A stretch of 64,000 nucleotides of DNA. Origin: Nitrospira sp. Lineage in GTDB: Bacteria > Nitrospirota > Nitrospiria > Nitrospirales > Nitrospiraceae. Shown one piece after another: positions 1-64,000 of the stretch; the first letter of the stretch is position 1; every line of letters starts with the position of its first letter. The position numbers and the translations under genes were made by a program. The stretch covers positions 1 through 64,000 of the forward strand of contig JANDJE010000006.1 in assembly GCA_024331095.1 (NCBI GenBank). The letters run 5' to 3'. The notes beneath the pieces are model-generated. The model worked only from the letters and a program-made list of their open reading frames with translations, did not search any database and was not told where the DNA came from.

Positions 1-161
1 AGGCCGTCCATGGCATGAAATTCCTGGGTCGTGACGGTCAAGCCGGCGGCGGCGAAGTGCCCGCGGAGATACTCTTCGACCTGGAGAAGATGGAGCGGAG
101 CCGACAGGGGATGCCGTTCACCGACGAGCGCTTCGAGGTGGGCACGGAGGCGGTGCATCAT
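1..161 (-). CDS. Partial CDS (N-terminus only), possibly M28-family aminopeptidase
   Basis: Minus-strand open frame MMHRLRAHLEALVGERHPLSAPLHLLQVEEYLRGHFAAAGLTVTTQEFHAMDG runs off the window edge; resembles the start of M28 peptidases. Confidence 0.4.
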   Translation of the reverse strand, partial: MMHRLRAHLEALVGERHPLSAPLHLLQVEEYLRGHFAAAGLTVTTQEFHAMDG

Positions 162-175
162 AGGGCCGAGCGAAC

Positions 176-1066
176 TTAAGATACGATCTCCGTGCCGATG
201 CCCCTGCGCGTGAAAATTTCGAGGAGAACCGCGTGCGGGATGCGCCCGTCGATAATGTGCGCCTTGCCGACGCCGGCCTCCAGCGCATCGAGGCAGGCAT
301 GGACTTTCGGCAACATGCCCTCCGTGATCACGCCCTTTTTGACCATCCGCTGAACGTCCTTGCGCGAGACGGTTGAGAGGTGGTGGCCTTTGGCGTCTCG
401 AATGCCTTTGATGTCGGTCATCATAACGAGCTTTTCAGCTTTGAGGGCGCCGGCCACGGCACCGGCCACGAGGTCGGCGTTGATGTTGTAGGTGTTGCCT
501 TCCCGGTCCGATCCGATGGGGGCGATGACGGGGATGTAGTGGTCCTCCTGGAGGTTGCGCAGGAGGCCGGGGTCCACCTTTTCAATGTCGCCCACCAATC
601 CAAAGTCACCGTCTTCCCCGTCCCAATCCCGCTCCAGACTCTCGGCCCAGGCCTTGGCTGTGAGTGGTTTGCTTCGGATCAACCCTCCATCTTTTCCACT
701 CAAGCCGACGGCGCTGCCGCCGTGCCGGTTGATGAGGTCGGTAATTTCCATATTGATCTGTCCGGCCAGGACCATCTCGACTACTTCCATCGTGGCCTGG
801 TCGGTGATCCGCACGCCGTGTCGAAACTTGGCTTGGATGCCAAGCCGCGCCAGCATCTTGTCGATCTGCGGGCCGCCGCCGTGCACGATGACGGGATTGA
901 TGCCGACGTATTTCAACAGGACCACGTCCTGCGCGAACCGTTCTTTGAGCGACGCCTCCGTCATGGCGTGACCGCCGTACTTGACCACAACGGTCTTCCC
1001 GCGAAAGGTTCTGATGTAGGGCAGGGCTTCGATGAGGATACTGGCTTTCTTGATCAGTCGGTTCAT
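176..1066 (-). CDS. argB: Acetylglutamate kinase
   Basis: 296 aa; RGKTVVVKYGGHAM and VIVHGGGPQI motifs typical of ArgB. Confidence 0.95.
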   Translation of the reverse strand: MNRLIKKASILIEALPYIRTFRGKTVVVKYGGHAMTEASLKERFAQDVVLLKYVGINPVIVHGGGPQIDKMLARLGIQAKFRHGVRITDQATMEVVEMVLAGQINMEITDLINRHGGSAVGLSGKDGGLIRSKPLTAKAWAESLERDWDGEDGDFGLVGDIEKVDPGLLRNLQEDHYIPVIAPIGSDREGNTYNINADLVAGAVAGALKAEKLVMMTDIKGIRDAKGHHLSTVSRKDVQRMVKKGVITEGMLPKVHACLDALEAGVGKAHIIDGRIPHAVLLEIFTRRGIGTEIVS

Positions 1067-1149
1067 GGTGTGTTCTCAGCGTGAGATGGGCCGGGACTCG
1101 CACGGGAGCAAACGGTGGCGCTCGTGACGGGCTGTCCTGGCGGGGTTGG

Positions 1150-2538
1150 TTATAGAATATACCGGCTCAAATCCTGGTCCTTGACGACATCCTTCAGCCG
1201 TTCACGCACGTAGTCGGCGGTGATCTTCACGACTTTGTCGGGCCATTCCGGCCCGGCGAACGAGATTTCTTCCAACAGCCGTTCCATGATCGTGAAGAGG
1301 CGGCGGGCGCCGATGTTCTCCGTCCGCTCGTTGACTTGCACCGCCATGTCGGCGATCGCCTCGAGGCCGTCCTTTGTGAATTCAACGGTCAGGCCCTCCG
1401 TCGCCAACAGGGCTTGATATTGCTTGACCAGCGCGCCTTTCGGCTCCGTGAGGATACGCACAAAATCGTCTTTCGACAAGGGATTTAATTCCACGCGGAT
1501 GGGAAATCGGCCCTGCAATTCGGGAATGAGGTCGGAAGGTTTCGCGACATGAAACGCGCCCGCGGCGATGAAGAGGATGTGATCCGTCACCACCGGCCCA
1601 TGTTTGGTATTGACCGTGCAGCCCTCGACGATCGGCAGCAGGTCGCGCTGGACCCCTTCGCGGGACACGTCGGGCCCCATGGTCCGTTCCCGGCCCGCGA
1701 TCTTGTCGATTTCGTCCAAGAAGACAATGCCAGCCTGCTCGACCTTGGCGATGGCTTCGCGCACCACGTCGTCCATGTCGATCAGTTTTTGCGCTTCTTC
1801 TTGGGTCAGATGTTTCAGAGCCTCGGGCACCTTCATCAACCGTTTCTTTTTTTTGCCTTGGAACATACCGCCCAGCATGTCCCGGAGGTTTCCTTCAAGC
1901 TCATCGAGGCCGCCGATGTTGGAAATGACGCCGATCGGCAACGCGCGCTCCTTGACTTCCATCTCGACGGTTCGCTCGTTGAGTTTTCCCTCTCGCAGTT
2001 GTAGGCGCAGTTTCGACCTGGTGGTGTCGTAGGAATCATGGGGCGGATGGGACGCCTCGTCGCTTTCCATGAAAGGCGGCCTGGGCGGCGGAGGCAAGAG
2101 CAGATCGAGCAGCCGTTCTTCACCCTGCTGTTCGGCTTTCTGATGAACGGTCTCCAGCCTGTGACTCTTCACCATGTTGATGGCCAGTTCCGTCAGGTCG
2201 CGGATGATGGATTCCACGTCGCGCCCGACGTAGCCCACTTCTGTGAACTTCGATGCCTCCACCTTGATGAAGGGCGCCTGGGCCAGCTTGGCGAGCCGCC
2301 TGGCGATCTCCGTTTTCCCCACGCCGGTCGGCCCGATCATGATGATGTTCTTGGGCATCACCTCGTCGCGGAGATCGGGCGACAACTGCTGGCGACGCCA
2401 CCGGTTGCGGAGCGCGATGGCCACCATGCGCTTGGCCTCCTTTTGCCCGATGACGTACCGATCGAGCTCTTCGACAATCTGGCGGGGGGTGAGAGTGTTC
2501 AGATTAAATGGCTTGGTTTCCTGTGTGTGTTGAGTCAT
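1150..2538 (-). CDS. hslU: ATP-dependent protease ATPase subunit HslU
   Basis: [34 protein letters not shown], Walker [11 protein letters not shown]-terminal DLSRYIL; adjacent to hslV. Confidence 0.97.
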
Positions 2539-2542
2539 GGGT

Positions 2543-3082
2543 TCACGGTCCCTGCAATTCTTCGACGATGATCTGCTGATTCGTATAGATGTCGATGCCG
2601 CCCGCGATCTTCATCGCTTCGGCGACGATAGTTGCGGCGTCCAGGTCGGAATGTTTGAGCAGCGCCCGGGCCGCCGCCAACGCATAGGCTCCGCCGGAGC
2701 CGATGGCCAAGATGCCGTCCTCCGGTTCCACGACGTCGCCGGTTCCCGAGATGATGAATGACTGGTCCTTGCCCGCCACCGCGAGCAGGGCCTCCAACCG
2801 GCGCAGCACGCGGTCGGTCCGCCAGTCCTTGGCAAGCTCGACCGCCGCCCTTGTGAGATTCCCCCGATACTCCTCCAATTTGGCCTCGAATTTTTCGAAC
2901 AGGGTGAAGGCGTCGGCGGTGGCACCGGCGAAACCGGCCAGGACCTGATCGTGATGAAGCCGCCGCAGCTTCTTGGCGTTGTGTTTCATCACCGTGGTGC
3001 CGACGGTCACTTGGCCGTCGCATCCCATGGCCACTCGCCCGGAGCGGCGGACGGAAAGAATCGTGGTGGATCGAATGGTCAT
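2543..3082 (-). CDS. hslV: ATP-dependent protease peptidase subunit HslV
   Basis: [24 protein letters not shown]-terminal Thr protease motif after a short propeptide. Confidence 0.97.
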
Positions 3083-4020
3083 GACGGCTCCTGTTCGTTT
3101 TGACGCAGGTCGTCGGCGGAGAGGCGTGCTCGCGGGTGGGCTCGGTCGTAGACCGCCGCGAGTTGATCGGCGGCCAGGTGAGTGTATTTCTGCGTGGTGC
3201 TCAACGAGGCGTGGCCCAGCATCTCTTGAATGGACCGGAGGTCCGCCCCCTCATCGAGCAGGTGCGTGGCATAGGAATGTCGTAACGTATGGGGACTCAC
3301 CGCGCCACCGGCCAGGCGTCCGGAGTAGCGCGTCACGAGTCGGGCGACGCTCCGCGTCGTGAGGCGGCCTCCACGGTGATTCACAAAGACGGGGGCCGAC
3401 GACTCGCAACGGGCGACCGTGGCGGGCAGGGCGTCCCGATACCGCTGAACGGCGAGAAGAGCCACCTCGCCGATCGGGACGATCCGTTCCTTGGCCCCCT
3501 TCCCACGCAAACGAACCAGCCCTTCGACGGGATCGAGATCGCTCCAGTTCATGCCGACGGCTTCGCCCACGCGGGCACCGGTGGAGTACAACGTTTCCAG
3601 TAAAGCGCGATCGCGCAACGAGAGCCACGACCGTTCATCTGGAATTTCCATCAAAGAATCGGCGTCGTCTTTTGTCAGGACGCGGGGGAGCGGCTTCGGT
3701 AATTTGGGACTGCGAATGTCCTCGGCGGGATTGGCGGACACGAGGCCGCGCCCGATCAGGAACCGATAAAAACTCCGGATGGAAGCCAGTTTTCTGGCGA
3801 GCGACGAGGCCTTCTCGCCGTGTCGGTCCAGCCAATGGAGATAGCGCCGAACGTCGTCGGTCGTGACGCAGGCCGGGGTAATCGGGTGCCCGCCTTCTCC
3901 GGATTTCCGAAGAAAGGCCGATAACTGCCGGAGGTCCGACGAATAATTGCGGACGGTCTCGGCGGAGGCGTTCCGCTCCCCTTCGAGAAACCTCATGAAA
4001 GCCCGAATCTGGTCTTCCAT
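3079..4020 (-). CDS. xerC: Tyrosine recombinase XerC
   Basis: 313 aa; [50 protein letters not shown]. Confidence 0.93.
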
Positions 4021-5309
4021 GAGTCGAAGTCCTCAAGCGCCCGCTGCGCGATCAACCGACGTTTCTTCACCTTGTCTTTCGGCGAGCCGGTGAGCGGAGG
4101 GAAGAGGCCGAAATTGGTGTTCATCGGTTGGAAATGGCGCGGGTCGGACAGGGCCACATGAGCGATGAGGGCGCCGTGCGCCGTCGTGGGTGGCGGCGTG
4201 ATCGGCGGCTCGCCGTTGAGCACCCTGGTTGCGTTGATGCCGGCCAACCCTCCCATGGCCGCGGATTCGGTGTAGCCTTCGACACCGACCAGTTGTCCGG
4301 CGAAGAACAACGTGGGGCGCGCCTTGAATTGCAGGGTCGGTGTGAGCAGTTTGGGTGAATTGATGAAGGTGTTGCGGTGCAGGCTTCCGTAGCGGAGGAA
4401 CTCGGCTCGTTCCAGGCCCGGAATCAGGCGGAAGACCCGTTTTTGCTCCGGATAGGTCAGTTTGGTCTGAAAACCGACCATGTTGTAGCAGGTGCGGTGG
4501 ACGTTCTCCGTCCGCAGTTGAACCACGGCGGCGGGCTGGAGGCCGGTGCGCGGATCGATGAGGCCGACCGGCTTGAGCGGCCCGAACTGCATGGTGCGGC
4601 GGCCGCGCTCCGCCATGACCTCGATCGGAACGCAGGCTTCAAAGTAGGGGGTCTTTTCAAAGTCTTTCGGGCGCACTTTCTCGGCCGCGATCAATGCTTC
4701 GTAGAACGTGTTGTACTGATCCTCCGTCATGGGGCAGTTGAGGTAATCGTCCGAATCCGCATCGTAGCGGGAGGCGCGGAAAACGACGTCCATGTCGATC
4801 GACTCCGCGTCGATGATAGGCGAGATGGCGTCAAAAAAATACAAGTGCTGGGATTGAGTCGCGGCGCGGATTGATTCGGAGAGTTTGTCCGACGTCAACG
4901 GTCCGGTGGCCACGATGCAGACGCAGTCGCCGGGGATATGGGTGATTTCTTCATGGATGATCCTGACGTTCGGGTGACCTTCCAAGGCGCGGGTGATCGC
5001 CGAGGAAAACTGCTCGCGATCCACCGCCAGCGCCGATCCCGCGGGAACTCTGGCCTGTTCCGCCGAAGCAATGATCAATGAGCCCAGCCGACGCATCTCT
5101 TCCTTGAGAATGCCCGGAGCATGCTCAAGGTCCGAGGACCCCAACGAATTCGAGCACACCAGCTCGGCCAATCCTCCGGTCTTGTGCGCCTGGGTCATTT
5201 CCTTTGGGCGCATCTCATGGAGCGTCACCTTGGCGCCGCGGGTGGCCGCCTGCCACGCCGCCTCCGAGCCGGCCAGTCCGCCGCCGATGATGACGATGTC
5301 GCTTCTCAT
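3993..5309 (-). CDS. trmFO: Methylenetetrahydrofolate-tRNA-(uracil-5-)-methyltransferase TrmFO
   Basis: [54 protein letters not shown]. Confidence 0.95.
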
Positions 5310-5443
5310 GGATCAGCAATCCTTGAGTGAAGGGGGTCCATTCTAGGAACCGCGTTTTTGCGAAGTCAAGGCGGCTTTCGGATAACCGCGTGTCGGACTC
5401 ATCTTATCAAAGTTCTCGAAGCAAGTTCTCAAGCAAGAGCGGA

Positions 5444-5473
5444 TTGAACCGATGAGAAAGCCCGTGCTAGACT
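5444..5473 (+). promoter_or_regulatory. Putative sigma70 promoter for tRNA-Val (TTGAAC-N18-TAGACT)
   Basis: Hexamers directly read; -10 lies about 10 bp upstream of the mature tRNA 5' end. Confidence 0.4.
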
Positions 5474-5483
5474 CCGCCACGAT

Positions 5484-5558
5484 GGGCGATTAGCTCAGTG
5501 GTAGAGCGCTTCCTTCACACGGAAGAGGCCACAGGTTCGATACCTGTATCGCCCACCA
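5484..5558 (+). tRNA. tRNA-Val (anticodon CAC), CCA encoded
   Basis: GGGCGAT/ATCGCCC acceptor stem, anticodon loop TTCACAC, T-arm GGTTCGATACC, terminal ACCA. Confidence 0.95.
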
Positions 5559-5744
5559 TTTTCTTCTCCTTGTCCTTCCACAGCCCCCTCTTTCCGTTAG
5601 CCTTGTGAAACGCGCGATGCGGTGGCGCGAGGATCTCGCGGTTCCTGGACAGAACGAGGCGCCTCGGCTACACTTTTTTCGGATACGGATGAAGCTCCGG
5701 TCGATCTTCCATCTCTGGAGAAAGCAACAAGCGAGGTGATCCTT

Positions 5745-6080
5745 ATGAAGGCAAGGTTGTGGAGGATGATTGTGGGTTCGTTGGCGCTGATATCCGCCGG
5801 ATGCGCAACGACCGGCCAAGATGGAATGAGCGCCCAGGAGCACGGTCCTCCGACGAGTATTTACAGCATTCTTGATACGACGGCGCTGGTCTATTCGGAC
5901 CCGGCCGCCGGATCGCCGATCAACGACCATCCCCTCCGTTGGATCGGATTTTTGGGACATCCGTTCGGCCATGCTGTGGATTATGGGATCAATCGGCCGC
6001 TTTACGTGCTGGGGTCCGGCGGTCCCTATCTCTTCGGCTATACGGCCGAAGATGCGATGGAGCATTCCCAGCGCCGTTAG
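5745..6080 (+). CDS. Small lipoprotein, hypothetical
   Basis: MKARLWRMIVGSLALISAGCATTG signal with lipobox; start chosen inside ORF 5622..6080. Confidence 0.7.
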   Translation: MKARLWRMIVGSLALISAGCATTGQDGMSAQEHGPPTSIYSILDTTALVYSDPAAGSPINDHPLRWIGFLGHPFGHAVDYGINRPLYVLGSGGPYLFGYTAEDAMEHSQRR

Positions 6081-6100
6081 ACGAAACGGTCTCACCGCCT

Positions 6101-6132
6101 GCGGCCGGTTTCTTGACCAAGAAACCGGCCGC
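6101..6132 (+). terminator. Strong hairpin, candidate terminator
   Basis: Perfect 14-bp inverted repeat GCGGCCGGTTTCTT-GACC-AAGAAACCGGCCGC directly after the lipoprotein stop; no clear U-tract. Confidence 0.5.
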
Positions 6133-6164
6133 GCACCCTTCGCAAGCCCAGCCCATTTCGTGTA

Positions 6165-7358
6165 TTGTTTCTCGTGCAAAGAATACGGGGGAGGCTCTCT
6201 TCCGTGGGGGACATCGCCAAGAGGACCGTCTATTGGACAATCGGTTTGGTGATGAGTGTCGGTATCATCGCCGGCTGCGGACAGCGAGCGTCCGTCCGCC
6301 CCAGCCTCCCTCCTTCGGCGTCCGATCTTGTGCTGCTCAAATCGACGGCGCTGTGCGAACAGAAAGCCGAGTTTCTGAAAAAACATGCTCCGGCGAAGCC
6401 CCTGTCGAACGTGTGGGGAAGCGGCCGAGAAATCACGATTCCTCAAGCAAGAAGCGCGTCCCAAGCGGACGAATCCTACTTTTTCGATGAAGAGGGTGTG
6501 CTCGTCGGCGCCTTGTTTACTTTCCCCAAGGGACTTGATTTGGGTCCCTATCCCGTGCTGAGGGACACGTTGTCTCGTCTGAGGCCGGCGGTTGAGTTTT
6601 ATCTGACGGTGGCTCAGTTGGAAACGGCGTCAAACCTGGACGCGAGCGCGATTTTCGAAACCGGCGATGAGAAGAGCACCACGCAATATCTGGTGACCGG
6701 CCCGTCGAATCGGCCGATCCTGCTCCAAGCGTCCTTCGCCATCGATCCGTACGTGCGGTTGTTCTCCCCGTACCGGCGGGAGTTTCTCAATCGGCTTCAG
6801 GGCGCGCAAGACGGCAAGGGTGTCTCGCTCATCGAGGGACAGGGAAGCGAAGACAAAGAACCCTTTCCTTCGCTGCAACAATTCGCCCGCGGGCAAGCCG
6901 CTCAACTCGCCTATTGCGGAGACAAAAACTACGACGTAGCCGTCGACGCTTACCAAAAGGCGATCGCGAGCGGATTCGGCAACAAAGTGCTGCTCGCCGA
7001 ATCGCATCATAAACTGGGTCTCTCGTGGGCGGCCAAGGGGCAACTCGAAAAGGCTAAAACGGAGATGCTCCAGTCGCTGGCCATCAGACCCAACGTTCCG
7101 GAGGTCTTGAACAATCTCGGCACGGTCCATATCAGGCTCGGCGAGAAAGTTGCGGCGTTACGGGCGTTTGAACGGGCCGTCACGCTCCGTCCCAATTATG
7201 CCGTGGCCCGATACAACTTGGCCGAGGCATCCGAAGAGAGCAATCCCCGACGCGCCCTTGCGGAATACCAGACGTTCCTTGCTCTGGTGGAAGGCAATCC
7301 CGAAGAAGAGGCCCGAGCCGTTCGCGCAAGAGAACGAATCAAAGCCTTAAAACCCTGA
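6165..7358 (+). CDS. TPR-repeat lipoprotein
   Basis: Signal ending GIIAGC; TPR-like repeats AESHHKLGLSWAAKGQLEKAKTEMLQSLAIRPNVPEVLNNLGTVHIRLG. Confidence 0.75.
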   Translation: MFLVQRIRGRLSSVGDIAKRTVYWTIGLVMSVGIIAGCGQRASVRPSLPPSASDLVLLKSTALCEQKAEFLKKHAPAKPLSNVWGSGREITIPQARSASQADESYFFDEEGVLVGALFTFPKGLDLGPYPVLRDTLSRLRPAVEFYLTVAQLETASNLDASAIFETGDEKSTTQYLVTGPSNRPILLQASFAIDPYVRLFSPYRREFLNRLQGAQDGKGVSLIEGQGSEDKEPFPSLQQFARGQAAQLAYCGDKNYDVAVDAYQKAIASGFGNKVLLAESHHKLGLSWAAKGQLEKAKTEMLQSLAIRPNVPEVLNNLGTVHIRLGEKVAALRAFERAVTLRPNYAVARYNLAEASEESNPRRALAEYQTFLALVEGNPEEEARAVRARERIKALKP

Positions 7359-7507
7359 TGTGTCACCTGCTGGGAAGCAGGCGCTCTCCCGTCCGGCACT
7401 TAAGCCACGAGTTGTGGGGAACCCGCGAGACCGGCCTCTCTGCGATGCGCAACGCAACGAGGAAACGGTCAGCAAGACAGATCACCAAACGGCGGGATCT
7501 AAGGAGA

Positions 7508-7957
7508 TTAACGGCGGGCCCGTTCTTCTTCCTCTTGGGCGGTCTTGCACGCAATGCAGAGCGTGGTCACGGGTCTGGCTTTCAGGCGCTTGTAGGGGAT
7601 CGTGGCTCCGCACTGTTGACAGATGCCGTACGTCGCGTCATTCATCCTGTCCAACGCTTCATCGATCTTCTTGAGCAACTTCCGCTCGCGATCACGGATT
7701 CGCATGGAGAAGTTCTGATCCACTTCCGCCGAGGCCTGATCGCTGACATCGGGAAATGTCGGGACGTCCGGTCGGTTGGTGAGCACGCCGCCCGCCTCTT
7801 CGAGAATGGCAGCCCGCTGCCGTTCGAGATCTTTTCGGATGTCCAGGTATTTGGCCATCTCGGCGCGGGGGTTCTGTTGATCGGTCGGACGAGACTTCGA
7901 GGGCCTGCCCGATGACTTAACTGCAGGAGCCGGTTTTGCGGTAGAACGGCCTTTCAT
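7508..7957 (-). CDS. DksA/TraR-family zinc-finger protein
   Basis: LKKIDEALDRMNDATYGICQQCGATIPYKRLKARPVTTLCIACKTAQE. Confidence 0.88.
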   Translation of the reverse strand: MKGRSTAKPAPAVKSSGRPSKSRPTDQQNPRAEMAKYLDIRKDLERQRAAILEEAGGVLTNRPDVPTFPDVSDQASAEVDQNFSMRIRDRERKLLKKIDEALDRMNDATYGICQQCGATIPYKRLKARPVTTLCIACKTAQEEEERARR

Positions 7958-8082
7958 GGCCCTCCCCGTCCGATGATGGAAGATGGAGAACGACCACGGA
8001 CTATAGCAGCATGACCGAAGAGGGTCAACAGAGGGCCAACGGGTATGGGGAGATCGCCGGGATCGACCGCGAACTATGGATG

Positions 8083-8685
8083 TTAGAGGTCTCGGCGTCC
8101 TTCGATGGACTTGAGGAGGGTCACTTCGTCCGCGTATTCGATGTCCGTTCCCACGGGAATTCCGTACGCGATGCGAGATACGCGCGTTCCGAGCGGCTTG
8201 AGCAGTTTGGTGAGATAGATGGCGGTGGCTTCTCCTTCAATGGTGGGGTTCGTCGCGAGGATGACTTCTTCCACACCACCCGTTTTGACGTGATCGACCA
8301 ATTCGTCGGCTCGGATGTCCGACGGGCCGACCCCGTCAAGGGGAGAGAGGGAACCCAGGAGAACATGGTACAGCCCGCGGTACGCGCCCGCCCGTTCGAT
8401 CGCGTACAGTGTGCTCGGTTCCTCGACGACGAGAATCCTGGTTCGATCGCGCTTGGGGTCGAGACAAAATTCACAGAGGTCTCCTTCGGCGATGTTGCGA
8501 CATTGCCGGCAGAACGCCAATCCTTCCTTGACCGATCGAATCGCGTCGGCGAGGCGCAACGCCTCCTCCCGTTCCATCTTCATGAGATGAAAGGCGAGTC
8601 GCTGCGCGCTCTTTTGACCGATTCCGGGGAGGCGGACCAATTCTTTGATCAATCGCGCCAAGAGACCCTGTTGATCGACTGCCAT
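8083..8685 (-). CDS. recR: Recombination protein RecR
   Basis: LIKELVRLPGIGQKSAQRLAFHLM; CRQCRNIAEGDLCEFC zinc finger; Toprim. Confidence 0.96.
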   Translation of the reverse strand: MAVDQQGLLARLIKELVRLPGIGQKSAQRLAFHLMKMEREEALRLADAIRSVKEGLAFCRQCRNIAEGDLCEFCLDPKRDRTRILVVEEPSTLYAIERAGAYRGLYHVLLGSLSPLDGVGPSDIRADELVDHVKTGGVEEVILATNPTIEGEATAIYLTKLLKPLGTRVSRIAYGIPVGTDIEYADEVTLLKSIEGRRDL

Positions 8686-8696
8686 GCGTGAGATCG

Positions 8697-9020
8697 TCAG
8701 AAGAGGCCGGGGATCTTGAGTCCCCCGGTCAAGGCTTTCATCTCTTGTTCCATCAGGTCCTTGGCCTTCCGCAACGCGTCATTGCCGGCCGCGACGACCA
8801 GGTCCTGCAACATCTCGACATCCCCGCTCTTGACGAGCTCGGGATCGATCGTCACGCTGACGATCTGTAACGCGCCGTTCGCCGTCACGGTCACGATTCC
8901 GCCTCCGGCCGTCCCGCTGGCGGTTTTGGACGCCGCCTGCTCCTGGAGTTTGGCCATCTGTTCTTGCATGGCTTGGGCCTGCTTAAGGATCGTGTTCATG
9001 TTGCCGAAAGGGTTTTTCAT
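8697..9020 (-). CDS. YbaB/EbfC-family nucleoid-associated protein
   Basis: 107 aa, MKNPFGNMNTILKQAQAMQEQMAKLQEQ; between dnaX and recR as usual. Confidence 0.93.
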   Translation of the reverse strand: MKNPFGNMNTILKQAQAMQEQMAKLQEQAASKTASGTAGGGIVTVTANGALQIVSVTIDPELVKSGDVEMLQDLVVAAGNDALRKAKDLMEQEMKALTGGLKIPGLF

Positions 9021-10834
9021 TCGGTCGCCTCCTTCTTGGATACTTGACGAACTTCGGCCAACTCGGCGCCGAAAATCTCGATCGCCTGCTTCACCATGGG
9101 GTTCGCCCGCGCCCGTTCAAAAAGCACAAGCCGCTGATCCTGTTCTTTGGCCGCCCGTATTTGGGCCATGGTCGGGCCCGGCGGATCGGTGTCCGCGAGT
9201 TCGATGATTCGGATCCGGATCGGGCGCCCCGCTTGTTGCTCGCACAATTGGGTCAGCGCGCGCAAGTTTTCTTCCTTCTCCAGTCTGGTTCGCGCCAGGC
9301 CGTTGTGTTTTGCAAATCCGATCGTCACGGCTCCGTCTTTTATTCCGAGGTATCGGCCGACCTCCAGAAACGGCGCGATATTGGGAAAGGAAGCGGCGAC
9401 TTCTTCCTGGACCGCTTCCCAATTGAGTTGCCAAGGATCGTCGCCCGGTAGAGAAGCGGGAACCGAAACAGCGCTCTCCGCTTCTTGGGCGCGCGGCCGA
9501 TGAGGCTGCCGCGGAGGGATTTGCCCTTGAGGTGGTGGGGGTTGCCGCGTGGTGGTCGTCAATGGACGGCTGGAAGTAGCGGTCGAACCGGTTTGGGGAG
9601 AGGGGGCGGGGGAAAGACTCGATGCCGGTGCCAAAGATCTGTCCGATGAAGTGGAAGGAGATTCTGAAGGAACGAGCGGCTTCCGCTCGGCCGACACGGA
9701 CGATGTCCGAGGGGAAGCAACAACGTCGGCGGATCGATTCAGCGACCGGATTGCGCGAATAGCAGCCGCTTCCATGACGAATCGGGGATGAGCGCTCAAC
9801 CGAAGGGATTCTTCCGTTTGAATGAAGATCGTCAACAGTCCCTGCAACTCGTCGGGTGTCAGGGCCTTGGCGTCCTCCGTCAACTGCCGAAGGTCTTCGT
9901 GAGACGCGTCGATCAGGCTCTCAAGCTGGGGTGACGCCGGGACGACGGACGCCACAAGAAGATTGCGCACCTGCTCGACGACCTCGGCACAGAACGTTCG
10001 AAGATCGTGTCCCTGGTCAAGCAGAGACGCCAATGTGCCGAGCGCCGCGGGGCCGTTCCGAGCCAACACCGCATTGATGAACCCCTGCACCAATTCGTGC
10101 GGGACCGCGCCCAGCAAAAGTTCAAGGTCCGGGTGGCGGACCGTCTTCCCTCCGAAGGAGACCGCTTGATCGAGCAGGCTGAGAGCGTCCCGCATGCTCC
10201 CTTCGCTGGCGCGGGCCAACGCGAGGAGGCTGCGGTCCTCGATCGTCAACCGCTCTTCTTGAGCGACGTGACGAAGCCGTTCGACGAGCTCGGCCCGTGC
10301 GATGCGGCGAAAATTGTAGTGCTGGCAGCGCGAAAGAATCGTGGCGGGAATTTTGTGGATTTCCGTCGTCGCGAAGATGAAGACGACGTGAGCGGGCGGC
10401 TCTTCAAGCGTTTTGAGCAGAGCGTTGAACGCCGAGTTGGAGAGCATGTGCACTTCATCGATGATGTAGACCCGATACCGACCGCGGAAGGGCATGAATT
10501 TGATGTTCTCTCGAATCTCCCGCACGTCGTCCACGCTGGTGTTGGACGCACCGTCGATTTCCACGACGTCGGCGGAACTCCCTTGGGCGATCTCGAGACA
10601 GTTCGCGCAGCGATTGCAAGGATGGCCCGTGGGGCCTTGCTCGCAGTTCAAGGCTTTCGCCAGAATGCGAGCGACGGTGGTTTTTCCGACGCCCCGAGTC
10701 CCGGAAAACAGATAGGCGTGGGCGATGCGCTTGGTCGAGATCGCGTTCAAAAGCGTCTGAACGATGTGGGGCTGGCCGATCACATCGGCAAACGTGCCGG
10801 GGCGGTATTTACGGGCGGAGACCTGGTAATCCAT
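9017..10834 (-). CDS. dnaX: DNA polymerase III subunit gamma/tau
   Basis: YQVSARKYRPGTFADVIGQPHIVQTL; GTRGVGKTTVARILAKALNC; zinc Cys cluster. Confidence 0.96.
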   Translation of the reverse strand: MDYQVSARKYRPGTFADVIGQPHIVQTLLNAISTKRIAHAYLFSGTRGVGKTTVARILAKALNCEQGPTGHPCNRCANCLEIAQGSSADVVEIDGASNTSVDDVREIRENIKFMPFRGRYRVYIIDEVHMLSNSAFNALLKTLEEPPAHVVFIFATTEIHKIPATILSRCQHYNFRRIARAELVERLRHVAQEERLTIEDRSLLALARASEGSMRDALSLLDQAVSFGGKTVRHPDLELLLGAVPHELVQGFINAVLARNGPAALGTLASLLDQGHDLRTFCAEVVEQVRNLLVASVVPASPQLESLIDASHEDLRQLTEDAKALTPDELQGLLTIFIQTEESLRLSAHPRFVMEAAAIRAIRSLNRSADVVASPRTSSVSAERKPLVPSESPSTSSDRSLAPASSLSPAPSPQTGSTATSSRPLTTTTRQPPPPQGQIPPRQPHRPRAQEAESAVSVPASLPGDDPWQLNWEAVQEEVAASFPNIAPFLEVGRYLGIKDGAVTIGFAKHNGLARTRLEKEENLRALTQLCEQQAGRPIRIRIIELADTDPPGPTMAQIRAAKEQDQRLVLFERARANPMVKQAIEIFGAELAEVRQVSKKEATE

Positions 10835-10944
10835 AAAAAGCCGTCAGGTGTGAGGGGCAGGGAGTGAGGAAGTCGTACAGAAAACGTCGAATGCGAGCGT
10901 CACCGTTCACCTCACGTTTGACTCCTTCTGTCTTGCGTCTTCAA

Positions 10945-11047
10945 TGCGGGGCCAGGTGATCCTGCGGCACCCAGAACTGACCGCTTACCGTTGCTTCCTT
11001 CCGGACCTGGCGGGGTTCACAGGGTTCTGTCGCACAGGGCCCGACCC
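10945..11047 (-). ncRNA. ffs: Signal recognition particle RNA (4.5S-like)
   Basis: Reverse complement contains CCAGGTCCGGAAGGAAGCAACGG (SRP domain IV hallmark) flanked by complementary arms GGGCCCTGTGCG.. / ..CACCTGGCCC; upstream of dnaX. Ends approximate. Confidence 0.88.
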
Positions 11048-11241
11048 CTTTCCACGTGACCAAGTATGTGTTCAAGTATCCGCTCGTGATCAGTTCCGAA
11101 TTAGACATAGTCCGATACACCGAGTGAGCAGCGACCGGGAGACCCCCCATCGGTACGGTTTGAAAACCACCCTCCCACGCGGTCAAGGTCTTGAAGCCAG
11201 TCGTCTCAATCGCGCGGCTTCGCGATCGAGCAAGCTTTGTT

Positions 11242-11331
<90 letters not shown>

Positions 11332-11618
11332 GCAGTGGGGCATGCTATTAAGAGAACGGCATCTTAACACGCACTCTATCGGGCGGCAAGGTGAGGAGAG
11401 AAGCTGTCCGGCGAATCAATTCATCAAGCAAAGAACGTCAAGAACATCGTAGAAACTCCGTCGGTCGGGCGGCTCCGAAGCGGACCGCATGGCGCCGAAA
11501 TCACCCGATCGTATGGGTTGACACTCGGACGCAACCAACGGTACAAAAGCTGTACAATGTCGCGTATTTTTGCGATTTAATAAAAAAGGGAACCCGTTCT
11601 GCGGGAAGGCCGACTTGT

Positions 11619-11701
11619 GCGAGAGTGGCGGAACTGGCAGACGCGCGAGACTTAGGATCTCGTGGGCAACCGTGGGGGTTCAAGTCCCCCCTCTCGCACC
11701 A
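11619..11701 (+). tRNA. tRNA-Leu (anticodon TAG), CCA encoded
   Basis: GCGAGAG...CGAGA CTTAGGA TCTCG...GGTTCAAGTCCCCCCTCTCGCACCA. Confidence 0.95.
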
Positions 11702-11775
11702 TGGGATTTTATGGGGCTTCGAGAACGGTTGCCAAGAAGTTCCGACGGCCGAAAGAAGTTGCGGAGATAATATCA

Positions 11776-13092
11776 ATGAAAATGGAGATGACCGAGTTGG
11801 GTCCCATGAAACGGGCCTTGAAGATCGAAGTGCCGGCCGAGGAGGTCGCGCAACGATTCTCTCGGGCCTATGGCGAGTTAAACCGTCAAGTTCACATTCC
11901 GGGGTTCCGGGCCGGCAAGGCCCCGTTGGCTCTTTTGGAAAAACGGTTTGCAAAAACGATCGAAGAAAACGTGCTCAGAAGCCTTGTCCCGGATTTTTAT
12001 GATCGAGCGGTGAAGGAGGCGGGGATCAGTCCCGTGGCAGTGGAAATTTCGGCCCTCGACCGCACCACAATAAAAAAGGACGCCCCCTTTACATTTACGG
12101 CTACCGTTGAAATCAAACCGAAATTCGAATTGCATGGCTATAAGGCTCCCGACCCCATCGTTCTCAAACAAGACAAACGAACGGTGACGGACGAGCAAGT
12201 GGATCGGGCTCTTGATGTCCTGCGTGAGCAGCAGGCCCGATTGGAAGGCGCGCCTGCGGGGACTCCGTTGGCGGAAGGCGATTACGCCGTGGTTTCTCTG
12301 GAGGGGTTTTTAGAAGGTGCACCGCTTGAAGGCACGAAGAAAGAAAACCACCTCCACAAAGTGGGCTCGAAGGCCTCAGTGCTCGGTATCGATATCGACG
12401 CCCATCTCATGGGCAAAAATGAAGGAGCCGTCGTCGAGATCGCTCAACCATATCCGGCCAGCCACCCGGATGCCCGTGTCGCCGGGAAGACCGTCACCTT
12501 CCGCTTATGCGTCAACGCGATCAAGCAGAAAAAACTTCCCATCCTTGACGACGAGTTTGCCAAAGATTGCGGGCCGTACGCCTCTCTTCAAGAGCTGAAA
12601 GACAAGTTGCGCGGTGAGATGGAGCGGGCTCTCAAAAAGGAAATCGAAGAATCGCAGAAGGAGACGATCCTTTCCTATTTGGCCGACACCTATCACTTTG
12701 ATCTCCCCGAGTCGTTGGTGGAGCGGGAGCTTGATACAATTGTTCGACAGAAGATCCAGGAGCGGCAACGGGGTCAAGGCGGCGGTGCGACTCATCGAGT
12801 CGATGAAGACGAGCGTCGGCAGATTCGTGAGACTCATCGTGAGACGGCCAAACGCCGCGTGAAAGTCGGGTTGATCCTTGAAGCCATCGCGGAAAAAGAA
12901 GGGCTGGCCGTCACCGAGGAAGACCTAAACAACGAGGTGAGCCGATTGGCCGCGGAGCTTCGACTGCCATTGGCCGATTTGGTGAAGATGATCCAAGCGG
13001 GCGGGCAGGAATCGATCGAAAAGTTGCGTACGAAGGTATTGGGGGACAAGGCGTTGGATTTCGTCTATCGTCATGCGGTCATTCAAGGATAA
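11776..13092 (+). CDS. tig: Trigger factor
   Basis: MKMEMTELGPMKRALKIEVPAEEVAQRFSRAYGEL...VHIPGFRAGKAP; followed by clpP-clpX; start moved inside ORF 11662. Confidence 0.93.
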   Translation: MKMEMTELGPMKRALKIEVPAEEVAQRFSRAYGELNRQVHIPGFRAGKAPLALLEKRFAKTIEENVLRSLVPDFYDRAVKEAGISPVAVEISALDRTTIKKDAPFTFTATVEIKPKFELHGYKAPDPIVLKQDKRTVTDEQVDRALDVLREQQARLEGAPAGTPLAEGDYAVVSLEGFLEGAPLEGTKKENHLHKVGSKASVLGIDIDAHLMGKNEGAVVEIAQPYPASHPDARVAGKTVTFRLCVNAIKQKKLPILDDEFAKDCGPYASLQELKDKLRGEMERALKKEIEESQKETILSYLADTYHFDLPESLVERELDTIVRQKIQERQRGQGGGATHRVDEDERRQIRETHRETAKRRVKVGLILEAIAEKEGLAVTEEDLNNEVSRLAAELRLPLADLVKMIQAGGQESIEKLRTKVLGDKALDFVYRHAVIQG

Positions 13093-13150
13093 AACGGGAC
13101 GGGCGCGTCGGGTGGCGTGACGCCGGATCCCGTTACGGAAAGGATAGGAC

Positions 13151-13783
13151 ATGTTGGTTCCCATTGTGGTCGAGCAAACCAATCGAGGCGAACGGGCCTA
13201 TGACATCTATTCACGGCTGCTGAAAGATCGTATTATTTTTCTCGGGGCGCCTATTGATGATGTCTTCGCCAATCTGGTCATTGCGCAGCTCCTTTTCTTG
13301 GAGGCGGAAGATCCGGAAAAAGACATCAATCTCTACATCAATTCACCGGGGGGGAGCGTGACCGCCGGCCTGGGCATCTACGATACGATGCAATATGTGA
13401 AGCCGCCGATCAACACGATTTGCCTCGGCCAGGCCGCCAGCATGGGCGCGTTGTTGCTGACCGCCGGCACGAAAGGCAAGCGATTTGCGTTGCCCAATGC
13501 CCGCGTGATGATTCACCAGCCGCTGGGCGGCTTTCAAGGGCAGGCGACGGAAATCGACATCCATGCCAAGGAAATTTTGAAGATCCGCGACCGTCTCAAT
13601 GAGATCATGGCCAAACATACCGGCCAGCCGATCGAGAAAATCGCCCACGACACCGAACGTGATTACTTCATGTCCGGCGAAGAAGCCAAGCGGTACGGCA
13701 TTATCGACGAAGTCATCACCAGGCCGCCGAAAACGGCCAAACTGCCCGAGTCAGCCGGAAAGGACGAGGCCAAGAGCAAGTAA
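13151..13783 (+). CDS. clpP: ATP-dependent Clp protease proteolytic subunit
   Basis: [51 protein letters not shown]. Confidence 0.97.
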
Positions 13784-13796
13784 CAGCGGGGGAAAC

Positions 13797-15053
13797 ATGG
13801 CCAAACAGGAAAAAACGGATCGGCATTTGCGGTGTTCATTCTGCGGGAAGAGCCGTGACGAAGTCCGCAAGCTTATCGCCGGGCCGGCGGTCTACATCTG
13901 TGATGAATGCGTCAACCTGTGCAATGACATCATCGCCGAAGATTGGGAGGAAGCCAAGGAAGAGATTTCTTCAAGGCTCAAAAAGCCGGCGGAAATCAAA
14001 TATCACCTGGATCAGTACGTCGTCGGCCAGGAGCGCGCCAAGCGGATCTTAGCCGTGGCGGTGCACAACCACTACAAGCGGATCTCGTCCAAAGAAAAAG
14101 AGGTCGACGACATCGAGCTTCAAAAGGGCAACATCCTCATGGTCGGGCCCACGGGAACGGGCAAGACGCTCTTGGCGCAAACCCTTGCCAAGTTTTTGGA
14201 CGTGCCGTTCACGTTGGCCGATGCGACCACGTTGACCGAAGCCGGCTACGTGGGCGAAGACGTCGAGAACATCATTCTCAAGCTCCTTCAAGCGGCCGAT
14301 TATGACGTGGAGCGGGCGGAGCGCGGTATCGTCTACATCGATGAAATCGACAAGATCAGCAGAAAAAGCGACAGCCCGTCGATCACACGGGACGTGTCCG
14401 GAGAGGGGGTCCAGCAGGCGCTGCTCAAACTCATCGAGGGGACGGTCGCCAATGTGCCGCCGCAAGGGGGACGAAAACATCCTCATCAGGAGTTCATCCA
14501 GGTCAACACGAGCAACATCCTGTTCATATGCGGCGGCGCGTTCGTCGGATTGGAGCATATCATCGAGCAGCGGCTCAATCGGAAGGCGATGGGATTCGGA
14601 GCCGACGTGCGCGGACGGCACGACGTCCGATTGGGCGATCTGCTCGCCAAGGTGCAGCCGGAGGACCTTCTGAAATACGGCCTGATTCCTGAATTTGTGG
14701 GGAGATTGCCGGTCGTGGCGACGCTGGAGGAATTGGACGAGCGGGCGATGATCCGAATTCTCACCGAGCCGCGAAACGCCCTGACCAAGCAATATGAAAA
14801 ACTGCTCTCCTTTGAAAAGGTCAAGCTCCGGTTCACGGAAGGAGCGCTGGGAGCCGTCGCCCGAAAAGCCTACGCCCAAAAAACCGGCGCCCGAGGGCTG
14901 CGCGCCATCTTGGAAGAGGTGATGTTGGACGTCATGTATGACGCTCCGTCCCAAAAACAAATCAAAGAAGTGGTCATCACCGAAGACGCGATTATCGGCA
15001 AGAATCCACCCATTCGCATCTTCGAACAGGATATCGACGCCAAGAGCGCGTGA
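13797..15053 (+). CDS. clpX: ATP-dependent Clp protease ATP-binding subunit ClpX
   Basis: [29 protein letters not shown] zinc domain; [15 protein letters not shown]; start moved inside ORF 13599. Confidence 0.97.
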
Positions 15054-15278
15054 TCCGTTCCGGAGAGCGGGCGGATAACCCGCCCGCGGCGCATCCTGCC
15101 CCCCAAGCCCACAGGCCCTCAAGCGGCGCAGGGCGGTCATTTTTTAGCTCGCTGTTCCGGCCCCCTTCCTGAACACCCTCCTCCTCCGTGCGGAGCGTTC
15201 GTCTCTTTTTCTCGACAAGTGGAAACGGCGCGCTATACTGGACATGAGAGAACGACGCGAATCGAAGAGAGGGGAGCC

Positions 15279-15815
15279 GTGAAATACCCTGTTGCATCGA
15301 GCCTCCGCCATCGAGGGAAAGCGCTTGAGCTGGACGCGGCACGAGAAATGGTCATTCTGATCGGAAGCAATGGAGAGCCGATCGGCAGTTTGTCCTGGGA
15401 CTTTGTGATCGACCAGATCATGGCCTGTCGCAAGATGCCGGTTCAGAGGGAAGTTCGATCGGAACCTCGCGTCGCGCTGACCTTCCGCGTCCGCTATCGC
15501 ACGCCGGAAGGGCAACACTTTGAAAGTCGAGCCGGCGGCATCGGCGGCGGGGGGATGTTCATCGAAAGCCTGTCGCCGCTTTCCATCGGAACGAGACTGG
15601 CCATGGAATTCTCGCTGCCGGATAATCCCGAAGAATGGCTTCCGGCAAAGGGGATCGTCGCCTGGATTTGTCCGAAGGCCGATCACTATACCTTCAGTCC
15701 GGGGATGGGAGTGCAGTTTACAGAAATCGCTTCCGAGGTCCGAGAGCGGATTCTCGCGGTGGTGAGCGCCGTGCAGAATAAAGGCAAGGAGTCGGAAGTA
15801 CTTCAGCCGACGTAA
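15279..15815 (+). CDS. PilZ-domain protein (copy 1 of tandem pair)
   Basis: REVRSEPRVALTFRVRYRTPEGQHFES...GIGGGGMFIES...GTRLAMEFSLPD; GTG start likely. Confidence 0.75.
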   Translation: MKYPVASSLRHRGKALELDAAREMVILIGSNGEPIGSLSWDFVIDQIMACRKMPVQREVRSEPRVALTFRVRYRTPEGQHFESRAGGIGGGGMFIESLSPLSIGTRLAMEFSLPDNPEEWLPAKGIVAWICPKADHYTFSPGMGVQFTEIASEVRERILAVVSAVQNKGKESEVLQPT

Positions 15816-15838
15816 CGTCCTGTACGCAACGGGCAATC

Positions 15839-16390
15839 GTGAAATTTTCCGTCACATCCACACCGGGTTACGCGGGCAAGTCCCTGGTCATCGATCCGGA
15901 TCGAGAAGTCATCGTCGTGCAGGATACGACGGGCCGAGTGCTGGGCGACGTGCCGTGGGGCGCGGTCATTGAGCGGGTCTTGGCCGATGAGGGAACCAGG
16001 TTTGCCCACTGCCGCGCCTATCCGCGGGCCAATCTCGCGATAAAAGTGCGGTGCACCACATCGGACGGGCAAACGTTCGAGAGTCTCACGGGCGGCATCG
16101 GCGGCGGAGGTCTGTTTATCGAGAGCGGTTCACCCATGGCGGTCGGATCCGAACTGTCTCTGGAGTTTGCCCTGCCCGATCGGCCTCTTGAGAAGTTAAG
16201 GGCGAAAGCAAGGGTGGTGTGGGTCCGCAACAAAATGGAGCGGTATCTGATGTTTCCGGGAATGGGCGTTCAATTCGTCGAAATCGACAAACAGGCGCAG
16301 GGGTCCATCGTGAGCCTGGTCGATGCGTTGAATCGGAGCCGGCAGCGCTACGACGTCGATCCATCACGTTCCACTTCTTCCTCTTCATAG
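15839..16390 (+). CDS. PilZ-domain protein (copy 2 of tandem pair)
   Basis: ANLAIKVRCTTSDGQTFESLTGGIGGGGLFIESGSPMAVGSELSLEFALPD; GTG start. Confidence 0.75.
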   Translation: MKFSVTSTPGYAGKSLVIDPDREVIVVQDTTGRVLGDVPWGAVIERVLADEGTRFAHCRAYPRANLAIKVRCTTSDGQTFESLTGGIGGGGLFIESGSPMAVGSELSLEFALPDRPLEKLRAKARVVWVRNKMERYLMFPGMGVQFVEIDKQAQGSIVSLVDALNRSRQRYDVDPSRSTSSSS

Positions 16391-16501
16391 CCTCGGAAGT
16401 CGCTTGCCGGTCGGAAGCCGAAGGGACATTCCGAGGCGTGTCTCCGCCTCCTTACGCTCTTCCGGCGATGAAGACAGGAACCAAGTGCACGGACAGGCAG
16501 G

Positions 16502-17299
16502 TCACGCTGAAGGTGACCGGTCTTCTTGAACGGAAGGAGATTGTCTTGCGGCGTCCAGGGATTGCTGAAGTTCTTTTTGTGCCGCATTCAATTCGGCTTG
16601 AATCGTGCGCGCGTGGGGGGCGATGCTTTCCCGGACGTCGGCCGCCGCCTCTCGAAACGTTCGCACCAGGTCTCCGACGTTTGCACCCATCTGTTGCATT
16701 TCTTGCGGAGACACAAGGTCATCGACCTTCGTGACTTTGGCTTTCAAGGCGGCCTGTTGAGCCTGCACGCGGGCGACGGCCTCCTTGTTGACGATCGCCG
16801 AAGGACGTTTCGCAGGCGGTTTTGGGCGAGATCCGGCGGGCAGCGGCGGGTACTGCGCGCGAGGCGGGGGAGCAGGAACGGCGGCCCGTTCTTCCATCGA
16901 GACTACATGCTGATCCGATGCAGTTGCAGGTTGCTGTTCTCGCGGCGGAGCCGTTCGTGCTTGTTGAGGAGATTCCGGTCCCGCTTGGTAGAGCATCGAG
17001 GCGGTCGTGCCCGGCGTCATCTCCGGGCCGGGAACGGAGGCGGCAAGAGGTCTGGAGGCGGGAGGCGGACCGGCATACGAGGGAGGATCTGCGGCAGCCG
17101 GCGCCTGGCTCTGCTGCGGAGATGTTTCCATTTCAGTCCCACTCGCGTCAGGCTGAGGAGCGTCATGAACTTCCTTCTTAAAACTCCGCAGAGCCTTCCC
17201 CACTCCTTCACCGATTTGGGGTAGACGCCCTGCTCCGAAGATGATCAGGATGATCACCAAGATAAGAATGAGTTCGGAAAATCCCATCGTGCCGAACAT
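16502..17299 (-). CDS. TatA/TatB-family twin-arginine translocase subunit with long C-terminal extension
   Basis: [44 protein letters not shown] followed by about 200 aa Pro/Ala/Gln-rich and helical tail. Confidence 0.85.
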
Positions 17300-17426
17300 G
17301 CCGGCTTCCTTTGCCAAGAGGCAATTGCGCTGCGGGAGAATCCTCCCTGATTGACTCTAGCCGCCCCATCGAGGAGGTGTCAAGAAAGGAGCAGGTCGGC
17401 AAAGCAGGCGGGGCGGGCCACATCCG

Positions 17427-18629
17427 TCAAAAGACGGGAACGATGGCCGTTTGAAGCGGCTCTCCATAGACCGTCGCTTCTCGATCCGATACGTATACGT
17501 CCAGTTCGCTCCGGATGCCGAATTCGCCGGGAAGATAGATACCGGGCTCCAGAGAAAAACAAGTGCACGGCAAGAGACGTCGTTCGTCCCGCGTTTCCAA
17601 GTTGTCGATATTGGCTCCATTGCCATGGACTTCCTCGCCGATGGAATGGCCGGTCCGATGCACGAAGTAATCGCCGTATCCGACCTCCCTGATCACGGAG
17701 CGGCAGACCTCATCGACCTCCCATCCGAACGGGAAGTGCCCCCGAGACACTCGTTCTCGGATAAACGACAGGGCCGCGTCCCGACCTTGTCGGACATAGT
17801 CAAAAATCTCACGGTGTTTGGCGGGGACCGTGTCGCCTGTGTAGCAAGTCCATGTGATGTCGCCGTAAACGGATCCCGGTTCCCTCCGCTTGGCCCAGAG
17901 GTCCATCAACACCAGGTTGCCTCTGGAGATGGGGGCCGATCCGCATTCCGACGGTCCGTAGTGGGGATCGGCACTGTGGGCGTCGACGGCGACAATAGGC
18001 GCACCGGAGGTGACCATGCCGGCGTCATGGATGCGTGAGAGGAGAAACTGCTGCACGTCGTATTCCGTCATCCGTTTTCCATTGGAGAGGGCCGTCCCGA
18101 TATGGGCGAAGGCCTCGTCGACGATTCTCCGAAGCGCCGTGACGGCGTAGCGGTGGGATTCCAGTTGCTCGTCGGTCCAGACCGCTTCGAATCGCTGAAC
18201 GAGGTCGGCGGATGTGGTGACCTCGATCCCGAAGCTGCGGATCAATTCAACGGTGCCCGCATCGACGCGCGAAAGATAGGGAACGGCGTTGAAGGGGGAG
18301 TATTGCATGGCGATCCGCCGACAGTCCCGTAATAGAGAAGAGAGCAACGTCCGTTGTTGTTCCCACGACACGTAATAGCGGGTGTCGCCGGGCAGCTCAT
18401 CCAGGATACGGGGTTCGATCCGGTGAAGCAGTTTCACCGGCTCTCCGGAAGCCGGAATCCAGTAATACCACCGTCTGGTGACGTGCCGACCCGCGTCGAG
18501 CAGCAGGACCCGATAGGCCAGGGGGTCGCTTCCGCGAAAGTCGTAGAAGAGCCATCCGTCAAGCCCCTCCGTTTCCCGAAGGGCCTGTTGGATCGAGGCG
18601 ATTCGTTGGCCATGCGCCGAAGGATTCAT
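17427..18629 (-). CDS. M24-family metallopeptidase (Xaa-Pro aminopeptidase-like)
   Basis: HRTGHSIGEEVHGNGANIDNLETRDERRLLPCTCFSLEPGIYLPGEFGIRSELDVYV; start chosen at MNPSAHGQ. Confidence 0.85.
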   Translation of the reverse strand: MNPSAHGQRIASIQQALRETEGLDGWLFYDFRGSDPLAYRVLLLDAGRHVTRRWYYWIPASGEPVKLLHRIEPRILDELPGDTRYYVSWEQQRTLLSSLLRDCRRIAMQYSPFNAVPYLSRVDAGTVELIRSFGIEVTTSADLVQRFEAVWTDEQLESHRYAVTALRRIVDEAFAHIGTALSNGKRMTEYDVQQFLLSRIHDAGMVTSGAPIVAVDAHSADPHYGPSECGSAPISRGNLVLMDLWAKRREPGSVYGDITWTCYTGDTVPAKHREIFDYVRQGRDAALSFIRERVSRGHFPFGWEVDEVCRSVIREVGYGDYFVHRTGHSIGEEVHGNGANIDNLETRDERRLLPCTCFSLEPGIYLPGEFGIRSELDVYVSDREATVYGEPLQTAIVPVF

Positions 18630-18745
18630 GTTGCCGCATCTTATTCGTTGGACCCAGAGGGCGTCAATTTGAGTTGAGAATGCCGTGACGAAGAAGATCG
18701 GCGCCCGCAGAGATCCGTGACGTCTCATGTTACAATGCCACGCTT

Positions 18746-19216
18746 ATGATGAAAGAACTCTTCGGCGGATCGTCTTCCTACCGAGTGACGTTGTTCTTCG
18801 GCCCGGAGCCGGTCGATGGGGCGACCGACGTGCTGGCGTGCGTGTTCAACGTGAAGAAACGGAGCTGGAAAGCCGGCATTCAGGTTTCCGTGGAAGTCAT
18901 GCTTGGGCAGGCGACGCGCCTTCGGCACGAGCTGCGACTCATGGATCGGTTGTCGGAGGCGTTGCTGGCGATTGCGCCGGAAGAACGTTCGGCCTGTGAG
19001 CAACGGATCGAGGATCTGTTTGCTCAAGCGGTGGCCTGGTGTAAACTGGCGCTTGGAATGGAAGCCGGCTTGACCCAAGAGAACCAAGGTATCCCGGCCG
19101 CCGCCTTTGTATCGGAGCTGGACCGGTTGGTCATGGATCGACGGGAGGATGTGGTGGCCTACATTGTGTCGGAGTTGGATCTGGCGATCGATCCGTCGTC
19201 TCCGTCGCCGCCGTAG
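18746..19216 (+). CDS. Hypothetical protein
   Basis: 156 aa ORF, coherent composition, no recognised domain. Confidence 0.55.
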   Translation: MMKELFGGSSSYRVTLFFGPEPVDGATDVLACVFNVKKRSWKAGIQVSVEVMLGQATRLRHELRLMDRLSEALLAIAPEERSACEQRIEDLFAQAVAWCKLALGMEAGLTQENQGIPAAAFVSELDRLVMDRREDVVAYIVSELDLAIDPSSPSPP

Positions 19217-19337
19217 CTTTTCCGAGCAAAGGGTTTGCATTCATCCGCGGATTTGTTATAACGCAGTGATCATCACGCCGCGAGATGCGCGCACGGTCAT
19301 CAACAGTCGCGGCCCTCAAGGGAAGGAGGCGCTTCAC

Positions 19338-19733
19338 GTGAGAGTTTCGATTGTGGTGTTCATCGTTGTCCTCACCTACGGTTCCATGGTGGCGGCTCCA
19401 TCCTGGAGCCAGTCGTCGTCCGCCGACACGCAGCAAGGAACGGCTTCCGGGGCCGGGATGGGCGCCGCGTCGGCCGTCGCGACGATTTTATATTTTCCGT
19501 TTAAGGGAGCCTTTGCGCTCGGGGGAGGGATCGTCGGCGGTCTTGCCTACGTCTTTTCCGGTTTCAATGAACAAACCGCGAAAAGCATTTGGGTCCCCAG
19601 CATCTACGGAACCTACGTCATCACCCCGGAGCATCTGACCGGTGATCGTCCCGTCCGATTCATCGGCGTCACGGCGGAGGGCGGTGACGCGGTGGCGCCG
19701 TCGGAACAGCCGGCGGCCGGCCCCTCCTACTAG
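19338..19733 (+). CDS. Hypothetical exported/membrane protein
   Basis: Signal-like N-terminus MRVSIVVFIVVLTYGSMVAAPSWSQ, glycine-rich hydrophobic segment; GTG start. Confidence 0.6.
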   Translation: MRVSIVVFIVVLTYGSMVAAPSWSQSSSADTQQGTASGAGMGAASAVATILYFPFKGAFALGGGIVGGLAYVFSGFNEQTAKSIWVPSIYGTYVITPEHLTGDRPVRFIGVTAEGGDAVAPSEQPAAGPSY

Positions 19734-19736
19734 GTC

Positions 19737-20477
19737 ATGAAGCCTGTCATCGGCGTGACGCCGGATTTCAATGCCGGTGACAGGAAAGACATGGGCGGGC
19801 GGGAGCCGACGTATTTTTTACGGGCTCGCTACGTTCGGGCGATCGAAGAGTTGGGCGGCATCCCCTTGATTCTCCCGCTTGTGGCGGGGCCGAGCGCGAG
19901 GCGCCGATTGCTCGACGGAGTTGACGGGCTTCTGATCACCGGCAGCGGTCCGGACTTGCCTCCTCGTCTCTACGGCGAGCGTCAACTGTATCCGTTTCCG
20001 TTGGTGAGCAAGCGGCGCGCCGATTTCGAGCTCGAATTGGTCCATCAAGCCCGCGCCCGCGATCTCCCCATCTTGGGCATTTGCGGAGGCATGCAAACGA
20101 TCAACGTGGCGTGCGGCGGGAGCCTCTTTCAAGACATCCCGTCCCAGGTTGATCGGGCGTTGAACCATCGTCAGAAGACCAAGGCGACGAGGGTGTCTCA
20201 TCCCGTCGCGGTCGCGCCGAAGAGCCTGCTTCGAAGCATCGTCGGGCGATCCACGTTGCTGGTGAACAGCTCTCACCATCAATCCGTCAAACGAGTGGCG
20301 TCCGCGTTGATCGCAAGCGCCACGGCTCCCGATGGGATCGTGGAAGCCATCGAATCACCCACCCTCCGTTTCTTCCTGGGGGTTCAATGGCACCCTGAAT
20401 TTCTCTTCGACCGCCACGCGGCCCATAAAAAGTTGTTTGCGGCTCTGTTGCGCGCCGCACGACGGACTCGATCATGA
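19737..20477 (+). CDS. Gamma-glutamyl-gamma-aminobutyrate hydrolase family (peptidase C26)
   Basis: LPILGICGGMQTINVACGGSLFQDIP; FFLGVQWHPEFL. Confidence 0.9.
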   Translation: MKPVIGVTPDFNAGDRKDMGGREPTYFLRARYVRAIEELGGIPLILPLVAGPSARRRLLDGVDGLLITGSGPDLPPRLYGERQLYPFPLVSKRRADFELELVHQARARDLPILGICGGMQTINVACGGSLFQDIPSQVDRALNHRQKTKATRVSHPVAVAPKSLLRSIVGRSTLLVNSSHHQSVKRVASALIASATAPDGIVEAIESPTLRFFLGVQWHPEFLFDRHAAHKKLFAALLRAARRTRS

Positions 20478-20538
20478 ATCACATCGACGAAGCGAAGGAA
20501 GAGGAGATTCGTCTCGCTCTCGCCAGGCTCGGTCGCGC

Positions 20539-22035
20539 ATGGAGCCTCAGATGAGCGAACCGACAACTCCTTCTGGTGCGGCCAGGGATGCCGGAGGATC
20601 GGTAACCGGCCGGCTCTTTCGGACGAAATCCATCGCTCAGATCTTGGCGGATGCCGAACGGCCCGAGCACCGTCTAAAAAAGACCTTGACGGTCTGGGAT
20701 CTGGTGGCTCTTGGGATCGGCGCGATCATCGGGACCGGCATTTTCGTGCTGGTCGGGACCGCCATTGTGGGCGACATGTATCGGCCGGGGGCCGGTCCCG
20801 GCATCATGCTGTCCTTTGTCTTGTCGGGATTGACGTGCGCCTTGGCCGCCCTCTGTTACGCGGAGTTTTCGGCGATGATTCCCGTCGCTGGGTCCGCCTA
20901 TACCTTTTCATACGCCACGTTAGGAGAATTTCTTGCTTGGCTTACGGGATGGAATCTGATCCTGGAGTACGGCGTCGCCTGCGTCGCGGTGGCCATTGGG
21001 TGGTCCGGCTACTTCACCAAATTGCTCGCGCTCGCGGGGCTGGAGTTGCCCTATTGGGCGACCAATCCTCCCCAGTGGGCGGGAGGGCCGGAGGGAAGCA
21101 TCGCCAATTTCCCGGCGGCGATCATCGTGTTGCTGATCACGTTGATCCTGGTGATCGGCATCAAAGAGAGCGCGCGCACCGCCGGATTCATCGTCGTCCT
21201 CAAACTGGGGGTCATTCTCTTCTTTATCGCCGTCGGAGCTCCCGCCGTGGACGTCAACAATTGGCGACCGTTCATGCCGAATGGATTCGAGGGCGTGCGG
21301 GCCGCCGCCGCGATCATTTTCTTTGCCTATATCGGATTCGACGCCGTCTCGACCGCCGCGGAAGAAGCCCGCAATCCCCAGCGCGACGTGCCGTTGGGCA
21401 TTCTCGGCTCGTTGGCCGTGTGCACGATCCTCTACATTTCCGTCGCGGCGGTGCTGACCGGTCTGGTGTCGATGGAGCAAATCGATATCCACGCGCCGGT
21501 GGCCGAAGCCCTGAGCGTCGTCGGAATCAAATGGGGAGCGGCGCTGGTCGCCGTCGGCGCCGTTGCCGGCATCACCAGCGTGCTCGTCGTGATGATGCTG
21601 GGGCAGATCCGCGTCTTCTTTGCGATGTCAAGGGATCGGCTGTTGAGTCCCGGCTTGTCCGTCGTGCATCCGACGTTCGGGACGCCGCACCGGGTGACGA
21701 TTCTGACGGGGGTGGTCGTGGCGATCTTGGCCGCCTTGTTTCGTATCGGGGACGCGGCCGATATGACGAATATCGGAACCTTCTTTGCCTTTGTGCTGGT
21801 CTGCTCCGGCGTCATGGTGCTCCGATACACCAAACCGGAGCAGCCTCGCCCGTTCCGCCTCCCCTTCATGCCGATCGTCCCGCTCTTGGGCATCGCGGCC
21901 TGCCTGTATCTGATGGCGGGATTGCCGAAGTTGACCTGGATCCGCTTTGTCGTCTGGACCGTCGTCGGAATTCTCGTCTATCTTGCGTACGGGTTCAGAC
22001 ACAGTAAGCTTGCCGTGCAGGCCGACCGGTCGTGA
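20539..22035 (+). CDS. APC-family amino acid permease
   Basis: LKKTLTVWDLVALGIGAIIGTGIFVLVGTA plus about 12 hydrophobic segments. Confidence 0.9.
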   Translation: MEPQMSEPTTPSGAARDAGGSVTGRLFRTKSIAQILADAERPEHRLKKTLTVWDLVALGIGAIIGTGIFVLVGTAIVGDMYRPGAGPGIMLSFVLSGLTCALAALCYAEFSAMIPVAGSAYTFSYATLGEFLAWLTGWNLILEYGVACVAVAIGWSGYFTKLLALAGLELPYWATNPPQWAGGPEGSIANFPAAIIVLLITLILVIGIKESARTAGFIVVLKLGVILFFIAVGAPAVDVNNWRPFMPNGFEGVRAAAAIIFFAYIGFDAVSTAAEEARNPQRDVPLGILGSLAVCTILYISVAAVLTGLVSMEQIDIHAPVAEALSVVGIKWGAALVAVGAVAGITSVLVVMMLGQIRVFFAMSRDRLLSPGLSVVHPTFGTPHRVTILTGVVVAILAALFRIGDAADMTNIGTFFAFVLVCSGVMVLRYTKPEQPRPFRLPFMPIVPLLGIAACLYLMAGLPKLTWIRFVVWTVVGILVYLAYGFRHSKLAVQADRS

Positions 22036-22156
22036 TCCGTTCTCGTTGCCGGCATCATGACAGATGCCCGGGCGAGAATGGACCCTGAGGCCACGCCCAC
22101 TCCGCGACGGTCCCGGCCGCCCAGGCGATGACAGGCTGTCGGACTCGACGGGCATG

Positions 22157-22405
22157 TCACGGTCGTGGAGGATCATCAAAAATCGCTCCACATTCCAAAC
22201 ACCGAACCTTTCCCGTCGGCTTGCCGCGTCTGGTTCGCACGTCATCGATGATACGTTGATGAGCGCAAAAGATCTGTGCGACGCAGGATGTAACGGCGTG
22301 AGCCTTGGGAGGAGATCCCTTGATGTCCAACGGAGTCTCCATACCTGTCTCCTTTTCAACGGAAAGCGAGGTCTTGCCCGATGTTCTTTCGTGAGGGATA
22401 TTCAT
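22157..22405 (-). CDS. Hypothetical small protein with C-terminal CLECG motif
   Basis: 82 aa ORF ending RGKPTGKVRCLECGAIFDDPPRP. Confidence 0.45.
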   Translation of the reverse strand: MNIPHERTSGKTSLSVEKETGMETPLDIKGSPPKAHAVTSCVAQIFCAHQRIIDDVRTRRGKPTGKVRCLECGAIFDDPPRP

Positions 22406-22480
22406 TGTGAAGACGATCGGTTTGAGCGACCTTCAGCCGAGCGACACGCGCTTTCTTTCAGCGAGGCCGGACTGGTTCTG

Positions 22481-22762
22481 TCACCGAGAAATCCCAGAAG
22501 CGGCCTGGCTGGCACGGATCTCCTGGGTGATCGACGCATAGGAACTCTTGCTCGTTTCGACACAAGCGGCTCGCACTCGGTAAGTCCTGTTTTTGTCAAG
22601 GGTGACACGAACTTGTCCCGTTCGGCTTAGATAATCGATGGCCAAAAATACTTGGTTCCACGTCAGGTCGGGGCAGAGACCCACTACCTCTTCCATGGCG
22701 CAATCGGTGCCCCATTGTTCCAGCGCTTGCCGAACACGCTCGATGATCTGTGACACCACCAT
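22481..22762 (-). CDS. Hypothetical small protein, possible winged-helix-like fold
   Basis: MVVSQIIERVRQALEQWGTDCAMEEVVGLCPDLTWNQVFLAIDYLSRTGQVRVTLDKNRTYRV. Confidence 0.55.
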   Translation of the reverse strand: MVVSQIIERVRQALEQWGTDCAMEEVVGLCPDLTWNQVFLAIDYLSRTGQVRVTLDKNRTYRVRAACVETSKSSYASITQEIRASQAASGISR

Positions 22763-23023
22763 GGTCCACCTCCTGGTCGATGGGCGTTCTCCATACTCCG
22801 CATATTTCGCAATCCACGCCACATACTTAGAGAGATGAGGAGGCAAGGAAAACTGGGGACGTTACTAGAAGCGTGAAAGGAGATTACCTGGGACTACTTA
22901 ACGCAGAAGGTCGGCATGAAAGTGGGGATCGAGAAAGTATAGTCAGGGAGTTCTTTCAAGATTCAATCAGTTGTGTCGGAGTGGCGGCCTGGCACTGAAG
23001 AGTGGGTTCGTCGCCGGTCGGTT

Positions 23024-24115
23024 TTACGTAAGCCGCTCGGCTGCCTGGTCGATCGAATGAAGGAGCGTCCGGTGTGCCTGGCAGCCCACGACCGACGTCG
23101 CATCGGAGACGACGGCCGGTTGGGAGGAAGCCACAAAGCGCCGTTTTAATCGGGCGATCCGTTCGAGCGATTGGGTCAAACGGTCGGTTGAGATGGTTCC
23201 GTCCGCGACGGCTTTGTCCAGCGCCTCGATTGCGGCAACTTCACGGTCGCGATCTTTGCAGATCAAGATGAGGTCGCAGCCGGCTTGAACCGACCGCACG
23301 GTCGCCTCTTCGATGCCGTAATGGTCGACGATCGCGCGCATTTCGAGATCGTCGGTCAAGACGACACCGTCGTACCGCAGTTCTTGACGGAGCAGAGTTC
23401 CGATGACGGTCGGGGAAAGGGTCGCCGGATGGTTCTCGTCCAGGGCGCGATAGAGCACGTGGGCCGTCATCAGTGAGGCGATGCCCTGCGAGGCGGCGTG
23501 CCGAAACGGGAGCAGCTCGAGTCGTTCCAACCGTTCGCGCGAGGCCGTGACGATGGGCAATTCGTGGTGTGAATCGGCCTCCGTATCCCCATGGCCGGGA
23601 AAGTGTTTGCCGCAGGCGATGACGCCGTTCTCTTGCAGGCCCCTGACCGTGGCCCATCCCAACTCACACACGAGCTCGGGGGTGGAGCCGAAGGCTCGGT
23701 CTCCGATCACGGGGTTTGCGGGGTTGCTGTTGACGTCCAACACGGGCGCCATGTTCATGTTGATGCCGACGGCTCGCAGTTCGCGCGCCGTCGCTTCCGC
23801 CGCCTCGTAGGCCAATCGGGGAGACCGACATCGCCCCAGAATCTCGCAGGGAGGAAAAATGGTGAACTCTTTGGGGAGTCGAGACACCCGTCCTCCCTCC
23901 TGGTCGATGGCGATCAACAAGGGAGATTGCGGGCTGCATCGCTGAAGCGCATTGGTGAGTTCGACGATCTGTTCGGTCGATTGGAGATTTCTTGCGAACA
24001 AGATCACGCCGCCGGGCCGATATTCCTTGAGGAAAGCGGCGAGGTCGGGAGAAAGATCCGTGCCGTCGAAGCCGATCATAAAAAGCTGCCCGATCGTATC
24101 ACGCGACATCAGCAT
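23024..24115 (-). CDS. nagZ: Beta-N-acetylhexosaminidase (NagZ-type, GH3)
   Basis: KHFPGHGDTEADSHHELP catalytic motif; VLTDDLEMRAI. Confidence 0.93.
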   Translation of the reverse strand: MLMSRDTIGQLFMIGFDGTDLSPDLAAFLKEYRPGGVILFARNLQSTEQIVELTNALQRCSPQSPLLIAIDQEGGRVSRLPKEFTIFPPCEILGRCRSPRLAYEAAEATARELRAVGINMNMAPVLDVNSNPANPVIGDRAFGSTPELVCELGWATVRGLQENGVIACGKHFPGHGDTEADSHHELPIVTASRERLERLELLPFRHAASQGIASLMTAHVLYRALDENHPATLSPTVIGTLLRQELRYDGVVLTDDLEMRAIVDHYGIEEATVRSVQAGCDLILICKDRDREVAAIEALDKAVADGTISTDRLTQSLERIARLKRRFVASSQPAVVSDATSVVGCQAHRTLLHSIDQAAERLT

Positions 24116-24226
24116 GGAATTCACCTCCGGATGCGGACACCGCCCCGCGGAGAAGGGAATCGTCCGCGTGGCTCGATTCCTCTTCGTCGATCGGCCGGCC
24201 AAAGGCTTGCGTCGGACGAAGGGGCG

Positions 24227-25738
24227 TCACAGAGAACGGTCCATGAGGTATTGAATCAGGAGCCTGGTGCCGATTCCCGTCGGTCCTTTGGGAATGTAGG
24301 CCCGCTCGCGCTCGCTCCAATCGGTGCTGGCGATGTCGAGATGGACCCAGGGCCAGTCGCCCGCGAATTTGCTCAAGAACAACGCCGCGGTGATCATGCC
24401 GGCTCCGCGACCGCCGATGTTCCGCATGTCCGCCACGTCGCTCTTGAGCTGTTCGAAATAGTCTTCCCACAACGGCATTTCCCAGACCCGTTCACCCGAT
24501 CGTTGTCCCGCTTTGCGCAGCGACTCCTTCAAAGTGTCGTCCGTGCCGAACATGCCGATGGCGAACTGGCCGAGCGCGATGACACAGGCGCCGGTCAGCG
24601 TGGCAACGTCGATCATCGCCGCCGGTTTGTAGCGAGCGGCGTAAGCCAGTCCGTCGGCCAGAATCAATCGGCCCTCGGCGTCGGTGTTCTGGACTTCGAC
24701 GGTTTTGCCGGACAGCGTCTTCACGACATCCCCCGGCTTCATCGCGCCGCCGCCGGGCATGTTCTCCGTCGCCGGGAGCAGACCGACCAGATTCAGCGGC
24801 AATTTGAGTCGCGCCGCCGCCCGCACGGCGGCCAGGACTTCGGCCCCGCCCGTCATGTCCGCCTTCATGTGTTCCATGTTCTCGGCCGGTTTGAGTGAAA
24901 TCCCGCCTGTGTCAAACGTGATCGTTTTCCCGACCAGGACGACGGGACGGTCGTTCTTCTTTCGAGCGCCGTGATACTCCAGGATGATGAATTTCGGGGA
25001 CTCGTGGCTGCCTCGGGCGACGCCCAGCAATGCCCCCATGCCGAGTTTGGCCATGTCCTTTCGTTCGAGGATTTTGAGCGACACGCCCGCCTCCTTCGCC
25101 ACGGCCTTGGCTTCTTCGGCAATTTTGGTCGGCGTCATCACGTTGGAGGGATGGTTGCACAGGTCTCGAACGAAGACGGCCGCCTCCGCGGTGGCGACCC
25201 CGCGCCGGACGCCTTCCGACAACGGACGCACGTCGGATTGTTGAGAGGTCAGCAGCGTCATCGACCGTAGGTCCGGTCCGGGCGTCGGTTCGGAGCGATA
25301 GGCGGTGAATTGATATGCGCCCAGAATCGCGCCTTCCGTCATGGCTTGGGCGACGTCGATCATGGTCGAGTCCGGCGGCGTCACGGCGGGAACCGCCGCC
25401 GTGAAAGAAGAGGCCTTGACTTGCCGAACCCGTTTGACGGCGTGACCCAGGGCTTGGCGGATGGTCTCAAGACCGAGAGAATCCTTCTTGCCCAACCCCA
25501 CGAGCAGCAGACGTTTGGCCGGAATTTTCCTGTGTGTGTGGAGCAGGACGAGTTCCGCGGTTTTGCCCTCGAATTCCTTCGATCGAAGGAGGTCGGAGAT
25601 CGATCCGCCAAGCGCTTTGTCAAGCGAAGCGGTTTCCTGTTCCGAAAGTTCCGAACCTTCGCACTGGAAAAGAACCAGCACGTCCGTTGCCTCAGAGGCC
25701 CACCGCCCTACCCGCACGTCCACTTTCATGACCTTCAT
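24227..25738 (-). CDS. pepA: Leucyl aminopeptidase (M17)
   Basis: VGKTITFDTGGISLKP, NTDAEGRLILADGLAYA; start chosen at MKVMKVDVRV. Confidence 0.95.
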   Translation of the reverse strand: MKVMKVDVRVGRWASEATDVLVLFQCEGSELSEQETASLDKALGGSISDLLRSKEFEGKTAELVLLHTHRKIPAKRLLLVGLGKKDSLGLETIRQALGHAVKRVRQVKASSFTAAVPAVTPPDSTMIDVAQAMTEGAILGAYQFTAYRSEPTPGPDLRSMTLLTSQQSDVRPLSEGVRRGVATAEAAVFVRDLCNHPSNVMTPTKIAEEAKAVAKEAGVSLKILERKDMAKLGMGALLGVARGSHESPKFIILEYHGARKKNDRPVVLVGKTITFDTGGISLKPAENMEHMKADMTGGAEVLAAVRAAARLKLPLNLVGLLPATENMPGGGAMKPGDVVKTLSGKTVEVQNTDAEGRLILADGLAYAARYKPAAMIDVATLTGACVIALGQFAIGMFGTDDTLKESLRKAGQRSGERVWEMPLWEDYFEQLKSDVADMRNIGGRGAGMITAALFLSKFAGDWPWVHLDIASTDWSERERAYIPKGPTGIGTRLLIQYLMDRSL

Positions 25739-25824
25739 ACTTCCGTCCTTTCTCTTGGCTGCTCGCCGTCGCGTGTGTCCATCTCTTCTTGGGGCGACAC
25801 GCGAGGCTGTTTCATGAAACGAAC

Positions 25825-26496
25825 TCAGACGCCCTTCATGTCCGGCGACCAAATGAACTTGTGCAACTGCAATTGATACCGCACCGGAAGGCGGTCGGCC
25901 AGCACCCACTCGGCCAATTGGCGGGGGTCCAGGACGCCGAAGACCGGGCTGAACAACACGACACACCGACGATTCAGGTCGAACCGGGTCATGATGTCTT
26001 TCGCCCAGTCGTAATCCCGGCGATCCGCGATGACAAACTTGGCTTCGTCCTGCGCGCGCAGCCGCTCGACGTTCGGCCAATACATCCGGTTCGTCATTCC
26101 GCTGCCGGGGCATTTGACGTCGAGCACCACGCGCACCCGGTGATCGACCGGAGCCGTATCAACGGCACCGCTGGTCTCCAGCAGAACGGTGAAACCCTCG
26201 TCACACAGCCTGGAGAGCAACGAGCCGCAGTCCGGCTGCGCCAGCGGTTCACCGCCGGTCACTTCCACGAGCGGACAGCCGTAGGCGCGGACCGTCTCGA
26301 TGATCGAATCGATCGACCGGTCCGTGCCGCCGTAAAAGGCGTAGTCCGTATCGCACCAGGAACACCGAAGGGGACAGCCGGTGAGCCGCACGAACACACA
26401 GGGGAGACCGGCAAACGTCGACTCTCCTTGAATGCTGTGAAAAATCTCTGTGACGCGCATGGGCGAACACGTCTTCGCAGGGGGAAATTCAATCAA
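25825..26496 (-). CDS. queE: 7-carboxy-7-deazaguanine synthase
   Basis: MRVTEIFHSIQGESTFAGLPCVFVRLTGCPLRCSWCDTDYAF radical-SAM CxxxCxxC variant of QueE. Confidence 0.93.
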   Translation of the reverse strand: MIEFPPAKTCSPMRVTEIFHSIQGESTFAGLPCVFVRLTGCPLRCSWCDTDYAFYGGTDRSIDSIIETVRAYGCPLVEVTGGEPLAQPDCGSLLSRLCDEGFTVLLETSGAVDTAPVDHRVRVVLDVKCPGSGMTNRMYWPNVERLRAQDEAKFVIADRRDYDWAKDIMTRFDLNRRCVVLFSPVFGVLDPRQLAEWVLADRLPVRYQLQLHKFIWSPDMKGV

Positions 26497-26563
26497 CCGG
26501 TCTCTTTAGGAGGTTGGCGCTCACTTGCGCGGAGCCGCGCGGAACGAGACTTCATGACCGCGC

Positions 26564-27277
26564 CTATCGCCACTGCTGAATCGGCCACCGCTTCCGTTTG
26601 GCCATGCGAGCCATTCCGCGGATGGGGTTGATGACCGTCGGGTGGCCGACCGCTTGCAGAAGCTCAAAATCACCCGGACTGTCGCCGTAGGCGTAACAAC
26701 GGGACAGATCGAGCGAGAAGTCCCGCGCCAACTGTTCGATCAATCGCCGTTTGCCCTGCCCGTAGGGCAGAGGGGGGACCAGGCGGCCGGTATAGACGCC
26801 GTCGATTTGCTCCAATCGCCCCGCGAAACAACGTTCGGCTTGCAAAGCCGCGGCAATGGGGCCGATCAAAAAGTCGAGCGAACCGGTCAGCAGCACGATC
26901 GCATGCCCGGCTTTCCGATGCTCTTCGATCACCCGCGTTGCGGTGGGGGAGACGCGAGGGCAGAGTTGCTCACGGCAGAACTCCTCGCCGAGATGGCGGA
27001 TGACGCGCGACGGTTTCCCGGCCAGGTACAGTTTCCGCTCGCGCAGGGGATGCAGCGAAAGAGGCGGCAGGTGACGGATGAGCCAGGAGAGGCTGGCGCG
27101 AACCTCCGGCCAACCCACGACGCCCCGTCCCCACAACCATCTGAAAAAACGGACTTCGCTGGCTTCTCCGGGAAGCACGGTATTGTCCACGTCGAAAAAG
27201 GCCGCGACGCGACCGGTCAGCCGAGGCTCGATGCGGAACGCACTGCTCGTGGTCGCCAAACCCAAGAGATCCTCCAC
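26564..27277 (-). CDS. HAD-superfamily (HAD-IB/SerB-like) hydrolase
   Basis: VAAFFDVDNTVLPGEASEVRFF, IVLLTGSLDFLIGPIA, AYGDSPGDFELLQAVGHPTVINP. Confidence 0.88.
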   Translation of the reverse strand: MEDLLGLATTSSAFRIEPRLTGRVAAFFDVDNTVLPGEASEVRFFRWLWGRGVVGWPEVRASLSWLIRHLPPLSLHPLRERKLYLAGKPSRVIRHLGEEFCREQLCPRVSPTATRVIEEHRKAGHAIVLLTGSLDFLIGPIAAALQAERCFAGRLEQIDGVYTGRLVPPLPYGQGKRRLIEQLARDFSLDLSRCYAYGDSPGDFELLQAVGHPTVINPIRGMARMAKRKRWPIQQWR

Positions 27278-27337
27278 AGGACGATCTGCTCATCATCAAC
27301 GGTAGGGGCGGAGGGATTCTACCGGAGGGGCCCTTCA

Positions 27338-27367
27338 TTGACAAGAATTTTGGTCTGCTTTTATAAT
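27338..27367 (+). promoter_or_regulatory. Consensus sigma70 promoter TTGACA-N18-TATAAT upstream of tRNA-Leu
   Basis: Perfect hexamers read directly; about 115 bp upstream of tRNA-Leu(GAG). Confidence 0.65.
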
Positions 27368-27482
27368 GCGGCTCCCTCTATGATAAAGGCTCCCCGTTTC
27401 GAATTCTCTCCGGTAGGTGGCGGGACGAAGTGTTCACGAGACGCGTGGGCCGAACCGTGGGTCCGAGGGTTCATTCCTCGTT

Positions 27483-27566
27483 GCCGAAGTGGTGGAATGG
27501 CAGACACGCACGTTTGAGGGGCGTGTGGCGCAAGCCGTGCGGGTTCAAGTCCCGCCTTCGGCACCA
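27483..27566 (+). tRNA. tRNA-Leu (anticodon GAG), CCA encoded
   Basis: GCCGAAG...CACGT TTGAGGG GCGTG...GGTTCAAGTCCCGCCTTCGGCACCA. Confidence 0.93.
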
Positions 27567-27860
27567 CAGTCCGGGTAGGTGGGTGACCAAAGGGGTCATC
27601 CTGCGCTGCGACCTTGACGCAAGCTGAGCGGCCGGTCCGGCGACGAGACGGTCTCGCCGTCGTCCTTGGTCTTACGGTCGTTGCCATGTCCTGCTGCCGA
27701 CGGAGCGAAAGAGTTCCCCTTCATTGAGCCTGGACCAGAACAATACTTGGCGATTCACCCTGGCGTTGCTTCAAGTGCCGGACGGAGTCAAGAGGGGTCA
27801 CGTTTTCGAAGAACGTAGAGAGCCAAAGGAGAGCGGTCAAGTCGCCGGAAAAAACCAGCC

Positions 27861-28544
27861 ATGCAGTCGAGCAAGCCCGATGCCATCCGCGTTCTGCTCG
27901 TCGACGATCATGAGGTCGTTCGAGTAGGACTCCGACGACTGCTCAGCCGATATCCATCCATTCTGGTGGTGGGGGAATCGGCCGCGGCGGCCGACGCGAT
28001 CCGGAAGGCGACGGATCTCAAGCCCGATATCATCCTGATGGACGTGCGTCTGGGGGATGAATCGGGCGTCGAGGCCTGCCGGGACATTCTCGCCGCCGAT
28101 TCGAACGCGCGGGTGATTTTTTTGACCTCGTTTGCCGAAGACGAATCCGTGTTGGCGGCCGTGCTCGCCGGCGCTCAAGGGTATGTTCTGAAGGACATCG
28201 ATACGCCTTCCTTGCTGAACGCGATCAGAACCGTTGCGGGAGGACAGTCGATCCTCGATCCCGCCGTGGTGGAGCGGGCGATCCGATGGGTCCAGCGATT
28301 CGCCTCCGGTCACCAGGCGAAAGGCGACGACACGCTTTCTGAGCAAGAAGAACGAGTCTTGGCGCTGGTCGCTGAAGGCCGGACGAACAAAGAAATTGCG
28401 GCCTCGTTGAACTTGAGCGACAAAACCGTCAGGAACTATCTGACCAACGTCTTTAAAAAGCTTCGGATCACCCGTCGCGCCCAAGCCGCCGCCTTCTTCG
28501 TGAAGCGCGCCCCGCACACGAGCAAATCGGCCCTACCTGAGTAG
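27861..28544 (+). CDS. NarL/LuxR-family response regulator
   Basis: REC VLLVDDHEVVRVGLRRLL + HTH LSEQEERVLALVAEGRTNKEIAASLNLSDKTVRNYLTNVFKKL. Confidence 0.93.
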   Translation: MQSSKPDAIRVLLVDDHEVVRVGLRRLLSRYPSILVVGESAAAADAIRKATDLKPDIILMDVRLGDESGVEACRDILAADSNARVIFLTSFAEDESVLAAVLAGAQGYVLKDIDTPSLLNAIRTVAGGQSILDPAVVERAIRWVQRFASGHQAKGDDTLSEQEERVLALVAEGRTNKEIAASLNLSDKTVRNYLTNVFKKLRITRRAQAAAFFVKRAPHTSKSALPE

Positions 28545-28571
28545 GGAAACAATTCATCACCGGCGCTTCCG

Positions 28572-29948
28572 TTGCGCTCTAGGAGTCGCTCGCCCAATTC
28601 AGGTAACGTAGTGTGCCGGCCCAAGATCGAGGAATGGTCGCTCTCCTTGCACGGGCCTTCGCGCGAAGCCCGATGGGATGAGGTGTTGCTCTTTATGGAG
28701 TATGTCCCTCTGTTCCCCCTTGCCTTTGCCGATCAATTATCGGAGGCGGTCATCGTGGCGACCGAGGGAAATCTTCGGTACGTCAATCCGAGCGGTTTGC
28801 TGTTGCTGGGAGCCGAGCGGCTGGAACAGGTGACCGGCAAACCTCTGTCGAGGTTTCTCGATCCGGACATGATTTCCAAACTTCCGCCATGGGAGAAACT
28901 TCGACGGCGGGAAGATCGAGGGGCGACAGGGGCGATAATGACGGGACATCTGTTCGGGCTCGACGGCCGTCGGGTGGCGATCCGCCTTTCATCTCTTCCG
29001 ATTCTCTGGGAGGGAGTTCCGGCGTATCTGCTTGTCGTTCGCCAGGCAAGGGCCGGCGGCGATAACGTCGATCAACTGCTGCTGACCGAAGCGCAGCAGG
29101 TGGCTTCGTCGAAAATTCGGACGGTCGGGATGTTGGCGGCCGGCATCATTCATGAAGCCAACAATACCCTGACGGCCGTTCTCGGCTACGGTCAGCTTGC
29201 GCTGAGGCTCATTCCCGCGGACAACAAAGCGCACCGTCACGTTCAGCAGGTCATTGCATCGGGTCGAAAATCGAGCGAGTTGATCCAACAGATCCTGATG
29301 TTTGCCAGGCCGAGCCCCGAAACCAGAGGGTCGCTATCGCTCCATATGCTGGCGAACGAGTTCTTGGCGTTGCTGCGGTCCGCGATCCCCTCCTGGATCG
29401 TGGTGAAGGAGGAAATCGCCGACATCACCAGCCCCATTGAGGCCGATCCGGCGCAGATGCGACTCTTGCTTGCCAACTTGATCGCCGACGCCGTGCATGC
29501 GATGCGTCGATCCGGCGGGGTTTTACACATCCAACTTCACGATGAAGACGTGTCGACCGATCAAGCTGCGTCGGACGACGGCCTTCCCGCCGGTCGCTAT
29601 GTGTGCCTGCGGGTCATGGATTCCGGTGGAGGGATGGACGCACGGGAGATGAGGCGGCCCCCTGATCCATCGGCGACGACCGATGCTCTCGATAGGGAGC
29701 GGGAGATGCGGCGCTCCGCGGTTCTCGGCATTGTTTCGGCCCATGGAGGCACGGTAATAGTCAATGGCAGTTTGGAGTCAGGCACGAGAGTGTCCGTCTT
29801 TTTTCCCGTCACGGCTTCCTGCGGGATGCAAAAGGAAGAAAGCCGGTTCTCCGCCTCTCGTTCACGGGCTTCTGCGTATCGTGGCCAGAATTCCGGCTTT
29901 CCGGAACCGCTGATCGAGGAGTCAGATGCCGTCGGTCCTCGTGATTGA
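28572..29948 (+). CDS. Histidine kinase-like protein (degenerate catalytic domain)
   Basis: H-box MLAAGIIHEANNTLTAVLGYGQLAL; DSGGGM G1-like box; start uncertain (M at 28695 is an alternative). Confidence 0.75.
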   Translation: MRSRSRSPNSGNVVCRPKIEEWSLSLHGPSREARWDEVLLFMEYVPLFPLAFADQLSEAVIVATEGNLRYVNPSGLLLLGAERLEQVTGKPLSRFLDPDMISKLPPWEKLRRREDRGATGAIMTGHLFGLDGRRVAIRLSSLPILWEGVPAYLLVVRQARAGGDNVDQLLLTEAQQVASSKIRTVGMLAAGIIHEANNTLTAVLGYGQLALRLIPADNKAHRHVQQVIASGRKSSELIQQILMFARPSPETRGSLSLHMLANEFLALLRSAIPSWIVVKEEIADITSPIEADPAQMRLLLANLIADAVHAMRRSGGVLHIQLHDEDVSTDQAASDDGLPAGRYVCLRVMDSGGGMDAREMRRPPDPSATTDALDREREMRRSAVLGIVSAHGGTVIVNGSLESGTRVSVFFPVTASCGMQKEESRFSASRSRASAYRGQNSGFPEPLIEESDAVGPRD

Positions 29949-30297
29949 TGATGACGATCAGATCCGGCGCATGATCCGCGAGGCCTTGGAACAGGCCGGG
30001 TACGTCGTCCAAGAGGCCCGCGGCGGCGAAGAGGGACTCAAACGGTATCGGGCAAGCCCGACCGACGTCGTCCTGATGGATATCCTCATGCCGGACCAAG
30101 ACGGTTTGGAAAGTATTCTGGCGCTTCGCCAAGAATTTCCCTCCGTCCGCGTGATTGCTATGACCGGCGGCAGCGACATGATCGGCATTATGAATTTTTT
30201 GGACGTCGCCAAGATGTTGGGCGCGTGCCGGACCATCCAGAAGCCGTTCGAACTGCAAACCTTGCTGGCCGCCGTTGCCGCCGAGATAAACGCCTAG
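29926..30297 (+). CDS. Single-domain response regulator (REC)
   Basis: SVLVIDDDDQIRRMIREALEQAGYVV...VVLMDILMPDQDG...VIAMTGG...IQKPFE. Confidence 0.9.
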   Translation: MPSVLVIDDDDQIRRMIREALEQAGYVVQEARGGEEGLKRYRASPTDVVLMDILMPDQDGLESILALRQEFPSVRVIAMTGGSDMIGIMNFLDVAKMLGACRTIQKPFELQTLLAAVAAEINA

Positions 30298-30307
30298 CCC
30301 TCCGGTT

Positions 30308-30793
30308 TTGCTCCCATTGACAACGGAAAACCGAGCGGTCAGACTCCGCGCACGTTCTTCGAGACTGGTGCGCATGCTGCTGAATCTGGTTCTGGGGACT
30401 CTTGTGACCACCGTCGGGTTTTGGATTATCTGGGGCGGCGCCTGGCCCGAGGTCGTCGCGGCGTGGGCGCTCGCGGCGGGAGGGTTTCTGTGGTGGAAAG
30501 CCGAGTCCGTCACGGAAATCTGGGCGTGGTCGACGCTTGGTCTTGGTGTGGAAAGCGTGATCTGGCCGGTTCAGCGGATGGTGCAACTGAACGGCGCGGC
30601 GGAAACCTTGTCCGATGACGAGATGGGCGCGATCCTTTCGGCCGTGGTTTTGGGACTGTTCTCCTCCGTGTTTTGGCTCTCATTTGCATACGGTCTGTTC
30701 AAGCGAGCGTGGGCGACTGCCACGAACGCCGTGGAACATTCCTCGCCCGCGGCCTCTCCGACGCAACCGGCCAAACGCCGAAAATCCAAATAA
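30308..30793 (+). CDS. Hypothetical membrane protein
   Basis: Several hydrophobic segments (LLNLVLGTLVTTVGFWIIWGGAWPEVVAAWALAAGGFLWW). Confidence 0.6.
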   Translation: MLPLTTENRAVRLRARSSRLVRMLLNLVLGTLVTTVGFWIIWGGAWPEVVAAWALAAGGFLWWKAESVTEIWAWSTLGLGVESVIWPVQRMVQLNGAAETLSDDEMGAILSAVVLGLFSSVFWLSFAYGLFKRAWATATNAVEHSSPAASPTQPAKRRKSK

Positions 30794-30795
30794 GC

Positions 30796-33096
30796 TTATC
30801 CCATATCCACGGGATCCATATCGGCGATACACGTGATCCGCTCCCCTCGATGTTCCCGTTCCATCGCCTCGAGGGAGTCCCGTACCCATCGACCGAGGAG
30901 CGCACGATCGGTTCCTTTGACGAGAAGCTGCCGGCGAACGTGCCGCTTCGGTGTGCGGCCCATTGCGGGGACCGGTCCCAGAACGGTCAGCATCGCCCCG
31001 CCGCATTCCTCCAAACGCGCTTTCCATTGCTCGGCAGCCGTTGCGACTTCCGACTGGTCCGCGCCTGAGACGGAAAGGGCGGCCAAGTGGCAGGCCGGTG
31101 GAAAATGCAGCAAGCGACGAGCCGCCAGTTCTTCCTCATAAAACCGATGGGGGGATCCGGAAAGGACGGCCTGAACGGCGTGATGCGCGGGAAGCTTCGT
31201 CTGCAGAATGACTCGGCCTCCTTGCGCGGCTGAGCGTGCGCAACCGACGGCGTCGTCGAGAAGCTGATACGTCCGCTCCGCCGCGCGAAAGTCCGGGACG
31301 TGCAAGCCGGAGTCGGCTTGAAGGATGCCGACGAGACCTCGGCGCGGAAAGGGAAGATGCTGAAACAGGGCTTGCGTTCCGATCAAAATGTCCCATGAGT
31401 TCGATCGAACTCTCTCCCAGAGATCGCGGGCCGCGGATGGGCGACGCAATCGATCGCCGTCCAGCCGAAGAACGGAGGCCGTGGGGAAGAGTCGTCTCGC
31501 CTCGGCCTCGGCTCGCTCGGTTCCCTCGCCGACCGAGACCAAGTGGACGGCCTTGCAGGTCGGGCAAGATTGCGGGAAGGGATCGGTCTCCCCGCAGTAG
31601 CGGCACGCAAGCCTGCCGGACTCACGTGAGTAGGCGAGTGGAACCCCGCATGCCGAACAGCGCGGCATCCAGCCGCAGTCCCGGCAAAGCAGGGTGCGCG
31701 CGTACCCTTTGCGATTGAGGAACAGCACGACGCCGGCCTTGGACGAGACGGCCTCATCCATCGCCTCGACAAGCCGTCGGCTGAAGAGGGTTCCCCGCGG
31801 CTCACGATTCAAATCGATGAGTTCCACGATCGGTCGGCCCGCTGGGTCCGGGGGAACGGTATGGATTTCGGCGACCGCATCAAACATCGACTCAAGGGAC
31901 GGGTGAGCGGATGCCAGTACGAGCAGAGCATGTTCCATTTCGGCCCTGATCCAAGCAACCTCTCGCGCGTGATAACGGGGTTCCCGTGGCTCCTTGAAGG
32001 CCGGATCCTCTTCCCCGTCAATCCAAATCAAGCCGATCGACCTGAGCGGCGCGAAGACCGCCGATCGTGTTCCGATGATGACGGACGGACTTCCCTCCTC
32101 TGCTCGTCCAAAACGCCGGGGGGGCGCTGCCGGAGAAAGAACGGAGACGGGAAATTCGCCGACGTGCGACAGGAATCCTCCGAGCCACTGGGCTTTGTCC
32201 ACCTCCCCTGAGAGGACAATGGCCGACTTTCCGATCGCGAGGGTATGCCGGATTGCGTCGGCGAGTCGGTTGATCCGGTGCTCCCACGGGGCGTGCAGAA
32301 CGATTTTCTTGGGTTGATCGGCTCGAAGATATTCGACGATCCTGCTCTCCCACAGCGAGTCCCTCTCCATGTGTTCCATCGCCGGAGGAGGAAGAAACGG
32401 AGATGGGGATGAAGATGGAGCGGGAGCGACGCTCGGCCCTGCTTCATGATCGAGGGGCTTACCGGTCTCACCTAGCGCATCGGGTCTTGAATCGGCGGAA
32501 ACCGTTGCAATGATCCATGATCGGCGTTCAAGGGCTTCGACGGCTTCCCATTTATCTCGGTCGCGGCTCTTCCGGATGGCGGATAACAAGATTCCTCGAC
32601 GGGTCCGCGCGATGCGCGTCAGCATGGCTCGCAGGTGATCCGGGCAGGTTCCGGAATCGAGAGCGGCGCGTCCCGGCTCCGTCGCGCGGTATCGAACGGA
32701 AGAAGCGCGTTGCTTGAGTTGCCAAGGCAGGACCAGTCGAAGACATTGGCCCCACGGAGTGACGTACCGTTCCGCGATGATGCGGGACAGCTCAAGCCAT
32801 GAAGCCCCTTGTTCGGTCCCGGCACCGTCGGCCAAACAATGAATGCTCTTAAGACGGGAGGACTTGATGCCGTTCGGAGGCCGGTCGCTCAGGGAAATGA
32901 CGGCCCCTTCTACGATGGTTCGCCCGAACGGGACAAGAACCGTCCGTCCGACGGTAATCTCCTCAGCAAGAGAATGGGGCACGATGTATGTAAAGGCCTT
33001 GTTGATATGGCGGGGAATAATCACGTCGGCATAGAGACCGTGCGTCCGAATCGCGGGAGCGGGATGTTCGGGCAAAGCCATGCGGTATTGTAGCAA
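30796..33096 (-). CDS. priA: Primosomal protein N' (PriA), helicase motifs degenerate
   Basis: Zn-binding CRDCGWMPRCSACG...CRYCGETDPFPQSCPTC; GTRSAVFAPL; PDFRAAERTYQLL. Confidence 0.88.
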   Translation of the reverse strand: MLQYRMALPEHPAPAIRTHGLYADVIIPRHINKAFTYIVPHSLAEEITVGRTVLVPFGRTIVEGAVISLSDRPPNGIKSSRLKSIHCLADGAGTEQGASWLELSRIIAERYVTPWGQCLRLVLPWQLKQRASSVRYRATEPGRAALDSGTCPDHLRAMLTRIARTRRGILLSAIRKSRDRDKWEAVEALERRSWIIATVSADSRPDALGETGKPLDHEAGPSVAPAPSSSPSPFLPPPAMEHMERDSLWESRIVEYLRADQPKKIVLHAPWEHRINRLADAIRHTLAIGKSAIVLSGEVDKAQWLGGFLSHVGEFPVSVLSPAAPPRRFGRAEEGSPSVIIGTRSAVFAPLRSIGLIWIDGEEDPAFKEPREPRYHAREVAWIRAEMEHALLVLASAHPSLESMFDAVAEIHTVPPDPAGRPIVELIDLNREPRGTLFSRRLVEAMDEAVSSKAGVVLFLNRKGYARTLLCRDCGWMPRCSACGVPLAYSRESGRLACRYCGETDPFPQSCPTCKAVHLVSVGEGTERAEAEARRLFPTASVLRLDGDRLRRPSAARDLWERVRSNSWDILIGTQALFQHLPFPRRGLVGILQADSGLHVPDFRAAERTYQLLDDAVGCARSAAQGGRVILQTKLPAHHAVQAVLSGSPHRFYEEELAARRLLHFPPACHLAALSVSGADQSEVATAAEQWKARLEECGGAMLTVLGPVPAMGRTPKRHVRRQLLVKGTDRALLGRWVRDSLEAMEREHRGERITCIADMDPVDMG

Positions 33097-33127
33097 CGGG
33101 AAAAAAAGGAGAACAACGGAGAGGGAA

Positions 33128-33148
33128 CGCGCTCGCGCCTCGAGCGCG
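33128..33148 (-). terminator. Hairpin, candidate terminator of the OmpA-family gene
   Basis: CGCGCTCG-loop-CGAGCGCG inverted repeat followed on the minus strand by a pyrimidine-rich stretch with a T-run. Confidence 0.45.
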
Positions 33149-33192
33149 GGGTGGCGCGACTTTTCGCTGCCTGTTCAGCAGAAGAAGCCAAA

Positions 33193-34827
33193 CTACGAGC
33201 CGGAGGAGTCGGGGTTGTTGGCTTGATCGCCGATACCCTGCGGAGACGAGTTGTTTCCCGAGGAATCGCTCGATGGAACAGACCCGTCCCCCGCGGTCGC
33301 CTGCGATTGATGGTTGCCGTCGGAGAGTGTGACATCGGGGGCGTCAAGGCCGTCGGGCGTTGCCGAGTATTCGGGAGAAGTCGCCCGAAGAGGCTGGTCG
33401 TGGATGGAGAATGTCCCTGATCCTGCTTCTTGGGAGGGATCGGAAGAAGGATGTTCCGTGTGTTTCTCCGATCGGACATTCATGGGGGCGGAGTCGTTTT
33501 GTGTCTGGCCGGGCGCGTTATTACCGGAGGATGCCGAGGGGCTTGGTTCATAGAGCACGATTTCCACGCGGCGATTTTTGCTGCGGCCTTGCTCGTTGGC
33601 GTTGGTCGCGGTGGGTCTCCCGTCTCCGTATCCGACGGCCGTCAGTCTGGCCGGATCCAGTCCTCCCCGTTCGACGAGGTAGCGGACGACGCTGTCCGCG
33701 CGGGCGTTTGAAAGATCCACGTTGCTCGCGTAGCGGGCTCGTAATGATGGACCGATCTCCACGTTGTCCGTGTGTCCCTCCACTCGAATCAGCCGAGAGT
33801 CGCCGCTGTTGATGAGATAAGCGATCAATTGATCCAGCACGTGATGGCCTTCGGGTTTAATGACGGCTTGTCCCGACTCGTAATACAGAACGTTGGATAA
33901 ATCGCCGAGGTTGATCCGGCTTTCTCCGGATGCCTTCCGCGTCGTCAATTGTTTCGCGATGAGATCGATCGGGGCCGTCTCCCCTTTCGATGCCGTTGCC
34001 GGTGAGAAGGCGGTTTCCCACGATTGAGCCACCGGTTCTCGCGACTGTCCTCCTCCGATGCGTTTGACCCGGTCTCCTTTGAACACGCGGGTGTTCGCCT
34101 TGATCACTCGCGCCGTTGCCGTATGGTCTTCCGTGGACAAGACTTTGATCTGGCCGATTTTTCGGACCGGAAGCCCGATGCTGTGACGGTAAAGATCCAA
34201 GACATCGCCGACTTGAAGTCCGTCTGCGCTCCCGCGATCCACGTACACCACGTTCCATTGCGAAACCATGGTCATGGGTTTGTCGGCCTGGATCTCGACG
34301 ATCATTGCCTCGCCCTCGACGTCCGCGGCTCGGTTCACGTTCTCGACATCTCCGGCGGGTGGAGGGACGAAGCGCATCACGAGATCTCCGGGCGCGATGG
34401 GCCCATAGCCGACGACCGTTTCAGCGGTCGTCAGCTCGTGTCCGACGTCGGTGACCTTGACGACCGCCACGCGGATGGTGACCGAGCCGAGGTATTCTCT
34501 GGTGAGCGGGTGGAAGACCTTGCGAACGCGTCGATAGACGGTAAAGAGATCTCCGATCGCCGCCGCTGCCGGGTTGTCGAGTTTGAGATAGAGGACATCG
34601 CGGGTTCCGAGGAGCATCCGGTTGCCGGAGGATTGGTTGTCTCCGGTGATCAAATTGACCATCCCGTCGCGAGGAGTGACTTTCTGGATTCCCCCGCTCG
34701 CAAAGGCGACGGCCGCCTCGCCGTAGCGAACGACACGGGGGTCTTGAGTTTGTGCGACCGCGTCGTCCAGACACAGGGGCAAACCGAGTGAGAGAATCAG
34801 GGTGCAGGTCGTTAACGTCTTCGTCAT
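33193..34827 (-). CDS. OmpA-family outer membrane protein
   Basis: Signal peptide; OmpA C-terminal domain IRVEGHTDNVEIGPSLRARYASNVDLSNARADSVVRYLVERGGLDPARLTAVGYGDGRPTATNANEQGRSKNRRVEI. Confidence 0.88.
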   Translation of the reverse strand: MTKTLTTCTLILSLGLPLCLDDAVAQTQDPRVVRYGEAAVAFASGGIQKVTPRDGMVNLITGDNQSSGNRMLLGTRDVLYLKLDNPAAAAIGDLFTVYRRVRKVFHPLTREYLGSVTIRVAVVKVTDVGHELTTAETVVGYGPIAPGDLVMRFVPPPAGDVENVNRAADVEGEAMIVEIQADKPMTMVSQWNVVYVDRGSADGLQVGDVLDLYRHSIGLPVRKIGQIKVLSTEDHTATARVIKANTRVFKGDRVKRIGGGQSREPVAQSWETAFSPATASKGETAPIDLIAKQLTTRKASGESRINLGDLSNVLYYESGQAVIKPEGHHVLDQLIAYLINSGDSRLIRVEGHTDNVEIGPSLRARYASNVDLSNARADSVVRYLVERGGLDPARLTAVGYGDGRPTATNANEQGRSKNRRVEIVLYEPSPSASSGNNAPGQTQNDSAPMNVRSEKHTEHPSSDPSQEAGSGTFSIHDQPLRATSPEYSATPDGLDAPDVTLSDGNHQSQATAGDGSVPSSDSSGNNSSPQGIGDQANNPDSSGS

Positions 34828-35524
34828 AGCGGTTCCTTCACGTCAGGCGTGAGCAAAGGGATAGAGATGGAAAAACCATAGCAAATCATCTTGACTTGTC
34901 AAGAATTTGGAATCGGCCGGCCTGGGTTTGACGACGGTTTTCGTGCGGTGTTATAGATTTTCCGTGCGGGAACGGCGTCTTGTTTTCATATCTTTGAAAC
35001 GGGGCTCCGATGCAGCAGGGTAGAAAGGGTATAGGAGGAGGCGGGCGGAAGGGAGTCCAGACTCATGGCCGATCAATATCAGGTCCCTCTTCAAAAAATC
35101 CCCACACGTTCTTCCAAGAGGAAACGGATTGAGACTCAGATCCATCGGCGCCGGGCCGCTCCGGCCTCCGGTTCAATGGAGTCGGAGTGGGATGCTTCAC
35201 GAGCAGAACCACCGAACCGGCTGAAAATGATGCCCTCCGCAGAACAACCGATGACGGAGGAGCTTCTCGGATAAATCGAGACAAAGAGGCTCTGATCCGG
35301 TTTTCTCTGCAATTTACTCATGAGACCGTTTGCGATGGGCAAGAAAGCGCGAGGACGCTCTGCGTTGAGCAGGAGGGCATCAACAGGCTCGTCCTCTTAA
35401 CGGACCGGTGGTAGGACTTTCGGGTCTGACCGAATTAGGTCCTTTGCTCGCTTGCTATCCTGCGAACCTTCTATCTAAGATCCATAACTTCTTTTTCAAG
35501 TCAATATCTTGCGAGTCGAAGACA

Positions 35525-35905
35525 ATGGTCGAGCCGGATCTTGTCCAATACCTGACGAAATTCCTTCCTATTCTGCTGTTTATTTTCGCCGCGCTCACCT
35601 TTGGGATCGGGACGTTGGTGGTGAGTTATCTTGTCCAGCCCAAGTATCCGGAGCCGGAAAAACTGTCGGTGTATGAGTGCGGCTCGGAGCCCTTTTCGGA
35701 TGCTCGGATGCCGTTTCCGGTCCGGTACTACGTCTTTGCCGTGCTGTTCGTCATTTTCGACATCGAAGTGATTTTCCTGTATCCCTGGGCGGTGGTGTTT
35801 CGCAACATCGGAATCATCGGGTTGATCGAAATGTTGATTTTCATCGGTCTGTTCGTCGTGGCGTACGTGTACGCTTGGCGAAAGGGGGCGTTGGAATGGG
35901 ACTGA
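35525..35905 (+). CDS. nuoA: NADH-quinone oxidoreductase-like subunit A
   Basis: [44 protein letters not shown]. Confidence 0.95.
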
Positions 35906-36423
35906 TCCAGTTGGGTCGGCACGAAAAAGACGGCACGCCGGACGTCTTCGTCGGTTCCCTCGAAAAGGCGGTGAACTGGGCGCGCAAAGGCTCTCTGTGG
36001 CCCATGACCTTTGGGCTCGCTTGTTGCGCCATTGAGATGATGGCCGCCGTATCTTCCCGCTACGACATGGATCGATTCGGCGCGGGTGTGTTTCGCGGGT
36101 CACCGAGGCAATCGGACCTGATGATCGTGGCGGGCACGGTCTGCCGCCGGATGGCGCCGGTGATTAGGAAGATCTACGATCAGATGCCGGAACCGAAGTA
36201 CGTCATCGCGATGGGCTCATGCGCGACGTCCGGCAATATCTATGACAGTTACAGCGTCGTGCAGGGGGTTGATCGATTCATTCCGGTTGATATGTATGTG
36301 CCCGGCTGTCCGCCGACGCCGGAAGCCCTGCTGGACGGCATCTTGAAGCTCCAGGAGCGGATCATGCAAAGGCGCGTGTTCACCAGTCAGCCGAAAGAAG
36401 TGCAGATTGGCCTGAAAGTATAA
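35896..36423 (+). CDS. nuoB: NADH-quinone oxidoreductase-like subunit B
   Basis: [12 protein letters not shown]...[17 protein letters not shown]...MGSCATSG...[15 protein letters not shown]. Confidence 0.96.
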
Positions 36424-36441
36424 AAGCCCCGGCGGTTTCGG

Positions 36442-36936
36442 ATGCACCAATTGGCCAAGCGGATTCAGGAGTCGTTTACAAGCGGGTTCGTCGGCGCGTC
36501 GGAATGGCGAGGGGATGTGGCCGTCACCGTCACGAGAGACAAGGTTCATGACATCGCCGAGTTTCTCCGTGATGATCCGGGGATGGATTTCGATTATATC
36601 GTCCACGTGAGTTCGGTGGACTGGCCGGACGACGAGGAGCGGTTCGAGGTGGTGTGGGAATTCTACTCGATTCGGAAGCGGCACCGCCTTCGATTGAAGA
36701 CCAGAGTGCCGGAGTCCGATTGTGTCGTGGACTCCCTGACGGATCTGTGGAAAGGGGCGGATTTCATGGAACGCGAGGTCTACGACATGATGGGGATTCG
36801 ATTCCGAAACCATCCGGACCTCCGACGAATTCTGTTGCCGGACGATTTTGCCGAAGGCTATCCCTTGCGGAAGGATTTCCCGCTCCGAGGCAAGGGGTGG
36901 CGCGACACCTTTGAGTTTTTGGACGAGCGATCCTGA
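36442..36936 (+). CDS. nuoC: NADH-quinone oxidoreductase-like subunit C
   Basis: DLWKGADFMEREVYDMMGIRFRNHPDLRRILLPDDFAEGYPLRKDFPL. Confidence 0.95.
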   Translation: MHQLAKRIQESFTSGFVGASEWRGDVAVTVTRDKVHDIAEFLRDDPGMDFDYIVHVSSVDWPDDEERFEVVWEFYSIRKRHRLRLKTRVPESDCVVDSLTDLWKGADFMEREVYDMMGIRFRNHPDLRRILLPDDFAEGYPLRKDFPLRGKGWRDTFEFLDERS

Positions 36937-36953
36937 CAGTGTGACGGCGGCTT

Positions 36954-38198
36954 ATGGCGTTCGAGGATCAAAGAACCACGATCTATAAAGTCGATCCGGA
37001 ACATCCGGAAAGCGAGACGCTGCCCGCGTTGCGGACGGAAGAGTTGCTCTTAAACATGGGGCCTCAGCATCCCAGCACGCATGGAGTGCTCAAGGTCATC
37101 ATGGAGTTGGAGGGGGAGCGGGTGGTGAAGTCCACGCCGGTCATGGGGTATCTCCATCGCGGGGTCGAAAAGCTGGCCGAGGACGGCACCTATCATCAGT
37201 TCATCCCCCACACGGACCGGCTCGACTATGTCTGCGCCATGTACAACAACTTCGCCTATTGCCGGGCCGTCGAAAAACTGTTGGATCTCAAGGTGCCGGA
37301 TCGAGCCGAGTATCTGCGGACCATCGTGGCGGAGGTTCAGCGCATCATCGGGCATCTCTTTTGGCTGAGCGCCCAGGCGCTGGACATCGGCGCCATGACG
37401 GTCTTCTTTTATTGCTTCCGCGATCGGGAAATTCTGTTGGATTGGTTTGATGAACTCTGTGGCGCTCGTCTCACGACCAGTTGGTATCGCATCGGAGGGG
37501 TCGAACGGGATTTGACGCCGTCGCTGATTTCGAAACTGAAGGCGTTTCTCGATTATTTTCCGCCCAAGATCGATGAGTATCAGGTCTTCCTGGAAAAGAA
37601 CCGCATTTGGCTCGCCCGCACCAAGGGCATCGCCGTCATTTCGGCCGAGGACGCCGTCAATTTTGGCTTGAGCGGGCCGACGCTGCGCGGGTCGGGCGTG
37701 GACTATGATCTGCGCAAGTATGAGCCCTACAGCGCCTATCCCAAGTGCGAGTTCAGCGTGCCCGTCGGGAAGAACGGCGATACCTACGACCGGTACTGGA
37801 TCCGCATGATGGAGCTGTACGAAAGCGTGAAAATCATCAAACAGTGTTTGGAGCAGATGCAGGAGGGCCCCGTCATGGCGGAGGTTCCCAGCGTGACCTT
37901 TCCGCCCAAGCAGCGAGTCTTTACGAATCTCGAGTCGATGATCCAGCAGTTCAAGCTCTTCTCTCAGGGATTCAAGGCGCCTCCCGGTGAAATCTATTGC
38001 GGGACCGAAGCGCACAAGGGGGAGCTCGGTTTCTATATTGTCAGTACGGGAGGCGGCAAGCCCTATCGGCTGAAAATCCGCGCTCCGTCATTCATTCACA
38101 TGGGGGCGTTCGATCACATGGCCAGGGGCTACATGATTTCCGACGCCTGCACGATTTTCGGAACCTACGATATCGTCATGGGTGAGTGCGATCGATAG
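36954..38198 (+). CDS. nuoD: NADH-quinone oxidoreductase-like subunit D
   Basis: LNMGPQHPSTHGVLKVIMELEGE...GYLHRGVEKLAE...IVMGECDR C-terminus. Confidence 0.96.
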   Translation: MAFEDQRTTIYKVDPEHPESETLPALRTEELLLNMGPQHPSTHGVLKVIMELEGERVVKSTPVMGYLHRGVEKLAEDGTYHQFIPHTDRLDYVCAMYNNFAYCRAVEKLLDLKVPDRAEYLRTIVAEVQRIIGHLFWLSAQALDIGAMTVFFYCFRDREILLDWFDELCGARLTTSWYRIGGVERDLTPSLISKLKAFLDYFPPKIDEYQVFLEKNRIWLARTKGIAVISAEDAVNFGLSGPTLRGSGVDYDLRKYEPYSAYPKCEFSVPVGKNGDTYDRYWIRMMELYESVKIIKQCLEQMQEGPVMAEVPSVTFPPKQRVFTNLESMIQQFKLFSQGFKAPPGEIYCGTEAHKGELGFYIVSTGGGKPYRLKIRAPSFIHMGAFDHMARGYMISDACTIFGTYDIVMGECDR

Positions 38199-38281
38199 GA
38201 GTCGGCGATTAGGAATCGGATGGGTGTGGGGCATAAAGACTCGCGAGCGAGTGAAACGGTGACGGGGTACGGGGAAACGCC

Positions 38282-40975
38282 ATGGGACTGAAACCGGCCA
38301 CCAATCCCGATGTCGAAGCGGCGACGATCGAGCTGACGATCGACGGCAATCGTGTCGTCGCAAAAGACGGGGTGTCGCTGTACGACGTCATCGCCATGAC
38401 GGGGAGGATCATCCCCGCCATGTGTTACCACTACACGTTCGATCCCTTCGGCTCCTGCGGGATGTGCCTTGTCATGCAGGAGGGGAAGAAGGCTCCCGTT
38501 CGATCATGCACCGCCAAGGCGGCAGCCGGCATGGTCATCCGCACGGAGGGTGAAGACCTCTTTCTCGCCCGCAAGAAGGCCGTCGAAAAACATCTCTCCG
38601 TCCATCCTCTGGATTGTCCGGTTTGCGACGCGGACGGCCACTGTGAGCTGCAAGACATGGCGTTCGAGCACGGCGTCACGAACCTCTCTAACGCCAAGCA
38701 GAAATTTATTCCCGAAGACACTCGCAGTTTGGTGCTGGACTTCAACATGAATCGGTGCATCGCCTGCGCCGAGTGCATCAACGTGTGCAAAGACGTGTTG
38801 ATGATCGACGCGCTGCAGTTCATGAAAAAGGGAGGATTCAATCAGGTCGTCCCCAAAGGCGATGTGGCGCTCCAGTGCGAGTTTTGCGGGGATTGTCTCG
38901 CGGTCTGCCCCGTCGGCGCCATCACGAACAAATTCTCCAAGTATTTGTACAAACCGTGGCAGATGAAGAAGACGGCTACGACCTGCAACTATTGCGGGGA
39001 CGGGTGCCAGTTGTATTTGGAAACGAAAGACGAGGAAGTCATCCGCGTCACCTCGACCTTGTCATGGAAGAACAAGTGGGGCGACCGGGCGGAAACGGCG
39101 AAGGGGCACGGGGGACTGTGCGTCAGAGGCCGTTTTGGGTTCGAGTCCATCGACAGCAAGGCGCGGCTCAGGCAGCCTCTCGTTCGTGAGGGCGATCGGC
39201 TCGTCGAGAAACCGTGGCTGGAGACGATGCATCTGCTCGTCGACCGATTTGCCGAGATCAAGCGGAAACACGGTCCCGGCGCCATCGCCGGTCTGATCAC
39301 GGCGCGATGCACGAACGAAGAAGCGTATGTGTTTCAAAAACTCATGCGCGTCGGGTTTGGGAGCAATCATCTCGACAGCAGCGCCCGCTACGGCCATATG
39401 AACTTCGTGCATGCGATGAAGCGCGCGGTCGGAATCGGCCGGTCGCTCAACGGCTGGGAGGAGTTCACCAAAGCCAAGGCTATCCTGTTGATCGGTTCGA
39501 ACGTGACGGAGACCAATCCCTTGACGTCGGTGCGGATCAAGGAAGCCATCCGCGTGTACAAAGCGCAGGTGGTGACGATCGATTCCGCCGTCACGAACAT
39601 GGCCAAGCTGGCCTCCCATCCGTTCTTGATCAAGCCGGGTACGGAGGGGCTGGTGATCGACGGGCTCGTAAAGACCGTGATCGACCAGGATTTGATCGAC
39701 GAGGAAGTCGTGCGCAAGCACCCCGAAGCGTTCGGCGCGTTGAAAGCGGCCGTCTCCGATCTGTCGCTCGAAGCGATTGCCTCCCGAACGGGTGTATCCG
39801 TCGAGGCGTTTCATGAGATCGCGCGGATCTTCGCCGAGTCGCCGCGATCGATCATTCTCTGCGCCGAGGGCATCGTCAGAAAGGCCGACGGGTACCGCAA
39901 CGTGTTGAAACTTGTCGATTTGGCGTGGATCACCGGCAAACTTGGCCGCCCCGGATGCGGCGTGAACACCGTCACGGAGGAGCCGAACGAACAGGGCGTC
40001 GTCGATATGGGAGCGGCTCCCGAGTTCCTGCCCGGCCAGGCTCGGTTCGATGATCCGATCGCGCGTGAACGTTTTGAGAGGGCTTGGAGCGCATCGCTCC
40101 CCGCCCCAGGAGCCGGATTGCGCCTGGTCGATATTCTTCAGGGATGCAAGACAGGCACGATCAAGGCGCTATATGTGCTGGGAGAAAATCCGTTGGCGAC
40201 GCTTCCGGCTTCCATGGAGATACGGTCCGCCTTGGAGAAGCTCGAATTGCTGGTGGTGCAGGATCCGTTTCTCACGGAAACGGGCAGGATGGCGCACGTC
40301 GTGCTCCCTGCCTGTACCTATGCGGAGAAGGACGGCACATTTACGAACTTGGAGGGCCGCGTGCTCCGCGTGCGCCAGGCGCTGGACCCGATCGGAGAGA
40401 GTCTGCCGGATTGGCATATCATGACCGCACTGGCCAACACGATGGGGTGCCAGTGGGAATATCAATCCGTCAACGACGTTCAGGCCGAGGTCAGAAAGTT
40501 GGTGCCCGGCTATTACAACCTGGGTCAGCCCCGTAAGGTCGAGCCGCTGCCGGATGACTACCTTGCGAACGGGTACGCCGAGGACGTCCGTGCCCGCTAT
40601 GCGGCGGGGGCCGATCCCGGAGAAGGCGCCCGTCCCTTTTCGTTGCAAATGGGGCAGGTACTCACCCATTCGGGCAAGCTGTCGACCGAAGCTCCCGGTC
40701 TGATGAAGATCGCTCCCAACACCGGGAAACTGCGCATGAATCCTCTTGACATGGAACGGCTTGGAGTGCGGGACGGAGTCAAAGTCCGCGTCACGTCAGA
40801 ACGTGGCTCTCTCCAAATCGGCGTCGAACCGGATCAATCCGTCGCGCCGGGGACCTGTTTTTTTCCGGAGCATTTCAACGAACCGCCCGTGAAAGATCTG
40901 ATGACCGTGTCGGTCGATGCCGCGACCGGCGTGCCCGCGTTCAAGCAGTGCCGGGTCAGTATTGAACCGGCGTGA
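38282..40975 (+). CDS. nuoG: NADH-quinone oxidoreductase-like subunit G
   Basis: 2Fe-2S, HPLDCPVCDADGHCELQ, two 4Fe-4S CxxCxxCxxxC motifs, N7-type CNYCGDGC; molybdopterin-oxidoreductase fold. Confidence 0.92.
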   Translation: MGLKPATNPDVEAATIELTIDGNRVVAKDGVSLYDVIAMTGRIIPAMCYHYTFDPFGSCGMCLVMQEGKKAPVRSCTAKAAAGMVIRTEGEDLFLARKKAVEKHLSVHPLDCPVCDADGHCELQDMAFEHGVTNLSNAKQKFIPEDTRSLVLDFNMNRCIACAECINVCKDVLMIDALQFMKKGGFNQVVPKGDVALQCEFCGDCLAVCPVGAITNKFSKYLYKPWQMKKTATTCNYCGDGCQLYLETKDEEVIRVTSTLSWKNKWGDRAETAKGHGGLCVRGRFGFESIDSKARLRQPLVREGDRLVEKPWLETMHLLVDRFAEIKRKHGPGAIAGLITARCTNEEAYVFQKLMRVGFGSNHLDSSARYGHMNFVHAMKRAVGIGRSLNGWEEFTKAKAILLIGSNVTETNPLTSVRIKEAIRVYKAQVVTIDSAVTNMAKLASHPFLIKPGTEGLVIDGLVKTVIDQDLIDEEVVRKHPEAFGALKAAVSDLSLEAIASRTGVSVEAFHEIARIFAESPRSIILCAEGIVRKADGYRNVLKLVDLAWITGKLGRPGCGVNTVTEEPNEQGVVDMGAAPEFLPGQARFDDPIARERFERAWSASLPAPGAGLRLVDILQGCKTGTIKALYVLGENPLATLPASMEIRSALEKLELLVVQDPFLTETGRMAHVVLPACTYAEKDGTFTNLEGRVLRVRQALDPIGESLPDWHIMTALANTMGCQWEYQSVNDVQAEVRKLVPGYYNLGQPRKVEPLPDDYLANGYAEDVRARYAAGADPGEGARPFSLQMGQVLTHSGKLSTEAPGLMKIAPNTGKLRMNPLDMERLGVRDGVKVRVTSERGSLQIGVEPDQSVAPGTCFFPEHFNEPPVKDLMTVSVDAATGVPAFKQCRVSIEPA

Positions 40976-41018
40976 TCGAATGGAAGCGGGTCCGGTGGTG
41001 ACGGAGTAGGAGACGACG

Positions 41019-41606
41019 ATGAGCGTGGGTGCCTTGACGAAGAAAATCGTGCAAGCGGCTCTGTTCCATGAGATTTGGACGGCGATGAAAGTGACGTTCC
41101 GTCACATGTTCCACCGTCCGATCACCTTTCAATATCCGCGCGAGCAGCGGACGATTCCCGATACCCATCGGGGCGCCTTGGGGCTCCTCCGTTACGACGA
41201 CGGGCGGGAACGATGCGTGGGATGCGATCTCTGCGAGGCGGCGTGCCCCTCGCGCTGCATCAAGGTGATCAGCGCGGAGGACGAGGCCCGTCCCCTTCAG
41301 CGGTACGCGGTCGAATTCTACATCGACATCACCAAATGCGTGTTTTGCGGCTACTGTGTCGAGGCCTGTCCGGTGAACGCGCTCGCCATGACGAAGATGT
41401 ACGAATTTTCCACCCATGACAAACGGGCCTTGCTGTTCGACAAAAAGAAACTGTATGAAATCGGCGAGCGTCATCTGGAAGACGGCAAGAAATATCTGTA
41501 CGCCCATAATCAGGAACAAAACGTCGAGGAGAGCCGCGAGTATCGGTACTACTTTCCACAGTCCGTGCTCCGATCCACGCAACCGCCTCCGAAGCATCTG
41601 AGCTGA
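41019..41606 (+). CDS. nuoI: NADH-quinone oxidoreductase-like subunit I
   Basis: Two 4Fe-4S motifs CVGCDLCEAACPSRCI and CVFCGYCVEACPVNAL. Confidence 0.95.
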   Translation: MSVGALTKKIVQAALFHEIWTAMKVTFRHMFHRPITFQYPREQRTIPDTHRGALGLLRYDDGRERCVGCDLCEAACPSRCIKVISAEDEARPLQRYAVEFYIDITKCVFCGYCVEACPVNALAMTKMYEFSTHDKRALLFDKKKLYEIGERHLEDGKKYLYAHNQEQNVEESREYRYYFPQSVLRSTQPPPKHLS

Positions 41607-41615
41607 GCCATCGAC

Positions 41616-42161
41616 ATGATCCTGGTGTTTTTTGCGTACTTCGCAGTGGTCAGTATTGTCGCCGCCGTGCTGACGGTGTCGCTCAGAAATCCGGTCCACT
41701 GCGGGCTTGCCCTGCTGGCTTTGTTGATGCACGTGTCCGGTCTCTTCGTGCTGCTGAACGCCGAATTTCTCTGGGCCGTCCAGGTCATCGTCTATGCGGG
41801 CGCCATTTTGGTGTTGTACCTGTTCGTCTTGATGCTGTTGAATCTCAAAACCGACGAACGCTATCTCCATTCGTCATATCCGTACTTCCTCGGTCCGGCC
41901 GTCGCGGGAGCCGGCTATGTCCTCTTCCTGTTGATTCAGTCGCCGTACGAGGGGGCGAAGGGCAATACACCCGCTTCAGTCGTGCTCGAACATGGGGACA
42001 CGTATGCGGTGGGCATCAAAATGTTCAGCGACCATCTGCTGCAATTTGAAATCGTGGGCGTTTTTCTGCTGGGCGCCATCATCGGGGCAATCGTGCTGGC
42101 AAAGACACCCAAGCCGATGCCCAAGCCGATGGATGGAGGCGAGAGACGAAGCAATCGCTAA
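41616..42161 (+). CDS. nuoJ: NADH-quinone oxidoreductase-like subunit J
   Basis: NPVHCGLALLALLMHVSGLFVLLNAEFLWAVQVIVYAGAILVLYLFVLMLLNL. Confidence 0.94.
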   Translation: MILVFFAYFAVVSIVAAVLTVSLRNPVHCGLALLALLMHVSGLFVLLNAEFLWAVQVIVYAGAILVLYLFVLMLLNLKTDERYLHSSYPYFLGPAVAGAGYVLFLLIQSPYEGAKGNTPASVVLEHGDTYAVGIKMFSDHLLQFEIVGVFLLGAIIGAIVLAKTPKPMPKPMDGGERRSNR

Positions 42162-42176
42162 GGTCTGGAGCGAGGC

Positions 42177-42479
42177 ATGGTTCCATTGAGCGCATACGTC
42201 GCCGTCAGCGCGATCCTCTTCGTCACGGGCCTGTTGGGCGTGTTGATCAGACGCAATTTCATCATCGTACTGATGGCCGTCGAGATCATGTTGAATGCCG
42301 CCAACATCAATCTGGTCGCGTTTTCGCACTATCTGGAATCCATGGCCGGACAACTGGTCGCGCTGTTCGTCATCGCCATCGCGGCCGGGGAAGCCGCCGT
42401 CGGGCTGGCGATCATCATCGTCGTCTTTCGCGGCAAGGTCGCGACGAACGTGGATGAAATGAACTTGTTGAAGTGGTGA
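42177..42479 (+). CDS. nuoK: NADH-quinone oxidoreductase-like subunit K
   Basis: GLLGVLIRRNFIIVLMAVEIMLNAANINLVAFS...IAAGEAAVGLAIIIVVFR. Confidence 0.95.
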   Translation: MVPLSAYVAVSAILFVTGLLGVLIRRNFIIVLMAVEIMLNAANINLVAFSHYLESMAGQLVALFVIAIAAGEAAVGLAIIIVVFRGKVATNVDEMNLLKW

Positions 42480-42484
42480 ACGCG

Positions 42485-44461
42485 ATGGACGTGACGGATC
42501 TGCTCATCAAGCTGATTCCGGTGCTTCCCCTCTTGGCCGTCATCTCCAACGGCCTGTTCGGAAGCCGGTATTCGACCGGCGTGGCCCATCGATTGGCGTG
42601 GGGATCGGTCGGCTTGTCGTTTCTCTGCGCGATCGGCGTCTCCATCGAGGTATGGAGGACGGGGATCGTCCATGAAGTGGTCGTCTATCGATGGATCTTC
42701 GGCGGGGACCTGACGATCAACTTGGCCTACCTGATCGATCCGTTGACCTGCGCCTGGCTGCTGGTCGTCACCGGCGTGGGATTTCTCATCCACGTCTATT
42801 CCGTCGGATACATGCACGGAGAACCGGGGTTTACGCGCTTCTTTACCTACATGAACCTGTTCATGGTCTCCATGCTGCTGTTGGTGATGGGGAACAACTA
42901 CGTGGTGCTGTTCATCGGCTGGGAAGGCGTCGGCCTTTGCTCCTATCTGCTGATCGGCTACTACTATGAGCGTGTATCGGCGGCGAAGGCCGCGACCAAG
43001 GCCTTCGTCGTGAACCGCATCGGCGACGCGGGATTCCTCTTGGCCATCTTTCTCGTGTTCGTCAATTTCAATACGCTCGACTATACCGGCGTATTCGCCC
43101 AGGCCGGCTCGCTTTCTCCGGAAATGGCCACGGCCATCGCCCTCTGTCTGTTGGTGGGCGCGGTGGGGAAATCGGCGCAGATCCCTCTGTACACCTGGCT
43201 GCCCGACGCGATGGAGGGTCCCACGCCGGTCAGCGCGCTGATTCATGCGGCCACGATGGTGACGGCCGGCGTCTATATGATCGTCCGCAATCACGCCATT
43301 TTCGATCTCTCGCCCGTCGCGATGTCCGTCGTGGCGTTCGTCGGCGGAGGAACCGCCCTGTTCGCCGCGACGATCGGCCTGGTTCAAACCGATATCAAGC
43401 GGGTGTTGGCCTACTCGACCGTGAGTCAGCTCGGGTACATGTTCCTCGGCTGCGGGATCGGCGCCTACGCGGCCGCCGTGTTCCACGTCATCACGCACGC
43501 GTTCTTCAAGGCGCTGTTGTTCTTGTCGGCCGGGTCGGTGATTCATGCCCTCGCGGGCGAGCAGGACATCCGCAAAATGGGCGGCTTGAGCAAGAAAATT
43601 CCCTGGACCTATCGCCTCTTCCTGATCGGCACCGTCGCGATCGCCGGTCTGCCGCCCCTCGCCGGGTTTTGGAGCAAGGACGAAATCATGGCGCACGCGT
43701 TCGTCCGCGATCACTACCTGCTCTACGGCATTGCGGCGGTGGGCGCCTTTCTCACGTCGTTCTACATGTTTCGGCTGACCTATCTGACGTTCTACGGGTC
43801 GTCCCGGATGGACCATCACACCGAAGAACACGTGCATGAGTCGCCGATGGTGATGGTCGGTCCCTTGATGGCGCTGGGGCTGTTGTCGCTGGTCGGCGGG
43901 CTGCTGTTGGGGTTTCCGCCGGAGCACGGCTGGTTGCATCAATTTCTAGAGCCGGTCGTCGATCTTCCGACGGACCACGATGCCGGTTTGGGATTGACGC
44001 TCCTCCTGATGAGCGGCGCCACCGCCATTGCGCTGCTCGGATGGGGACTGGCCCACTTTCTCTATCACGTCAGCCCGCAGACCGCCGAGGGATGGACCGC
44101 GAGATTCTCCGGCGTTTATACGACCTTGTTGAACAAGTATTACGTGGACGAGTTGTACGACGTGGCAGTCGTCGAGCCGACGAAGCGGCTGGGGGAATTC
44201 CTCGACTGGTTCGATCGGACCGTCATCGACGGCGTGGTGCGGGGCGTGGGGCGTCTGGCCGACTGGGGGTCTGCCGGGTCCACCTGGATTGAAAAGCACG
44301 TGATTTACGCCGGATTGAACTTGATCGGATACGGCAATCACCTCGCCGCGCGCGAGGGAAGAAAAATCCAGAGCGGCATGGTCCACCATTATGCCGCTCT
44401 GCTCGTGGCGGGAATTTTTCTGATCGCGTTGGTGGTGCAAGTCATCATCCAACAACAATAG
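42485..44461 (+). CDS. nuoL: NADH-quinone oxidoreductase-like subunit L
   Basis: Antiporter-like subunit ending in lateral helix and final TM; EGVGLCSYLLIGYYY, TWLPDAMEGPTPVSALIHAATMVTAGVY. Confidence 0.95.
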   Translation: MDVTDLLIKLIPVLPLLAVISNGLFGSRYSTGVAHRLAWGSVGLSFLCAIGVSIEVWRTGIVHEVVVYRWIFGGDLTINLAYLIDPLTCAWLLVVTGVGFLIHVYSVGYMHGEPGFTRFFTYMNLFMVSMLLLVMGNNYVVLFIGWEGVGLCSYLLIGYYYERVSAAKAATKAFVVNRIGDAGFLLAIFLVFVNFNTLDYTGVFAQAGSLSPEMATAIALCLLVGAVGKSAQIPLYTWLPDAMEGPTPVSALIHAATMVTAGVYMIVRNHAIFDLSPVAMSVVAFVGGGTALFAATIGLVQTDIKRVLAYSTVSQLGYMFLGCGIGAYAAAVFHVITHAFFKALLFLSAGSVIHALAGEQDIRKMGGLSKKIPWTYRLFLIGTVAIAGLPPLAGFWSKDEIMAHAFVRDHYLLYGIAAVGAFLTSFYMFRLTYLTFYGSSRMDHHTEEHVHESPMVMVGPLMALGLLSLVGGLLLGFPPEHGWLHQFLEPVVDLPTDHDAGLGLTLLLMSGATAIALLGWGLAHFLYHVSPQTAEGWTARFSGVYTTLLNKYYVDELYDVAVVEPTKRLGEFLDWFDRTVIDGVVRGVGRLADWGSAGSTWIEKHVIYAGLNLIGYGNHLAAREGRKIQSGMVHHYAALLVAGIFLIALVVQVIIQQQ

Positions 44462-44500
44462 GACAAACCGAAGGACGAACCGACTCGGACGTCGTTCATC

Positions 44501-46060
44501 ATGCTGGAAGAACTCACGGCCGGTTTCCCGATTCTCTCCTGCATTCTCTTTCTGCCGATGGCGGGCGCGATCCTCCTGTGGCTGATCGAGGATGAAGATC
44601 TGGTGCGGACCTCGGCCTTGGCGATCTCCTTGATCGAGCTCGCGCTCACCGTGTTCGTGCTGCTGCGGTTCGTCCCGGAATCGGCCGCGATGCAGTTCGC
44701 GGAGCGGGTTCAATGGGTTCCCGCCCTGGGCATCAGCTATCACCTCGGCGTGGACGGCATCAGCGTGCTCTTCGTCGGACTGACGGCGTTTCTCGCCGTG
44801 TTGGTGGTGATCTATTCCTGGGACACCGTCCGCTATCAACTCAAGTTGTACATGATGTGTCTGTTGGCGCTGGAGACGACGACGATGGGAGTCTTCGTCT
44901 CCCTCGATCTCGTCCTGTTCTTCGTCTTTTGGGAACTGATGTTGATCCCCAGTTACTTTCTGATCAAACTCTGGGGCGGCGGAGCCGAGCGTCATTACGC
45001 GGCGCTGAAGTTCGTGCTCTATACCCTCCTGGGCAGCGTCTTCCTGCTGGTCGGCATCGCCCTCCTGAACATCAATTTCCACCAGTGGGCCTCATTGCAT
45101 CACGCGGAGCAGGCCTACTCCTTTGATTTGTTGGAACTGCTGTCGGTCCCCGTGCCGTACAACCAGCAGGTGCTCATCTTTTGGCTGATGTTCATGGGAT
45201 TTGCGTTCAAGGCGCCGCTCTTTCCGTTCCACACGTGGCTTCCCGATGCGCTGCTGGAGGGGCCGATCGGGATGGCGGTGGTCTTGGCGGGCGTCAAGCT
45301 CGGAACGTTCGGCTTCATACGGTTCAGCATCCCGCTCCTTCCCGACGCGTCCAAGAGCGAACCGGTCGTCATGGTGGTGGTGGTTCTCGGTCTCTGCGCC
45401 ATTCTCTATGGAGCCTGGATCGCGCTGATTCAGCACGATTTGAGGCGGCTGCTGGCCTACAGCAGCATCAGCCATTTGGGATTCGTCGTGGTGGGACTCT
45501 TCGCGTTGAACTACCAGGGCCTTCAAGGAAGCCTGTTGACCATGATCAATCTTGGCTTCAGCACCGCGGGGCTCTTCTTCATCGCGGGGTTCCTCTATTC
45601 ACGGCAACAGACGACGCAGTTGTCTTCATTCGGAGGCATGGCCAAACAGGTTCCGCTCTTGGCCACGTTCTTCTTGATCATCGGACTCGCCTCGATCGGG
45701 CTGCCGGGCACGAACGGCTTCGTGGGAGAGTTTCTGATCCTCATGGGAGCGTTCAAGGCGAGGTGGTGGATGGGAGCGATCGCCGTCCTGGGCGTGATTT
45801 TCGGCGCGGCGTATTTTCTTTGGTACTACGAACGCGCCATGCTCGGCCCCGCGGGGAAGGCCGTGAAGAGCACGATGAGCGACCTCCAGTTTCGAGAGAT
45901 CGTCATCGCCTCGGCCCTGTCCGTGATGATCGTGTGGATCGGACTCTATCCGTCCCCGTTTCTTCGAATCATGAACGGATCGGTGCAGGCGTTGGTCGAT
46001 CGGTTGAATCACGGGACCGTGGCGGCGTTCGAAGCCGCTGCCGGCGAAAACGGACCTTAA
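44501..46060 (+). CDS. nuoM: NADH-quinone oxidoreductase-like subunit M, copy 1
   Basis: FFVFWELMLIPSYFLI, MGFAFKAPLFPFHTWLPDA, LPGTNGFVGEFLIL. Confidence 0.94.
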   Translation: MLEELTAGFPILSCILFLPMAGAILLWLIEDEDLVRTSALAISLIELALTVFVLLRFVPESAAMQFAERVQWVPALGISYHLGVDGISVLFVGLTAFLAVLVVIYSWDTVRYQLKLYMMCLLALETTTMGVFVSLDLVLFFVFWELMLIPSYFLIKLWGGGAERHYAALKFVLYTLLGSVFLLVGIALLNINFHQWASLHHAEQAYSFDLLELLSVPVPYNQQVLIFWLMFMGFAFKAPLFPFHTWLPDALLEGPIGMAVVLAGVKLGTFGFIRFSIPLLPDASKSEPVVMVVVVLGLCAILYGAWIALIQHDLRRLLAYSSISHLGFVVVGLFALNYQGLQGSLLTMINLGFSTAGLFFIAGFLYSRQQTTQLSSFGGMAKQVPLLATFFLIIGLASIGLPGTNGFVGEFLILMGAFKARWWMGAIAVLGVIFGAAYFLWYYERAMLGPAGKAVKSTMSDLQFREIVIASALSVMIVWIGLYPSPFLRIMNGSVQALVDRLNHGTVAAFEAAAGENGP

Positions 46061-46064
46061 ATTT

Positions 46065-47768
46065 ATGGTCGAATACATCCTGCTGTACATCCTCTTCGCC
46101 CCCTTCGCCGGAGCGTTGGCGCTGATCTTCGTGTCGAACCGCCAACCCATGCTGGTCAGGGGCATCGCGGTGGCCTCGACCTTCGTCTGTTTGGTCGCGG
46201 CGATGTATCTGTTTTACGCCTACGATCCGGTGAAAGGCGGATTCCAGTTCGTCCAGAAGTTTCAATGGTCCAAAGAACTGGGGATTGCGCTGCACTTGGG
46301 CGTCGATGGCATCGGCACTCCGCTCGTGTTGGCCTCGGCCGTCCTGCTCTTTACGGGCGTCTTCGTGTCCTGGCACATCACGGATCGCACCAAGGAATTT
46401 TACATTTGGCTGCTGATCCTGGCGGCGGCCACGATCGGCGTCTTCATGTCGCTGGATCTGTTTTTCCTGTACTTCTTCTACGAGATGTCCGTGATTCCCA
46501 TGTATCTGCTGCTGGGCATGTGGGGCAGCCACACCAAGAAGTACTTGGAGATGACGGATCCGGAGGGGGTCAAGCTCCGGGATTCCGTGGGCTTCATTTT
46601 CAATTTCGGCGCCAACAGCAAAGAGTACGCGGCGATGAAACTGGTTCTCTTCTTATCGGCCTTTGCCGTGATGGCGCTGATGGGGATCCTGCTGATCTAC
46701 AAATATTCCGGCCTGAATACGTTCGACATCCTGGTGCTTCGCGAACAGGCCAATCTGATGAACATTCCGGCGCTGGGGACGACGTTGGACAAGATCATTT
46801 GGATTCTGGTGTTCTTCGGGTTCGCCTCGATCGCGCCGATCTGGCCCTTGCACTCCTGGTCGCCCGTCGGGCACGCCGCCGCTCCGGCGGCCACCAGCAT
46901 GCTGCACGCCGGGGTGCTCATGAAGCTGGGGCACTTCTCGATCATCCGGGTCGCGTTTGAAATTCTTCCCGATACGACCAGGGAGCTGATGCCGATCGCC
47001 GCCGTGCTCTGCGTGTTCAGCATCGTCTACGGGGGGCTCGTGGCGTTTTACGCCAAGGACACCAAGTATGTGATCGGCTATTCGAGTTCCAGCCACATGG
47101 GCTACGTGTTTCTCGGCATGGCGGCGCTCAATTACATCAGTTTGAGCGGAGCGGTCATCTATATGTTCGCGCACGCGATGGCGACGGGCATGCTCTTCGC
47201 CATGGCCGGGTGGGTGTACGACCAGACCCATACGCGCGATCTGCCCTCTCTGGGCGGACTCTCGAACAAGATGCCGTTCATCGCCGGATGCTTCGTAGTC
47301 GGCTGCATGGCGTCGATCGGCATGCCCGGCACGGTGAACTTTATCGCGGAAGTGATGATCATCGTCGGCAGTTGGAACAAGTACCCGCTTCAGGTCATCG
47401 TCGCCGTGCTCGGCATCGTCTTGACGATGGCGTATCTCTTTAACATGATGCGGGCCGTGTTCTACGGACCGATGAGCCAAAAGTACAGCCATACCCGCGA
47501 TGCGGTGGCCACGGTGGATCGGCTGCCGCTGTTGGTGATGATCGCAGTCAGCGTCGGCTTCGGGATTTTCCCGATGCAGCTGTACGACGTGGTTCGCTCC
47601 GGAGTGGATCCGTTGGTCGCGAAGATCACCTATGTCGCGCCGGTTGCTCGGACCGGTGACGAAACGGGGGGCATCGGTCGGGATCCGGCTCCGGGAGCGG
47701 ACCGGCCTCCGCTGCTGGCGACCCATCCCCGGGCCCTTACGTCTTACGCCTCGCGAGGGCACGAATGA
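46065..47768 (+). CDS. nuoM: NADH-quinone oxidoreductase-like subunit M, divergent copy 2
   Basis: LYFFYEMSVIPMYLLLGMWG, FGFASIAPIWPLHSWSPVGHAAAPAATSMLHAGVLMKLG, MPGTVNFIAEVMII. Confidence 0.93.
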   Translation: MVEYILLYILFAPFAGALALIFVSNRQPMLVRGIAVASTFVCLVAAMYLFYAYDPVKGGFQFVQKFQWSKELGIALHLGVDGIGTPLVLASAVLLFTGVFVSWHITDRTKEFYIWLLILAAATIGVFMSLDLFFLYFFYEMSVIPMYLLLGMWGSHTKKYLEMTDPEGVKLRDSVGFIFNFGANSKEYAAMKLVLFLSAFAVMALMGILLIYKYSGLNTFDILVLREQANLMNIPALGTTLDKIIWILVFFGFASIAPIWPLHSWSPVGHAAAPAATSMLHAGVLMKLGHFSIIRVAFEILPDTTRELMPIAAVLCVFSIVYGGLVAFYAKDTKYVIGYSSSSHMGYVFLGMAALNYISLSGAVIYMFAHAMATGMLFAMAGWVYDQTHTRDLPSLGGLSNKMPFIAGCFVVGCMASIGMPGTVNFIAEVMIIVGSWNKYPLQVIVAVLGIVLTMAYLFNMMRAVFYGPMSQKYSHTRDAVATVDRLPLLVMIAVSVGFGIFPMQLYDVVRSGVDPLVAKITYVAPVARTGDETGGIGRDPAPGADRPPLLATHPRALTSYASRGHE

Positions 47769-49258
47769 CCTTCGACCTGACCATATCGGTCGCCGATCTG
47801 CTGCTGTTGCTGCCGGAGATTTTTCTGACCTGCTGGCTCTGCGTGGTCTTGATCGTCGATTTTTCCTGCCCACGCCTGCCCCATACGCGACTCGCCTTCC
47901 TCAGCGTGATCGGCTTGGCCGCCACAATGGCCTGCCTCGCGTGGTTTGACGTGGCCCACGTGTCCGGTTCGTTGTTCGGCAACATGTTCGTCTTGGACCG
48001 CATGGCCATCTTCTTCAAGATGTTCGTCGTCGGCTCCACAGCGCTCGTCATTCTGGCGTCGATGCAGTACGTCGATCGCTTCACGTTGTTCCGGGGGGAA
48101 TATTACTTTCTGGTCGTGATGTCGGCGCTGGGCATGATGTTCATGGCGTCGGCGAACGACATGCTGTCGCTCTTCGTCAGCATCGAGTTTTCAACGTTGG
48201 GGTTTTATATCCTCGTCGGCTATCTGCGCGAGGATCTCACCTCGAACGAGGCGGGGCTCAAGTTTTTCGTGCTCGGCGTGTTCGCGGCCGGACTCCTTGC
48301 TTACGGCATCAGCCTCGTGTACGGCGAAACGGGCAAGCTGGTCTTTTCAGAGATGACGCCGACGCACACGACAGGCGCCATGATCGGATTTTTGCTCATT
48401 TTCGCCGCGCTGGGATTCAAAATCGGCGCGGTGCCGTTTCATTCGTGGATCCCTGACACCTATCACGGCGCGCCGACGCCGGTGACGGCGTTTTTGTCGA
48501 TCGCTCCGAAAGGCGCTGCGTTCGCCATCCTGATCCGGCTGTTCTTCGTCGCGTTGGCGTCCTTCAAACCCATCTGGGTCTTGCTGTTGGTGGCGGTGTC
48601 CATCTTGTCGATGACGTACGGAAACATCGTGGCCATCGCGCAGCGGAACATCAAGCGCCTGTTGGCCTATTCGGGAATCGCGCAGATCGGAAACGTGCTC
48701 ATCGGCCTGGCGGCCGGAACGAAGATGGGGAGCGACGCCATTTTGTTTTACCTCCTCACCTACCTGTTTGCGAATATCGGCGCGTTCGCCGTCGTGATCG
48801 CGGTTGCGCAGGCCATCGGCAGCGAAGAGATCGACGACTACAGCGGCTTGAACCGACGGTCGCCGTTCCTGGCCTTTGCGATGCTGCTGTTTTTGCTTTC
48901 GTTGGCCGGAGTTCCGCCGCTGGCCGGATTCATCGGCAAGCTCTATATTTTCATCGCCGCCGTGAAAGAAGGTCTGTATACGCTGATTACGGTCGGGCTG
49001 ATCAACATCGTGATCTCGATGTACTATTATTTGGTCGTCGTGAAGAAGATGTACATCAATGAGCCGACCGATCCCTCGCCGGTCAGTGTTTCCGGTCCCA
49101 TGAAGGCCGTGGTCTATATCGGCCTGGCGGGCACGTTGGTGATCGGCATATATCCCCAGCCGGTCATCGAGTGGGTCGTCGACGCCACCCTGATGTTTTC
49201 CAACATGGTTGGTCCCTCGGCCGTCGTCGCCCCGCCTCTTCCTCCGTTCGGCGGATAG
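47765..49258 (+). CDS. nuoN: NADH-quinone oxidoreductase-like subunit N
   Basis: Antiporter-like subunit; KIGAVPFHSWIPDTYHGAPTPVTAFLSIAPKGAAFA. Confidence 0.95.
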   Translation: MTFDLTISVADLLLLLPEIFLTCWLCVVLIVDFSCPRLPHTRLAFLSVIGLAATMACLAWFDVAHVSGSLFGNMFVLDRMAIFFKMFVVGSTALVILASMQYVDRFTLFRGEYYFLVVMSALGMMFMASANDMLSLFVSIEFSTLGFYILVGYLREDLTSNEAGLKFFVLGVFAAGLLAYGISLVYGETGKLVFSEMTPTHTTGAMIGFLLIFAALGFKIGAVPFHSWIPDTYHGAPTPVTAFLSIAPKGAAFAILIRLFFVALASFKPIWVLLLVAVSILSMTYGNIVAIAQRNIKRLLAYSGIAQIGNVLIGLAAGTKMGSDAILFYLLTYLFANIGAFAVVIAVAQAIGSEEIDDYSGLNRRSPFLAFAMLLFLLSLAGVPPLAGFIGKLYIFIAAVKEGLYTLITVGLINIVISMYYYLVVVKKMYINEPTDPSPVSVSGPMKAVVYIGLAGTLVIGIYPQPVIEWVVDATLMFSNMVGPSAVVAPPLPPFGG

Positions 49259-49369
49259 TCATTCCGGTTCGGGCCGTTTGTTTTGCTAGAATAGCGAGAC
49301 CGTCCGTCAGGACGTCCGGAGTCGGGTCCGAACGCCGGTCGGCTCGTTCGCTGTACGCCATGCCCGTCT

Positions 49370-50857
49370 ATGGAATCGTTGAAGAACGAAGAGTCTCGCG
49401 TTTCCCACGCGGAAACCGACGGAGCCGTTTCTGATGTAGCCGCGCCAGAGCCGGATTCTTCGGGGACAACTCAGGTCCCATGGTTTCGATGGCTGACCAT
49501 CGAGCGGCGAATCTTGTTCGGATTCAGCCTCGTCTTTATCGGCATTCTTCTCATTTGCGCAATCTCCTACAGGAATACCCGAGTGCTGCTCGACAACAGC
49601 GGCCGCGACACCAGAAGTTATGAATTGATTCAGGTGTTGCGCGACATGGACGTTGCGACAGATGAAGCGGAAAAACACCTCCGCCGGTATCTTGTCACGG
49701 GCGAGCCGATCTATCTCGGCAACTATCGGGAAGTCGTGAAGCAGAAAACAACTCTCGTCACATACGTTCAAGATCTCGCCAGGGGATCGGTGGACCAGGA
49801 AGAACGCGCCGAGCGGCTGAACCGGACCATGGAACGGCAACTTGCGGCGCAAGCCGCCGCCATCGCCAAATTGGCCGAGGGAGGGATCAAGGCCGTCAAA
49901 AAAACGGCGCTTGACGGTCCGGCGAAGCAGGAAATCGCCGAGATTCACCGGATCGTCGCGGCGATGGACCAGCACGAACGGGAAACCTTGCGCCTGCGGG
50001 TAAGGCAATCGGCGGCCGAAACCAGGAAGACCATCGCGCTGCTCGCCGCCGGGGCTCTTCTCCAACTGGTTCTCCTGGCGGCCGTGTATTATCTCATCCG
50101 GCATGATATTACGCAGCGACGGCGCGTGGCCGCCGAGCTCAAGCGGCACGGCGCGCTGTTGGAGGCCGCGAACAAAGAACTCGAATCGTTCAGTTATTCG
50201 GTCTCGCACGATCTCAGGGCGCCGCTGCGGCACATCGACGGTTACGCGGCTCTCTTGCGCAAGGCGATGGCCGACTCGATGAACGAGAAGGCCGCGAGAT
50301 ACTTGGACACGATTTCCGCGTCCGCGAAACAGATGGGGCAGTTGATCGACGACCTCCTGGTGTTTTCCAGGATGGGACGTCAGGAAATGTTTCGGACGAC
50401 CGTCGATCTCGCCCGATTGGTGTCGACGGTCCGCGAGGACTTACGTCTTGACTTGCACGGGAGAACGATATCCTGGACAATCGGGGCGTTGCCCAGCGTG
50501 CCGGGCGATCCGGCTATGCTCCGGCAGGTGTTCATGAATTTGATCGCAAACGCCGTGAAGTTCACGAGCACCAGACCGGCGGCGGAGATCGCGATCGGCG
50601 TCGACCGGCGGACGCCGACGGAGGTCGTGATCTTCGTGCGCGACAACGGCGTGGGATTCGACATGCGGTACGCGTCGAAGTTGTTCGGGGTATTTCAGCG
50701 GCTCCATCGGGCCGACGAATTCGAGGGGACCGGGATCGGACTTGCCAACGTGCGCCGAATCGTGCATCGTCACGGAGGGCGGGTATGGGCCGAGGGAGCG
50801 CCGGATCAAGGGGCGACGTTTTATGTGGCGCTTCCGACGGAGGGGGGTGTTCGATGA
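49370..50857 (+). CDS. Sensor histidine kinase with CHASE3-like extracellular domain
   Basis: Two TM helices flanking DMDVATDEAEKHLRRYLVTGEPIYLGNYREV; H-box SYSVSHDLRAPLRHIDGY; N, G1 and G2 boxes intact. Confidence 0.9.
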   Translation: MESLKNEESRVSHAETDGAVSDVAAPEPDSSGTTQVPWFRWLTIERRILFGFSLVFIGILLICAISYRNTRVLLDNSGRDTRSYELIQVLRDMDVATDEAEKHLRRYLVTGEPIYLGNYREVVKQKTTLVTYVQDLARGSVDQEERAERLNRTMERQLAAQAAAIAKLAEGGIKAVKKTALDGPAKQEIAEIHRIVAAMDQHERETLRLRVRQSAAETRKTIALLAAGALLQLVLLAAVYYLIRHDITQRRRVAAELKRHGALLEAANKELESFSYSVSHDLRAPLRHIDGYAALLRKAMADSMNEKAARYLDTISASAKQMGQLIDDLLVFSRMGRQEMFRTTVDLARLVSTVREDLRLDLHGRTISWTIGALPSVPGDPAMLRQVFMNLIANAVKFTSTRPAAEIAIGVDRRTPTEVVIFVRDNGVGFDMRYASKLFGVFQRLHRADEFEGTGIGLANVRRIVHRHGGRVWAEGAPDQGATFYVALPTEGGVR

Positions 50858-51309
50858 GTCCTGCAAAACCGATCCTCTTGGCGGAGGACAATCCACGGGA
50901 TGCGGAATTGGCCTTGGCCGCGATGGAGGAGCATCACATCTCCGACAAAGTGGTCGTGTGTCGCGACGGCGCGGAGGCGCTCGATTATCTGTATTGTCGG
51001 GGTGCGTTCACGTCGCGTCATAGAGGGAACCCGGTCGTGGTGTTCCTTGACCTCAAAATGCCGAAAGTCGACGGGCTGGAAGTCTTGCGGACGATGAAGT
51101 CGGACGCGAATCTTCGATCCATTCCGGTGGTCATGCTGACGTCGTCGCGCGAGGAGCGGGACCTGCGGGAAAGCTATGCGCTGGGCGCCAATGCATACGT
51201 CGTCAAGCCGGTCGAGTTCGGCCGATTCGTCTCCGCCGTCAAAGAACTGAGCCTGTTTTGGGGCATCATCAATGAGCCCCCTCCGGATCCATCGACGTCC
51301 AAGACGTAG
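50854..51309 (+). CDS. Response regulator (Rcp1-like single REC domain)
   Basis: ILLAEDNPRDAELALAAMEEH...VVFLDLKMPKVDGLEVLRTMK...VVMLTSS...VVKPVEF; ATGA overlap with upstream kinase. Confidence 0.92.
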   Translation: MSPAKPILLAEDNPRDAELALAAMEEHHISDKVVVCRDGAEALDYLYCRGAFTSRHRGNPVVVFLDLKMPKVDGLEVLRTMKSDANLRSIPVVMLTSSREERDLRESYALGANAYVVKPVEFGRFVSAVKELSLFWGIINEPPPDPSTSKT

Positions 51310-51397
51310 AGCCCGTCGCATACTAGCTTGTCGGCGGGGTTGGCCGGAAGGCCGTTGTCCGATTCCACGGTTGACGGCGATCAACCAACGAGGTTTC

Positions 51398-52996
51398 GTG
51401 ACGATTCCGCTTCGACTCCTCATCCTTGAGGACAATCAGACCGATGCCGATCTTGTCGTTGCCCTTCTGATCGAGGGCGGGATCGTCTGCGAGGCGCGGC
51501 GCGTCGAAAGTCGCGACGCATTTGTAGCCGCTCTCCGGGAAGGCCAGGTCGATATGATTTTGGCCGACTATTCTCTGCCCGGTTTTAGCGGAGAAAAGGC
51601 CCTTGACCTGGCTAGGCACCTGGCGCCGGATGTCCCCTTCCTGTTCGTCTCCGCGACCATCGGTGAGGACCTTGCCATTGATATGATGCACCGGGGCGCC
51701 ACGGACTATATTTTGAAGCAGCGGCTGGGTCGTCTCGTCCCGTCCGTTCAGCGCGCGCTGCGTGAGGCCCATGACCGAGCGGAACGGAGGAAGGCCGAAG
51801 AGGCTTTGCGCCAGAGCGAACTGCAACTGCGACAATCGCAGAAAATGGAGGCGGTGGGACGGCTCGCCGGCGGATTGGCCCACGATTTCAACAATCTGCT
51901 CACCGTCATCATGGGGCAAAGTCAGGTCTTGCTGGGTGAACTGAAGGTGGGAGATCCCTTGCGAGGCAAAATAGAAGAAATCCATGGAGCCGGCGAACGG
52001 GCGGCCGTTCTCATTCGGCAACTGTTGGCCTTCAGCAGAAAGCAACCGTCCGAACCCAAGGTGCTCGACCTGAACGGTATTGTGGGCAACATCGAAACCA
52101 TGCTGAGACGATTGATCGGAGAGGACATTCATCTGATCGTGAAATCGAGCCCCGATCCGCTCCGGATCAAGGCCGATCTTTCACAGATCGAGCAAATTGT
52201 GATGAATCTCGTCATCAACGCCCGAGACGCCATGCCGCAAGGCGGAACGTTGACGATCGAAACCGGCAAAGCCGATCTCCGTGGCATGCCGATGTATTCT
52301 TTGAGGCCGTTGATGCCGGGCGCCTACGCGAAGCTGTCCGTGTCGGATACCGGTTGCGGGATGTCCGAGCACGTCCAGGCCCACATGTTCGAACCGTTTT
52401 TTACGACCAAAGGAGAAGGCAAGGGCACGGGGCTTGGTCTTTCGACGGTGTTCGGCATCGTGGTGCAAAGCGGCGGAGGAATCGACGTCGAGAGCGCGAT
52501 CGGGAAGGGCACGCGGTTTGACATCTATCTTCCGACCGTCGTCGGTGAGATGCAAGGGGAAGCAAGCCGATCGTCGCCTCATCAGTCCGTCGAAGGACAC
52601 GAGATGATCTTGTTGGCGGAGGACGACAGCGGCGTCCGCGAATTGATCCATGATCTGCTGAAGAAATTAGGGTATCGGGTATGCGCGGTCAGAAACGGCT
52701 TGGAAGCCTGTCTTATCGGGACTCAACAAATCGGCGGGATCGATCTCCTGCTGACGGACGTCGTGATGCCGGGAATGAGCGGGACCGAGTTGGCTCGGCA
52801 TCTTCGCGTCAGCAAGCCTGATTTAAAACTGCTGTTTATATCGGGCTATCCCGATGACGCGGGCATCGGGGACAACGATCCGGCGAGCGCCTACGTGCAG
52901 AAACCGTTTGCCCCGGAAACGTTGGCGCGAACGATCCGCGAGCTGCTCGATGGGAAAGCCAGGGCATCGACGATCGCCCCTCTTCCGAAATCATGA
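51398..52996 (+). CDS. Hybrid histidine kinase, REC-HisKA-HATPase-REC
   Basis: [77 protein letters not shown] start. Confidence 0.9.
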
Positions 52997-53934
52997 CACA
53001 CGGTCTCATTTGGACAGGGTTCGGTCGCCGACCCGAACGACGTGGGTCGCACGTCTTCGATTCATTGACGTCGGGCCCTCCATTGAGAGGACGGCGGAAA
53101 AGCAAGGAATGCGGCGTTGTCGGAATCGGATACGTGCTGGCGATGCTGATCCTGGCACCGCTTCCTGGGGCCGCGACGACCATTCAGTGGGAACCGCTGA
53201 TGGACGGTCTGGCAGTCTCGGTATGGACGCCCGGCTCTTCCTGTCCGGCCGTGCCGGACCTGCTGGCGATCGACGCGGACCCCGAGCGCGTCAGGTTCTC
53301 CATTCATTATTACGCCGATGAGAAGCTCGCACGGCCGATTCCCATCGAACAATGGCAAAAACTGACGGGACATCCCGTGTTGTTTAACGCGGGATTGTTT
53401 CGCGAAAACTTTTCGTATCTCGGATTGCTGTACAAGGACGGGAGGGCCTTGGGAAATCGCCGACACGGGACTTGGCAGGGATTGTTCGCGGCCGAAGCCG
53501 TTCACGAAGGGCTCAGAAAGGCGAGGGTGCTGGATCTGGCCATGGAAAGTTTTGATGAGGATCGGCCTCCGTATCGAGAAGCCGCGCAGTCGTTGATGTT
53601 GCTCGACCGTCGGCGCATGATCCGTGTGCGTCAGTCAGGGAAAGAGGCCTATCAAACTATTGTGGCTGAAACCGAGGCGGGGCACATCGTCATCATGAAA
53701 AGCCGGGAGGTCACCAGCCTCTACGATCTCGCACGATGTCTGCGCGATGCCATGCCGTGGGTCCGCCAAGCCATGGCGATGGACGGGGGGGCGTCGTCGG
53801 ATGTGTTGGTCGTGGAGTCGCTCTGGCGAGACGATCGCAGAACCGCCGGTCGTGTCTCCTGGAAGGCGTTGTTCGGCGGCAAGACGAGCACCCATATCCC
53901 CTTGCCGACTGTGATCGGAGTCAGCCCGCGATGA
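52993..53934 (+). CDS. Phosphodiester glycosidase (NAGPA-domain) family protein
   Basis: VLFNAGLFRENFSYLGLLYKDGRALG...AMAMDGGASSDVLV; start uncertain. Confidence 0.78.
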   Translation: MTHGLIWTGFGRRPERRGSHVFDSLTSGPPLRGRRKSKECGVVGIGYVLAMLILAPLPGAATTIQWEPLMDGLAVSVWTPGSSCPAVPDLLAIDADPERVRFSIHYYADEKLARPIPIEQWQKLTGHPVLFNAGLFRENFSYLGLLYKDGRALGNRRHGTWQGLFAAEAVHEGLRKARVLDLAMESFDEDRPPYREAAQSLMLLDRRRMIRVRQSGKEAYQTIVAETEAGHIVIMKSREVTSLYDLARCLRDAMPWVRQAMAMDGGASSDVLVVESLWRDDRRTAGRVSWKALFGGKTSTHIPLPTVIGVSPR

Positions 53935-54044
53935 CGTGAAAAAAAAGGGGTGGAGAAAGGATTGAGTCCGGGCTCTCAGATCAGTACGAAGGGAGGTGCG
54001 CCGAGCGATCCCATGGGTGCACCGATGAACGACAGGGATGGAGC

Positions 54045-54470
54045 CTATCGTTTGGGATGCTCGACAGGGAAGCCGGACTCGACCCAGGCGTTCATGCTGC
54101 CCTCGACGTTGTACACGTGACGATAGCCCAAGTCGGCAAGTGTTTCGGCGGCGATGTTGCTGCGACGTCCTGATTGGCAATAGACCACAATGTGGTCGTC
54201 GAGTTGCGCTCCGATTTCACGATGGCGAGTCTTGATCTCGCGAAAGTCGATATTGAGGTCGGTGCCCGGGATCATTCCCGCCCGATGTTCCTCGGGTGTC
54301 CGGACGTCAACCAGGATGAATCCCTTCTCTTCTTTGGAGAATCCCTTGGAGAGGGCGGAATGGAGCTGTTGCACGGTGAGGAGATAGGAATGATACCCAT
54401 ATGCGAAGTCGCCGATCACGAAAATGACAACCAGCAGACAGCCCAGCAGCTTCACGACGGTACGTTTCAT
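54045..54470 (-). CDS. Membrane-anchored rhodanese-like protein
   Basis: FILVDVRTPEEHRAGMIPGTDLNIDFREI...IVVYCQSGRRSNIAAETLADLGYRHVYNVEGSMNAWV. Confidence 0.9.
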   Translation of the reverse strand: MKRTVVKLLGCLLVVIFVIGDFAYGYHSYLLTVQQLHSALSKGFSKEEKGFILVDVRTPEEHRAGMIPGTDLNIDFREIKTRHREIGAQLDDHIVVYCQSGRRSNIAAETLADLGYRHVYNVEGSMNAWVESGFPVEHPKR

Positions 54471-54566
54471 CCTCGTGACTCCTTCCGTGTCGTGTTCAAA
54501 ACAGTCCGCTTTCGGTTGCATCATAAAAGCGGGGCGAAAGTCCGGTCAAGAGTCGGATCGACGGCC

Positions 54567-54857
54567 ATGCTCGCCCTCTTCGCCCTCCTCGTCGGTTGCG
54601 CCGATGGCGTGAAACTCGTGCAGGAACAGGAGAACGGCGGAGTGGTCGTCTATCCCTTCAAAGAAGGACAAGGGCCGCTGCTTTCTTCGTTTCGGGCCGA
54701 GGCGCTCACCGTCATCCGTCGAAAGTGCGGGGAGCGATCCTACGACATCCTCCGCGAGGGAGAGGCCAAGGGACGAACCCGCGTCGTCAGCCCCCTCGAA
54801 GGCCAGGAAGAAGTGATCCAAGAACGGCGGTGGGGTATTCAGTTTCAATGCAGGTAG
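54567..54857 (+). CDS. Small lipoprotein, hypothetical
   Basis: MLALFALLVGCADG lipobox; short soluble domain. Confidence 0.6.
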   Translation: MLALFALLVGCADGVKLVQEQENGGVVVYPFKEGQGPLLSSFRAEALTVIRRKCGERSYDILREGEAKGRTRVVSPLEGQEEVIQERRWGIQFQCR

Positions 54858-54871
54858 GGCAAGTTTCCCAC

Positions 54872-55459
54872 CTAACGCGCCGACGGGAGATCCGGTCGAT
54901 CCGTCAAGTCGCGGACGTTCAACAAACTGAGCAGCGTCACCCCTTGCTGTTCGACGTTGCGTTTCCCTCCCTGTTCGTTCCGATCCACGATCACCAGCGC
55001 GTGCGTGATGGTCAGTCCCGCTCCCCTCGCCGCGGCGACGGCCTTCAACAAGGATCCTCCGCTGGTCAGCACGTCATCGACGATGACCGCGCGGTCTCCG
55101 GAGCGAGCGGCTCCCTCGATCAACTTGCCCAGACCATGGTCCTTGGCCTGTTTCCGCACGACGAACGTCCGCCATTCTCTCGGAGGGTGGGCGGTCAACG
55201 CATAGTCTGAAATTGAAGTGGCGATGGCGATCGCTCCGATCTCGAGACCGCCCAGGCAATCGAATTCGACGGGCTTCAGGATGTCGTAACTCATCTGAGC
55301 CACCAATCGCCGAGCATGGGGATGGGCCATGAGCGAACGGCAATCGATGTAAAAGGGGCTCGTCAGTCCCGATGCGAGTTTGAAACCTTTGTCGGGGTCC
55401 CATTTGAACGAGCGGGTATCGTGAAAGGCGCGGACCAATCGGTCACGAATCGTTGTCAT
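54872..55459 (-). CDS. pyrE: Orotate phosphoribosyltransferase
   Basis: FKLASGLTSPFYIDCRSL; RAVIVDDVLTSGGSLLKAV PRPP motif. Confidence 0.93.
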   Translation of the reverse strand: MTTIRDRLVRAFHDTRSFKWDPDKGFKLASGLTSPFYIDCRSLMAHPHARRLVAQMSYDILKPVEFDCLGGLEIGAIAIATSISDYALTAHPPREWRTFVVRKQAKDHGLGKLIEGAARSGDRAVIVDDVLTSGGSLLKAVAAARGAGLTITHALVIVDRNEQGGKRNVEQQGVTLLSLLNVRDLTDRPDLPSAR

Positions 55460-55548
55460 GGATGATTCCTCATACGAGCCGACGAGCGACGCATTGTACA
55501 CCGAACGGGATCAGGAGGGCGGGAAAATGCTCGCATGATTTTCTGTTG

Positions 55549-56067
55549 TCAGGAAAGGGTGCCGAACCGCCGAATCTGCTCGGCCAACGTGGAAGCCACC
55601 AGGTCCAAATCAAAGGGCCAGGCGTACCGAATCGTGACGTGCGGATAGAGAGGGCGAAGCTGTGCCAGGATCTCCGGGATCTCGACTTCGGAGTGGGATC
55701 CTCCGGGCGTGAACATGGTTGTCGTCACGATGACGTCGGTGGCGCCTCGATCGATCAAGGCGCGGACCGATTCTTCGAGCGTCGGCGCGCAGAATTCATT
55801 GAAGGCGATGCCGAACAACGCGCCGTTCAGTTGAGATTGCAGGCGGGCGGCCACCGCTTGAAGCCCGAAGAGATAGGGATCGGTCTCCGCCGTCCTCGGC
55901 CAACGCCGGATCGTCGTATCCAGCTCGATTTCTTCCCGCGACGGCGGTTGGTGGGCGGCCCGACGCCGGGCTTCCAACCGTTTCAGTCTCGTCACCAGAT
56001 CTTGCGGACAGTCTTTGGGAATTCCTCCGTGTCCGACCAACACCACTCCTTGCATGCCCGTTCTCAT
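55549..56067 (-). CDS. CbiX/sirohydrochlorin cobaltochelatase-like protein
   Basis: GVVLVGHGGIPKDCP...FNEFCAPTLEESVRALIDRGATDVIVTTTMFTPGGSHSEVEIP. Confidence 0.8.
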   Translation of the reverse strand: MRTGMQGVVLVGHGGIPKDCPQDLVTRLKRLEARRRAAHQPPSREEIELDTTIRRWPRTAETDPYLFGLQAVAARLQSQLNGALFGIAFNEFCAPTLEESVRALIDRGATDVIVTTTMFTPGGSHSEVEIPEILAQLRPLYPHVTIRYAWPFDLDLVASTLAEQIRRFGTLS

Positions 56068-56082
56068 GGTTCCTCCTAAAGG

Positions 56083-57045
56083 CTAGACGTGGTTGCGCAG
56101 CATCAGTTCCTTGGGATGGGGGTTGAGATAAATCTGATCGCGCACGTACCCGACGTCGAAGAGCCGGACGTAGTGTTTGATCAACGTCAGGGGCACGATC
56201 AACGGCGTAAGACCGAGCCGATAGTCGCCGATGACGCTCAGCAATTCCGATTTCTCCTCCGGACGGAGTCGATCCTTGAAGTGGCCCGCGATATGGTGCA
56301 GCACGTTCACGTGTTTACGGACCGTGGCTTTGACGGCGAGGGCCTTCATGAAGAGCGATCCGTATTTCACGGCCAATTCTTTCGGTCCGTACCGATGAGC
56401 CTGGGCGACCAGCCGGCCGAGTTTTTCATAGTCCTGCGGACTGTGGGCGAGCAGAAGATATTTGTGAATGGTATGGAACCGCACCATCGCCTGCCGCGTG
56501 ACGCCGGCGCGGATCAATTGCCGGAAACGTTGGTAGCAGAACACTCGCTCGATGAAGTTCTCCCTGATGGCGGGATCGCAGAGGCGTCCTTCCTCTTCCA
56601 CGGGAATCAGCGGAAACTTCGCCATAAAGGCCTGGGCGAAGAGTCCCGTGCCGTTTCGGTTGGGCATGCCGTGTTCGTTGAAGATGCGAACCCGCTCGAT
56701 CCCGCAACTGGGCGAATTCTTCTTAAAGACGTACCCGCATAGATCCAGGCTTGCCAGTTCCTCCAGCCGTTTGGCGGTTGCGGTCATCAACGCCCTTGTG
56801 TGGTCGATTCCGCTCGTGACGGTCACGAGACGAACCTGCTGGGTCTGGTGCGATCGCCCGACCAGCCGCATTGCTTCGCGAGGAGTACCCAAGCCCGCCT
56901 CCACCTCCGGGCAGACCGGCACCCACTCGACGTAGGGGCCCAGGACTTCCGTCAAGAAAGGATCTTTCTTGTGCCCCCCGTCGTAACGAACCGGGTCCCC
57001 GAGCAGACACCGGCTGATTCCCAGACGAAGCGGGATGGCCGTCAT
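56083..57045 (-). CDS. DUF523 + DUF1722 (YbgA-like) fusion protein
   Basis: LRLGISRCLLGDPVRYDGGHKKD (DUF523), then VRFHTIHKYLLLAHSPQDYEKLGRLVAQ (DUF1722); ATGA overlap with phrB. Confidence 0.88.
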   Translation of the reverse strand: MTAIPLRLGISRCLLGDPVRYDGGHKKDPFLTEVLGPYVEWVPVCPEVEAGLGTPREAMRLVGRSHQTQQVRLVTVTSGIDHTRALMTATAKRLEELASLDLCGYVFKKNSPSCGIERVRIFNEHGMPNRNGTGLFAQAFMAKFPLIPVEEEGRLCDPAIRENFIERVFCYQRFRQLIRAGVTRQAMVRFHTIHKYLLLAHSPQDYEKLGRLVAQAHRYGPKELAVKYGSLFMKALAVKATVRKHVNVLHHIAGHFKDRLRPEEKSELLSVIGDYRLGLTPLIVPLTLIKHYVRLFDVGYVRDQIYLNPHPKELMLRNHV

Positions 57046-58490
57046 GGGACCCTCTCGCGCTTGCCGAGGGCGAGATACTCTTCGCGCGCCAAACGATGAT
57101 CCACGATCGGCGCGGGATAATCGATTCCAATCCGGCATCGGGCGTCCGCCTGTTCGCCGAGGGGCATCAAGTGGGGTTCGTGAATCTTGGCCGTCGGCAC
57201 CGAGGCCAGTTCCGGCACATAGCGCCGAATGTAGAGCCCCTCCGGATCGAATTTCTTGCTCTGCAACGCCGGATTGAAAATGCGATAGCCCCTCATGGCG
57301 TCCGTTCCCGTCGAGGCGCACCATTGCCAATTGCCGTTGTTCGCGGCCACGTCGGCGTCGAGTAGGTGCGCCATGAAATACCGCTCGCCGCTCTGCCAGT
57401 CGATACGCAGGTCTTTAATCAAAAACGAGGCCACGATCATCCGGACTCGGTTGTGCATCCAGCCGGTTTGCGTCAATTGCCTCATGCCGGCATCCACGAT
57501 CGGATAGCCGGTCTTTCCCTCGCACCAGGCCTGAAACAACCGGTCTCGTTCCGGCCCCGGCTCCCGTGCCGGCGGAACGGGGACGTGACGGAAGGGACCC
57601 GAGACCACGTGGGGAAACTCAACCAGCACCTGCTGAAAGAACTCTCGCCAAATCAGCTCATCCACCCAGATGAGCACGTCGGGACGAGAAACGTTTCCTC
57701 CGCCTTTGGCCAACGTCTTGAGCGCCGCTTGGACAGCGGCGCGGGGGGAGATCGTGCCGAAACGAAAGTGGGGAGAAAGTTGAGAGCTTCCGTCGATTCC
57801 GGGAACGTTACGGCCGGTGCCGTAGCGATGCAGAGGACCGTCGCAGAACCGACGCAGCCGTTCCCAGGCCTTGCGTTCGCCCGGTGCGATCCAAGGGGAG
57901 AGCGGCGCGTAGCCCAACTCTTCCGCGGATGGCAGCGGGCCGGACGGCGGAACCGCCGCCCGCTTCGAGACGGCCAAGGAAGTCGGAACAGAAAGCGCCG
58001 TGGGCTTGGCGGCGCGCCAGTGGGCCCACCAACGTGCCCGATAGGCGCTGTATCGTTGCAGCGGTTCTCCGGTCGAGCTCCTGATTTCGTGGGCTTCGAA
58101 CACGACATGATCCTTAAAAGTTCTGACAGATACTCCCATGCGCTCCAGTTGCTGCCGGACCTGCCGGTCACGAACCTGTGCCCGCGGCTCGTAATCGCGA
58201 TTCCAATAGACGATGTCGGCTTTCCAGTCTCGCGCGGCCCGTGCCACCTCCTCCACCGGTTCGCCGCGCCGCCACTCGAGTGCGAGACCTCGATCAGCCA
58301 GCGAGGCGGCCAACTCGCGCAGCGATCCCAGCATGAAGTTCACGCAGGCCGCTCCGAACTCGCGTGACCGGAGCAGCGGGTCATCAAACACGAAAAAAGG
58401 GATCACTTCATCGCATTCCGCGCAAGCCGCGCTCAGGGCCGGCTGATCGGCCAGGCGAAGGTCCCTTCGAAACCAAACGATACCGCGCAT
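57042..58490 (-). CDS. phrB: Deoxyribodipyrimidine photolyase
   Basis: GIVWFRRDLRLADQPAL; TGYPIVDAGMRQLTQTGWMHNRVRMIVASFLIKDLRIDWQSGERYFMAHLLDADVAANNGNWQW. Confidence 0.96.
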   Translation of the reverse strand: MRGIVWFRRDLRLADQPALSAACAECDEVIPFFVFDDPLLRSREFGAACVNFMLGSLRELAASLADRGLALEWRRGEPVEEVARAARDWKADIVYWNRDYEPRAQVRDRQVRQQLERMGVSVRTFKDHVVFEAHEIRSSTGEPLQRYSAYRARWWAHWRAAKPTALSVPTSLAVSKRAAVPPSGPLPSAEELGYAPLSPWIAPGERKAWERLRRFCDGPLHRYGTGRNVPGIDGSSQLSPHFRFGTISPRAAVQAALKTLAKGGGNVSRPDVLIWVDELIWREFFQQVLVEFPHVVSGPFRHVPVPPAREPGPERDRLFQAWCEGKTGYPIVDAGMRQLTQTGWMHNRVRMIVASFLIKDLRIDWQSGERYFMAHLLDADVAANNGNWQWCASTGTDAMRGYRIFNPALQSKKFDPEGLYIRRYVPELASVPTAKIHEPHLMPLGEQADARCRIGIDYPAPIVDHRLAREEYLALGKRERVP

Positions 58491-58641
58491 GTGTCGCCTC
58501 AGAGTCGTGACGGGCGAAGGGTTGTCGCTCCGTCGGGAGCCACGGTCGTGCGTCGGTGCAAGCGTCTCCCATGCTCTTGGAAGCCATGCCGCCGGCCAAG
58601 GAGATCGGACGGAACGAGAGCGGACGTTCTCGCTAGCGCGC

Positions 58642-59556
58642 TCATTCCTCCGAGAAAATCGCTCGCAGGGCCGGCTCCAACGAGGGATAGCGAAACATGT
58701 AGCCTCCGGCGAGCGCCTTGGCCGGACGAACACGCTGTCCGGTTGTTAAGAGCGATCCCAACTCTCCCAGCGCCAGATGCAATGCCGCGCTGGGGACGGG
58801 GAGCCATGATGGGCGGCCAAGGACCCGTCCGAGAGCGTTGCAGAATTGCCTCATGGTTTCCGGCTCCGGCGCGACGGCATTGAGAGGGCCAGAGACATGG
58901 GGCGTTTCGATCGCCCAGCGGATCAGTCCGATGTGATCCTGTCGATGAATCCAGGAGACCCACTGGCTTCCCGGCAGGATCGGCCCCCCCATGAAAAGTT
59001 TGAACGGGAGCACCATGCGCGGCAACGCGCCGCCGTCCCGTTCCAGCACCATGCCGGTTCTGAGCAGCACCACGCGCGTTCCGAATTGCCCGGCGAGTAA
59101 CGCTTCCGCTTCCCATTGAAGACAAAGATCCGCAAGGAAGCCTTTTCCGGGGGGCGAACGTTCGTCCAGGATTCGGTCATCGCCGGCTCCATAGTAGCCG
59201 ATACCGGAGGCGTTGATGAGGATCGACGGGCGCGATGATTGACGGGAGATGGCCCGGACCAGCAGGCGCGTCGTGAGAATTCGGCTGTCGGTGATCCGGC
59301 GCTTTCGCGCTTCCGTCCAGCGCGATTCGGCAATGGGTGCTCCGGCCAGGTTGATGATGGCATCGGCCCCCTCAAAACACCGTTCCCAGGCTCCCTCCCG
59401 CATGCCGTCCCACTCGACTACTGTTGGGTTGGCCTGCACCCCTTGCGGGGTTTCTCTCGTTCTGGCGAGCACGGTCACGCGATGGCCGTCTTGAACCAAG
59501 GAGGCGCACAAGGCTCGGCCGATGAATCCCGTCCCCCCGGCCACGATGATGTTCAT
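58642..59556 (-). CDS. TIGR01777/SDR39U1-family epimerase-like protein
   Basis: MNIIVAGGTGFIGRALCASLVQDGHRVTVLAR...INLAGAPIAESRWTEARKRRITDSRI. Confidence 0.92.
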   Translation of the reverse strand: MNIIVAGGTGFIGRALCASLVQDGHRVTVLARTRETPQGVQANPTVVEWDGMREGAWERCFEGADAIINLAGAPIAESRWTEARKRRITDSRILTTRLLVRAISRQSSRPSILINASGIGYYGAGDDRILDERSPPGKGFLADLCLQWEAEALLAGQFGTRVVLLRTGMVLERDGGALPRMVLPFKLFMGGPILPGSQWVSWIHRQDHIGLIRWAIETPHVSGPLNAVAPEPETMRQFCNALGRVLGRPSWLPVPSAALHLALGELGSLLTTGQRVRPAKALAGGYMFRYPSLEPALRAIFSEE

Positions 59557-59618
59557 GATGTTCCGCCCGTCAGGCCGATCATGTCGGTGTTCATGAGCCA
59601 CCCTGTGTCAGGTCTCTG

Positions 59619-59786
59619 TCATACTCTTGAGTCGCCGTCGGGCGTTCTCAAGGAATCCTTCCGAGACTGCTGTCTGTCCGCACGTCGTCGCACTGGAACC
59701 GCGCGAGCCGAATGCTCGATGATGAATCTGCGAATCGCCGCCTCCATCACCACCGCCAGCGCCAAGATCGCTATCGTCACCATCAT
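59619..59786 (-). CDS. Putative 55-aa single-TM small protein
   Basis: Hand-read: MMVTIAILALAVVMEAAIRRFIIEHSARAVPVRRRADRQQSRKDSLRTPDGDSRV*, preceded by GAGGAGGAG. Confidence 0.4.
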   Translation of the reverse strand: MMVTIAILALAVVMEAAIRRFIIEHSARAVPVRRRADRQQSRKDSLRTPDGDSRV

Positions 59787-59842
59787 CTCCTCCTCATGTG
59801 TCGAGCAAGGCCAGGACGTCGGAGTGGCTCGGCGCGCCGAGG

Positions 59843-59872
59843 AGCCGGGCTCTCGAAATCGAGAGCCCGGCT
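59843..59872 (-). terminator. Long perfect hairpin, candidate terminator or processing site
   Basis: AGCCGGGCTCTCG-AAAT-CGAGAGCCCGGCT, 13-bp perfect stem, next to palindrome CTCGGCGCGCCGAG; no U-tract. Confidence 0.45.
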
Positions 59873-59986
59873 ACCTCAGGGGCCGCGCCGTGCGGAGTAG
59901 CGGCACGACCCGGGCGACCGGCCTCCGCCTCGCTTGTGTTGTTGGTTCAGTTCCATCCCGTTCATGATTGTCGAATCAAGGTCCTT

Positions 59987-60829
59987 CTATTCGGTCGTTG
60001 TGTTCAGACTTCTGGCGCATCGAAAACCGGTGCCATGCGTTTGAAGCGCGAACCCGCCCCGCCCCCGGGCCGCGGCCCGAACGTCGTTTGCGGGACTGTG
60101 CCAAGAGCCTCCCCTAATGGACCGAACCACTCCTTTTTTCTCCGGCCCCTGGGGGTTTCGGTTCGGCGCCTGCGCATAGTAGTCCGCCTCGTACCAATCG
60201 GCCACCCACTCCCGCGCGTTGCCCGCCATGTCCTTGACACCGTAGGGAGAGTCTCCTTCGGGCAGCGATCCCACGGCGTGCAGGGTTCTCTGCCCGTCCC
60301 ACTCCCGGTCAAAATTCGCCCGCCGGGGAGTCGGCGGGTCGTTGCCCCATGGATACAGGCGTCCGTCGGTTCCACGAGCGGCTTTTTCCCACTCGGCTTC
60401 CGTGGGCAATCGTTTTTGAGCCCAGGTGCAATAGGCTGTGGCATCATACCAGGTCGTCTGCACGACGGGCAGTTGCTCAAGGCCCTTAATGGATTGAAGC
60501 GGACCGGTTCCGAAGGGGTCGGGAGGAGGACGGTGGCCGGTTGCCTTGACGAATCGCATATACCGTTCGTTGGTGACTTCAACTTGATCAATCTCGAACG
60601 CGTCGAGATAGACGGATCGCTGCGGCCATTCGTCCGGGCGGCCTTGTCCCTCGGGGCTGCCCATGAGGAATTCACCGGCCGGGATGATAATCATCGGGAC
60701 CGGGTCGGGTCCGTGCGAGGAAGGGGATGACGTGCCCGCAGACGCCCATTGCTCCGCTCCCAACATTGTCACCGCAATCAACGTGATTTGGACGAGTCGA
60801 CTCACGGTATCTTTCAGACCGGTTCTCAC
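59987..60829 (-). CDS. Formylglycine-generating-enzyme/SUMF1-fold exported protein (copy A)
   Basis: MIIPAGEFLMGSPEGQGRPDEWPQRSVYLDAFEIDQVEVTNERY...KRLPTEAEWEKAARG...GGSW...GFRCARS. Confidence 0.88.
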   Translation of the reverse strand: MRTGLKDTVSRLVQITLIAVTMLGAEQWASAGTSSPSSHGPDPVPMIIIPAGEFLMGSPEGQGRPDEWPQRSVYLDAFEIDQVEVTNERYMRFVKATGHRPPPDPFGTGPLQSIKGLEQLPVVQTTWYDATAYCTWAQKRLPTEAEWEKAARGTDGRLYPWGNDPPTPRRANFDREWDGQRTLHAVGSLPEGDSPYGVKDMAGNAREWVADWYEADYYAQAPNRNPQGPEKKGVVRSIRGGSWHSPANDVRAAARGRGGFALQTHGTGFRCARSLNTTTE

Positions 60830-61209
60830 TTCTTGGGCTCCTTGCTCCCCTCGATGGCATGGGCGGTGTGGATCCGGACGAGATTCACGAGTCGCTCCAC
60901 CGTTCGATTGTCCCCTTGCCGCGCGGCTTCGAGCGCTTGTGTGATAAGGGTTCTGGCTTCGTGTAGGTGTTCTTCGATCGTGGCCTGGAGTGCGGGCGAT
61001 GCCACGGTGCCACCCAACGCCGCCCGGTGATAGACTTCCCAGGCGTCATCGACCTCATGGGCGGCCTGGTGCACCGTTCGGAGGACTTCCTGATACGGAT
61101 GATCCGTTCCTTCCCCTTCCAGAGGGCCGGCGGTGAGATGAGAAGGCCCCAGACATGAGACGAGCAACATGCCGGGAATCAGCAATCCTTTTTTTACGAA
61201 CGTTTTCAT
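60826..61209 (-). CDS. Hypothetical exported helical protein
   Basis: Signal MKTFVKKGLLIPGMLLVSCLGPSHLTAGP; helical C-terminal half; overlaps SUMF1-A start by 4 bp. Confidence 0.65.
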   Translation of the reverse strand: MKTFVKKGLLIPGMLLVSCLGPSHLTAGPLEGEGTDHPYQEVLRTVHQAAHEVDDAWEVYHRAALGGTVASPALQATIEEHLHEARTLITQALEAARQGDNRTVERLVNLVRIHTAHAIEGSKEPKK

Positions 61210-61302
61210 AAACGATGCTCCGTCATGAGCGGTCGATGACGTGGTTCGATGCACTCGTTCGTTCTCCAAGGCCGCGCGGAACGGCTCCCCTGTATGCGCC
61301 TA

Positions 61303-62256
61303 TCATTTGTTTCGTTTCATCGCTTTCTGGATAAGATCGCGGGTCGCCAGATATTCTTGGTTGTCCGGGTCGATGGCCAACGCCTTTTCAATAGCGGTCA
61401 ACGCGTTCGCGTACTTTTCGGCTCCCATGAACACAAGTGTTTGGATAAAGGCGTCACGTGCCTCCTGCCGCATGTCGTCGGAAACGACCCGGGCCGATTT
61501 GGCGCAGCGAAAACCCAGCCCCACCCCATAAGAATTATTCTCCGGCTGGTTCCAGAACCGGTGACTGGTATGGAGCGAGGTCTCCGGCGCCAGCCATGAT
61601 CCTCCGCGCAGAACGCGGACCGGCCCTTGATTGGCAAAGTTGTAGCCCTTCTCCGGCCCTTGGGGGTTGAGGGCCACACTCTGCCTATAATAGTTAGGAT
61701 CGTACCAGTCCTGGACCCACTCGAAAACGTTTCCCGCCATATTATGGACGCCGAAGCCGCTCACGCCCCCCGGATAGGAATCAACCGGGGCCGTGCGCCC
61801 GACGTTTTGACCGTAGTTGGCCTTGCTCGGATCGAGCGAGTGTCCCCAGGGATAATGGTTGTCTCCGGAAGGGCCCTTAGCCGCCCGTTCCCATTCCGCT
61901 TCCGTCGGCAGTCTCTTCCCCTCCCACTTGCAGAAGGCGGCGGCGTCGGTCCAACTGACCCCCACAACAGGCTGATCGGATTTGTTCAGCCGCGGATCGT
62001 CCCAGTAGGCCGGAGCGGGATGGCCCGTCGCCCTCATGAATTCTTTATAGCGCGCGTTGGACGTTTCGTACTTGTCGATGTAATAGGCATCGAGCACGAC
62101 TTGATGTTTGGGTTCATCGGAATGTTCGTTGCTCCCCATCGTGAACTCACCGTGGGGAATCAGCACCATGTCGGTTTCGGCGGCGGAAATGTCCGTCACC
62201 GCAGTGAGAGAAATGGCTCCCCCCACCATGAGCATCGCCAGCGTTTGACTCCGCAT
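61303..62256 (-). CDS. Formylglycine-generating-enzyme/SUMF1-fold exported protein (copy B)
   Basis: MVLIPHGEFTMGSNEHSDEPKHQVVLDAYYIDKYETSNARYKEFM...KRLPTEAEWERAAKGPSGDNHYPWG...VLRGGSW...LGFRCAKS. Confidence 0.88.
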   Translation of the reverse strand: MRSQTLAMLMVGGAISLTAVTDISAAETDMVLIPHGEFTMGSNEHSDEPKHQVVLDAYYIDKYETSNARYKEFMRATGHPAPAYWDDPRLNKSDQPVVGVSWTDAAAFCKWEGKRLPTEAEWERAAKGPSGDNHYPWGHSLDPSKANYGQNVGRTAPVDSYPGGVSGFGVHNMAGNVFEWVQDWYDPNYYRQSVALNPQGPEKGYNFANQGPVRVLRGGSWLAPETSLHTSHRFWNQPENNSYGVGLGFRCAKSARVVSDDMRQEARDAFIQTLVFMGAEKYANALTAIEKALAIDPDNQEYLATRDLIQKAMKRNK

Positions 62257-62284
62257 GATAGTCCTCCTTGGTCGTTCTTGTGTT

Positions 62285-62575
62285 CTAGGCTGCCACCCAC
62301 AGTTCCGCAGAAACGGTTGCGGTCCCGCCTGGCTCGGTGGCTTGTCGGCTCTGACCAAGTCGGCGATTCCGCAGGATCACAGGATCGACGATGTCACCGC
62401 ACTGGATGCAGCGAAGGGCAGCAAACTCCAGCTCGCGGTCGCTGTTCAACAGATCCATGCAGATGTGGCCGACCAAGAGTCCTCCGCATCGGGCGCAGGT
62501 CTGGTGGGAAGCATTGGCGGGATGACCTTCCGAGATTTCCCGTTCACTTATATGCCCTAAGAGTAGTGAAGCCAT
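62285..62575 (-). CDS. Zinc-ribbon-like small protein
   Basis: CARCGGLLVGHICMDLL...ALRCIQCGDIVDPVILRNRR: two CxxC knuckles. Confidence 0.6.
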   Translation of the reverse strand: MASLLLGHISEREISEGHPANASHQTCARCGGLLVGHICMDLLNSDRELEFAALRCIQCGDIVDPVILRNRRLGQSRQATEPGGTATVSAELWVAA

Positions 62576-62618
62576 AGGAGACTCCTTTTTGTTTAATGTT
62601 CGTCAACCATATGTTCAA

Positions 62619-62647
62619 TGTATATCTAATTTGTCCATAGTTGTCAA
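62619..62647 (-). promoter_or_regulatory. Near-consensus sigma70 promoter TTGACA-N17-TATACA driving the minus-strand run
   Basis: Read on minus strand: TTGACA ACTATGGACAAATTAGA TATACA. Confidence 0.7.
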
Positions 62648-62665
62648 CAGTTATTTTTTAAAATA

Positions 62666-62694
62666 TTGACAAAGACTGAACATCACGATAAGCT
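62666..62694 (+). promoter_or_regulatory. Putative promoter TTGACA-N17-TAAGCT for the MerR/B12 regulator
   Basis: Consensus -35, weak -10, positioned 7 nt before the ATG. Confidence 0.4.
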
Positions 62695-62700
62695 GAAACT

Positions 62701-63621
62701 ATGAAAAATCATAGAATTCATAGGGTTGCAAAATTGACCGGTTTGTCGAGAGACGTGATACGGGTCTGGGAAAAACGATACGGTCTGGTCAAGCCTCTGC
62801 GCAGCGCAAACCGCTATCGTGAGTACACGGATGAAGATGTGGCGTTGCTCAGGTTTTTGAAAGAGGAAGTGGACCGTGGTCAGACTATCGGATCTCTTGC
62901 CATTGAAGGGCGGGATTCACTGCTTCAGCGCATGCGACTGTGCGCGACCCCAAAGTTACAGGAACTGACGCCGCACAAGTCGTTGCTGGATGAGCTGGTC
63001 GCGTGTCTTGATCCGCTCGATAAGGTGCGGTTTGAACATAAGCTCAACGGAGCGGTGGCGGTGATTCCCTTCGATGAAGCGATTCAACGGATTCTGCTCC
63101 CATTGGAACGGCTGGTCGGTGAGCTGTGGCACCAAGGGAGAATCGACATTGCCGTTGAACATTATGTCACGAAGCTCATTCAACAGAAGTTGTTCGCCGT
63201 CATGAATCAGTTGCCGGCCAACGAGTATGGGCCTCGGCTTCTGATCGCCTGCCCCGAGGGCGAGTTGCATGAAATTGGCGCCCAAGCCGTGGCGTATCTG
63301 GCCGCGACGCGCGGCTGCCACGTGTATTATCTAGGCCCCAATCTTCCGACGTCGGCTCTTGCTTCCTTCTGCGACCGAATCAAGCCGGATTTGGTGCTTT
63401 TGTCCCTGACAGAAGTGAAATCGGTTGAAGAGGGAAGCGGCCTGTTGCGAGAGCTTGACGCGCTCGCAGAACGGTGGCCCGTCGCCATCGGCGGGCAGGG
63501 AGCGCGTGCTCTGGAAGAGGCTCTGCGCCAAACCAGGGTCGAGTTCCTTGATGATCTGGCGCAATTCCAAGATCGGCTCACCGCCCTGCTGTCGGTTCAC
63601 TCTCCGTTTTCCCGTTCGTAG
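62701..63621 (+). CDS. MerR-family transcriptional regulator with cobalamin-binding domain (CarH/LitR-like photoreceptor)
   Basis: MerR HTH HRVAKLTGLSRDVIRVWEKRYGLVKPLRSANRYREYTDEDV; W-x9-EH (WHQGRIDIAVEH) and ExHxxG (ELHEIG). Confidence 0.9.
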   Translation: MKNHRIHRVAKLTGLSRDVIRVWEKRYGLVKPLRSANRYREYTDEDVALLRFLKEEVDRGQTIGSLAIEGRDSLLQRMRLCATPKLQELTPHKSLLDELVACLDPLDKVRFEHKLNGAVAVIPFDEAIQRILLPLERLVGELWHQGRIDIAVEHYVTKLIQQKLFAVMNQLPANEYGPRLLIACPEGELHEIGAQAVAYLAATRGCHVYYLGPNLPTSALASFCDRIKPDLVLLSLTEVKSVEEGSGLLRELDALAERWPVAIGGQGARALEEALRQTRVEFLDDLAQFQDRLTALLSVHSPFSRS

Positions 63622-63635
63622 CGACGACCATCGTT

Positions 63636-64000
63636 TCATCCTCCGACAGGCGGACCGGTCGCGACAGGGCCGCGCACGCACCAGACCGGGAACGTGTAAA
63701 GCCTGGTCATGCTCAGGACGTTTCCCAGAAAGGCATCCAGGTATCGAGCATACGACGGCTGATTGGCCTCGGGCACTACGGTCCAGTACGAGGTCTGGAC
63801 GATGTTGAGGAAGGGATGGCCGGGAGGAATGTTGGGGCCGGGAGCATCGATCGCCGGTCCGACAAGGCTCCGCATTTCGGCGGGGGATGGCAAACGCCAC
63901 CCTTTTTGCCCTCCGATCACTCGACGAATGCAAGTGGCTCGGGCTTCGTTCCATGTGACACGCGCGCTGTCCGGCGCAAGTTCCCAGATGAGACCCGTTT
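63636..64000 (-). CDS. DUF1566 (Lcl C-terminal)-like protein, truncated by window end
   Basis: TGLIWELAPDSARVTWNEARATCIRRVIGGQKGWRLPSPAEMRSLV...YWTVVPEAN. Confidence 0.7.
   Translation of the reverse strand, partial: TGLIWELAPDSARVTWNEARATCIRRVIGGQKGWRLPSPAEMRSLVGPAIDAPGPNIPPGHPFLNIVQTSYWTVVPEANQPSYARYLDAFLGNVLSMTRLYTFPVWCVRGPVATGPPVGG

Follow-up and report, generated by a model that had tools for sequence, protein, structure and literature searches.

Organization of the carH-type locus

The window, by which we mean the entire 64,000-nucleotide stretch of Nitrospira sp. DNA that was analyzed, contains a carH/litR-like gene on the plus strand (positions 62701 to 63621). Its 306-amino-acid product consists of a MerR helix-turn-helix domain (residues 5 to 64), a B12-binding_2 four-helix bundle (residues 96 to 164), and a B12-binding Rossmann domain (residues 179 to 285). 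Matches to MerR_1, B12-binding_2 (PF02607), and B12-binding (PF02310) are each above the Pfam cut-off, with the helix-turn-helix matching PF13411 at an E value of 6e−13. The recognition helix motif RxWE(R/K)RY is present, reading RVWEKRYGL in the window's protein and RVWERRY in most of its relatives.

A block of genes diverges from carH on the minus strand. The first of them (62285 to 62575) encodes a zinc-ribbon-like protein of 96 amino acids with two CxxC motifs and no Pfam match; in relatives, members of this family are often duplicated ahead of the SDR gene. It is followed by a gene for an exported FGE/SUMF1-like protein (61303 to 62256), in which the cysteine pair that serves catalysis in FGE is missing at the positions that we take, from the human FGE active site, to be equivalent. 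A gene for a small exported protein (60826 to 61209) then overlaps by 4 bp the gene for a second exported FGE/SUMF1-like protein (59987 to 60829). An FGE-like relative at another locus (L039, 6220 to 7410) is fused to a cytochrome-c-like domain, as judged by a CxxCH motif. The second half of the block comprises a 55-amino-acid ORF with a hydrophobic N-terminus (59619 to 59786), an SDR gene of the TIGR01777 family (58642 to 59556), a class I photolyase gene (57042 to 58490), a gene of the tRNA 4-thiouridine desulfidase family RudS (TudS-DUF1722; 56083 to 57045) that overlaps the photolyase gene by 4 bp, and a gene for a CbiX-like protein (55549 to 56067), which is the final conserved gene in most loci. 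The closest solved structures to the photolyase are the type I enzymes 1tez and 1owl (E = 2e−104). The substrate that RudS strips, 4-thiouridine, is a target of near-UV light, and the genes of this family are frequently located in light-responsive operons (PMC11417400).

The gene set and its order recur across Nitrospira loci, including that of N. moscoviensis. The two 4-bp overlaps indicate that the genes within each half of the block are probably co-transcribed, and we infer that transcription would extend through the whole 7-kb block. We also considered carotenoid synthesis as a target of the regulator and rejected it: because genes of the squalene/phytoene-synthase family occur in all relatives irrespective of CarH, with the match in the window's genome on another contig, there is no evidence of crt control.

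A conserved RNA element inside the block

Between the second FGE-like gene and the 55-amino-acid ORF, covariation points to a structured RNA on the minus strand (59827 to 59925), composed of two hairpins with the invariant loop ACUCCGCA (CUCCGCA). In its alignment, 96% of the cells pair and 7 of the 26 pairs vary on both sides. The covariation score is larger than in all 500 shuffles, while the count of two-sided pairs alone does not exceed the shuffles. No Rfam family matches the element. A covariance model detects it in 36 of 200 genomes of the phylum, all of them Nitrospiraceae, and in 27 of the 30 loci inspected (within L111 to L156) it adjoins the second FGE-like gene or its operon neighbors. 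The element is present in 19 of 19 CarH-bearing genomes of the family and in 2 of 7 genomes without CarH (P = 3e−4, from an overlapping sample). It could act as a transcript-stabilizing or terminating element, as a riboswitch-like element, or as a protein-binding site. Because a strong hairpin element separates the FGE-like genes from the photolyase genes, read-through into the latter is not certain.

The candidate sensor retains the cofactor residues of CarH

We compared the protein with CarH/LitR of Thermus thermophilus HB8 (TTH_RS10490, on pTT27; structures 5C8D, 5C8E, and 3WHP), whose chains are its best match in the PDB (E = 3e−30). The first-pass annotation of this DNA had pointed to two cofactor motifs, W-x9-EH and ExHxxG, and had suggested an alignment against CarH structures as a check; when this alignment was carried out, both motifs were found to match those of the Thermus protein. 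The first, WHQGRIDIAVEH (W-H-x8-E-H, residues 143 to 154; 63127 to 63162, plus strand), places W143, H144, E153, and H154 opposite W131, H132, E141, and H142 of the Thermus motif WHRGEIGVAEEH. The second, ELHEIG (residues 188 to 193; 63262 to 63279, plus strand), aligns with ERHEIG. On the residue roles described for CarH (PMC9304148) and the Thermus structures, we take H190 to correspond to H177, the lower axial ligand of the Thermus protein, and H144 to H132, its light-state (bis-His) ligand. In an alignment of 37 relatives that extends down to 30% identity, W143, H144, E153, and H190 are invariant and H154 is kept in at least 90%. All full-length relatives in the database are from Nitrospira, including N. 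moscoviensis.

The AlphaFold model built on the same 37 relatives has a pLDDT of 88. All 50 of the 50 Foldseek matches listed for this model are of the CarH/LitR type, being T. thermophilus CarH and the B12 domain of a Chloracidobacterium MerR protein, and for most of those listed the cobalamin domain superposes at 2.6 to 3.2 Å. Against the CarH equivalog model of NCBIfam (NF052513), the protein scores 133.7 bits relative to a cut-off of 400 bits, which is passed in no control genome, Thermus composti included. On these alignments, the cofactor chemistry of the Nitrospira protein looks to have been kept.

Two divergent sigma70-like promoters carry 11-bp repeats

The intergenic region has a GC content of 29%, compared with 60% for the window, and a value as low is reached only in five overlapping 120-bp segments located there; over 120 bp, no other part of the window is richer in AT, and the first-pass annotation had remarked that this region stands out in GC-rich DNA. 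Two divergent sigma70-like promoters lie within it. The promoter of the minus-strand operon consists of the −35 box TTGACA (62642 to 62647), itself a TnnACA match, and the −10 box TATACA (62619 to 62624) at a spacing of 17 bp, exactly as had been noted before (62647 to 62619). An automated promoter scan came back empty: it accepts only −10 boxes with T as their sixth base and for this reason missed the TATACA promoter, which we judged by hand inspection and by conservation among relatives. The carH promoter has TTGACA at 62666 as its −35 box and, 17 bp farther on, a candidate −10 box TAAGCT (62689 to 62694, plus strand).

Repeats of the form TnnACA overlie both promoters. Where the first-pass annotation had listed at least four, the minus strand has five (62590, 62612, 62619, 62632, and 62642), among them TGGACA in the promoter spacer (62632 to 62637); the plus strand has three (62644, 62666, and 62677). 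Directly downstream of the minus-strand −10 box and over the start region, three CarH-type repeats with an 11-bp period form the array TGAACA-N5-TTGACG-N5-TAAACA (62590 to 62617, minus strand), with TGAACA at 62612, a degenerate TTGACG at 62601, and TAAACA at 62590. On the plus strand, TTGACA-N5-TGAACA is an exact 11-bp direct repeat (62666 and 62677; 62666 to 62682) that was absent from the first-pass annotation. Its first unit doubles as the carH −35 box, which makes it a putative autorepression site. Operators described for CarH comprise 11-bp nnnnTnnACAn units in tandem that overlap the −35 or −10 box (PMC9304148), and the arrays predicted here are, by their sequence, of the same kind and lie over promoter elements. 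The pair TTGTCcAtAG/TTGTCaAcAG, previously reported as a repeat with a 10-bp period, does have that period in the window but is not the 11-bp repeat of CarH operators; we rejected it as an operator unit because most relatives have it with a period of 9.

The AT-rich region has eight TnnACA sites, whereas dinucleotide-shuffled versions of it have 2.7 (P = 0.0016), and a triple array at 11-bp steps with one mismatch or none is also rare in such shuffles (P = 0.005). In 320 kb of sequence from relatives, this triple array has 21 matches, all in carH-type divergent regions, and a reversed control pattern has none. Both arrays, the minus-strand triple and the plus-strand pair, recur in Nitrospira. 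Three genomes, among them that of N. moscoviensis (4.6 Mb), have the exact triple once, at the divergent carH region; it occurs at other places in one genome with CarH (G008) and one without (G025), and a genome-wide search did not find it in two further CarH genomes. Motif columns are better conserved, at 1.61 bits compared with 0.72 for the rest of the intergenic region, a difference to which the promoter boxes contribute and for which the columns were picked from the window. In the window's own genome, the triple with one mismatch has two matches compared with one for the control, which is not significant alone; the argument is carried by conservation. A second operator was sought ahead of the half of the block running from SDR to photolyase and was not found. 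Another operator-type array lies between a zinc-ribbon gene and the gene of a DCC-type (DGxCPxC) protein (L039, 5403 to 5497), and by its sequence likely marks a further member of the regulon.

Distribution of CarH, photolyase, and cofactor supply genes

Among 37 genomes of the genus, 19 encode both CarH and photolyase, 2 only CarH, 4 only photolyase, and 12 neither (Fisher's exact test, P = 8e−5, uncorrected for shared ancestry). One Nitrospira photolyase gene in a genome without CarH has an in-frame TAG and is possibly decaying (G023, C1:3326868), and another genome (G029) has a photolyase fragment only.

In some species, CarH paralogues stand in tandem, two or three together (L043, L046, L048, G005, G008, G024, and G036), and each of those inspected has its own divergent operator-like region. 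In one paralogue clade, EEHDIA replaces ExHxxG, so that the lower-ligand motif is altered and the ligand histidine retained. A more distant MerR-B12 clade (L025 to L027) is directly adjoined by RudS, and in L027 the Wx9EH motif reads EQ for EH.

A search for cobalamin adenosyltransferase (PF01923) was negative in the window's genome, which is 80% complete, and in G009; four near relatives and N. moscoviensis do encode one. A true absence would speak against an AdoCbl-dependent sensor, but we tentatively attribute the gap in the window's genome to incompleteness. This genome also encodes other B12-domain proteins, one of them of MetH length.

A probable light-released repressor of a photoprotection operon

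We consider it likely that the protein belongs to the CarH (class I LitR) type of repressors, which depend on AdoCbl and are released by light, and that it acts on both divergent promoters; it would thus probably shut the UV-repair operon in the dark. In darkness, the AdoCbl-bound protein would oligomerize and its MerR domains would occupy the 11-bp TnnACA repeats, blocking RNA polymerase at carH itself and at the minus-strand operon. UV, blue, or green light would break the Co-C bond, and the oligomer would leave the DNA. Photolyase would then be produced to repair UV-damaged DNA, RudS would take photosensitive 4-thiouridine off tRNA, and carH would be derepressed as well. We infer the binding and photolysis of AdoCbl, as well as repression and derepression, for the window's protein. 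Repression in the dark with relief by light had been the reading of the first-pass annotation, and it is supported by the domain order, signature residues, fold, operator type, and promoter overlap, as well as by the conserved divergent gene set with photolyase and RudS.

Membership of the MerR family could instead suggest a classical activator. Classical MerR activators work at promoters with 19- to 20-bp spacers and inverted repeats, whereas here the spacers are 17 bp and direct repeats lie over the −35 box, spacer, and start region; the spacers therefore fit repression rather than activation, and we regard an activator as very improbable. A sensor of cobalamin supply, in which the AdoCbl level would set repression and light would matter little in a mostly dark organism, is also improbable, if less so. 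H144, the presumed counterpart of the light-state ligand, is invariant in the 37 relatives, and the remaining conserved cargo, photolyase and RudS, is sensible mainly in light. Such a sensor would nevertheless need the same cofactor residues, the block does include a CbiX-like protein, and N. marina, a B12 auxotroph, obtains the vitamin by salvage (PMC8115632).

The neighborhood would also suit a B12-independent regulator that needs a partner, be it a LOV protein, on the model of class II LitR, or, on that of CarA, an antirepressor, since class II LitRs adjoin phrB and RudS, for example in Aeromonas (PMC9758184). However, class II proteins keep B12-binding_2 and lack an intact B12-binding (Rossmann) domain, and the Aeromonas protein lacks ExHxxG, whereas the Nitrospira proteins retain every cofactor residue and PF02310 is above its cut-off in the window's protein. 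CarA has no intact Wx9EH (PMC9304148), and this motif is unbroken here. We think it improbable that such a regulator is at work, slightly more so than a supply sensor. All three alternatives fit less well than a light-released repressor. A further reading, a light module of Nitrospira's own, we hold to be unlikely, though less so than these alternatives: a CarH variant without the Arg-Asp pair would assemble via another interface, photolyase and RudS would be joined by an undescribed envelope set (the zinc-ribbon protein, the non-catalytic FGE-like exported proteins, and the small membrane protein), and the RNA element, specific to the lineage and part of the transcript, would tune the photolyase half.

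Blue light is a strong inhibitor of nitrite oxidizers (PMC9797979 and the reports that it cites), and we found no description of a light sensor in Nitrospira in the literature searched. The sensor type is known; its presence, with a conserved operon, in this nitrite-oxidizing genus that light inhibits appears undescribed. If our reading is true, vitamin B12 is the means by which a globally important chemolithoautotroph senses light and turns on photoprotection of both DNA and tRNA, and at least one member (N. marina) has to import the vitamin. Photo-acclimation of nitrification would be testable in cultured N. moscoviensis, in which the same locus is present (L038).

Comparison with known CarH, LitR, and CarA proteins

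At 32% identity, the Nitrospira protein and T. thermophilus CarH have in common the domain order, Wx9EH, WH, ExHxxG, and fold. They differ at Arg176-Asp201, which we take to be the salt-bridge pair at the head-to-tail dimer interface (E/D-R in others) and which is replaced by Leu-Asn (L189/N214) in the window's protein. Across Nitrospira, the arginine position is occupied by L, W, Y, F, S, T, or E, and the aspartate position by Asn. In the PDB alignment, Gly160 is replaced by Ala, and Gly192 is retained. Given these replacements, the oligomer may differ from the Thermus tetramer. The salt bridge occurs in many, not all, CarH proteins, for which reason we do not treat it as essential to the family, and dimeric CarH proteins exist (PMC9304148).

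The Thermus gene, too, diverges from a unit that includes photolyase (phr), and its upstream region (TGTACA-N5-TTGACA-N5-TATACA) has 11-bp TnnACA repeats with the −35 box inside, as in Nitrospira. Unlike in Thermus, the Nitrospira unit lacks crtB and adds RudS, the FGE-like exported proteins, and the zinc-ribbon protein. CarH operators of Bacillus megaterium and myxobacteria comprise three or four tandem 11-bp nnnnTnnACAn repeats, some degenerate, over the −35 or −10 box (PMC9304148); the CarH proteins known from these bacteria control carotenogenesis, whereas the Nitrospira block has no carotenoid gene. In gene content, the block resembles the surroundings of the class II LitRs PplR and PmlR of Pseudomonas, which adjoin photolyase, SDR, and, in P. 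putida, RudS (PMC9758184, PMC11417400). Those regulators have no functional B12-binding domain and work with LOV proteins, whereas the Nitrospira protein retains all B12 residues and is a well-supported candidate for a photoreceptor of the known CarH/LitR type.
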